32,486 nt of DNA from Aneurinibacillus terranovensis DSM 18919 (GTDB lineage Bacteria > Bacillota > Bacilli > Aneurinibacillales > Aneurinibacillaceae), in NCBI RefSeq assembly GCF_000430625.1, contig NZ_AUMJ01000065.1:1-32486 (forward strand), given 5' to 3'. The notes beneath the pieces are model-generated. The model did no database searches and was not told where the DNA came from. It saw only the letters and a list, made by a program, of their open reading frames with translations. The position numbers were made by a program, and so were the translations under genes. Position 1 is the first letter of the stretch. Each line of letters starts with the position of its first letter. Shown here piece by piece: positions 1-32,486 of the stretch.

Positions 1-57
1 TGTAAAGTAAAGTCTACTTTGTAAAGTAAAGTCTAACATGTAAAGTGAAGCGTTACT
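1..57. repeat. Three 19-bp tandem repeats beside a ParA gene
   Basis: Units begin at 1, 20 and 39. The first two share TGTAAAGTAAAGTCTA and the third is TGTAAAGTGAAGCGTTA. The array may continue to the left. Regular spacing next to a ParA-type gene fits a centromere-like or operator site, but no ParB or ribbon-helix-helix partner is visible. The core GTAAAGT also occurs in the 12-bp repeats inside the dnaD-like gene, which may be chance in AT-rich sequence. Confidence 0.6.
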
Positions 58-74
58 ACACACAGCTTTAAGGC

Positions 75-101
75 AAAAGAAAAAGCACCGTAATAGGTGC
101 T
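75..101 (-). terminator. Intrinsic terminator after the ParA gene
   Basis: The stem AGCACC/GGTGCT (84-89 with 96-101, 6-nt loop) overlaps the ParA stop codon. On the minus strand it is followed by TTTTTCTTTT. Confidence 0.8.
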
Positions 102-1173
102 AATCCAGTAATTTAAAAAGGTAATCTAGCTCTCTTTTATATCTTTCCACACTTTTATTAACTTGAAGTCTCTTCTTCTCCACTGTATGGAATTTTCTTG
201 CCTCTAATTTATCAATAGGTATACCTAATGACCCACTTATTTTACCAGAACTCTGGAAATCTGAAAGTAACGAAAAATGATCAATTGGATTATCGGTACT
301 GAAACATTCTACATAATTATTAGCAATTTCCACAGCTCTTTCAATAAACATCAAAGAAGTACCGTCAATTTGATGCTCAGCTTGTCTGTTCCAACCACAA
401 TGAGTAAGCGCAATTGCTTGGATTTTGGGTTTTTTATCAATTCCAGCTCGTTGTCTCCACATATTGAAATCACTACTATCATCATGCAGCATTTTTAAAG
501 TAAGCTCCAGCGCGAATAGAGATTGCTCGTCTACCCTAACAGGGATTATTAATGCATCGGCTGCCATCCATGCTAAATGAGTGGCACCACCAAAAAATGG
601 ACTGGAATCTATTAATACTTTCTCGGTTTTTAAATCATTAGTCTCATTTTTGATAATCAAATCCAAAGAATTTAATAGATTTCCTACAGCTTTTGTTTTT
701 TGTAGTCCGCCCATAGCATAAAATTGATTCAATTGAGTATAAAGTGTACTAGGAAATAAAAAAAGTTCATTACTCCCTGGTATTACGTGTGATATTTTCC
801 TGCCATCAAATTCTCGATTAGTGTCTTTAACTCTTCTAGAAAGAGGCTCCATTTCTTCCGAGGCATCTTTCCAAGCAACGCCCATAATCCGATCTAATAG
901 GGCATCATAAATGGTCGGCTTTGCATTATTTACATCTTTATCCAATAACAATTCCGAAAAATTTCTCTGTGGGCAAACGTCTACTAATAGTGTTCGGTAA
1001 TTCATAGTGAACTTGTATGCAATGTTAAAAGAAAGTGTTGTTTTGCCGATCCCTCCTCGAAAATTAGTCATAACAAAAGTTTTAAAATCGCGACCATTGT
1101 TCAACGGAGAATCGTAAGTATTTCCAGAAAGAATAGAATCATAACGCCTTAAAACTGCTTCAATATTCGCCAT
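100..1173 (-). CDS. ParA/Soj-family ATPase
   Basis: This 357-aa protein has a deviant Walker A motif, RGGIGKTT, at about residues 39-46, which is the signature of the ParA/MinD/Soj family. LLVDVCPQRN (about 62-71) and LIDSSPFFGG further on match the switch I and Walker B regions. Known family members use ATP-driven dimerisation on DNA to move plasmids or chromosomes, usually with a ParB partner; none is seen here. The gene has its own sigma-A-like promoter and its own terminator, so it is a separate unit from the late-regulator gene upstream of it. Three 19-bp repeats lie just downstream. A partition role would imply that the prophage can exist as a plasmid. A regulatory or defence role is equally possible. 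Confidence 0.85.
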   Translation of the reverse strand: MANIEAVLRRYDSILSGNTYDSPLNNGRDFKTFVMTNFRGGIGKTTLSFNIAYKFTMNYRTLLVDVCPQRNFSELLLDKDVNNAKPTIYDALLDRIMGVAWKDASEEMEPLSRRVKDTNREFDGRKISHVIPGSNELFLFPSTLYTQLNQFYAMGGLQKTKAVGNLLNSLDLIIKNETNDLKTEKVLIDSSPFFGGATHLAWMAADALIIPVRVDEQSLFALELTLKMLHDDSSDFNMWRQRAGIDKKPKIQAIALTHCGWNRQAEHQIDGTSLMFIERAVEIANNYVECFSTDNPIDHFSLLSDFQSSGKISGSLGIPIDKLEARKFHTVEKKRLQVNKSVERYKRELDYLFKLLD

Positions 1174-1207
1174 CCTGCCCTCACCGCCTAGATCTTAATT
1201 TATTTAC

Positions 1208-1267
1208 ATTATACGAAACGCGCAGGCGAAGCACAAGTAAGCAGGTTAGTTTATTTTTTGCAGGTTA
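1208..1267 (-). promoter_or_regulatory. Promoter of the ParA gene with a direct-repeat pair
   Basis: On the minus strand TTGTGC (1231-1236) and TATAAT (1208-1213) are 17 bp apart, about 35 bp before the ParA start. Just upstream, GCAGGTTA occurs twice (1241-1248 and 1260-1267) with a 19-bp period, the same period as the repeats at the window start. This is a possible operator. Confidence 0.6.
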
Positions 1268-1339
1268 ATATTATTATTGAAGCACATAGCTGGTTGCTTG
1301 CCCTCAGCATATCCCTTTCAAAGTGCAAAAAGCCCACCA

Positions 1340-2002
1340 CTATGCCGGCAGGCCTTCCCTCATCTCATCCTCATACATATTCCAGGCTAAGTTCCGTATC
1401 ATTGACCGCTTAATCTCATGCACCGTTTGACGGCTCACATCCAGCTGCTGGGCAATGGCAAACAACTTCTCCCCATCCATCAACCCTTCTGCCACTGCCC
1501 GCTCCCTTTCATCACGCAATGAGGCAACTGCTTCCTCTAGCTTCTTCACCTTACGCTCATATCGCTTCATGCGTTCCCAATTTCTCAATAACTTCTGTGC
1601 TTCCCGATAGGTCACATCCGAATTAACGCCCTTCGCCTTTGGCAGGGATGATTCGATGCCATACCGTGCCGTTCCAGCGCCCAGAATGTTCTCCCATACC
1701 TCTCTCGGATACTTCTTCTCATGTTCATCCCAACTCTGTAGCGCTTGAACCTTCTCGGCCATCCAGCGGTAATCCCTCAAATCTTGCTCCACACGCTGCA
1801 CAGCCTCTAATGCTGGTTCCAAATCAAGAAACGCCATCTGCCCATCATGGTCTTTCAATTGGCTTGTCTGGTACTCGTCCCACTGAGGGCAGCTCTCTAC
1901 CTTTCCGATATGCACGTCATGAATCCGGCACATGCTTGATTTTCCCCATTGTGAACCTGGACACTTTGCACAAACCTTTTCTAAAAAATATTGATTATCC
2001 AT
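1340..2002 (-). CDS. Phage regulator with N-terminal Cys cluster and C-terminal HTH
   Basis: The 220-aa product has a cysteine cluster in its first 40 residues (CAKCPG, then MCRIHD and ESCPQW), probably a zinc site. A charged helical middle follows, with a KRYERKVKKLEEAV heptad-like stretch. A sigma-region-4-like helix-turn-helix lies near the C-terminus (KLFAIAQQLDVSRQTVHEIK, about residues 180-199). This architecture and place, last gene of the early operon, resemble ArpU/late-transcription regulators of Gram-positive phages that switch on packaging and structural genes. The start has a strong GGAGG 10 bp upstream and lies just after the preceding small gene. The late-regulator role is inferred from position and HTH type. 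Confidence 0.65.
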   Translation of the reverse strand: MDNQYFLEKVCAKCPGSQWGKSSMCRIHDVHIGKVESCPQWDEYQTSQLKDHDGQMAFLDLEPALEAVQRVEQDLRDYRWMAEKVQALQSWDEHEKKYPREVWENILGAGTARYGIESSLPKAKGVNSDVTYREAQKLLRNWERMKRYERKVKKLEEAVASLRDERERAVAEGLMDGEKLFAIAQQLDVSRQTVHEIKRSMIRNLAWNMYEDEMREGLPA

Positions 2003-2017
2003 GACCTGCTCCTCCTT

Positions 2018-2209
2018 TTAATATCGTATCTGCCTAATCGCTCCACCACGTCCCCGCCTATACGCCCGTACACGCATCAATTGTTCGAAGTTGATACATT
2101 CTTCCTCCGGTTTACTTCTCGCCTTCTCACGGCGATTCTGTGGCTTCTGCGGCACGGCTTTTCGCATCTGCTTCTCTATCTCTTTGCCGATGATGTCCCG
2201 AAATTGCAT
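2018..2209 (-). CDS. Small basic phage protein
   Basis: This 63-aa protein starts MQFRDIIGKEI and ends in an arginine-rich tail (RVRAYRRGRGG). The ATG at 2,209 is chosen because GAGGTGA lies six bases upstream; a longer in-frame start has no ribosome site and would run into the upstream terminator. It is probably co-transcribed with the late-regulator-like gene 15 bp downstream. No family is recognised; the basic tail suggests nucleic-acid binding. Confidence 0.6.
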   Translation of the reverse strand: MQFRDIIGKEIEKQMRKAVPQKPQNRREKARSKPEEECINFEQLMRVRAYRRGRGGAIRQIRY

Positions 2210-2230
2210 TTCACTCACCTCACTTTGCAA

Positions 2231-2280
2231 AATAAAAAAGGACACCGAAACTACACCCTATTAGGTGTGTTCAGTGTCCT
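2231..2280 (-). terminator. Strong intrinsic terminator
   Basis: A long hairpin (AGGACAC 2,239-2,245 with GTGTCCT 2,274-2,280, plus an inner ACACC/GGTGT stem) is followed on the minus strand by a T-rich run. It separates the 75-aa gene upstream from the last two genes of the operon. Confidence 0.8.
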
Positions 2281-2302
2281 CCGGTACTCGGTCAGACTCT
2301 CT

Positions 2303-2530
2303 CTATTTATTTCTTTTGCGTTCCTGCCGGTTCGGTACCCGGGCCTTTATGCTAAAGTCAAAACCTACTATCTCCCCATCCACCACCGTGGCTTCCATCC
2401 GGCCAAAGCGGGGAAATTCAACCTGATAGAGTACGCCGCCGGCTACCAGATAGAGCTTATCTTCCCCGGACAAATCTATCGTTGCATTCTGACTCTCTAT
2501 GTTACTTGTAATTTCCTTGAGTTCTGCCAT
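2303..2530 (-). CDS. Small phage protein, XtrA/DUF3954-like
   Basis: The 75-aa product contains KLYLVAGGVLYQVEFPRFG followed by a short beta-rich tail. The pattern (Tyr-x-Val-x-Gly-Gly-x-Leu-x-x-Val-x-x-Pro) resembles the small DUF3954/XtrA proteins found near the end of early operons in Bacillus phages. The function of that family is not established. The start has GGGGGAG upstream. A strong terminator follows it. Confidence 0.5.
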   Translation of the reverse strand: MAELKEITSNIESQNATIDLSGEDKLYLVAGGVLYQVEFPRFGRMEATVVDGEIVGFDFSIKARVPNRQERKRNK

Positions 2531-2555
2531 ATACCATATCTCCCCCTGCTCATGA

Positions 2556-2630
2556 TAGAATATATGTGTGTATATCTAAGCAAGGGATCCCCTCACCGGT
2601 TAGCGGCCAGGAGAGGGGGATTTTTATTTC
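2556..2630 (+). ncRNA. Possible small plus-strand RNA ending in an intrinsic terminator
   Basis: A terminator-type hairpin (ATCCCCTC 2,587-2,594 with GAGGGGGAT 2,613-2,621, followed by TTTTTATTT) points along the plus strand, although both flanking genes are on the minus strand. A -10-like TAGAAT lies about 30 bp upstream, with no convincing -35. No plus-strand protein gene precedes it. A short RNA or a stop for antisense transcription are both possible. Confidence 0.35.
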
Positions 2631-2702
2631 AGCGCTTCTACCGCTTTTCTGATGCAGGTCTCATATGCTTGTATTATAGATATCTGGTCCAGAAGGTATA
2701 AC

Positions 2703-3854
2703 CTAAAACAATGTTAACTGCCGTTGTTTACCAAGAGCTGATTGATACCTGTCGAAATCGAAGAAATTCCTTACATTGCGAAAAGCTTTGCCATTGACCC
2801 AATCACGAAACGGCTGTACATGTGGCGACTGCTTGTTCCCACGACCGTCTACACCGACCTTTCCGTTTAAATCACGAAACATCATTGCGTATACGTTGGC
2901 ATCGTATTGCTGGAGAAGCCAGAATCGTTCAAGGTCTTCTTCCAGCGTTGTGTCATAACCGATCAGCATGTAAAAAGTAACTTTTCGTTTTCGGATCCCA
3001 AACTCGGACAGGAGTCGAAGTTTCTCAGGTACAACACGCATCATGTCGAAGCTCACTTTAACCTTGTTGTCCTTTAATTCTTCAATCCTCATCATGTCTG
3101 CTGGTATATGCTTTAACGATGAATAGGTAGGATAGTTCTCATCCTTCTCGATCACCTTATGCTTGAACATCTGATCAAAGGCAAAATGAAGCGTTCTTTC
3201 TGTCTTGGCGAAGTTGTAAAAATCAACACTCGAAATAGCTTCAGCATGCCTGGGAGTTAGGATCGTAATATCGTTGGCTTGATTCCAATTTACCGTAAGC
3301 TTACGCTGACGGATTTCTTCAACGTCCTCAAAAAATCCGATATCGGCAAAGGAATTGTTGTTCAGCAGAACAATATGATTTGACTTTGGATTGATCAAAC
3401 GCTCAATGTGTGAGACTCTGTGCTCCTTCAATCCTTCTTTCCGCCACACCATACAGAATCCGCATCCAACGTGACACCCTCTGACCGTATAGCCGATCCC
3501 GTAGTCAATGCCGTACAAATCGTATGTCCATCTTGGGTCCATAGATTCAATCTCTTTGGGCAGACTGTGAACATTATTGGGATATTCATCCCACCCCGAT
3601 CCGCCAATAATAATCTCGTCAGCTAACTGCTCCCACAATGGCAACATTCGTTTAATGGCTTGTCTTGACCAACTGAAAATCGTGGATACATAAAGCCGAT
3701 CGACACGCTCCCCATTGTACGGATAAAAAATCTCATCACCCTGCATTTTGTGGTATCCGTAAATTTTTCCGCATGCTAAGTTCGGGAAACGATCAAACTT
3801 ACCATGGCCCATTTTTTCTTTTTTGGTGTCAATGTCCAGAATCCCGACACGCAT
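2703..3854 (-). CDS. Phage radical SAM protein with C-terminal clamp-binding-like motif
   Basis: The protein is 383 aa from the ATG at 3,854, which has GAGGTGA four bases upstream; an earlier in-frame ATG overlaps that site. CHVGCGFC at about residues 131-138 is a CxxxCxxC radical-SAM cluster motif. The N-terminal third (VGILDID, later IIGGSGWDEYPN) looks like the Rossmann-type domain of B12-binding-like radical SAM proteins, though no cobalamin ligand is evident. The substrate is unknown. The last five residues are QLTLF, which match the bacterial sliding-clamp-binding consensus QLxLF, so it may act on replicating DNA. It lies in the same minus-strand block as the methyltransferase and PP-loop genes. 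Confidence 0.8.
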   Translation of the reverse strand: MRVGILDIDTKKEKMGHGKFDRFPNLACGKIYGYHKMQGDEIFYPYNGERVDRLYVSTIFSWSRQAIKRMLPLWEQLADEIIIGGSGWDEYPNNVHSLPKEIESMDPRWTYDLYGIDYGIGYTVRGCHVGCGFCMVWRKEGLKEHRVSHIERLINPKSNHIVLLNNNSFADIGFFEDVEEIRQRKLTVNWNQANDITILTPRHAEAISSVDFYNFAKTERTLHFAFDQMFKHKVIEKDENYPTYSSLKHIPADMMRIEELKDNKVKVSFDMMRVVPEKLRLLSEFGIRKRKVTFYMLIGYDTTLEEDLERFWLLQQYDANVYAMMFRDLNGKVGVDGRGNKQSPHVQPFRDWVNGKAFRNVRNFFDFDRYQSALGKQRQLTLF

Positions 3855-3932
3855 TCTTTCACCTCGCATGATTATTTATATGTCTGTATAAAAATTCACT
3901 ATCATATGCTTGGCTATACGAATCCAATGAGA

Positions 3933-4217
3933 TCAATCTTTCAACCTCATCCAGTATTCCCAATCGTTCGATGTAGCGACGATATCGGACAGAGCGCTCC
4001 TCACCCTTTCGACCTCATCCAGTAGCCGGCGAATATCTTCTGGTGCGTGAGCGATAAACTCTGCGTCATTCCTATCGACTATGATATGTCCGAAATCATC
4101 CCATTCCTCATCACAAAGATAATATGAGTATTCATCACATTTGGACGGTATTCTCCACGGCCCCGGTGTAGCAGCTGCCAAACGATCCCGTATTTCTTTC
4201 AGTTCTTGTTCAGTCAT
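3933..4217 (-). CDS. Ea22/Ead-like small phage protein (ATPGPW motif)
   Basis: From the ATG at 4,217 the product is 94 aa beginning MTEQELKEIRDRL. It carries AAATPGPWR followed by NDAEFIAHAPEDIRRLL, a combination seen in many phage early proteins related to lambda Ea22; their function is unknown. A GTG at 4,241 overlapping the upstream stop as TAGTG is an alternative start adding eight residues. Confidence 0.65.
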   Translation of the reverse strand: MTEQELKEIRDRLAAATPGPWRIPSKCDEYSYYLCDEEWDDFGHIIVDRNDAEFIAHAPEDIRRLLDEVERVRSALSDIVATSNDWEYWMRLKD

Positions 4218-4240
4218 TTCATCGTCGTCCTTTCCGAACA

Positions 4241-4492
4241 CTAATCTTCCTTCCAAAAAGCAATAGCCGGGAACTCAGTAACATCTTTCATCCATTCACA
4301 TACAGTTGTAGTGATTCCGCCTTCAAGACGAACCTCTTTATCCATAGGAAATTCTCTTATTTCATAGTCTCGAAAGTCTTCATCGCTTATGCCCGCTTCA
4401 TTCTTGTGCCATTCCACGACGGATTTTTCGTCATATCCAACAACAACTTCATACCGATCAGGACCGATTGCAAAAGCTTTTAACTCACTCAT
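4241..4492 (-). CDS. Small acidic phage protein
   Basis: This 83-aa protein starts MSELKAFAIGPDRYEVVV and ends EFPAIAFWKED. The ATG at 4,492 overlaps the end of the zinc-binding gene upstream (ATGAGTGA) and has GAGGAG five bases before it, so the two are translationally coupled. No family is recognised. Confidence 0.65.
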   Translation of the reverse strand: MSELKAFAIGPDRYEVVVGYDEKSVVEWHKNEAGISDEDFRDYEIREFPMDKEVRLEGGITTTVCEWMKDVTEFPAIAFWKED

Positions 4493-4751
4493 TCTCCTCA
4501 TCCCCCTGTGCTTCATATTTCCTACAGCTCTGCCACTTCTTCCTGAAGTCCGTTCCCGGCCCGTTTGAATCTCCGTACAACTTGCATTTGAAATATGATC
4601 CATTCCACCGCTTCTTCCATAGATGGCGACATGTGCCACATGTTGTCCCCTCTGGCCCTTCACCGAACTGACGAACCATTTTGTTCATATGATTTGAATC
4701 TGGAATCGGTTCAAACGTAGGCATGTCCGGAAACAAATCAAGCTGTTCCAT
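4485..4751 (-). CDS. Zinc-binding phage protein with N-terminal QLDLF motif
   Basis: The 88-aa protein begins MEQLDLFPDM, so a near-perfect sliding-clamp-binding pentapeptide (QLDLF) sits at its very N-terminus. Four cysteines follow (CGTCRHLW, FKCKLYG, QSCRKYE), probably one zinc site. Small cysteine-rich proteins of this kind are common in phage early operons. It heads the three-gene unit that continues leftward. Its role is unknown; binding of the host DnaN clamp is an inference. Confidence 0.7.
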   Translation of the reverse strand: MEQLDLFPDMPTFEPIPDSNHMNKMVRQFGEGPEGTTCGTCRHLWKKRWNGSYFKCKLYGDSNGPGTDFRKKWQSCRKYEAQGDEENE

Positions 4752-4852
4752 CTCTCATAAACACCCCACTTTTCATAGAACTTTCAGAAACAACGGCTAT
4801 AATTGCATAGGAACAATTTCCTAAACATTACTTTTAGAATGGAGATGTAAAA

Positions 4853-5038
4853 ATGCAAATTTCAGGATTAGGTCCCCAAATTTATCAAGGTTATAGCCAA
4901 CTCAAAAATCAACAAACAAACAACAATCCTCAACTCCAACAGGTGCAAGCTGTTAGTGACCCAGATCATGATAATGATAAAGATGGCAAAGGACCAGACA
5001 TTGATGGAAAAGGACAAAAGATAGATTTTCGTGCGTAA
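4853..5038 (+). CDS. Small secreted- or calcium-loop-like acidic protein, opposite strand
   Basis: This 61-aa protein is one of few plus-strand genes in the early region. Its first half is Gln/Asn-rich (QQTNNNPQLQQVQAV). The second half is Asp/Gly-rich (DPDHDNDKDGKGPDIDGKG), resembling an EF-hand or dockerin-type calcium loop. There is no signal peptide. GGAGATG lies seven bases before the ATG, and a clean intrinsic terminator follows, so it is a self-contained unit. An inverted repeat TAGGAA/TTCCTA lies about 25 bp upstream and TATAAT about 15 bp before that. It looks like a lysogenically expressed cargo gene; no function is known. Confidence 0.7.
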   Translation: MQISGLGPQIYQGYSQLKNQQTNNNPQLQQVQAVSDPDHDNDKDGKGPDIDGKGQKIDFRA

Positions 5039-5061
5039 AACATTTTTCTTCTTCTCATTTG

Positions 5062-5085
5062 CCAGCTATTAGCTGGTCTTTTTTT
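5062..5085 (+). terminator. Intrinsic terminator of the plus-strand acidic-protein gene
   Basis: CCAGCT (5,062-5,067) and AGCTGG (5,071-5,076) form a stem with a 3-nt loop, followed by TCTTTTTTT. It reaches the 3' end of the convergent yopX-like gene. Confidence 0.85.
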
Positions 5086-5533
5086 ATTTCTCCACTTCCA
5101 GCATTTCCAGATTCTCATAGATGTTCCCAATTACCTCAAGAACGCATTCTAAGGAGCCATCTTTTAAGTATTGCTGGATCGGGAAAGTACACCCTCTTAT
5201 CAAAACAGAATCGGATTTAATGACTTTAACGCCGAATTTAGCACAGTTTTCAACCCATCTCACTTCATACAAAACATTATCTTTTTGGCATAAATCACCT
5301 TCGTAAATCAGTTTGCCGTTCCGATCCTTTAGACCGGTGTATTGCATGAGTTCGCACCTTTCAAACGGACAATCTGCGTTTGGTGGTTCCCTTAAGAGTT
5401 CAAATATTTCCGCATCATCTTTACAATTCGTCGTATCATAATACTGGATAAACCTATCGAAAAGATTTATAGCTGCGACATTGACCATCTTCTTTTCATC
5501 ATGTAGCCAAGCTTGATACTTAATCTCCCTCAT
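5084..5533 (-). CDS. YopX-family phage protein
   Basis: The 149-aa product starts MREIKYQAWLHDEKKM and contains LMQYTGLKDRNGKLIYEGD in the middle and VIGNIYENLEML at the end. These three blocks are diagnostic of the YopX family, which is widespread in Firmicute phages and has no firm function. The ATG at 5,533 has AAAGGAGGG upstream and overlaps the stop of a tiny upstream gene as ATGA. Confidence 0.9.
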   Translation of the reverse strand: MREIKYQAWLHDEKKMVNVAAINLFDRFIQYYDTTNCKDDAEIFELLREPPNADCPFERCELMQYTGLKDRNGKLIYEGDLCQKDNVLYEVRWVENCAKFGVKVIKSDSVLIRGCTFPIQQYLKDGSLECVLEVIGNIYENLEMLEVEK

Positions 5534-5619
5534 GCTATCCCTCCTTTCTCCCGCCACTCTGCCAATAGATTTGTCACTTCATATACAGTTGAACCAATTT
5601 GTCCGTACATCCTTTTCAC
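5530..5619 (-). CDS. Tiny coupled ORF upstream of yopX
   Basis: A 29-codon frame from GTG (5,619), or 26 codons from ATG (5,610), reads MYGQIGSTVYEVTNLLAEW and then a short tail. Its stop overlaps the YopX start as ATGA. It fills the gap after the dUTPase gene. The ribosome site is weak, so this may be a coupling leader rather than a functional protein. Confidence 0.4.
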   Translation of the reverse strand: MKRMYGQIGSTVYEVTNLLAEWREKGGIA

Positions 5620-5623
5620 CGCC

Positions 5624-6238
5624 TTAGTATCCAGATTCTTGCCGGGTGTGATTTACTTTGTTTTTCTCAAAATAAGCTTGTTCAATTTGTTCCCAGGTGA
5701 AGCCGAGTTCTGCACCAAGTCCGATGAAACTACCTGCATAAATACTCCATGCTAATTCTTTATTGTCGTGTTCTATCACCGAATCAGCGTTTTTCATTAG
5801 CTTAATAAATCTTATCGTGATGCTACGAATATCTTTGTTTGGAGGACACGGCGTTACATCAATATCAGTCGATACACCAACTTGCAATCCAATCGAAAGG
5901 ATAAAATGCAGACAATCAACGTATTCTTCAAGTAGAGGATTTTTGTCTATCACAAGGTATCCAGCACACGTTTCGCACCAATAATTTTCTTCTTTCGGTG
6001 GATTGTATCTTGAAAAACCACGTTTCGCACAATCTGGGCAACTATCTCTTTTAAATGTTCTCGGTTCCCGATCATTGCTCCAATGTTTAAATCCGCGCCA
6101 CTCATTGGCGAGCTCCCCAAGCTCCGCCTGCAGAGCCAGAATTGTATTCGGCATCAAATCCTGTCCTTCCAATCCTTTTTCCTTGATGATGTGTGCATTT
6201 AGTTCCCGCTGCATTTCAAATAGTTTTGATAGATTCAT
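5624..6238 (-). CDS. Dimeric dUTPase with zinc-finger insert
   Basis: This 204-aa all-alpha NTP pyrophosphatase of the dimeric dUTPase family has the metal-binding helices QAELGELANEW (about 37-47) and EEYVDCLHF (about 104-112). It ends in the family's nucleotide loop, KNKVNHTRQESGY. The reaction is dUTP to dUMP and pyrophosphate, which keeps uracil out of phage DNA and feeds dTMP synthesis. Between the two catalytic helices is an insertion with CPDCAKRG and CETCAGY, a CxxC...CxxC zinc ribbon that most family members lack. The four acidic metal ligands appear intact. The start has AAGGAGGACG upstream. Confidence 0.9.
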   Translation of the reverse strand: MNLSKLFEMQRELNAHIIKEKGLEGQDLMPNTILALQAELGELANEWRGFKHWSNDREPRTFKRDSCPDCAKRGFSRYNPPKEENYWCETCAGYLVIDKNPLLEEYVDCLHFILSIGLQVGVSTDIDVTPCPPNKDIRSITIRFIKLMKNADSVIEHDNKELAWSIYAGSFIGLGAELGFTWEQIEQAYFEKNKVNHTRQESGY

Positions 6239-6319
6239 GCTTTACGTCCTCCTTTAATTGGCTATTCGGATTTTATGGTGGAAATGGGTGTTTTAATTTC
6301 CAGTCTTATATTGCGTATT

Positions 6320-6514
6320 TTATTCGTACTGTTCATCATAGTATTTGTACTCACTTCGGGTCCGTTGACAAATCGAATTTGCCGTTTCTTCTGGATAGTA
6401 GCCTGAATAGTAGTAATCCCTGACCATATCCATGTCAATGGAATCTACGTTCCCACCACTCATCCATACATCGAAAGTGACATCTGCTTTGTAATCTTCG
6501 AATTTACGACTCAT
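6320..6514 (-). CDS. Small tyrosine/aspartate-rich phage protein
   Basis: The protein is 64 aa from the ATG at 6,514, chosen because GGAAGGGAG lies eight bases upstream. It contains DMVRDYYYSGYYPEETANSI and ends EYKYYDEQYE. The many Tyr and Asp residues are distinctive, but no family is recognised. It is in the same minus-strand run as the methyltransferase. Confidence 0.55.
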   Translation of the reverse strand: MSRKFEDYKADVTFDVWMSGGNVDSIDMDMVRDYYYSGYYPEETANSICQRTRSEYKYYDEQYE

Positions 6515-6579
6515 ATACATATCTCCCTTCCTGCACAAAATGAATCTACTATTCACTTTGTTAACATCCATATTTCCTC

Positions 6580-8058
6580 CTACATTGAAAATTCCAATTG
6601 CCCGACCGCTTCCCGATATCTTTCAAAGGACAGCATGGTTCCCGCCCCGGTACACAACTCCGGCAAATTCGCCCGAACAAGGTGCTCTGCAAACGGCGGT
6701 GGTACGGCGTTTCCGCATCGCGCTACCTGCGCAGACTTCGGATAAGACTTCCCATCAGCGTCCCGGTCAATGATGTAGTTTTTCGGGAATCCCTGTGCTG
6801 CAAAGAGTTCATGAGGCTCTAGCATTCGCATACCGATATTAACGATTTGATAGTCTTGTCCGTGAATGGTTATCAGACCAAATCTATCTTTTGTAGGAAC
6901 TGTATGTAGGGGTTCCCTCACATCCTGCCCGATACCGGCACCATAGTATTTCAGCAGGAACGCCCGGACTTCTCCGAGATGGTTACCGCCAGCCGTTATG
7001 GTCGGCATCGGTTTAGTTACCGGTTGTCCATCCTTACAGGTCCCGCGCAGCTTGATTAAATGGCTGGTGACTAATGCGAACCGATTAGCCGTGCTGATAG
7101 TATGCAGGGGATCTCCCGGCTCATGACCGTGTACTTCTGTATGTGATGTTTCACCGTAGTATTTTGCTATGAACGGTGTTACCATTCCCCATCCGTTTTT
7201 TGCTGTGATAGTCTTCAACGGGTCATAAATTGAGTCTGTGTAATGATGATCAGAGCCACTGTAATTAACACGGATTATAAATGGATTCGGGTTCTCCAAC
7301 ACAAACCGCTGAATCCCCCGCGCTATGCGTCGTAGTGTGTTCTCAGCCAGTGGTCTTTTTCTCTCAAATATGCTCGGACAAGGAAGCGACCAATCAATGA
7401 TTTCCGCTGCCGTTCTCCATGGTTTCAGCTTTCCTGCCTTAACCTCTTCGCTCTTTGGGTCACCGTGTGTCGGCTTCGGCCAAACGATCGGCTGTCCGTC
7501 ACAACGCGCAATCAAAAATAGTCTTTTTCGGATGGTCGGCGCACCGTAGTCACACGCTCGAAGTTCCCGACAATCTACTTCGTAGCCTTGTCGCTTCAAT
7601 GCATTCACAAATGCTTGAAACGTTTTGCCCTTTTTCTTTGGGTCGGGCTGCCCGTTCTCCAGTAGCGGCCCCCATGTCTTGAATTCTTCGACATTCTCAA
7701 GCATGATGATTCGCGGCCGGACTGTCGCCGCCCATCTGACAGCTACCCACGCCAGCCCCCGTATCCCTTTCTCAACCGGCTTGCCGCCTTTAGCCTTAGA
7801 GAAGTGTTTACAATCAGGACTAAACCACGCCAGCGCAACCGGCCTGCCTCTCACTGCTTTTCGCGGATCCACATCCCACACCGACTCACAGTAGTGTTCC
7901 GTTTCCGGATGGTTCGCCTTGTGCATTGCAATGGCCGAAGGGTCATGATTGATAGCAATGTCTACGCTGCGCCCGGTTGCCATCTCAATACCGGTGCTAG
8001 CCCCGCCCCCGCCGGCGAAGTTATCTACGATGATTTCTCTGACTGCTTTCCTCTTCAT
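6580..8058 (-). CDS. DNA (cytosine-5) methyltransferase
   Basis: The protein is 492 aa from the ATG at 8,058 (AGGAGG four bases upstream). It has motif I DNFAGGGGASTG, a motif IV-type WFSPDCKHFSKAKGG with the catalytic cysteine in a Pro-Asp-Cys context, motif VI LENVEEF, and C-terminal IGMRMLEPHELFAAQGFP and GNAVPPP (motifs IX-X). It transfers a methyl group from SAM to C5 of cytosine in DNA. No cognate endonuclease is seen, so it is probably an orphan that protects phage DNA from host restriction. Large size and the PDC variant match a subgroup of phage enzymes. The C-terminus is QLEFSM, a weak clamp-like motif. It starts 15 bp after the PP-loop gene. Confidence 0.93.
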   Translation of the reverse strand: MKRKAVREIIVDNFAGGGGASTGIEMATGRSVDIAINHDPSAIAMHKANHPETEHYCESVWDVDPRKAVRGRPVALAWFSPDCKHFSKAKGGKPVEKGIRGLAWVAVRWAATVRPRIIMLENVEEFKTWGPLLENGQPDPKKKGKTFQAFVNALKRQGYEVDCRELRACDYGAPTIRKRLFLIARCDGQPIVWPKPTHGDPKSEEVKAGKLKPWRTAAEIIDWSLPCPSIFERKRPLAENTLRRIARGIQRFVLENPNPFIIRVNYSGSDHHYTDSIYDPLKTITAKNGWGMVTPFIAKYYGETSHTEVHGHEPGDPLHTISTANRFALVTSHLIKLRGTCKDGQPVTKPMPTITAGGNHLGEVRAFLLKYYGAGIGQDVREPLHTVPTKDRFGLITIHGQDYQIVNIGMRMLEPHELFAAQGFPKNYIIDRDADGKSYPKSAQVARCGNAVPPPFAEHLVRANLPELCTGAGTMLSFERYREAVGQLEFSM

Positions 8059-8072
8059 TGTTCCTCCTCCCG

Positions 8073-8882
8073 CTAAACTCCGCACATTCCTTCACATTCG
8101 TTATCAAAAAGATCTATAGTTATCTGGTTTTCATGCAGATAGACTTCGTCCAATGGCTGGCAAGAACCGTGAAGATAAGGTTTACCTTTAAGTCTGTGTA
8201 ATTTTTTTATCGCTCTGTCCATCTCAACCGCTTCTTCCCAAGCCTCTTTATCGTTTAATTTCATATCCAACCACAAAGCATCATTGTGGAACGGACAGCC
8301 AACGCAGGAGCTTTTAGGAGGCTGTGGATAGCCTTTTCTCTCCATCCAGGAGAGGCAATCCAACCGGTTCATTCTTTTTTCAATCAGTGGCCACCGGTGT
8401 TCAATCCATTTTTCTCGACTAGGTTTAACCCGTTGAATTTCATCTGTGCTTATTCCCATCCAAAGTGTTACCTTCTCTTTAATCCGCTGGCGAGGTTTAT
8501 ACCCAAGTAACTCTCGTATTTTTTTCTGTATAGGACGAATCTTATATTCTGCTGTACATTGCCGTTTCGCCATCCCTCTAGTACCGTCTTTATTGATTAA
8601 GTGGAACGGCAGATTCGTAAATCCCGCTTTACCAGTTTTACTTTCAGAATTTATGGCGAAGAGTAGATCATCTTTGATGTTTTTCTCCTGCGTAACAATA
8701 ACTTTTATCCCGAACTTAGCAGCTTCTTTTTTTAGCCATTCGAGGTGTTGATACACTTTCTTTGGTTCCCAACCCGTATCAGCGAAGATGGCGTAATCTG
8801 GCTTTGGAGTGATTTCTCCATGTGCGGCCATAAGCAGCATAGTCGTTGATTGAACTCCGGCCCCTAAACTGATGATGTTCAT
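8073..8882 (-). CDS. PAPS-reductase-like PP-loop enzyme (adenine nucleotide alpha hydrolase fold)
   Basis: The product is 269 aa from the ATG at 8,882 (GGGAGGAGGG upstream; a longer frame lacks a ribosome site). It opens MNIISLGAGVQSTTMLL, a PP-loop. YAIFADTGWEPKKVY and an RQCTAEYKIRPI block follow, as in PAPS reductases. KSSCVGCPFHND near residue 200 is a conserved cysteine pair of the phage branch. Known relatives adenylate or reduce sulfur compounds, and others install sulfur in nucleic acids. The C-terminal QITIDLF resembles a hexameric clamp-binding motif. Coupling to the methyltransferase suggests a DNA-modification or counter-defence role; sulfate assimilation is the alternative. Confidence 0.85.
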   Translation of the reverse strand: MNIISLGAGVQSTTMLLMAAHGEITPKPDYAIFADTGWEPKKVYQHLEWLKKEAAKFGIKVIVTQEKNIKDDLLFAINSESKTGKAGFTNLPFHLINKDGTRGMAKRQCTAEYKIRPIQKKIRELLGYKPRQRIKEKVTLWMGISTDEIQRVKPSREKWIEHRWPLIEKRMNRLDCLSWMERKGYPQPPKSSCVGCPFHNDALWLDMKLNDKEAWEEAVEMDRAIKKLHRLKGKPYLHGSCQPLDEVYLHENQITIDLFDNECEGMCGV

Positions 8883-8985
8883 TGCTTTCCTCCCTCCTCC
8901 CGCTTCTTCCGGCATCCCGGACCAATATAATCCACCCACCAGCGCCCGGGAGGACGCCGGTAGGCAACCGATTATTTCAACACTC

Positions 8986-9660
8986 TTACGCAGCTCCATT
9001 TTGCTGCTCTTCTTCGCCTTCATCCTTGCCTTCCGACTCGTTTGCCTCAGGCTTATCCTCTGCTTCAGCTATTGTTTTACCCTCCTGCTTCGGCTGCTCT
9101 TTATCTTGTCTCCATTCATCCCACTTCATAGCCAACGGAGCGATACGCTTCCGGTATTCGTCCACCAGCTCCACAATCTTGCCGGATGATATTTCTAACT
9201 CGGAAGCCAGCTTCATGTACGTTTCGCCTTCCAGACGGCGCTTCACGATATTGGCAAAGTCATATGGCAGATCGTCAAAACTCGGAGCCAAGCCACTCAA
9301 AATGAATTCATCGATGATTTCGCGTTCAGCTTGTTCTTTCTCTTCAACCGTGGGGATTTTCTCCTTCGGAAGACCAAGATCAACTTCCAACTGTTCTCCT
9401 TCCGGCTTTACTTCATGTACGACGCCCTTGTCATCTACCTTGTAGGTTTTTAATGGTTCATTGGTTTGAGCGTTTAGCACAACGTTGTAGTTCACAATAA
9501 GCGATTCCAACGCCACATCTACCCGGCAACCAATCATTTCAGATAGAGAATCGAGTTTCCCTTTCAGCTCATCGCTGGGAACAACCAGCAAGATTTCTTT
9601 CTCCCCGTTCGGCTTTAGATTCACTTTCTTTACAAGTCCCTTCAACTCGATATATGGCAT
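8986..9660 (-). CDS. Phage protein with beta-rich N-terminus, HTH-like segment and acidic tail
   Basis: The 224-aa product begins MPYIELKGLVKKVNLKPNG, a beta-strand pattern that continues to about residue 90. A helical segment, GETYMKLASELEISSGKIVE, reads like a helix-turn-helix at about 150-168. The last 40 residues are Glu/Lys-rich and end EGEEEQQNGAA. It sits between RusA and the PP-loop enzyme. No SSB is found among the recombination genes, and a beta domain plus acidic tail is compatible with a single-strand-binding role, but this is speculation. No family is recognised. Confidence 0.65.
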   Translation of the reverse strand: MPYIELKGLVKKVNLKPNGEKEILLVVPSDELKGKLDSLSEMIGCRVDVALESLIVNYNVVLNAQTNEPLKTYKVDDKGVVHEVKPEGEQLEVDLGLPKEKIPTVEEKEQAEREIIDEFILSGLAPSFDDLPYDFANIVKRRLEGETYMKLASELEISSGKIVELVDEYRKRIAPLAMKWDEWRQDKEQPKQEGKTIAEAEDKPEANESEGKDEGEEEQQNGAA

Positions 9661-9680
9661 CTTTCATTTCTCCTCTCGTT

Positions 9681-10121
9681 TTAGATAATTGATAACTGCT
9701 GCGCTTGTTCCTCAAGTTCCTGAACCTTCACTTCAATCCGTGGCCGCTGGCTGTAGAACTTGGCGACTGTCACGCTCACGATCTGACTGTCGTCTTTCCA
9801 GATGACCTTATTCAATGCGTCCTTGATTCCCTTGACGTAATTGTCCGCATCCGGCTTTGTTGTCGGCCGTATCTGCCCGGCTTCTGCAGCAGCTGTTTTC
9901 TTCTTGCTGAATGATTTCGGGATTGGCCGATACACATTGACAACCATCACCAACGGCCCTTCTAACAATGCTGCTGGAGCGTGTTCGGATGCTACCAGTC
10001 TGACGTAGTCTTTATAGTCCCGGGACTTTGCCGGGTCGTACATCCGGACATGGCCGTTTATCGTTGATGCCCGGGGTCTGCCTTGTGCTATGGGTTCGCC
10101 ATAGACTGTGAATTGGATCAT
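9681..10121 (-). CDS. rusA: RusA-family Holliday junction resolvase
   Basis: The 146-aa product has the RusA signature TTKPDADNYVKGIKDALNKV with DDSQIV just after; the aspartates are the metal-binding catalytic residues. It begins with the family's short strand, MIQFTVYGEPIAQGRPRAS. RusA dimers nick four-way junctions symmetrically and would resolve branched DNA made by the RecT/YqaJ pathway and by replication. Length and motif order are normal. It lies 5 bp after the zinc-finger/HTH gene. Confidence 0.93.
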   Translation of the reverse strand: MIQFTVYGEPIAQGRPRASTINGHVRMYDPAKSRDYKDYVRLVASEHAPAALLEGPLVMVVNVYRPIPKSFSKKKTAAAEAGQIRPTTKPDADNYVKGIKDALNKVIWKDDSQIVSVTVAKFYSQRPRIEVKVQELEEQAQQLSII

Positions 10122-10125
10122 CCTC

Positions 10126-10521
10126 TCACCCCGCTATCAGCCCTTGTTTACGCCATCTTGCCTTCCGTTTCTGGAATCCTGACCGCGATATTCCGTGAAG
10201 CTTGGCGATTTCATGATCCAGAAGCCCCTGCTTTTTCTTTGCCTGGTATTCTTCTACAGTCAAATCGACATATACCACAGGATGTCCTGCCGATTTTTTT
10301 TCCTTTTCCGATGAGCTAACAAGCATGGTACCGAGGGCTCTCATTTGTATCCCGATCGGGCATTCATTGATGCAGTATTTTTGCAGATTCTGATTAGCCT
10401 CGTCCCAGGCACGGCCTTTTGTTCCTTTTATCGCTTGCTTCTTCGTTTCGCACATTGCACAATGATCGTCTAGTAACCCACATATCTGCAGCCGAACCGC
10501 TTTTTTCTCCTCTCTTGTCAA
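10126..10521 (-). CDS. Zinc-finger (C2HCIx2C type) and HTH phage protein
   Basis: A TTG start at 10,521 is preferred because GGGAGG lies eight bases upstream, giving 131 aa. DDHCAMCETKK and YCINECPIGIQMRALG form the zinc-binding pattern of the small C2HCIx2C phage family. The C-terminal part, DHEIAKLHGISRSGFQKRK, is a helix-turn-helix. Such proteins sit in early operons and may be regulators; the role is unproven. A second TTG at 10,542 in the same frame lacks a ribosome site. Confidence 0.75.
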   Translation of the reverse strand: MTREEKKAVRLQICGLLDDHCAMCETKKQAIKGTKGRAWDEANQNLQKYCINECPIGIQMRALGTMLVSSSEKEKKSAGHPVVYVDLTVEEYQAKKKQGLLDHEIAKLHGISRSGFQKRKARWRKQGLIAG

Positions 10522-10523
10522 CT

Positions 10524-10670
10524 CTATTTCCTCCCGTTCCAACTCGGCCGACCACCGCCGACCTTGTATGAATTCACATGGCTAACTGCGCTGGTATCCC
10601 GGGCCCAATCCGCGATTTTCTTCGGGATGATGACAGGTGCTGGACCGTGGCGTTTTTTCTGTTCACTCAA
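10524..10670 (-). CDS. Small basic phage protein
   Basis: A 48-codon frame runs from TTG (10,670) to TAG (10,524). It reads MSEQKKRHGPAPVIIPKKI and ends RPSWNGRK. GGAAGG lies about seven bases before the TTG. The gene overlaps the end of the upstream gene and almost touches the next start, so it fills an otherwise empty gap. No family is recognised. Confidence 0.6.
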   Translation of the reverse strand: MSEQKKRHGPAPVIIPKKIADWARDTSAVSHVNSYKVGGGRPSWNGRK

Positions 10671-11082
10671 CAGCTTCACCTTCCCAGCCGACTGCTTTCA
10701 ACGCCGCCAAACATATTGCTAGTTCAGGCGTTTTCGCTCGTACCCCTTCGTCCCGAGATAATGAACCTCTATCAATCGGATGAAAACATGCGTAATGAGG
10801 AACTTTTTTGTGCATATTTCGTCCAAAGTCATCGCATTGATATACATGTGTATTTCTTAACCTCTCAACCACTTGCCAAGCAGCTGCTATATTGGTTGAT
10901 GGAGAAAATATATACTTCAACCATCTTTCCCTGGTGTATTCAACTACCTCTACATCGCCACCAGAAATAAAATAGTAAGTTTCAGCGGTATCGAGTTGGT
11001 TGTAAAATGTTTCTGTACATAGTTCATACCCCATTACCTTTTCAGCGATCAATGTATCAAGTTCACGCCCTGCCTTCATCAC
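10663..11082 (-). CDS. Phage ABA-sandwich domain protein
   Basis: This 139-aa protein contains GRELDTLIAEKVMGYE at the start, SPSTNIAAAWQVVERL in the middle and TPELAICLAALKAVGWE at the end. These are the hallmarks of the ABA-sandwich family common in phage early regions; function unknown. It begins GTG-ATG, overlapping the stop of the upstream gene, with GGAGG about seven bases before the GTG. Confidence 0.75.
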   Translation of the reverse strand: MMKAGRELDTLIAEKVMGYELCTETFYNQLDTAETYYFISGGDVEVVEYTRERWLKYIFSPSTNIAAAWQVVERLRNTHVYQCDDFGRNMHKKVPHYACFHPIDRGSLSRDEGVRAKTPELAICLAALKAVGWEGEAVE

Positions 11083-11246
11083 ACATCATCCTCCGTTTCA
11101 ATCTCCCAGCTCATATCCCGCTTGATACGAAACCCCGTAATCCGCTTGTCCAAATCCAACTTGTACAGCTGCTGCAGCATGCTTTCTAAGCAGCAGATGA
11201 GCGCTCTGACCGTTGCTTTGGCCGGAAGTAATACCCGGCAAATCAT
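11079..11246 (-). CDS. Small phage protein
   Basis: The product is 55 aa from the ATG at 11,246, which overlaps the upstream stop as ATGA and has GAGAGGG seven bases before. The sequence has two short beta/alpha segments (MICRVLLPAKATVRALICC; RITGFRIKRDMSWEIE). It is in a tight chain of overlapping genes after the helicase loader. Not recognised. Confidence 0.6.
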   Translation of the reverse strand: MICRVLLPAKATVRALICCLESMLQQLYKLDLDKRITGFRIKRDMSWEIETEDDV

Positions 11247-11410
11247 GCGATATCCCTCTCGATTCTTTCCATGGCTTCCAACATCACCTGTATTTCCTTG
11301 ACCGCTTGCTCCTGCTTCCTTTGGGCCACTTCGCAGTAACAAGGTTTAACCATCACACCATAGGTCCGTTCATCCTGCACAACGCCTGTATCTCCGCATA
11401 CCTGGCACAT
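11243..11410 (-). CDS. Small zinc-ribbon-like protein
   Basis: The product is 55 aa from the ATG at 11,410. It begins MCQVCGDTGVVQDE and contains KPCYCEVAQRKQ, so four cysteines (CxxC...CxC) resemble the DnaJ-type or helicase-loader zinc ribbon; a helical tail follows. The start overlaps the dnaC-like stop as TAATG and uses GGGAGG inside the dnaC end. A role with the loader is plausible but unproven. Confidence 0.65.
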   Translation of the reverse strand: MCQVCGDTGVVQDERTYGVMVKPCYCEVAQRKQEQAVKEIQVMLEAMERIERDIA

Positions 11411-12243
11411 TAATTTGCCTCCCTGAGTCGGTAATTTAATTCCTTGCGACTTCCCTGTAGCAGAACGGTGTAATCCCTGCACATCTCGTAAATCCTGGAA
11501 CCAATAGCTTCGTCAATCTCGCAGATTTGGTCAATGTCACGTTCGGATGAAATCATGATTGGCAAATGATTTAAGTACCGATAATTCACGATTGCAAATA
11601 GTTGTTCGAGCTGAAAAGGAGTTGGTTCTTTCCGACCTTTGAATAAATCGTCAATAAACAGGACATCCACTTTCTGCATTCGCTGCACTTTTTCATGCAG
11701 CAGGTCAAAATCATCTTTCAGCTCATTCAGCAGGTCAACCCAGGTAAAATACAGAACTCCAACGCCTTTTCGCATGAGATTGTTGGAAACAGCCATGAGA
11801 AGGTGTGTTTTCCCACATCCCGGATTGCCAAGTAGCGCTATACTGTTTTTCCGTTCATTTCGAAATCTATCAAAGTATTTGAGATAGTCTTGCGCCGTTT
11901 CATAGGCGTCAACTACACACTTGGGCCGGTTTTCCGTGATGAAATTTCGAAAGCCAAGCTTCTGAAACTCTTCGGTAATCTGGCTGGACTTAAACATCCG
12001 CTTAGTTTTCTTTTGTTCCCGGCATTCGCAGAATCTCCAGTATTCACGACCATCCTCACCGCGGACGATATAGCCCTCTTTGTCCTGGCATTTCTCGCAC
12101 TCATAGGTAGGATGGTTTGTGGAGTCTTCCTGTCCGACCTTTTGCAATCGAAGTGTCTCCAGCCCCTGAAGGATATCCGCCATGCTTTTCGGTTGGCTCG
12201 CTTTCTGCCATGCTGGAGCCCAAGCTCTTTCCGGTTGTGCCAT
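11410..12243 (-). CDS. DnaC/DnaI-type replicative helicase loader
   Basis: The 277-aa AAA+ protein has Walker A GNPGCGKTHLL (about 138-148) and Walker B VDVLFIDDLF (about 194-203). The arginine-finger region ends in SRIYEMCRDY. An N-terminal zinc-binding part carries CEKCQDKEG and FCECREQ. It loads the hexameric helicase at the phage origin together with the DnaD-like protein encoded just upstream. The ATG at 12,243 has AAAGGAGGG upstream. Its first 143 bases overlap the dnaD-like frame, which is unusual. Confidence 0.9.
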   Translation of the reverse strand: MAQPERAWAPAWQKASQPKSMADILQGLETLRLQKVGQEDSTNHPTYECEKCQDKEGYIVRGEDGREYWRFCECREQKKTKRMFKSSQITEEFQKLGFRNFITENRPKCVVDAYETAQDYLKYFDRFRNERKNSIALLGNPGCGKTHLLMAVSNNLMRKGVGVLYFTWVDLLNELKDDFDLLHEKVQRMQKVDVLFIDDLFKGRKEPTPFQLEQLFAIVNYRYLNHLPIMISSERDIDQICEIDEAIGSRIYEMCRDYTVLLQGSRKELNYRLREAN

Positions 12244-12994
12244 GCACTGTCCCTCCTTTTATCACGGTTAAGTTTTTGTTTCGAAAAGCTGCTTGTAATC
12301 TATCAATGTCCTCCACCGTTCTAGCGCCTTGCGATACCCAATCGTTGATCATCTTTTCAAGCAAACGAAAATTAGGAGCCTTGTCTGCAGACTTACAGCA
12401 TTCCTCAATGGCTTTATAAACAAAGTCGTCTCCAAGGACCGTGATCCATTTCTCTAAGGCTGCTTGTTCTGGTAGACTCGGAAAAATACGTATCGTATTT
12501 TGATAGAGTTCATATGCCGTCATCTTTTTTTGCACAGGCGCTTTTTTTTGCTGCTTCTGCTGCTGCTTTTCTTTTTGTTTATGTTTCTGTTTATGTTTAA
12601 TTAATGTGGAACACTTTACCGCATATTTTGCAGAACACTTTACCGTACGTTTTACCGTATACTTTACGGAAAATTTTGCGGTAAGCTTTGTTTTTGCTTG
12701 TTCTTTCGTTTCTGCTTCGAAAGGAATAATGCGATATTTTCCCGCTTTTTGAGTTCCCTGCTTTTTATACTCGATTCGACCTTTTTGGACCAAAGTATTT
12801 CGATACTTTTGAAGAGAACGCTCTGATATGCTCAACTTCGCCTGCAAGGTTAAATTAGCTACCGTAAACCACTCTGACCAACCACATTTGTTATTTATGG
12901 ACATTAAGTGGAACCATAAACACTGCGTGGTTGCATCTAACGGGTTTGTTTCGAGCCAATTTGTGAAGGCGTTCAGTTCTTTTATGTAGTTCAT
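12101..12994 (-). CDS. DnaD-like replication initiator carrying internal iterons
   Basis: The 297-aa protein has an N-terminal winged-helix domain (LDATTQCLWFHLMSINNKCG; LSISERSLQKYRNTLVQKG). A basic linker of tetrapeptide repeats follows (KFSV, KYTV, KRTV, KCSA, KYAV), then a Lys/Gln-rich stretch. The C-terminal DnaD/DnaB2 domain is at about 155-230 (AYELYQNTIRIFPSLPEQAAL). Such phage proteins bind origin repeats and recruit the helicase through DnaC. The tetrapeptide repeats are encoded by a 12-bp DNA repeat, probably the origin. The last 48 codons overlap dnaC, so the natural stop may have been lost. The start overlaps the HNH stop as ATGA. Confidence 0.88.
   Translation of the reverse strand: MNYIKELNAFTNWLETNPLDATTQCLWFHLMSINNKCGWSEWFTVANLTLQAKLSISERSLQKYRNTLVQKGRIEYKKQGTQKAGKYRIIPFEAETKEQAKTKLTAKFSVKYTVKRTVKCSAKYAVKCSTLIKHKQKHKQKEKQQQKQQKKAPVQKKMTAYELYQNTIRIFPSLPEQAALEKWITVLGDDFVYKAIEECCKSADKAPNFRLLEKMINDWVSQGARTVEDIDRLQAAFRNKNLTVIKGGTVHGTTGKSLGSSMAESEPTEKHGGYPSGAGDTSIAKGRTGRLHKPSYL
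12540..12692. repeat. Candidate lambda-type replication origin: 12-bp iterons plus A-rich tract
   Basis: Six abutting 12-bp units start at 12,609 (GAACACTTTACC), 12,621 (GCATATTTTGCA), 12,633 (GAACACTTTACC), 12,645 (GTACGTTTTACC), 12,657 (GTATACTTTACG) and 12,669 (GAAAATTTTGCG). A partial seventh follows at 12,681. Next to them, 12,540-12,605 is strongly strand-asymmetric (nearly all A/G with C on the minus strand), like the A-rich easily melted segment beside the iterons in the lambda O gene. Position inside the initiator gene and next to the helicase loader supports an origin. Confidence 0.7.
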
Positions 12995-13440
12995 GAAGTA
13001 TCGTTCTCCCTTCGAAGCCTGCCATCTCTATTTAAAAATTTCATTCCTGCTTCTTCAGGGGTTTTGCTCCCTTTTTTGGAATTGCAACTTCTACACGCGA
13101 CAACCAGGTTGTCCATCGTTGCTTCGCCGCCTCTTGACTCAGGATAAATATGGTCCAAGGTCAAATCGATTTTACTGTCGCAGTATCTGCATGTGTAATT
13201 GTCTCTTTCTAAAACAGCGGACCGAATATCTGGCGGAATTGTAGCTTTCGTATAAAAAGAAGCTTGAAGTTTTGTTTTCTGATTTGGATTAGTGTCCATA
13301 TAACCTTCATCTTCTAATTTCCAATAGCAAAGCTGACATATTCCCCAACCAGTTCCGATAAATTTCACAAACTTTAAATAATCTAATTCAGTAGATGACT
13401 TTTCACACCAGATGCATTTGTATCGTTCTGAGTCTCCCAT
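12991..13440 (-). CDS. HNH endonuclease
   Basis: The 149-aa product has an N-terminal cysteine pair (YKCIWCEKSS, GICQLCYW). The C-terminal HNH domain is CRYCDSKIDLTLDHIYPES followed by DNLVVACRSCNSKKG, with the His-Asn-His metal site and two structural CxxC pairs. It could be a free-standing homing-type nuclease or a working part of the replication module; the overlap with dnaD favours stable residence. Phage packaging HNH proteins are an alternative but usually sit by terminase. Confidence 0.88.
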   Translation of the reverse strand: MGDSERYKCIWCEKSSTELDYLKFVKFIGTGWGICQLCYWKLEDEGYMDTNPNQKTKLQASFYTKATIPPDIRSAVLERDNYTCRYCDSKIDLTLDHIYPESRGGEATMDNLVVACRSCNSKKGSKTPEEAGMKFLNRDGRLRRENDTS

Positions 13441-13453
13441 GGTGCAATATCCC

Positions 13454-13606
13454 CTACATCGGAAGCTTACGCTCCCGACCAGTCTCCCGATGCACCAGAT
13501 GTAGCTTGTCCGGCAAACTCTTGGTGACCAGCCAGTTCGCCGGGTTCAGTCTCGCAAATTGTATGGCTTGCTTCTGTTTTCGTGTCGGCCTTTTACCTGC
13601 CTTCAT
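13454..13606 (-). CDS. DUF6906-like small phage protein
   Basis: A 50-aa product starts MKAGKRPTRKQKQAIQFARL, followed by LNPANWLVTKSLPDKLHLVHRETG. The pattern (Lys-Arg-x-Thr-Arg-x-Gln-Lys, Pro-x-Asn-Trp-Leu-Val, His-Arg-Glu-Thr-Gly) is typical of the DUF6906 phage family. Its function is unknown. GGGGGAAG lies upstream of the ATG. Confidence 0.75.
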   Translation of the reverse strand: MKAGKRPTRKQKQAIQFARLNPANWLVTKSLPDKLHLVHRETGRERKLPM

Positions 13607-13636
13607 AGATTCTTCCCCCTAATAGATTGATAGGAA

Positions 13637-13650
13637 GGCGCCGGAGCGCC
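13637..13650. other. GC-rich intergenic hairpin
   Basis: GGCGC/GCGCC stem with a 4-nt loop lies just after the 77-aa gene's stop (minus strand). There is no T-run, so it is not a classical terminator. A similar hairpin follows recT's upstream neighbour at 13,937-13,955. Confidence 0.4.
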
Positions 13651-13662
13651 CCCGCTTACTTG

Positions 13663-13896
13663 TTACTCTTCAACCTCTTCTGCGTACCAGCTATCGATTG
13701 TTTGCTTAAACATCTTCGCAATTAGTTTCATTTCCTGTGGAGAACGAGGTCTATTCGGTCCGTGCTTTCTATATGTGGCAGCGTGCTTGATAAGTGTTGC
13801 TGTTACTTCCGTAAGCTCGACCAGCTTGTTCGAAGGTAAAGTTTGCTCTGGCGCTTCACCTGTCAGGAACAGCGGCATAACGATTGTTTTATCCAT
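13663..13896 (-). CDS. Small phage protein
   Basis: The 77-aa product starts MDKTIVMPLFLTGEAPEQTL and is otherwise helical (LVELTEVTATLIKHAATYRK; QEMKLIAKMFKQTIDSWYAE). GGAG lies six bases upstream of the ATG. It follows recT and is flanked by GC-rich hairpins on both sides. No family is recognised. Confidence 0.6.
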   Translation of the reverse strand: MDKTIVMPLFLTGEAPEQTLPSNKLVELTEVTATLIKHAATYRKHGPNRPRSPQEMKLIAKMFKQTIDSWYAEEVEE

Positions 13897-13936
13897 GACA
13901 ATCTCCTTTCGGTTTCCCTACGACATCATTTTGGAC

Positions 13937-13955
13937 GGGCACCAGGAAGGTGCCC
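13937..13955. other. GC-rich intergenic hairpin after recT
   Basis: GGGCACC/GGTGCCC, a perfect 7-bp stem with a 5-nt loop, lies downstream of recT. On the minus strand it is preceded by AAGCAGGGG, much like the hairpin at 13,637-13,650, and has no T-run. It may stabilise or punctuate the mRNA. Confidence 0.45.
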
Positions 13956-13964
13956 CTGCTTCTA

Positions 13965-14876
13965 TTAATCAAAGTTCAACTGGTCAACTTCTTCCTGAAG
14001 CTTGTCCAGGTCGCTTTTCGGCGGCTCGTCTGGCTGTTTTTCTTCTGGTTGTGGCTCTTCGCGGATGTCTTCCGCCGTGTAATCCTCCGTTTCAATCCAG
14101 TCAACCGTTGACATATCCTGTACATTTACTTCATGTTTCACCCTACCCTCTTGCTCAACGACACGCATATCATCCACACTGATTGGAAGATACTTAAACG
14201 CTCGTCGAATGACCGTTTTCTTGGCCATTTCTTCGTAGTGGTCTTTCCAGGGGCCTGTTGGTTCGCCTTTTTTGCTATCGTATGACTTAGATTGAATCAT
14301 CACCTGATCTATCTCATTTTTGGTCATTACCTCAATATAATGTCCGCCGCCGACAAACTTAGCGATCATATATACCAGCTTCATTTCGCCACGCGGACCT
14401 TCTAAATACGGTTTGTGTACTATCTTTTCTTCCAATCCATATTCGAATTCAAATGTATCTTTTTCATAGACAAGACGGGCTGCAATACTCTCGATATTCC
14501 CGGATCGCCTGGCCAGTTCAATCATTCCTTTGTAGGAAATGATGAATGTTGCTTCGAAAGATTTCAGTTTGTTTGACCAGAACGGAACGAGGTAGCAATG
14601 CCCCAGCACCCCGGGTTCAAGACCTAGCTGCGCCGATTGCATAAGTGCTGATAAAACGGAAGGAGCGCTGCATTTCATCAATGTTGGATTGGTACGTAGA
14701 CAAAACGTGGCCACCCGTAGAAACTTATCCGGGTTCACATTATTACCGATAGCTTGTGCAAACTCGTTCTTTTTCGAGAGAACCAAATCTATCAACGTTT
14801 TTGGTCTCTCCTGAATCCCTTGGTCTTTTTTTACGGCCAGTTTGTTTTCCATGTTTTTTCCGGTTACACTCGCCAT
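13965..14876 (-). CDS. recT: RecT-family single-strand annealing protein
   Basis: This 303-aa product has the RecT core: LRTNPTLMKCSAPSVLSALM, AQLGLEPGVLGHCYLVPF and IISYKGMIELARRSG, followed by KKTVIRRAFKYLP. RecT coats and anneals single strands produced by the partner exonuclease, here the YqaJ-like gene 11 bp upstream. The N-terminal 20 and C-terminal 60 residues are charged and likely flexible; the protein ends DQLNFD, a possible weak clamp or partner motif. The start has TAGGAGG upstream. Confidence 0.95.
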   Translation of the reverse strand: MASVTGKNMENKLAVKKDQGIQERPKTLIDLVLSKKNEFAQAIGNNVNPDKFLRVATFCLRTNPTLMKCSAPSVLSALMQSAQLGLEPGVLGHCYLVPFWSNKLKSFEATFIISYKGMIELARRSGNIESIAARLVYEKDTFEFEYGLEEKIVHKPYLEGPRGEMKLVYMIAKFVGGGHYIEVMTKNEIDQVMIQSKSYDSKKGEPTGPWKDHYEEMAKKTVIRRAFKYLPISVDDMRVVEQEGRVKHEVNVQDMSTVDWIETEDYTAEDIREEPQPEEKQPDEPPKSDLDKLQEEVDQLNFD

Positions 14877-14887
14877 TTCTCTACCTC

Positions 14888-15841
14888 CTAATAAATCCGC
14901 AATTGTCGGTTAGCGCTCGGTTGAACAAAGTAACCTTTTTTAGTTACGACCTTCCAAGTGACTTTCTTCTCCCCGACAAAAGCTATTTCAGCGTCTTTCA
15001 TTTCGGCCATAAATCGTTGCTTAATAGCCTCCATCTCCTGCTCAATCTCTTTCTTTTGTTTACCAAGCTCTTTGTATCGATTACGTTCTTCTTGCATATG
15101 ATGCAACTCGATGATCGTACCGTCCGATTCCGGATAAAGTGTTTTAAGAGCCACTGCTGAATCTTCCGATCCGTCCGGCATTGGCGGTATTTTAACTCGT
15201 ACATTTTCATTCCAGAAATTGCGCTCGATTTCAATGAGGTTGGCAATTACGTTATCATTCCGTGGAATCTGTTTAACATCAAATTTACGGTTTCCAATGA
15301 GATAACCGATGTAAGCCATTTGCAATCCAGTAACGGCAAGATAATGCTGCACCTGGAGATAATAGCTGTCTGGCACTTCATCCTCTTCCCATGATCCTTT
15401 AGCGAACTCATTCGCTGTTTTTAGCTCCAAAACACAAAGGCCATATTCAGGGTGATAAAAAACCCCGTCAAGATTGGCAAACATGAATCCTTGTTCTGGA
15501 TGCTGGAAGATGCATTTTTCCTCCTGAACCTCGATATCAATTCCCTCATTTTCCTTCATCCATTCTGTAAATTTGCGGCGTAGATAAGGCTCTAATTCGT
15601 TCCCGATTTCAGTTGCTATATTTCCGTCAAACGGAATAGCTTCTCCAATTTTGTCCAAATAAACCGACATCGCGGATTTGTAAGGATTTACTCCACATAT
15701 AGCGCCAACATCAGAACCGCCGATTCCTTTGCGCCTGGAGGACAACCATTCATCTCGTTCCATTCGCTCCGTTTCAAACAAACGTTTTGCTAAAATTTCT
15801 TGCGGCAAGTCTGGAAATTCTTCATATCGGACCGCTTCCAC
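14888..15841 (-). CDS. yqaJ: YqaJ-family phage exonuclease
   Basis: The product is 317 aa from a GTG at 15,841, chosen because GGGAGG lies eight bases upstream. An ATG at 15,883 would add 14 residues but has no ribosome site. Motifs are RRKGIGGSDVGAICGVNPY, EIGNELEPYLRR, FANLDGVFY, LELKT and YYLQVQHYLAVTG, the PD-(D/E)XK nuclease set of lambda-exonuclease-like YqaJ proteins. A helical C-terminal extension follows (EERNRYKELGKQKKEIEQEM). It degrades one strand from DNA ends to provide substrate for RecT. Confidence 0.93.
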   Translation of the reverse strand: MEAVRYEEFPDLPQEILAKRLFETERMERDEWLSSRRKGIGGSDVGAICGVNPYKSAMSVYLDKIGEAIPFDGNIATEIGNELEPYLRRKFTEWMKENEGIDIEVQEEKCIFQHPEQGFMFANLDGVFYHPEYGLCVLELKTANEFAKGSWEEDEVPDSYYLQVQHYLAVTGLQMAYIGYLIGNRKFDVKQIPRNDNVIANLIEIERNFWNENVRVKIPPMPDGSEDSAVALKTLYPESDGTIIELHHMQEERNRYKELGKQKKEIEQEMEAIKQRFMAEMKDAEIAFVGEKKVTWKVVTKKGYFVQPSANRQLRIY

Positions 15842-15942
15842 ATCATATACCTCCCATTTAGTTTTCAAAGGCCAGCGTTGCATCTGGTGAAAACTGCGTG
15901 ATACAATAAATCTGTCAAATTTACTAAAGTTGTCTGATTAAC

Positions 15943-15968
15943 GGCCTGTTGCTGCAGGTCATTTTTTA
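15943..15968 (+). terminator. Plus-strand terminator-like hairpin, copy A
   Basis: A GGCCTG/CAGGTC stem with a TTGCTG loop is followed by ATTTTTTATT on the plus strand. All neighbouring genes are on the minus strand. It is similar in sequence and context to the hairpin at 17,814-17,843. Confidence 0.5.
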
Positions 15969-16100
15969 TTTCTGCTTTTTAAGACATCCATCGCAAACCG
16001 CTTTCCCCATCAATGGAGTCGCTGGGTTCTCAATACTTTTCAACACTTCTTGCAACTTGCTGCCACAATCATGACAACCACCATGTTTAACATCTTCCAT
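15966..16100 (-). CDS. Small zinc-binding protein
   Basis: A 44-aa product runs from the ATG at 16,100, with AAAGGAAGG upstream. It starts MEDVKHGGCHDCGSKLQEVL and ends AVCDGCLKKQK, giving two CxxC pairs separated by about 25 residues, a zinc knuckle. It sits between the SMC-like and YqaJ genes, where several phages have a short zinc protein. Its stop codon TAA is the first base triplet of the copy-A hairpin region. Confidence 0.7.
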   Translation of the reverse strand: MEDVKHGGCHDCGSKLQEVLKSIENPATPLMGKAVCDGCLKKQK

Positions 16101-16188
16101 ATGTATTCACCTTCCTTTCAGGCTGTCTCATCAGGCCGGGTAGCCAATTTCCCGACGACCAAGCGCCACAACGGACGCTGGTTTCGAC

Positions 16189-17733
16189 TTATACCGTTTT
16201 GATTTTTAAATCCGTAAGCCAATGACCATTTTCGTCTTTTTCAATATCTGTCGTGGTAATGAAGTACTGGAATCCATCCCCTTCGATTTCTTTCAGGAAG
16301 AGTTCCTGATTTTCAGCGTCAAGAGATTCAAAACGGTCAATGTTAATAAGCTTAAGTTCCCCGGCTGTCGCCCGAGCAATATCAAGGGCTAACTTAATCT
16401 GCCGACTAGTACTTAAATTTCGGATCGGCATATCGTCAATTGTGATCTGCATCTGTTCATTAATGCCTAATCCTTCAACCGGCATTTCGATGTTTGCTAG
16501 CAGTTCGGCTGGCTTCTGTCGGGCCAATTTAACGTAATCATCCAGTTGTTTCGCTACAGCAGCCTTGGCTTCAAACGTTATTTCCGCTTGCTTCATCTTG
16601 TCGTACAACGGAACAAAAGACTTCATACGCTCCGCCTCTTCTGCCTCTGATTGGATAGAAGTAATATCAATTTCCTGGTGTTTTTCCAGGTACTCTTTTG
16701 CTGTAGTCAAGTTTGTTTCAACCTTTTCTATTTCTAATGTTCGCTCTTTTTCTATGGCAGCGATGTTGGTCGCTTTCTGGCTCTCTAAACTATCAATCTG
16801 CACTTGAGCTCGTTCCTCTACCGAGTCAAGGTCCTTTCGCTTGAGGTCAATCATTTTTTTAAGCTCTTCAATTTGATGTTCATAATCATTGATAACCGAT
16901 TGTATCTCTTGCTTTTCCTTTTCAATCCCGTCTTTTACACGCTGAACTTTAAAAGCAAAGAACTCTTCTTGCTCTTTTTTCTGCAACAAATATTTATTAT
17001 TGAGAGCAGATATTCTCTGCTCATAACCTTCGATAAACTGCTGTGATTTTTCACGATTTGCGTTGATCGTCTGCCCCTCTTGAACCCTTTTGTATAAGTC
17101 ACCAAGGTTGATATATCGCCATTCCTCACCGTTATAATTGTCCGGAAGTTGTTCAAAGAGAGCCTGGATTTCATTTTGGCAATCTTTCATTTCGGTATTG
17201 GCAACCGTCCGGCGATCGTAAAAATATTTTTCCGAGAGGTATGTAAGCACCTGAAGAGCATGTTGTTCCAGGTTGACTGCAGGCACTTCGCCAAACCATT
17301 CCAGCAGGTCGTTTTCCGTAACACGCATCGGTATGAGAGAAAGTAAGATTTCCGTTTGTTCTTTATCTTTCTTGTTCATGAAATCAATGGGGTTGAACGA
17401 AAATTCTCCAACAAGCGATTTAAGAAGTGTTTCTGGCTTTCTAATTTTTTCTCCGTTCCGGGTAACGTTGACCGTCCCTTTGCCATCCGGTTTAATTTTT
17501 CGCTCAACGGAAAGTCCGTTATCCAGTTCAACATACAACAGCGCTTCGCTTTCCCCGTCTCGAACAAATTTTGCCCGGCGCTCAGAGTTATTAATGGCTT
17601 TCTCTATTGATTCCAACAGACTTGTCTTTCCTTTCTCATTACCGCCAGAAATAATGTTGACTTGACCAGGGGAAAGTTCCAGTTCCTTGATACCGAGCGC
17701 ATTTTTAATTTCCAATCGCTTAATAGTCGCCAT
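16189..17733 (-). CDS. SMC/RecF-like AAA ATPase of the recombination module
   Basis: The 514-aa protein starts MATIKRLEIKNALGIKELEL and has Walker A GGNEKGKTSLLES (about 30-42). A long coiled coil runs from about 215 to 360. The C-terminal ABC-type signature is NLSTSRQIKLALDIA and the Walker B-like segment is KLINIDRFESLDAENQEL. This is the RecF/RecN/SbcC plan at reduced size, as found beside YqaJ/RecT in many Firmicute phages. It probably aids DNA-end processing or holds DNA partners together. The start has TGGAGGG upstream. Confidence 0.88.
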   Translation of the reverse strand: MATIKRLEIKNALGIKELELSPGQVNIISGGNEKGKTSLLESIEKAINNSERRAKFVRDGESEALLYVELDNGLSVERKIKPDGKGTVNVTRNGEKIRKPETLLKSLVGEFSFNPIDFMNKKDKEQTEILLSLIPMRVTENDLLEWFGEVPAVNLEQHALQVLTYLSEKYFYDRRTVANTEMKDCQNEIQALFEQLPDNYNGEEWRYINLGDLYKRVQEGQTINANREKSQQFIEGYEQRISALNNKYLLQKKEQEEFFAFKVQRVKDGIEKEKQEIQSVINDYEHQIEELKKMIDLKRKDLDSVEERAQVQIDSLESQKATNIAAIEKERTLEIEKVETNLTTAKEYLEKHQEIDITSIQSEAEEAERMKSFVPLYDKMKQAEITFEAKAAVAKQLDDYVKLARQKPAELLANIEMPVEGLGINEQMQITIDDMPIRNLSTSRQIKLALDIARATAGELKLINIDRFESLDAENQELFLKEIEGDGFQYFITTTDIEKDENGHWLTDLKIKTV

Positions 17734-17813
17734 ATTAGTCCCTCCAATTATTTGATTTTCAAAGAACGTCCGTGGTAAAATTCCAATAAGTCTATTGAAA
17801 AAACCACTTCACT

Positions 17814-17843
17814 AATGACCTGCTGCTATCAGGTCATTTTTTA
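17814..17843 (+). terminator. Plus-strand terminator-like hairpin, copy B
   Basis: AATGACCTG (17,814-17,822) and CAGGTCATT (17,830-17,838) form a perfect 9-bp stem with a 7-nt loop, then TTTTATT on the plus strand. No plus-strand gene lies upstream. It begins at the stop codon of the minus-strand 70-aa gene, exactly as copy A does for its neighbour. Confidence 0.6.
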
Positions 17844-18053
17844 TTGCGTTTCAAGCTGCGCCCATTCCGGCGGAAAAACAACCTTCCCTTCCAAAGCCTG
17901 AACCACGATAAAATCATCAGCATCCGTAATTCGCACTTCTGAAAATATCCGCTTTTGGAGTTGAACATAGCTCCATACTTCCTCTGCACTGTTCAACCTT
18001 ACCGGCGGACAATGCCATCCGTTCTTTTCAACGAAACAATAGCCGGAGAACAT
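17841..18053 (-). CDS. Small phage protein
   Basis: A 70-aa product starts MFSGYCFVEKNGWHCPPVRL and ends FPPEWAQLETQ. AGAGGGGGTG lies upstream of the ATG. The central part (VWSYVQLQKRIFSEVRITD, then DDFIVVQALEGKVV) suggests a small alpha/beta fold. It is 14 bp after the 96-aa gene, and the hairpin at its stop separates it from the SMC-like gene. No family is recognised. Confidence 0.65.
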   Translation of the reverse strand: MFSGYCFVEKNGWHCPPVRLNSAEEVWSYVQLQKRIFSEVRITDADDFIVVQALEGKVVFPPEWAQLETQ

Positions 18054-18067
18054 TTATTCACCCCCTC

Positions 18068-18358
18068 TCAAAGTACATCCCGCATATAAGCCGCTACGCC
18101 ACCCGGCGTCTCGAAAAAGTAGAACGGCTTGTCCACTCGCTTTGCCTGCTGCAGCTTCTTCCATTCGTACTCGCTGAAAACTTCCTGTACTACCGGATGG
18201 CATCTGATACGGTCTTCCAGTTCCTCAACTGCATCCGAATCTTCGAGAACGTCTGCGAGTACCCGGCGATAGATTCGTTCGCTGATCGGGAGTTCTCGGT
18301 CGAGTCGCTGAGCAAGGATGTCCGCAACGGATTCGGCTGTCGTTTCGATGTCTTGCAT
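18068..18358 (-). CDS. Small helical phage protein
   Basis: The 96-aa product starts MQDIETTAESVADILAQRLD and contains IYRRVLADVLEDSDAVEELE and a conserved-looking FYFFETPGGVAAYMRD near the end. AGGTG lies before the ATG. It is the first gene after the structured leader at 18,359-18,528. Not recognised. Confidence 0.65.
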   Translation of the reverse strand: MQDIETTAESVADILAQRLDRELPISERIYRRVLADVLEDSDAVEELEDRIRCHPVVQEVFSEYEWKKLQQAKRVDKPFYFFETPGGVAAYMRDVL

Positions 18359-18528
18359 ATGTTTTCACCTGCCTTTCTTGTATGTACTTAGCACTCGGAA
18401 GTGCTGCAGGAACCGGGAATGGAGGGAAACGGTTGGAGTGAGGATTCCCGGCCCTTGCAGCAAGCCCAAGCTTGCCGCACACACGAACGTGTGTTATGCT
18501 GTTGTTATCCTTTTTCAAACCTAAGCTG
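18359..18528 (-). promoter_or_regulatory. Structured leader with possible promoter and LexA/DinR-like box
   Basis: On the minus strand a -35-like TTGAAA (18,513-18,518) and a weak -10-like TAACAC (18,491-18,496) overlap a near-palindrome, ACACACG-AA-CGTGTGT. The 14-mer CGAACGTGTGTTAT (18,484-18,497) matches the Gram-positive LexA/DinR box CGAAC-N4-GTTCG at 8 of 10 defined positions. Downstream are inverted repeats CCGGGAAT/ATTCCCGG and AGCAC/GTGCT. The likely reading is an SOS-responsive promoter or structured 5' leader for the replication and recombination genes. Confidence 0.4.
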
Positions 18529-18810
18529 TCATCGTGTTCCCGCACATGGCAGCTTTTTCATTTCTAAACGCTCACGATTCTCTATCAGCCGTTTTGCGTA
18601 CGCCGCGTTTTGTTTTTCATCCATCAAACTCATGTCGTACTCCGCTGTCCGTTCTAACACTTCCTGAATGCCAAGACTTTGCCTTTCATACATTTCACTC
18701 TTTTCAAAGAGGTAAATCATATTGCCGATGGTCAAAGTTTTACGTCCTAGCGAATGGTCCCCATCACATACAACTTCCACTGCTCCCATGCAATCTGTTA
18801 GTTTGTTCAT
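18529..18810 (-). CDS. Small phage protein
   Basis: The product is 93 aa from the ATG at 18,810, with GGAGTGA seven bases upstream and an ATGA overlap with the preceding gene. It contains VEVVCDGDHSLGRKTLTIG, then a helical region ending KRLIENRERLEMKK. Not recognised. Confidence 0.6.
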   Translation of the reverse strand: MNKLTDCMGAVEVVCDGDHSLGRKTLTIGNMIYLFEKSEMYERQSLGIQEVLERTAEYDMSLMDEKQNAAYAKRLIENRERLEMKKLPCAGTR

Positions 18811-19040
18811 TTCAAAATCACTCCTCGTAGAAAAATCACTTTGTCCGGTTGCCACTCTTCCGCTGTTTCCAACCGAGCAAGCAAGCGTCCATACTCATTC
18901 CAACACTCCTGTGCCATCTGCATATGCTCCTGTGCTGCAGCTTGTCCGTATGGCCTGTCCAAGTTGGCGTGGTCATCGGCCGCTGCTTCGTGCCAACAGG
19001 CTTTTTCATGAAGCATTTGCAATTCTTGATAATCTTTCAT
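18807..19040 (-). CDS. Small helical phage protein
   Basis: A 77-aa product starts MKDYQELQMLHEKACWHEAA and contains AAQEHMQMAQECWNEYGRLL, a His- and Gln-rich helical pattern. GGGGGAG lies before the ATG. It is coupled to the next gene by ATGA. Not recognised. Confidence 0.6.
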   Translation of the reverse strand: MKDYQELQMLHEKACWHEAAADDHANLDRPYGQAAAQEHMQMAQECWNEYGRLLARLETAEEWQPDKVIFLRGVILK

Positions 19041-19057
19041 GTAGCTCCCCCGATTCC

Positions 19058-19654
19058 TTAGGTTGTAACGAGCAAATTATTTCCGGATAATTCATCCATT
19101 CGCGGCATCGTGATTCCTTTCGCGAGTGCTTCCTGGGTCCAGATTCGCGCCACTTCTTCCGGATTCATATGGGCTTCCCTCTCCCCTGCGAAGAAAAAAC
19201 TTTCGATCGCCGGTATCAAATCAAACTGCTCTTTGGAGTAAACAATCATCCTGTCCACGTCCGCGCCTTTGCCTGGCCGCCTCGCATTCCATATCTTCGA
19301 GATTTCATCCAGCGCTTCCACGGCCTCTTTCAACTGCTTCCGCAAGTTCTCAATGGTGGAAGAAAAGCTTTGATTGAATTCGAAGTGAATAGGTGGCACC
19401 GAGAAAACATCCAGGTCGTACATGTTTTTGATGACCAACCACTCTTCGTAGTGACCCGTCACTCGGCACCACTTGGCCGCTAATTTTAAATCAGGTTCGG
19501 CATATCCATTCTCAATATTGCTTATGTGTTTTTGCGTCGTGCTTAGTATCCTGGCCAGCGCATCCTGTTTACACAGCTCTTCGTTGTAGCTGTTTTTTCT
19601 GCATCTGCATAAGCGAGCGCCAATTTCAATCCTGCGATATAACGCGTTCGCCAT
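19058..19654 (-). CDS. HTH regulator with long C-terminal domain
   Basis: The 198-aa protein has an N-terminal HTH of the XRE type (QDALARILSTTQKHISNIEN, then GYAEPDLKLAAKWCRVTG at about 30-65). A helical middle (STIENLRKQLKEAVEALDEI) and an unassigned C-terminus follow. Its place among small early genes suggests a transcription regulator of the early operon. AAGGAGAA lies upstream of the ATG. It is longer than a Cro-like repressor and lacks a LexA-type peptidase motif. Confidence 0.7.
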   Translation of the reverse strand: MANALYRRIEIGARLCRCRKNSYNEELCKQDALARILSTTQKHISNIENGYAEPDLKLAAKWCRVTGHYEEWLVIKNMYDLDVFSVPPIHFEFNQSFSSTIENLRKQLKEAVEALDEISKIWNARRPGKGADVDRMIVYSKEQFDLIPAIESFFFAGEREAHMNPEEVARIWTQEALAKGITMPRMDELSGNNLLVTT

Positions 19655-19698
19655 TTGTTCGGTTCTCCTTTTAGATTTTTTGCTATGATAGGTTTACA

Positions 19699-19950
19699 TC
19701 ATGGGGTTTCCGTTTCGCTTTTCACCAGTTCCACGTACCGTTGCCAGATCTGCTCCAGTTCCTTGCGCGTAGATTTCGTGGGAAAAAGCGAGTTCTTTTC
19801 ACAGAAGTCAATCACTTCTTCGATTTCGGAGTGTAGATTTTCGACAGCTGTTCTGTTCATGTTCATAGAGATATAGGAATCAAGTTGTTGAATCCGATAG
19901 AAAATCCCGTAGTACAGGTATTGCTCTACAACGAGTGGTAGTTTTTCCAA
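19699..19950 (-). CDS. Small helical phage protein
   Basis: The product is 83 aa from a TTG at 19,950 with AAGGGGTGA six bases upstream. It reads MEKLPLVVEQYLYYGIFYRI, then long helices ending ELEQIWQRYVELVKSE. Its first 71 bases overlap the end of the upstream gene, so that gene's last ~24 residues may not be under selection. Not recognised. Confidence 0.55.
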   Translation of the reverse strand: MEKLPLVVEQYLYYGIFYRIQQLDSYISMNMNRTAVENLHSEIEEVIDFCEKNSLFPTKSTRKELEQIWQRYVELVKSETETP

Positions 19951-20134
19951 GTGTGCTCACCCCTTTCTCTTGTTTTAACCGTGTATGCACGCTATCGAGA
20001 AATTGTTTCATGTAGTCCAACTCACGAAGCTTTTCCGGCATAGGCAGCCGATACACCCGGTCGATTTCGGCATTGTAGAATCGCATGGCATCGACCACGG
20101 TTGGAAAATCGTATGCGGTTGGGAAGGTATTCAT
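19880..20134 (-). CDS. Small phage protein with long 3' overlap
   Basis: An 84-aa frame starts MNTFPTAYDFPTVVDAMRFY and is helical to about residue 55. The tail (TTTRCRAIPVLRDFLSDSTT) lies in the overlap with the next gene and looks less protein-like. The start overlaps the upstream stop as ATGA. A lost stop codon or a small frameshift near 19,950 is possible. Confidence 0.5.
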   Translation of the reverse strand: MNTFPTAYDFPTVVDAMRFYNAEIDRVYRLPMPEKLRELDYMKQFLDSVHTRLKQEKGVSTLGKTTTRCRAIPVLRDFLSDSTT

Positions 20135-20274
20135 GCGCTATCACCTTTCCGTTTCTGTTGATACCTGGGAGCAACTTTCCGCATAAGGTTTTGCAACGCT
20201 TCCCTTTTGCATTGCTCGAAACGAGGTCCGTAATGTGTGATCGGGGGCAACCAGTCTTTTTTCTTAGTTGCCAT
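20131..20274 (-). CDS. Small basic phage protein
   Basis: A 47-aa product runs from the ATG at 20,274, with AAAGGAGG six bases upstream. It starts MATKKKDWLPPITHYGPRFE and ends in a lysine/arginine-rich tail. It is the first gene of the minus-strand chain running leftward from here. Not recognised. Confidence 0.6.
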   Translation of the reverse strand: MATKKKDWLPPITHYGPRFEQCKREALQNLMRKVAPRYQQKRKGDSA

Positions 20275-20394
20275 CTTAAGCCTCCTTTCATAACTTGTAG
20301 GAATTCCCATTCTTCTGTCGAATCGATATGTAGGAAGAACTAGGACTTTGGCGAGTTGGAGTTCTTCCAAACCGAATAGATAGGAGGTGAAGAT

Positions 20395-20595
20395 ATGGAA
20401 TTTGCAAATATTAAACAGGTTCAAGAATTAAATGATGTCGATGCTGTGAATCAAGCGCTAGAAAAAGGTTGGGTTTTATTATCTGTAGACATTGTTCATG
20501 CTGATTGGGGATCTCATTACAGATACTGTTTAGGACTAACCCGCACCGCATTACAAGAAAAGGAGAGAGAAGAAATTAACAGCCTCTCTTTCTAA
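20395..20595 (+). CDS. Small plus-strand protein, member of a convergent pair
   Basis: The 66-aa product has GGAGGTGA four bases before the ATG. The core is NQALEKGWVLLSVDIVHADW followed by HYRYCLGLTR. The pattern Leu-x-x-Gly-Trp-x-Leu-Leu-x-Val...Tyr-x-x-x-Leu is shared with the opposing gene 20,592-20,729, so the two look like distant relatives. Its TAA overlaps the other gene's stop codon. Function unknown. Confidence 0.65.
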   Translation: MEFANIKQVQELNDVDAVNQALEKGWVLLSVDIVHADWGSHYRYCLGLTRTALQEKEREEINSLSF

Positions 20596-20729
20596 CGCTT
20601 AATGAGTAAGTAGTAAAACTTTCCGACGTGGCTGTGTACCATGTGTAGCAGCCACCCTTCACTCAACAGAAAATTGACTTCCTTTCCATTACTGGTTTCG
20701 TAAACTTCTTTTACACAAGCGAGTCGCAT
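20592..20729 (-). CDS. Small protein related to its convergent neighbour
   Basis: A 45-aa product starts MRLACVKEVYETSNGKEVNF and continues LLSEGWLLHMVHSHVGKFYY, ending LLIKR. AAGGTGG lies seven bases before the ATG. The segment SEGWLLHMVHSHVGKFYYLL aligns with EKGWVLLSV...HYRYCLGL of the opposing gene. Stop codons of the two genes overlap. Not a named family that I recognise. Confidence 0.6.
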   Translation of the reverse strand: MRLACVKEVYETSNGKEVNFLLSEGWLLHMVHSHVGKFYYLLIKR

Positions 20730-20785
20730 GTTTTCACCACCTTTCCAATAGAGGTTGGTTGTTCCAGTTGAGACGGGTAAAAAAT

Positions 20786-20989
20786 TTAGGCTAATTTTTG
20801 CTCTTCTTCATCCAGCAGTTCGGCTACCGTTACGCCAAGGGCTTGAGCAATGCGTTTTAGTACTGGTATTGATGGAATTGTTTTGCCTGTTTCAATTTCA
20901 CTTAAGTATGCTTGGGCAATTTCAGCTTTTTCGGCAAGTTCATTTTGAGTCATGTCTTTGCTGTTTCTCACCATTCTGACTTTCTTCAT
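20786..20989 (-). CDS. Cro/C1-type XRE repressor
   Basis: A 67-aa HTH protein starts MKKVRMVRNSKDMTQNELAE and continues AEIAQAYLSEIETGKTIPSI, the classic XRE five-helix domain. The ATG at 20,989 has GGAGG nine bases upstream. It is divergent from the HTH gene at 21,131 across two related operators, one of which lies between the -35 and -10 of its own promoter, so autoregulation is expected. It probably controls the leftward early genes. Confidence 0.85.
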   Translation of the reverse strand: MKKVRMVRNSKDMTQNELAEKAEIAQAYLSEIETGKTIPSIPVLKRIAQALGVTVAELLDEEEQKLA

Positions 20990-21014
20990 CGTTGTCAACC
21001 TCCTTTCAATTTCT

Positions 21015-21112
21015 ATTATATCGTTGTCAACGATATAGTCAATAAAAAAATAGTTATTTGCGATAAATATTATTCAGTTCTTCTGTCTTTATATAGTTGT
21101 CAGCTATATAAT
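21015..21112. promoter_or_regulatory. Divergent promoters with two palindromic operators
   Basis: The leftward promoter is TTGACT (21,037-21,042), a 16-bp spacer and TATAAT (21,015-21,020). Its spacer and -10 are covered by the perfect palindrome ATATCGTTG-T-CAACGATAT (21,018-21,036). The rightward side has TATAAT at 21,107-21,112 overlapping a second palindrome, TATATAG...CTATATA (21,090-21,110), with the same GTTGTCA centre. This is a genetic-switch layout for the two divergent HTH genes. Confidence 0.75.
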
Positions 21113-21130
21113 TGTAGGTGGGTGATTACT

Positions 21131-21430
21131 TTGGATATTGGACAAAGAATTAAAGACTTAAGAACTTTAAAAGGTATGAAAGTTATTGAGCTAGCAAAAA
21201 AATCTCATATTTCACAGCCTTATTTAAGCGACATAGAAAAAGGTAGAACCACACCATCTATAGACAAGCTGACATCAATTTGCGAAGCGCTACAGATAAC
21301 GCTTGGTGAATTTTTCGGACATACTCCCGACCTTCCCCCCGACCTCCTGCAACTCATAGAGACAGCCAAGAAGCTAACACCGGAGGAACGGAAGAAATTG
21401 ACCGAATTACTTAACCTAATGAAAGGGTGA
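21131..21430 (+). CDS. XRE-family repressor
   Basis: The product is 99 aa from a TTG at 21,131 (AGGTGG nine bases upstream). It starts MDIGQRIKDLRTLKGMKVIE, then LAKKSHISQPYLSDIEKGRT, an XRE HTH. The C-terminal helical tail, PDLLQLIETAKKLTPEERKK, is common in SinR-like and phage repressors. It faces the Cro-like gene across the operator pair. It likely maintains repression of the leftward operon. Confidence 0.85.
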   Translation: MDIGQRIKDLRTLKGMKVIELAKKSHISQPYLSDIEKGRTTPSIDKLTSICEALQITLGEFFGHTPDLPPDLLQLIETAKKLTPEERKKLTELLNLMKG

Positions 21431-21436
21431 TTTCTT

Positions 21437-21694
21437 ATGGATGAAATCAAAGTTTTACTAAACAAAATCATTGAGCGTCTGGATGTACAGGGCGCAAACA
21501 TCGAACAACTTAAAGTAGATGTTGCACATCTTCAAGGTGATGTTACAGACCTTAAAGAAACCCAGAAAAAGCATGATGATTTGCTTGCTCGTCTTGTAAA
21601 AGGACAGGAGAGACAAGATAAAATTCTCGAGTCGCTTGCCCTTCGTTCTCTCGAACAAGAAAGCGAACTTCGTGAACTTAAGCGCATTAAGTAG
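21437..21694 (+). CDS. Coiled-coil protein downstream of repressor
   Basis: An 85-aa protein consists almost wholly of heptad-patterned helix (IKVLLNKIIERLDVQGANIE, then VAHLQGDVTDLKETQ and further repeats). GGGTGA lies before the ATG, 6 bp after the repressor stop, so the two form an operon. It may modulate the repressor or form its own oligomer. It resembles short XhlA-like or tail-less coiled coils but has no membrane segment. Confidence 0.65.
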   Translation: MDEIKVLLNKIIERLDVQGANIEQLKVDVAHLQGDVTDLKETQKKHDDLLARLVKGQERQDKILESLALRSLEQESELRELKRIK

Positions 21695-21711
21695 TCAGAC
21701 CATGGAAAAAT

Positions 21712-22494
21712 TTAGGCTGAATCACGATCCATATTTGCGATGATGCCGCGTTTTGTAAGGATCTCATGAATGAACAGCCTTCCTTTTTGCGTCCATCGCG
21801 TGTTCATTTTGACTGAACGATTTCCGTCATTGTGTATGACATCGATGGTCTGGGACTTGGTGTAGCCGCAGTCTTGATGCTTCTTATAAAGAAGCCATTG
21901 TCCATTTTGTTTAAACTGAACTTTTTCTTCATGCAGAATCTTGTTTAGCTGCCGACCGCTTAATCCGTAATCCTTAGCAATTTGTGTGATGGTTATCGTG
22001 TCTTTGGATTTGAGTATCTGGTCAAGATAAGTGGCCTTCGGTTCGTATTCTGCTACACGCTGTTCAAGCATTAGTTTTTGAGTTTCAAGTTCGCGTCGTT
22101 GCTTTTCTTCTTCGATCCAGCGTTCCGCGCGAGCGATTTTGTCTTCAATCATGTAGGAAGGCATCGGTGTTGCCAGTTGTTGCTTCATACGATTGAATTC
22201 GTTAATAAACTTAACTTTGAATTTCATTGCTTCGACTGTAGTGTAAGCCATGGTCACGAGTGCGAATCCTTCTTCGGTGAGAAGGTATCGTTTGAGCTTC
22301 CGACCTGTTGAATCCTTATAATCACTCAGCGCAAAGTTGCGTTCAGTAAATTCATTCTCATTAGCCTCTTGAAGTTTCTTGATTTGATTTTCAATATCAC
22401 GAAGTACATCAGCGTGACGTTTTCCAAAAGCTTGAGCAACAGTGATACTATCAGTGACAATGCAATTGTTTTGAATGAATACTAATTGGGTCAT
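21712..22494 (-). CDS. Rha-type phage antirepressor
   Basis: The 260-aa protein has an N-terminal Rha domain (MTQLVFIQNNCIVTDSITVA; FGKRHADVLRDIENQI; RKLKRYLLTEEGFALVTMAY). A helical linker follows. The C-terminal KilA-C/ANT-type DNA-binding domain is ITITQIAKDYGLSGRQLNKI and WTQKGRLFIHEIL. Such proteins counteract repressors or regulate lytic genes. The start has AAAGGAGG upstream. It lies on the minus strand between two repressor regions. Length and domain order are normal. Confidence 0.88.
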   Translation of the reverse strand: MTQLVFIQNNCIVTDSITVAQAFGKRHADVLRDIENQIKKLQEANENEFTERNFALSDYKDSTGRKLKRYLLTEEGFALVTMAYTTVEAMKFKVKFINEFNRMKQQLATPMPSYMIEDKIARAERWIEEEKQRRELETQKLMLEQRVAEYEPKATYLDQILKSKDTITITQIAKDYGLSGRQLNKILHEEKVQFKQNGQWLLYKKHQDCGYTKSQTIDVIHNDGNRSVKMNTRWTQKGRLFIHEILTKRGIIANMDRDSA

Positions 22495-22572
22495 ACAAAC
22501 CTCCTTTTAGGCTGAGTTATAGGATTTCTAACCCTCCATGTCGAAAAATGACGTGAAGGGAGATGTATTAAA

Positions 22573-23379
22573 ATGGTCAAATCACAAAAGTTCTCAAAAA
22601 ATGAAATTGAAGCTATTTCAAAAATCATAGGCGATACCAGTAAAGGAGCTACCGGTTCAGAAATTATTGGGCTACTGGCCCAACTAAATGTTCGTGTACA
22701 AAACTCCAATCTTACAAAATGGAGGATGTTAAACCTATCTTTAAATCACATCCAAGATACTCAAAACAGTCCTGCTAATGTAATTAAATTTATCGAACTG
22801 TTTATAGACCCAACCAGATTTGTTGATGATCCTGACTCTTTCAAAGAACACAAAACAAATTTGAATAAGGTACTACTTCTTTCAGGACGAGAAATCAACA
22901 ATCAAGGAAAGATAATGCCAGCTCGCAAGGCAGAAACATTGGATGAAGCGAGCGTTCGAGCCAATGAGTTAAAACATAAATTGATTCACAGATCGATTCA
23001 CTCTCATGTTTTAAAATTCTGCGAACCTGAATATCTGCAACAAAACTACTTTCACGCAGTATTTGAAGCTGTAAAAAGCATCCTTGAACGACTTAGAGAT
23101 ATAACTAGCATCCAAGAAGATGGTGTCAAACTTGTAACAACAGTTTTTGATGAAAAGCGACCCAAGTTATCTTTCAACAAATTCCAAACGCCCAGTGAAC
23201 AAAACGAGTTAATGGGATTCAGGTCACTCATCGTTGGGTTAGTAAAAATGATTAGAAACACCCATGCCCACGAAGCAAAGTTGAATTGGGCGATTGAAGA
23301 AAAGGACGCTTTAGATGTGCTAACGATGGTTTCCTACGTCCACCGCAAACTAGACGAATCATTTCGTACATATTATTGA
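22573..23379 (+). CDS. Ymh/TIGR02391-family protein with HEPN-like RNTHAH motif
   Basis: The 268-aa protein has a C-terminal half typical of the Ymh family: NYFHAVFEAVKSILERLRDI, then FRSLIVGLVKMIRNTHAHEA and ALDVLTMVSYVHRKLDE. RNTHAH fits the R-x4-H active-site pattern of HEPN RNases, and relatives are annotated as abortive-infection-like. The N-terminal half (ISKIIGDTSKGATGSEIIGL) is helical and resembles a separate partner or effector-control domain. It is a plus-strand cargo gene inside the immunity region, expected to be expressed in the lysogen. Phage exclusion is a likely role; it is an inference. Confidence 0.75.
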   Translation: MVKSQKFSKNEIEAISKIIGDTSKGATGSEIIGLLAQLNVRVQNSNLTKWRMLNLSLNHIQDTQNSPANVIKFIELFIDPTRFVDDPDSFKEHKTNLNKVLLLSGREINNQGKIMPARKAETLDEASVRANELKHKLIHRSIHSHVLKFCEPEYLQQNYFHAVFEAVKSILERLRDITSIQEDGVKLVTTVFDEKRPKLSFNKFQTPSEQNELMGFRSLIVGLVKMIRNTHAHEAKLNWAIEEKDALDVLTMVSYVHRKLDESFRTYY

Positions 23380-23594
23380 AGCTCGTAAAAATGTTTTAGA
23401 GATTTGGTGTAGCCTAATGCACTATTCCAACCCTCTATGCCGGCGTACCTGTACTCGACTTTAGATGCATAATCGGTAGCCAACTCTTTATCAACAAAAA
23501 CCATGGCGCTACTTCGATCCAATGAAATAGTCATCTTTGAATCAACAAGGTAGTATTCGAGATCTCCATTTTTTAGACACACGATGTGAAACAC
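23373..23594 (-). CDS. Small phage protein convergent with the Ymh-family gene
   Basis: The product is 73 aa from a GTG at 23,594, with AAAGGTGG eight bases upstream. It reads MFHIVCLKNGDLEYYLVDSK, later AMVFVDKELATDYASKVEYR and YAGIEGWNSALGYTKSL. The 3' end overlaps the Ymh-family gene by 7 bp in convergent orientation. It follows the small XRE gene at 23,611, so the two form one unit. Not recognised. Confidence 0.6.
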   Translation of the reverse strand: MFHIVCLKNGDLEYYLVDSKMTISLDRSSAMVFVDKELATDYASKVEYRYAGIEGWNSALGYTKSLKHFYELQ

Positions 23595-23610
23595 TTTAGT
23601 TACCACCTTT

Positions 23611-23835
23611 CTAAGCAGAGTTTGTATAAGAATCTTGTACTTTAATATCTGAAAAAATAACATTAATATCACTTCCTAGAATTTCAGCCACCTTAAAGGC
23701 ATCTGCTAGAGAAGGATTTGAGTGTCCATTTTCCCAGTTGCTTACTGTTCCTTTCTGGCATCCAAGCATTTTAGCCAATTCTTCTTGAGTTAAATTTTTT
23801 GCTTTTCGGGCAGAAGTTAAATTTTCATTCTTCAT
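23611..23835 (-). CDS. Cro-like XRE regulator
   Basis: A 74-aa HTH protein starts MKNENLTSARKAKNLTQEEL and continues AKMLGCQKGTVSNWENGHSN. AAGGCGG lies before the ATG at 23,835. It is divergent from the repressor at 24,003 across four operator repeats, so these form the main lysis/lysogeny switch. The recognition helix CQKGTVSNWENG is close to the TTKGTISNYENG of the opposing repressor, as expected for proteins that share operators. Confidence 0.85.
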   Translation of the reverse strand: MKNENLTSARKAKNLTQEELAKMLGCQKGTVSNWENGHSNPSLADAFKVAEILGSDINVIFSDIKVQDSYTNSA

Positions 23836-23851
23836 TTTTTCACCGCCTTTG

Positions 23852-23978
23852 TATAACTTTCTTGTACTTTTATTGTAAGTATAAGAAAGTTGTATGTCAA
23901 TACAAAAATACAATTTTCTTATACTTTTTTATTTCACCAATACCGATATCGCGGAAAGTAATGTACAATATATTTGTA
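23852..23978. promoter_or_regulatory. Four 15-bp operators between divergent repressor genes
   Basis: Palindromic sites fit TAYAAN-N3-NTTRTA: O1 TATAACTTTCTTGTA (23,852-23,866), O2 TATAAGAAAGTTGTA (23,880-23,894), O3 TACAATTTTCTTATA (23,909-23,923) and O4 TACAATATATTTGTA (23,964-23,978). O1 to O3 are spaced 28-29 bp apart, close to an integral number of helical turns; O4 is 55 bp further. O1 lies just before the Cro-like gene and O4 about 25 bp before the repressor start, so both promoters can be controlled. Confidence 0.75.
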
Positions 23979-24002
23979 CTTTGTTGTAAAGGAGGGTTTT
24001 GT

Positions 24003-24446
24003 TTGCTTGCTCAAAGGATTAGACAATTAAGAAAGAGTAAGAAAATGACCCAAGAAGATTTGGCAAAGCGAGCAAACACTACTAAGGGAACCATTAGCAA
24101 TTACGAAAATGGCCACAGTTCGCCTCCAAATGAAATGTTAGTATTACTTGCTGAAATTTTAGGCACTACTACGGACTATCTCCTTGGTCGTACTGATAAT
24201 CCGCACAACACTTCAACAACCAATCCAAACACACTCCCGACACTCACACCCAAAGATGAACGCGACATTGCCCGGGATTTAGAGAAAATGCTAAGTGATT
24301 TAGAAAGCGATGAAGCTCTGGCTTTTCATGGCGAACCGATGGACGAGCAAAGCAAAGAACTTCTCCGAATATCACTAGAAAACTCCATGCGTCTTGCTAA
24401 ACAGCTCGCCAAACAAAAATTTACCCCTAAGAAATACAAAAAGTAG
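24003..24446 (+). CDS. CI-like XRE repressor
   Basis: The product is 147 aa from a TTG at 24,003 (AAAGGAGG seven bases upstream). It starts MLAQRIRQLRKSKKMTQEDL, an XRE HTH through LLGRTDNP. A Thr/Asn-rich linker (TSTTNPNTLPTLTPKD) and a helical C-terminus for oligomerisation follow. It is followed by an ImmA-type metallopeptidase, the arrangement of ICEBs1 ImmR-ImmA, in which the peptidase cleaves the repressor on induction. Confidence 0.88.
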   Translation: MLAQRIRQLRKSKKMTQEDLAKRANTTKGTISNYENGHSSPPNEMLVLLAEILGTTTDYLLGRTDNPHNTSTTNPNTLPTLTPKDERDIARDLEKMLSDLESDEALAFHGEPMDEQSKELLRISLENSMRLAKQLAKQKFTPKKYKK

Positions 24447-24462
24447 TTACGGGGGTGTGAGC

Positions 24463-24897
24463 GTGTCAACGGATATTAAGGACGATGTATCCAGTCTTAT
24501 TAAAGTGTGCGGAACCAACAATCCGTTTGAAATCGCACATCAGAAAAACATATTCATTCTTTATGAGCGCCTTGGAGACATTCTCGGCTATTTCAATACG
24601 TACAAACGAATCTCCATGATACATATCAATTGTGACCTGGAAGATGCAGAACGAAGATTTGTATGCGCGCATGAACTCGGTCACTCCGTTTTACATAAGG
24701 ATGTAAACACACCCTTTTTGAAGAGGAACACTCTTGTATCGATTGATCGCATTGAGCGGGAGGCTAATGAGTTTGCCGTCGAGCTACTTTTGCCGGACGA
24801 GCTAATGTACGAATATTGCGATACGGCGATGACCATTTACGAAATAGCGGCGACATATGGTGTGCCTCGTGAGCTGACACATTTGAAAAGGATATAG
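24463..24897 (+). CDS. immA: ImmA/IrrE-family metallopeptidase
   Basis: The product is 144 aa from a GTG at 24,463 (GGGGGTG upstream). FVCAHELGHSVLH holds the HExxH zinc site and IEREANEFAVELLLP the third ligand, both diagnostic of ImmA/IrrE peptidases. The known role is site-specific cleavage of the cognate repressor after DNA damage or quorum signals. It lies 16 bp after the repressor gene. It ends soon after YGVPRELTHLKRI, slightly shorter than usual, but catalytic parts are complete. Confidence 0.92.
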   Translation: MSTDIKDDVSSLIKVCGTNNPFEIAHQKNIFILYERLGDILGYFNTYKRISMIHINCDLEDAERRFVCAHELGHSVLHKDVNTPFLKRNTLVSIDRIEREANEFAVELLLPDELMYEYCDTAMTIYEIAATYGVPRELTHLKRI

Positions 24898-25026
24898 AGC
24901 CGCTTATCAAGACAGAAAAAACAAAAAATAATAGCCTGCTTGTATTTGAGGGAGTGGCAATTTGAACCGCCCTCTATTTTAGCGGGGAATCCATTAATCA
25001 TTTTCATAGAAAAGGCGGGAAAACAT

Positions 25027-25443
25027 ATGAGTGAGAGAAAACCAAAACTTAGATATTTACTACCGTTTGAGAGCGCAAGTGTCATGCCTCAACCAAATGG
25101 TGAAACAAAGGCTGTCTTGGTACAACCTTTAATGAATTTCGTGGCTCCGTTTATCCCCACGCAGATTAGTTACCAGTTAAGCATTGGGATTTCAAACTTG
25201 GACGAAAATACACAATACAAATTGAGGTTAGAAACTCATGATCCAGAAGGAAATCTGATCGATACACAAGAAGGTCCATTCCAAGTTGCCAAGGTACAGG
25301 ATAACGTTATTCCTTCGATAGGAATTATGATGGACTTTAGAAATATAATCATAAATCAAACGGGGGAATATAAATTTATTTTATATGTGAATGGAGAGTA
25401 TCTAGGCGAACAAACTCTTGAAATATATGAAAAAGGAAAGTAG
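25027..25443 (+). CDS. Beta-sandwich protein, first gene of an edge cassette
   Basis: The product is 138 aa from the ATG at 25,027 (AAAGGCGGG upstream). The sequence alternates strands (ISYQLSIGISNLDENTQYKL; YKFILYVNGEYLGEQTLEIY), typical of an Ig-like or DUF6941-type sandwich; there is no signal peptide. It is 4 bp before the next gene, so they are coupled. Placement between immunity genes and the attachment site suggests a lysogenic cargo gene. Function unknown. Confidence 0.65.
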   Translation: MSERKPKLRYLLPFESASVMPQPNGETKAVLVQPLMNFVAPFIPTQISYQLSIGISNLDENTQYKLRLETHDPEGNLIDTQEGPFQVAKVQDNVIPSIGIMMDFRNIIINQTGEYKFILYVNGEYLGEQTLEIYEKGK

Positions 25444-25447
25444 CACC

Positions 25448-26137
25448 ATGGAAACAAATAACATAGTTCAATTTCCAGTGAACGGTCAAAGTGGAAAAAC
25501 GCAAGAAGAAGATAAAGCTGTTTTGCAAAGCACTCTTGTTACCTATCCAGGGACCAATGTTTCGAGAGAAACAATACGGCCTATATTGCTTCTTCCTCCT
25601 AATAGTAATCCTCAAGAGTATATATTATACCGTTTAAATAATGCGAAGTCAGACTACAATGACGACCAAAACGGTATTTCACGAACAGACACCGAACATG
25701 ATAAAATAGTATCAGATGAAATAACGGCAATCAAATCAGCGATAAATGAGCTGCAAAATACCATGTATCAGATGGCATCCGGGGGAGGTGGTGGCGGAAT
25801 GGATGATTTAAAAGAACGTGTTCAAAATTTAGAAAGATCTGTTGACGATATTAAAAATCAGCTAAAAGATAAGCCGTCTACAGGTGATTTAAACAATGCA
25901 AAAAATGAACTTAAAATAGAAATGTTAACTATGAAATCCGATATAAAAAGCGAACTTTCAGCTTTTAAATCAGATGTCCTCCAAGCCTTTCACCAAATAG
26001 AACAAAAAATACCCTTGAAAATTGCAGATGAAAATTTTGTTGAAAAGAAAATATCCGATGCTAAATTGCAACAAATTTTTTGGATTGTTGGAACCGGGAT
26101 AGCTATTGCGGGTGTAATCATAAGATTTTTAAAGTAG
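25448..26137 (+). CDS. Coiled-coil protein with C-terminal membrane anchor
   Basis: The product is 229 aa from the ATG at 25,448 (AAGGAAAG seven bases upstream). A disordered N-terminus and a GGGGGGMDD turn precede a long coiled coil (DLKERVQNLERSVDDIKNQL onward). A final hydrophobic segment, IFWIVGTGIAIAGVIIRFL, gives a tail-anchored shape. XhlA-type hemolysin-related proteins share this plan, but no holin or lysin is adjacent. With the sandwich gene it makes a two-gene unit ending in a terminator, consistent with a membrane-associated exclusion system. Confidence 0.65.
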   Translation: METNNIVQFPVNGQSGKTQEEDKAVLQSTLVTYPGTNVSRETIRPILLLPPNSNPQEYILYRLNNAKSDYNDDQNGISRTDTEHDKIVSDEITAIKSAINELQNTMYQMASGGGGGGMDDLKERVQNLERSVDDIKNQLKDKPSTGDLNNAKNELKIEMLTMKSDIKSELSAFKSDVLQAFHQIEQKIPLKIADENFVEKKISDAKLQQIFWIVGTGIAIAGVIIRFLK

Positions 26138-26160
26138 CCCTTTAATCGGGCTTTTCTTTT
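26136..26160 (+). terminator. Intrinsic terminator of the edge cassette
   Basis: AGCCC/GGGCT stem (26,136-26,140 with 26,148-26,152) begins at the stop codon and is followed by TTTCTTTT. Confidence 0.8.
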
Positions 26161-26199
26161 TACCACTAATCAGAACATATATTCCTATTACTCACAAAC

Positions 26200-26226
26200 T
26201 TATCCACAATATCAACAATATTCACA
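26200..26226 (+). other. Two DnaA-box-like sequences near the prophage edge
   Basis: TTATCCACA (26,200-26,208) matches the DnaA-box consensus exactly. ATATTCACA (26,218-26,226) has one mismatch and the same orientation, 18 bp on. They lie in a gene-free AT-rich strip of about 140 bp between the terminator and sigK. Confidence 0.45.
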
Positions 26227-26235
26227 GTATACATA

Positions 26236-26274
26236 AAAACTAAAGAGAGGAGGAACAATAATAATCCCCCTCTC
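26236..26274 (-). terminator. Terminator after the sigK middle fragment
   Basis: A nine-position stem (26,245-26,253 with 26,266-26,274, one mismatch) is followed on the minus strand by TTTAGTTTTT. It would end transcription of the interrupted sigK just inside the prophage. Confidence 0.6.
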
Positions 26275-26280
26275 ATCAAA

Positions 26281-26442
26281 CTACACTATAGACATTAGAA
26301 TCTCATTCTCAATGCATCTTGCTGCGTATGTAGCCAGTTTAGTTCCTTTATCTTTCTGGTAACTTTCAATCGCTTTGATTAATCCGATTGTGCCAATAGA
26401 GATCAGGTCTTCGCTATCTTCACCGGTGTTTTCAAATTTCTT
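26281..26442 (-). CDS. sigK: sigK middle segment (codons 68-116), interrupted on both sides
   Basis: Read on the minus strand from 26,442, this encodes [20 protein letters not shown], then [20 protein letters not shown] and RCIENEILM, followed by three foreign codons and TAG. It covers sigma-70 region 2 (core binding and -10 recognition) of the late mother-cell sigma factor. The segment has no start codon of its own and continues the N-terminal part at 31,269-31,478 exactly, after removal of the 4.8-kb element. The C-terminal half (regions 3-4) is not in the window. The protein is needed for late spore coat and cortex gene expression. Confidence 0.92.
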
Positions 26443-26460
26443 GAGGTTGTGAACAAAATC
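26431..26460. other. Attachment junction 1 (recombinase-proximal)
   Basis: The core TCTT (26,439-26,442; AAGA on minus) is shared with the other junction. The element side carries the arm TGTGAACAAA (26,448-26,457). The sigK side continues into codons for KFENTG. The recombinase stop codon (26,432-26,434) lies across the core, within sigK sequence. Confidence 0.88.
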
Positions 26461-28069
26461 CAATGTTTTTATCTTGCCTTAATTGATCATACAATCCGAT
26501 GGAGGTGACAACCATTTCTTCATCATTCTCAAATTTTATAATGATTTCGTCAAACATCATTTCGATAATGTTACGTTTGATTTCAAACGGCACTTCCTCA
26601 TTGGATTTAAGCTTTTCCCTAATTTTTTCGATCATACTATAAATTTGTTCTACAGTCAGTTCTTCCATACGATGAGCCTGTATTTGCCGTTCATTTTTAT
26701 TGATTTCTGCTTTCAACTCTTTTATTTCAGCCTTATATTTGTCTACGTACCACTCGAATCTTTCCTTATCCTCATTATCATCTACTTCGAAAAGAGCTAA
26801 TTCGGCTTTTTCCCTTGCCGATTCCTTTTTCTTTAATTCTTTCTCCAAAAGTTCAATTTTTTCCCGCACCCCATCTATAGACTCTTCACCCTGACCTTTG
26901 ATTCGCTTTACAAAATCCTCTGGATTAGTTATAATTTCCAACATTTGATTCCAGATGTATTCTTCCAATATAGCCGCACGTATGGATGGGACTTCACACT
27001 TTTTGACTTCGGGTCCATATTTCTTTGGAAACTTATTAGGACAGCGATAGCAACGATAGCGTTCCTTTTCACCAGTACTTTTATCTTCTCTTCCACTGTA
27101 TGTTGTCGCTTGGTAATTCCTTCCACAATGACCGCATTTGACAATTGATTTTAATAAATATTCAAATTTTTTATTGCCTACATGTTTATTTTTATCATTG
27201 ATTTCCCTTTGTTGCTGGGCTAACTCCCAGATCTCAAGATCCACAATCGGCGTAACTTCCACGACTAACCATTCTTCTTCTGGGCGTATAGTGTAGGTCT
27301 TTTTAGGATTTCCGTTTTCGGTCAATTGTCCGCGAACTTTTTGGGTTTCACGCCTATTGTAGTAGTAATTGCCAATATATATTTCTGATGTTAATACCCT
27401 ACGAATACTGGAAGCACTCCAATTATTACTTTCACCACGCTTGGGTTTTACCCCGAGTTTATAAAGGCGTTCTCCGATTTCTCTCATCGTCAGCTTTTCG
27501 AAAACATACCATTCATACATCATTTGGACATACTCTTTCTCTTTCGGATCCGGAATTAATTGACCTTCTTGGTCCTTGTCGTAACCGAATGGCGCAACTC
27601 GCATTGGCATAATTTTTTTATCTTTTTTTACCTTCTCTAAACGTCCCCTCACCGTCCGCTTTCGAATCAATGCCAATTCATAAGAAGCAATAGCTGACAT
27701 AATGTTAAAGAACAGCTTTCCTTCAGGAGAATCGTTAAAATCTGTGTCGGTGAAATGAAGTTCCGCACCATTCTTTTCAAATTCACGACAAACAATTAAT
27801 TTATCAGTTAAATCACGGCTCAAACGGTCAGGATGGACACATATCACCCATGAAATCAGTCCTCTTCCTACATCTTCCCTAAGTTTCATTAAAACAGGGC
27901 GGGTATCAATATCTTCTCCACTCCGTCCTTCTTCGCGATATACTCTTATATTTGATTCATAGTAGCCCATCTCAAAGGCTTTTTGCTTGCATAACTGAAT
28001 TTGTTTTTCGATACTGGTATTGTCTACCTGACCCATTGTACTTACACGAACATATATTCCAACAGCCAC
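26432..28069 (-). CDS. Large serine recombinase (SpoIVCA-like), C-terminus truncated by integration
   Basis: This is a 545-aa protein as integrated. Catalytic Ser10 is in [19 protein letters not shown] carries the conserved active-site arginines, and a recombinase domain begins near [15 protein letters not shown] zinc ribbon ([17 protein letters not shown]) and a coiled coil ([20 protein letters not shown]) complete the large-serine-integrase plan. The GTG start at 28,069 has AAGGTGA six bases upstream. It is the best candidate for excising the 4.8-kb element from sigK during sporulation. Its last residues (Q-E-I) and stop come from host sigK; in the excised circle the frame continues for 31 further codons (31,180-31,280). 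Confidence 0.93.
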
Positions 28070-28138
28070 TATAAATCACCTTGTTCATAATTATTTACCT
28101 TCATTGTAAACATACTCTCAAGTCACGTAAAGAAAAGA

Positions 28139-28161
28139 AGCCACCTTATTTGCTGGCGGCT
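28139..28161 (-). terminator. Weak terminator-like hairpin after the companion gene
   Basis: AGCCACC (28,139-28,145) pairs with GGCGGCT (28,155-28,161) with one mismatch; on the minus strand TCTTTTCTTT follows. It overlaps the end of the 48-aa gene and may reduce read-through into the recombinase. Confidence 0.5.
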
Positions 28162-28292
28162 CCTTGGTACAATACATTTTTTAATATATAGTCAATTATC
28201 ATTTCCTTTTTGGACTGAGCTTCAAGCATTTCTTTATCGCTATAGTCAACTCTGTTCGGTACGTAACGAATGATTAGATCTTTCTTTTTCAC
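28146..28292 (-). CDS. Small protein upstream of the recombinase; candidate directionality factor
   Basis: A 48-codon frame from GTG (28,292) encodes MKKKDLIIRYVPNRVDYSDK, then EMLEAQSKKEMIIDYILKNV and a short tail. AGGAG lies about ten bases upstream; a further GTG at 28,301 is too close to it. It is on the recombinase strand, 76 bp ahead. Serine integrases often have an unrelated small recombination-directionality factor encoded nearby. Size, charge and place fit, but no homology is recognised. Confidence 0.6.
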   Translation of the reverse strand: MKKKDLIIRYVPNRVDYSDKEMLEAQSKKEMIIDYILKNVLYQGAASK

Positions 28293-28301
28293 GGTGACCA
28301 C

Positions 28302-28615
28302 ACTCCTGTCACCACATTCTTATGAGGCGAACAGAATGTCCTATTCACACCAATTCATAAGTCACATCCATGTAGGTGGCGCATTTCTCAATGGCTCCTT
28401 TTGTCTTAATGAGCATAATGAATTTTGTGTTAAATTATTATTTTCTGAAAATATTATGTAATCTGATTTAATGAAATTTAGAAATTTCCCTTTGTAGAAA
28501 GATTTAACAATCTTCTATACTGCTTCGTTGTCGTTTCATACACTTCATCCCTATAACCCAAATACATCTAACAACAAATTACAGAAGTAATCGAGACATT
28601 ATCGATGCATCTGAA
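28302..28615. other. Gene-free stretch
   Basis: AT-rich sequence between the companion gene and the intron remnant. Short frames exist on both strands but lack ribosome sites and recognisable content. No clear promoter or repeat was found. Confidence 0.5.
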
Positions 28616-28840
28616 TTAGTACTTGAAGATAAACGAGGATATAAGGCTATCAAACAGGACATAAGAAGCCCATGCTCCCGCGTGTAGCGCTTGTTTGAGA
28701 AGATCGTAGGGTCGCTCTGCATCGCCCTTGTACTGAAAGTAGCACACGTAATCGTCGGCGTATCTAATCATACTCGCATCGCCTCGGCACGCTTTCTTTA
28801 CTGTAACCTCAAACCATAAGTCCAAGGCGTAATTTTACTC
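28616..28840 (-). pseudogene. Group II intron reverse transcriptase/maturase fragment
   Basis: The frame contains YALDLWFEVTVKKACRGDAS and MIRYADDYVCYFQYKGDAER, the YADD active-site block of LtrA-type reverse transcriptases. It is bounded upstream by an in-frame stop and loses similarity after RPYDLLKQA, about 50 residues of a normally 400- to 600-residue protein. It is a decayed remnant, evidence that this element has been hit by an intron in the past. Confidence 0.85.
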
Positions 28841-29160
28841 TTTTCGAGGCTCAATCACTTTCAGGCCTACTATCTGGCTGTCTACGCTTAACGTCTGAAA
28901 TTACTTCCAACGCGTCCAAGACTCGCTATTGGTGGCTTGGCTTTAGCCTTTTCAAGCAGGATTTCCACCTGCTAAAAACTTCACAACCTAGGCTTGGTCG
29001 CACCGAAAGTTGAGTTAATAACTATTACCAATGCTAAAGATACCAAAATAAATATATACATTAACTTTCGGCATAACATATTGTGTTCATCCTTTAGTCT
29101 AGTTATTTTAGCTTAATTGCAGTATTTTCACATACTCTAAGCCTCTTTTATGAGCAATAA
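28841..29160. other. Mobile-element debris flanking the intron remnant
   Basis: No gene is visible. A stem AGCAGG/CCTGCT (28,955-28,960 with 28,968-28,973) and nearby sequence resemble the non-coding flank of a mobile element, possibly part of the decayed group II intron. The right part is plain AT-rich spacer. Exact identity cannot be told from the sequence alone. Confidence 0.4.
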
Positions 29161-29189
29161 TATTTTGCGTGAAACAGGTGCGCAATTTA

Positions 29190-29714
29190 TTATTGGTATT
29201 CCGTCTCCTTCCTTCTCTCAATTTCTATTTTTTGTATCACCCAAAGTAAGCGTTGTTGTTCTTTGGGATTTACTTCAATGAAGTCGATTCCATAAAAAAT
29301 ATCGTTCATCAGCTCCTCTTTTCGCACAATCTTTCCTTTAAAAGAAAACTCCTCATCATGAAGCACAAAATGGAGTTGCAAAAAAATCTGTTTTTTGACA
29401 GGCAAATCAAATTCACACCTCAATTTCATACCTGTACGACTGATGTTCTTTATCTTCCCTTCTCCTTTTCTATGCTTTAATGGTTCCAGCAATTTATCAC
29501 CAAAATCGATAAGCTCAAATGTGCATTCCTGATCGAGAAGTTTTATTCGAAAAGCCCTTCTTCTTTCCTTATCTTTCAATTTGGCTTGCAGGTCAGTCAA
29601 CGACTCTTTGAATGCATTGATTTGGTCATCCTTTTTTCTTAATTGCCTTACATAGAACCCGTGTATTAAAAAAAGTATCAGTATCATCAAAAATGCAGTC
29701 AGCACTATTTCCAT
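29190..29714 (-). CDS. Membrane-anchored PilZ-domain protein (c-di-GMP receptor)
   Basis: The 174-aa protein begins with one membrane helix (IVLTAFLMILILFLIHGFYV) and a short coiled coil (DQINAFKESLTDLQAKLKDK). The PilZ domain follows: RRAFRIKL supplies the RxxxR motif and NISRTGMKL the (D/N)xSxxG motif that bind c-di-GMP. YGIDFIEVNPKEQQRLLWVI closes the barrel. It lies 21 bp after the EAL gene's stop, so both are probably one operon. It likely senses c-di-GMP at the membrane; the output partner is unknown. Confidence 0.85.
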   Translation of the reverse strand: MEIVLTAFLMILILFLIHGFYVRQLRKKDDQINAFKESLTDLQAKLKDKERRRAFRIKLLDQECTFELIDFGDKLLEPLKHRKGEGKIKNISRTGMKLRCEFDLPVKKQIFLQLHFVLHDEEFSFKGKIVRKEELMNDIFYGIDFIEVNPKEQQRLLWVIQKIEIERRKETEYQ

Positions 29715-29735
29715 ATAACAAACTTACCCTTTCTT

Positions 29736-30452
29736 TTAGTGAATCCCGTTGATCGGTAAGGGTTCCCCCAATAAGTATCCTTGCCCTAAATGAACGCCCA
29801 ATACTTTAGCCATCGCTAAATCCGTTGGCTCTTCAATCCCTTCCAAAATCAATTTCATATGCTTCTCCTGGCAAAGCTTCAAAAGCATTTGAATCTCGTT
29901 TTGTTTATTCTTTGAAGCGGATAACTTTACAGCATAATATCGATCCAACTTAACAAAGTCTGGCTCAAGTTCAATGACAGTTTGCAACGATGATTCCCCT
30001 TTACCGTAATCATCAAGCGCAATGGCATACCCCTTATCCTTCAAAAAATGTACCGCTTTTCTGAGTAAACCCATGTCCGATACTTTTTCTGCTTCGTTAA
30101 TTTCAAACACAATGTTTCGATTAGAGAAGCATACGCTATTGAGTTTTCCCAAAAAATCGGGAAAAGTAGGGTGAACCATAGTCGAAGGATAAACATTCAA
30201 AAACAATCGGATATCCCGTGTATCAACCGAAGTCAGAGCATGATGAATTGAGCAAATATCCAAATCATACAATCTGTTTTTTTCCATTGCCAATCGAAAA
30301 AGCAATTCGGGATTTTCAAAAAACCGGCAACGTAACAACGCTTCATACCCAAATACTTTCCAATTTTTCATTACGTACAGCGGTTGAAAAACATGCTGAA
30401 ACATTTTCTTTCGTATGATGTCCTCTAAAAGCATTTCATTTGCGTCTGACAT
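29736..30452 (-). CDS. EAL-domain c-di-GMP phosphodiesterase
   Basis: The product is 238 aa from the ATG at 30,452 (AGGAG eight bases upstream; earlier residues in frame lack a site). Catalytic residues appear intact: the EAL motif in YEALLR, Asn in FLNVYP, Glu in VFEINE, Asp-Asp in ALDDYGKGESS, Lys in FVKLDR, Glu in LEGIE and Gln in GQGYLLGEP. It hydrolyses c-di-GMP to pGpG. It is a stand-alone EAL without sensor or GGDEF domains. It sits in the element splitting sigK, beside a PilZ receptor. Confidence 0.9.
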   Translation of the reverse strand: MSDANEMLLEDIIRKKMFQHVFQPLYVMKNWKVFGYEALLRCRFFENPELLFRLAMEKNRLYDLDICSIHHALTSVDTRDIRLFLNVYPSTMVHPTFPDFLGKLNSVCFSNRNIVFEINEAEKVSDMGLLRKAVHFLKDKGYAIALDDYGKGESSLQTVIELEPDFVKLDRYYAVKLSASKNKQNEIQMLLKLCQEKHMKLILEGIEEPTDLAMAKVLGVHLGQGYLLGEPLPINGIH

Positions 30453-30631
30453 AGTAAAAACTCCTATTTTTTCACTTAAATTACCAATTGTTTTAGTGAT
30501 TAATAGTACTAACGGCATTGGTATTTATGCCTAAAAATAATACTTATAGTATATCATTTTTTATTTTCAATATCTATTGTCTCTTGGGAGAGTCTAAAGA
30601 ATAAAGCTACAGTTACCTAAGAGGTGGTAAA

Positions 30632-30970
30632 ATGAGTGATTTGCCAAAGCTTATTGGAGAGCGGATTCGAAATTTCCGCAAAGAAAAGGGATTGAGCCAA
30701 GAGGAATTAGCCCACTTAGCCAATCTACATACTACATATATTGGGCAGTTGGAACGTGGAGAGAAAAACGCAACTTTGGAAAGTGTAGAAAAGGTGGCAA
30801 ACGCCCTGGGGATTTCGTTAGAAAACCTCTTTCGGTCTATCCACTCTAATCCAGATTCTCAAGAGTATACATTGTCCCGAATCGTCACCTGCTTGCAAAC
30901 AAGAAGCATTGAGGATCAAAAAATCTTCCTCAATTTACTGTATCTATTGCTGGACTGGAAAGAGCAGTGA
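30632..30970 (+). CDS. XRE/SinR-like regulator
   Basis: The 112-aa protein starts MSDLPKLIGERIRNFRKEKG, then LSQEELAHLANLHTTYIGQL, an XRE HTH. The C-terminal helical part, EDQKIFLNLLYLLLDW, probably dimerises. GAGGTGG lies before the ATG. It is divergent from the EAL-PilZ operon across about 180 bp of AT-rich DNA and is the natural candidate to control it. SinR-like repressors govern biofilm and sporulation decisions in Bacillus, so a link is plausible. Confidence 0.85.
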   Translation: MSDLPKLIGERIRNFRKEKGLSQEELAHLANLHTTYIGQLERGEKNATLESVEKVANALGISLENLFRSIHSNPDSQEYTLSRIVTCLQTRSIEDQKIFLNLLYLLLDWKEQ

Positions 30971-31126
30971 AAAACATTCGGTTATCAAGTATTCTTGAGA
31001 TGTCAGAAAAAAATGAGGCGGAAGCATACTTTCCGCCCTTTATTTCATATTGCCTATTCAACGTCATGATTTTTTGCCTGCATCCCGTCCATAGTAGTCA
31101 CTTTACTCCAAATATTTTCCCCATAA

Positions 31127-31168
31127 CAAAAAAACGCTCCAGAAAGCCTTGTAGGGCTTCAGGAGCGT
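31127..31168 (-). terminator. Strong terminator that belongs to the excised-form recombinase gene
   Basis: ACGCTCC/GGAGCGT (31,134-31,140 with 31,162-31,168) plus an inner AAGCC/GGGCTT stem is followed on the minus strand by TTTTTTTGTT. It begins 12 bp after the stop of the stranded recombinase tail at 31,180. As integrated it ends the transcript of the truncated sigK. Confidence 0.85.
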
Positions 31169-31179
31169 AATGGGGTTGA

Positions 31180-31280
31180 TCAGCTAACCTCCACGATCGT
31201 GTTATCCCTCTCAACCTTCTTCAGCAAAAGCGTTGTTGAATAGATAACTATCTTACGTTTCACTTTGTTCACATTCTCTT
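31180..31280 (-). CDS. Stranded 3' end of the recombinase gene (31-codon tail)
   Basis: Read from the AA of the core at 31,280 in the recombinase frame, the sequence encodes [32 protein letters not shown] and then TGA. A GTG at 31,272 could start a 30-codon peptide, but it has no proper ribosome site. In the circular element this frame is continuous with the recombinase, replacing its final Ile by 31 residues (575 aa in total). Beta-strand composition and the terminator right after it suggest it is the genuine C-terminus. Confidence 0.8.
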
Positions 31281-31285
31281 AACAA
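31261..31285. other. Attachment junction 2 (sigK N-terminal side)
   Basis: The element arm TTTGTTCACA (31,264-31,273) is followed by three bases and the core TCTT (31,277-31,280; AAGA on minus). sigK codons for VAHIV lie to the right. The arm is the exact inverted partner of the one at 26,448-26,457. Confidence 0.88.
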
Positions 31286-31478
31286 TATGCGCGACAAGGC
31301 GAAGGTTGTGTTCAATTAACATATTCCGCGCATACTTGTCGCCTTCAATCATTCTTTTTAAATACTTATCTTCTTCCTTCTCCGTCAACGGCTGTGGAAA
31401 CGCATTATTTTTAATGTACGAGACAAAAAAAACTAGATCTCTGACCAGCATGGCGATTGCGGCAAACAGTCCGGGCAC
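31269..31478 (-). CDS. sigK: sigK N-terminal segment (codons 1-67) with pro-sequence
   Basis: From a GTG at 31,478 (AGGAGG eight bases upstream) it encodes [20 protein letters not shown], then [20 protein letters not shown] and the start of region 2 ([16 protein letters not shown]). The frame then reads three foreign residues into the element. The hydrophobic leader and the [15 protein letters not shown] boundary correspond to the pro-sigma-K sequence removed by SpoIVFB in B. subtilis, at the same residue position. This equals the spoIVCB part of a split sigK. It cannot make active sigma-K without excision. Confidence 0.95.
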
Positions 31479-31513
31479 AGCAAGCACCTCCTGTTGAAGT
31501 AAGACTTATCTCC

Positions 31514-31521
31514 AGTCTATG
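31514..31521 (-). promoter_or_regulatory. Possible sporulation-type -10 of sigK
   Basis: CATAGACT on the minus strand, about 35 bp before the sigK start, resembles the sigma-E/sigma-K -10 (CATAnnnT). No clear -35 partner was found. In B. subtilis sigK is transcribed by sigma-E with SpoIIID and later by sigma-K. Confidence 0.3.
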
Positions 31522-31594
31522 AGGCAAATGCCCAGTCTGTGCCTGTTCGGTTACCTATGACAAACCTATTTTTTGCAGAAACAAAAATCTAATC

Positions 31595-31798
31595 TCATTG
31601 TTTAGTCCAAGATCGGGCATGCTGCACAATCCCATTTCCGAAACGCAGGACAATAGTGTTCAAAGCAGACGTTACTTTCGGAGAACGAGTTCTAAGAGCA
31701 ATAGAAAGTCCGGTTGAAGCAACAACATCTTCTAACCATTTTGCTACAATTTGCATCCCGGATTGGTCAACATATTTTTGAGCTTTAGAGTCAGCCAT
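31595..31798 (-). CDS. Small host protein of unknown function
   Basis: A 67-aa product starts MADSKAQKYVDQSGMQIVAK and continues WLEDVVASTGLSIALRTRSP, ending QHARSWTKQ. The ribosome site is poor; a TTG at 31,819 in frame is an alternative. Transcribed in the same direction as sigK and upstream of it. Not recognised. Confidence 0.45.
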   Translation of the reverse strand: MADSKAQKYVDQSGMQIVAKWLEDVVASTGLSIALRTRSPKVTSALNTIVLRFGNGIVQHARSWTKQ

Positions 31799-31905
31799 AA
31801 AATGAATTAAATACCCCAAGAGTCAAGTACTTCTTTTCTTATTTCTTTATTTTTTCTCCGAAAAGTACACATCTCTCCCATTTTAATGAACGGTACGAAA
31901 TTGAC

Positions 31906-32181
31906 TTAGCTATCGAGCCTGTTCCATGCTCTATCTATGATTAGGCTAACAGTCGCAATCCTTTCGTGTAGCCTTGCTACTTTCAATCGCTGTTTGCGCC
32001 AACGATTAGACCCTTTCTTTCTGCGTGACAAAATACGCTGTTCCCTGGCTAATTTTTCTAAGGCTTGACGATAGAAACGAGGGTAATTGGTTTTCTTACC
32101 TTCTTCGCTATCAACAAATAACCCATTCGAAGAAGTGATGGTATGCTTCCTTTCTTTCAGCCAGCATTTTGTTGTAGACAA
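31906..32181 (-). pseudogene. tnpB: TnpB (IS200/IS605 OrfB) fragment
   Basis: The 91-residue frame contains NYPRFYRQALEKLAREQRIL and SRRKKGSNRWRKQRLKVARL followed by HERI, the well-conserved middle of TnpB RNA-guided nucleases. The N-terminal HTH, the RuvC DED residues and the C-terminal zinc finger are missing and the frame ends abnormally. It is a decayed remnant, with no tnpA beside it. Confidence 0.88.
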
Positions 32182-32188
32182 AACTAAG

Positions 32189-32217
32189 AAAAACCGGGCA
32201 AAAACCGCCCGGTCCTT
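32189..32217. terminator. Bidirectional intrinsic terminator
   Basis: CCGGGC (32,194-32,199) pairs with GCCCGG (32,207-32,212). A T-run follows on the minus strand, and a shorter one on the plus strand. It ends the zinc-ribbon gene. Confidence 0.8.
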
Positions 32218-32223
32218 TTTTGT

Positions 32224-32486
32224 TTAGAGAATATCCGATAGTCTGTACTTTATGCCATGTACTCCCTCATAATATTCCGGATACATTCGTCCACCACATT
32301 TTTCGCATGAAAACATCGGGGGAGTGGTTGGATCTCCATCGTCCATTAAGTCAAAGTCCCTTACAACACTTAAAGGAATTTCCTCTTTTTCATGACACGT
32401 TAAACAAACAAAGCTGACGCTCTGTTTCTTGGACTGGTTTAGATTTATGTTTTTCTTCTTTTTCTTCCCTTTTTGACGGGTTTTTG
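32224..32486 (-). CDS. Zinc-ribbon protein, 5' end outside window
   Basis: The frame is open to the right edge and ends at TAA (32,224). It encodes a Lys-rich segment, then FVCLTCHEKEEIPLSVVRDF and FSCEKCGGRMYPEYYEGVHG, giving CxxC...CxxC typical of a zinc ribbon. Small proteins with EIPLSVVRDFD and MFSCEKCGG occur across Bacillales with unknown function. Followed by a strong terminator. Confidence 0.7.
   Translation of the reverse strand, partial: KTRQKGKKKKKNINLNQSKKQSVSFVCLTCHEKEEIPLSVVRDFDLMDDGDPTTPPMFSCEKCGGRMYPEYYEGVHGIKYRLSDIL

Follow-up and report, generated by a model that had tools for sequence, protein, structure and literature searches.

The question raised by this locus is how a set of c-di-GMP signalling genes came to lie inside sigK, and whether these genes take any part in the excision of the DNA that carries them. 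The window, i.e., the whole stretch of DNA analysed (32,486 nucleotides), is contig C47 of a draft assembly that totals 4.25 Mb and counts 98 contigs. The sigK gene of this genome was present as three pieces, with two interrupting elements, A at codon 70 and B at codon 118. The earlier note had placed the signalling genes between two sigK parts: their flanking position was correct and the count was not, as a third piece was located on contig C38.

31278-31487, minus strand: sigK piece 1, residues 1-70 (TIGR02846 match and tblastn)
26296-26439, minus strand: sigK piece 2, residues 71-118 (profile match and tblastn comparison)
C38:4289-4660: sigK piece 3, C-terminal, residues 115-238
31277-31280, minus strand: AAGA core, sigK-N junction of element A
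26439-26442, minus strand: AAGA core, sigK-middle junction of element A
1-26281, no strand given: part of element B, a prophage splitting sigK at codon 118 (ParA, DNA methyltransferase, RecE-like exonuclease, antirepressor)

Both junctions were set against the intact sigK of genomes G003, G005 and G010 (loci L059, L060 and L062). Joined at AAGA, the pieces gave an unbroken alignment to the intact relatives, with 82-87% identity, and the joined protein showed that removal of the element would restore the sigK frame, as in a skin-type element. The promoter region upstream of piece 1 was conserved, as an alignment of ACAGGCAC..CATA to the 5' ends of other sigK genes showed. As sigK is split by an island and by a prophage, two pieces of DNA need to be excised before it can be read. 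Further upstream of sigK, a remnant of an IS605 OrfB transposase was seen at positions 31906-32181. A segment of 92 bp, at about 32220-32310, was identical and in the same orientation to the last 92 bases of C38; this repeat, near the right ends of both C47 and C38, breaks the assembly and may be the mark of another phage remnant.

Element A measured 4,838 bp from core to core. Next to the signalling genes it contained the following features.

26432-28069, minus strand: large serine recombinase, 545 aa (Pfam Resolvase/Recombinase/Zn_ribbon_recom)
28146-28301, minus strand: 51-aa ORF, candidate recombination directionality factor, with a similar small ORF in G002 and G004
28344-28336: 9-mer ATAGGACAT upstream of the 51-aa ORF, also found upstream of the site-1 recombinases of G002 and G004
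28616-28825, minus strand: group II intron reverse-transcriptase remnant (YADD; ORF read directly, no Pfam match)
28797-29003, minus strand: group II intron remnant (Rfam RF02005, 67.3 bits at 28797-28965; 5' boundary GTGCGACC at 29003)

The recombinase was located at the sigK-middle end, its final codons and stop falling within the sigK sequence, and a site-specific serine recombinase adjoining the junction is what is seen in skin-type elements. The predicted attP, or circle junction, contained a perfect 9-bp inverted repeat, TTGTTCACA/TGTGAACAA. At the same sigK codon in G002 and G004 the recombinases were 50-52% identical to that of element A and the cargo was different; the G004 site-1 island covers about 15 kb, with cytosine methyltransferase and tyrosine-recombinase-like genes (ORFs judged by reading). 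No phage structural or replication gene was detected with Pfam between the cores of element A, and only the recombinase matched a phage integrase family. Element A shows no sign of a prophage origin, a trait of most described skin elements which is not a strict one, since gin is non-phage.

The cargo consisted of three genes, all open and without interruption, and flanked by sigK residues. Their Pfam domains agreed with the unit made of an EAL enzyme, a membrane PilZ protein and a divergent regulator that the earlier note had described.

29736-30452, minus strand: predicted EAL c-di-GMP phosphodiesterase (Pfam EAL, E=1.6e-41; ORF 29736-30518)
29190-29714, minus strand: predicted PilZ receptor with a hydrophobic N-terminal segment (Pfam PilZ, E=4.6e-10, 40.2 bits for a cut-off of 22.5)
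30632-30970, plus strand: HTH (XRE/Cro) regulator, 112 aa (Pfam HTH_3, E=4e-16; orthologues 63-94% identical)
30540-30582, minus strand: candidate tandem operator (AGACAATAGATAT at 30570-30582 and ATACTATAAGTAT at 30540-30552, starts 30 bp apart)
31016-31038, both strands: terminator-like hairpin after the HTH gene (consensus match only)

The start of the EAL protein was re-set from 30518 to approximately 30452 (MSDANEM, 238 aa) using the orthologues and a GGAG ribosome site. The EAL signature and the catalytic residues N, FE, DD, K, EG[IV]E and Q were all present in an alignment to 6ifq and the orthologues, and three intact orthologues (from two Anoxybacillus species and G015) likewise kept them all. 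The protein is therefore predicted, from its residues, to be a c-di-GMP phosphodiesterase, as had been supposed, and no sign of an inactive enzyme was seen. Stand-alone EAL phosphodiesterases provided the closest references: PDB 6ifq was the best solved-structure match (E=4.7e-23), with the same catalytic residues, and RimA was the best NCBIfam model, yet at 89 bits for a cut-off of 430. Unlike these, the EAL protein of element A is paired with a PilZ protein and with its own HTH regulator. The PilZ gene followed after a gap of 21 bp, and both c-di-GMP motifs were present in its product, RxxxR as RRAFR and (D/N)xSxxG as NISRTG; a solved PilZ relative was not found by sequence search. Eight further full EAL proteins and about ten GGDEF proteins are encoded by the host, and an added phosphodiesterase may therefore have a small net effect.

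The regulator had been called SinR-like, and this identity did not hold. The SlrR model gave 36.1 bits, far below its cut-off of 250, no SinI domain appeared among the Pfam matches, and the match to SinR (1.4e-8) was poorer than that to C.BclI (1.4e-13). The restriction-modification controllers C.BclI and C.AhdI were the best solved matches of the HTH domain, and a two-box operator is shared with such proteins, with ACT-N3-AGT in the second box here. Unlike C.BclI and C.AhdI, the 112-aa regulator possesses an extra C-terminal region and has a c-di-GMP operon as its neighbour; the ORFs and Pfam matches of the island revealed neither a restriction gene nor a methylase gene, and we do not class the regulator as a controller protein. 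The gap between the HTH and EAL genes contained two copies of AKACNATARRTAT, and the candidate operator overlapped the extended -10 TGATATACT of the EAL promoter (a promoter-like match). The operator pair and its spacing were kept in orthologous loci whose EAL proteins were as little as 53% identical, some of these loci having one or two mismatches, a conservation which may be partly due to the shared ancestry of the intergenic region. A whole-genome search gave no such pair outside the HTH-EAL gap; single boxes were matched at four other places, no more often than in the backwards control. A relative of the HTH protein (63-65%), with a similar operator box, was observed near another serine recombinase in locus L087 of G009 (512-2065 and 6115-6450), where EAL, PilZ and GGDEF were all missing.

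A fourth gene, which the earlier note had missed, was recognised directly after PilZ.

29014-29079, minus strand: GGDEF diguanylate cyclase remnant, first 22 residues (68% identical to the cyclase of L041; a 6-kb search gave E=4.5e-6)

The reading of the cyclase runs into the group II intron start GTGCGACC at 29003, and no remainder of the gene was found. Cut to 22 residues at the intron remnant, the cyclase is lost and the cassette is left able only to degrade. The gene order is that of L085; in G063 the order is HTH, a broken EAL, PilZ and a 274-aa membrane GGDEF protein. Such loci elsewhere in the Bacilli suggest that the ancestral module contained HTH, EAL, PilZ and a GGDEF cyclase. A search with the HTH protein among 399 genomes of the class gave seven others with a relative, and a search of named contigs showed module relatives in two Anoxybacillus species and in Tepidibacillus. 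At an ordinary locus of G015 the three-gene order was kept (identities of 49% for PilZ, 53% for EAL and 72% for HTH), and partial copies were observed in Anoxybacillus, Tepidibacillus, G042, G063, G195 and G309. The earlier note had suggested looking for these genes at other loci; they occur at unrelated loci in distant Bacilli, with no sigK in the flanks read.

The two enzymes were compared over nine loci. EAL was intact without GGDEF in four (the window, L038, L039 and L057) and GGDEF was intact with a defective EAL in four others: EAL was broken in L041 and L085, absent in L086, and substituted at catalytic positions in L056 (DD to DH and EGIE to KGIE). In L084 neither enzyme was intact, and none of the nine loci had both. 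As the nine loci are not independent lineages, this exclusivity is a lead, not a test. The module seems to be a regulated c-di-GMP cassette of a kind not described before, with alternate loss of the synthesising and the degrading enzyme. The same distribution could be that of a passive, decaying cassette with no current role, on its way out as in several related loci: its GGDEF partner has been destroyed, an intron remnant adjoins it, and EAL is lost, broken or substituted in five of the nine loci. Here, against this, the three genes and the operator are intact, with the catalytic motifs of EAL and those of PilZ conserved. We regard simple decay as unlikely. A bolder generalisation, for which we would claim only a small chance, is that the HTH-operator cassette controls either a phosphodiesterase or a cyclase, never both, and moves between loci; the sigK island would have captured the phosphodiesterase-only version, and c-di-GMP breakdown would be encoded in all cells except the excising mother cell, coupling the signal to the sporulation fate.

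The earlier note had also proposed that these genes could let the element alter biofilm, motility or sporulation timing and, by that route, its excision. In such a scheme, recombinase expression or the timing of sporulation would be set by the HTH protein or by the level of c-di-GMP. The module is indeed located on the island. In C. difficile, early sporulation falls when c-di-GMP is high (PMC8653836), so that a phosphodiesterase could favour it. However, the operator pair, private to the HTH-EAL gap, is absent near the recombinase, which leaves control of excision by the regulator unsupported, and on this ground we discarded a role of the HTH protein in governing the recombinase. In addition, the module is found away from sigK, in places that have no sigK island, and the parts read of site-1 islands with a homologous recombinase contained no module. 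The recombinase has a candidate directionality ORF of its own: a similar small ORF, preceded by ATAGGACAT, was present upstream of all three site-1 recombinases compared. We take this 9-mer to resemble a SpoIIID box. The strict sigma-E promoter pattern had no match upstream of the recombinases, so that the shared SpoIIID-like ATAGGACAT is the single pointer to control in the mother cell. Steering of excision by the cargo appears very improbable.

As to the origin of the cargo, the genomes of the family and order that were searched, those with an intact sigK included, gave no orthologue at E<=1e-80, and the nearest EAL proteins within the family were 47-51% identical. The GC content of the module was 36.9%, compared to 44.8% for the host DNA beside sigK on C38. 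Phage and plasmid matches of the EAL protein were all distant (26-39% identity, among the matches listed), which led us to reject a phage or plasmid origin of the module, and a search of IMG/VR gave no relative. The module is best read, from these comparisons, as horizontally acquired, in agreement with the element-borne signalling cargo of the earlier note. That ancestral host genes were trapped by the splitting of sigK is hardly credible, as the genes lie inside the two att cores and are absent from those genomes of this family and order that were searched and have an uninterrupted sigK.

Most likely, then, a small skin-like element here carries a phosphodiesterase and a receptor as acquired cargo. 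We propose the following working. In vegetative cells, the HTH protein would bind the tandem operator over the divergent promoter and control the EAL-PilZ operon; the EAL enzyme would hydrolyse c-di-GMP, and the membrane PilZ protein would sense it. The module would once have had a diguanylate cyclase and, the gene being truncated at the group II intron, the present copy could reduce c-di-GMP but not make it. During sporulation, in the mother cell, the recombinase and the putative directionality factor encoded upstream of it would remove the island at AAGA and put sigK back in frame at codon 70; for the prophage at codon 118, a second, independent excision would be needed. The cargo would have no control over excision, travelling with the island and staying in the forespore lineage. 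Taken as a whole, the model of a c-di-GMP module acquired as cargo on a 4,838-bp non-phage sigK island, mobilised by its own serine recombinase, is in our opinion probable.

The remainder of element B was found on C38, with its recombinase, lysis- and tail-type genes (by reading) and sigK piece 3. As C47 and C38 are not joined, the size of element B (at least 61 kb) and its order are deduced from orientation. Its recombinase (L017 4681-6294) is overlapped at its start, by about 100 nt, by a 65-aa ORF (L017 6086-6283), and the same small ORF was present in G001, G002 and G008. Across 15 genomes of the order, sigK interruptions occurred at codon 70, codon 118 and about codon 143-146, each site having its own recombinase lineage, that of codon 118 being of the skin-like type. 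G000, G002 and G008 had two elements in sigK, G004 three, and the others one or none; a missing short middle sigK piece suggests two elements in G006 and G007. In G004 (C4:968625-1056873, loci L052, L068 and L069, and L055) sigK was in four pieces, with elements at codons 70, 118 and about 146 and a large serine recombinase beside each sigK boundary. An IMG/VR contig displayed the same arrangement. We found no report of sigK with more than one intervening element in the searchable literature (subscription papers being outside its scope). Codon-118 elements of G002 and G004 also carried a polysaccharide deacetylase-like cargo gene (L051 8552-9532 and L055 6675-7625). A different situation was observed in G005, where three extra copies of the sigK promoter with residues 1-70, 5-6 kb apart (L061 1692-1895, 7415-7618 and 13849-14052), precede an intact sigK, which is followed by an additional 3' fragment of sigK (L062 837-1535 and 5783-6058). 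Between the extra copies a recombinase of the element A type was missing, and these repeats look like islands which reconstruct the gene and do without excision.

From these observations, a sigK island seems able to carry signalling genes while being very small and free of phage genes, and unrelated recombinase elements of one genome seem able to interrupt a single essential sporulation gene at two or three separate sites. The observations raise testable points on the ordering and coordination of several excisions, and on island genes useful to the vegetative cell.

Element A shares with skin of B. subtilis (spoIVCA/skr) and skinCd of C. difficile (CD1231/CD1234) a recombinase adjoining the junction, a short core repeat, in-frame rejoining of sigK on predicted excision, and a small ORF upstream of the recombinase that is a directionality-factor candidate. 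The layout of this ORF and the recombinase resembles skr-spoIVCA and CD1234-CD1231 (PMC6957869, PMC5025042), and by analogy its function may be similar. Skr has 64 aa and a 101 nt overlap with the spoIVCA start (PMC6957869), which the 65-aa ORF of element B resembles in its size and overlap. Unlike skin and skinCd, element A is only 4.8 kb in size, sits at codon 70, carries c-di-GMP cargo, is without recognisable phage genes except the integrase-type recombinase, and shares its sigK with a second element. The gin element in gerE of Bacillus cereus ATCC10987 is also a non-phage island of low GC in a mother-cell gene, with serine recombinase and a cargo that varies between relatives, as does that of element A; it differs by its size of 28.6 kb, its three serine recombinases, its restriction-modification system and its gerE target (PMC5595907). 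The Alicyclobacillus phage MMB025 (PMC13141910) has, like element A, sigK as its target, a 4-nt core flanked by inverted repeats and a recombinase beside the site, in a 105-kb infectious phage; its integrase and the recombinase of element A shared 33% identity over 70% of the length. The kind of element is thus known, and what is new lies in the detail: a minimal phage-free sigK island, a regulated phosphodiesterase-receptor cassette minus its cyclase, and a sigK gene split twice.
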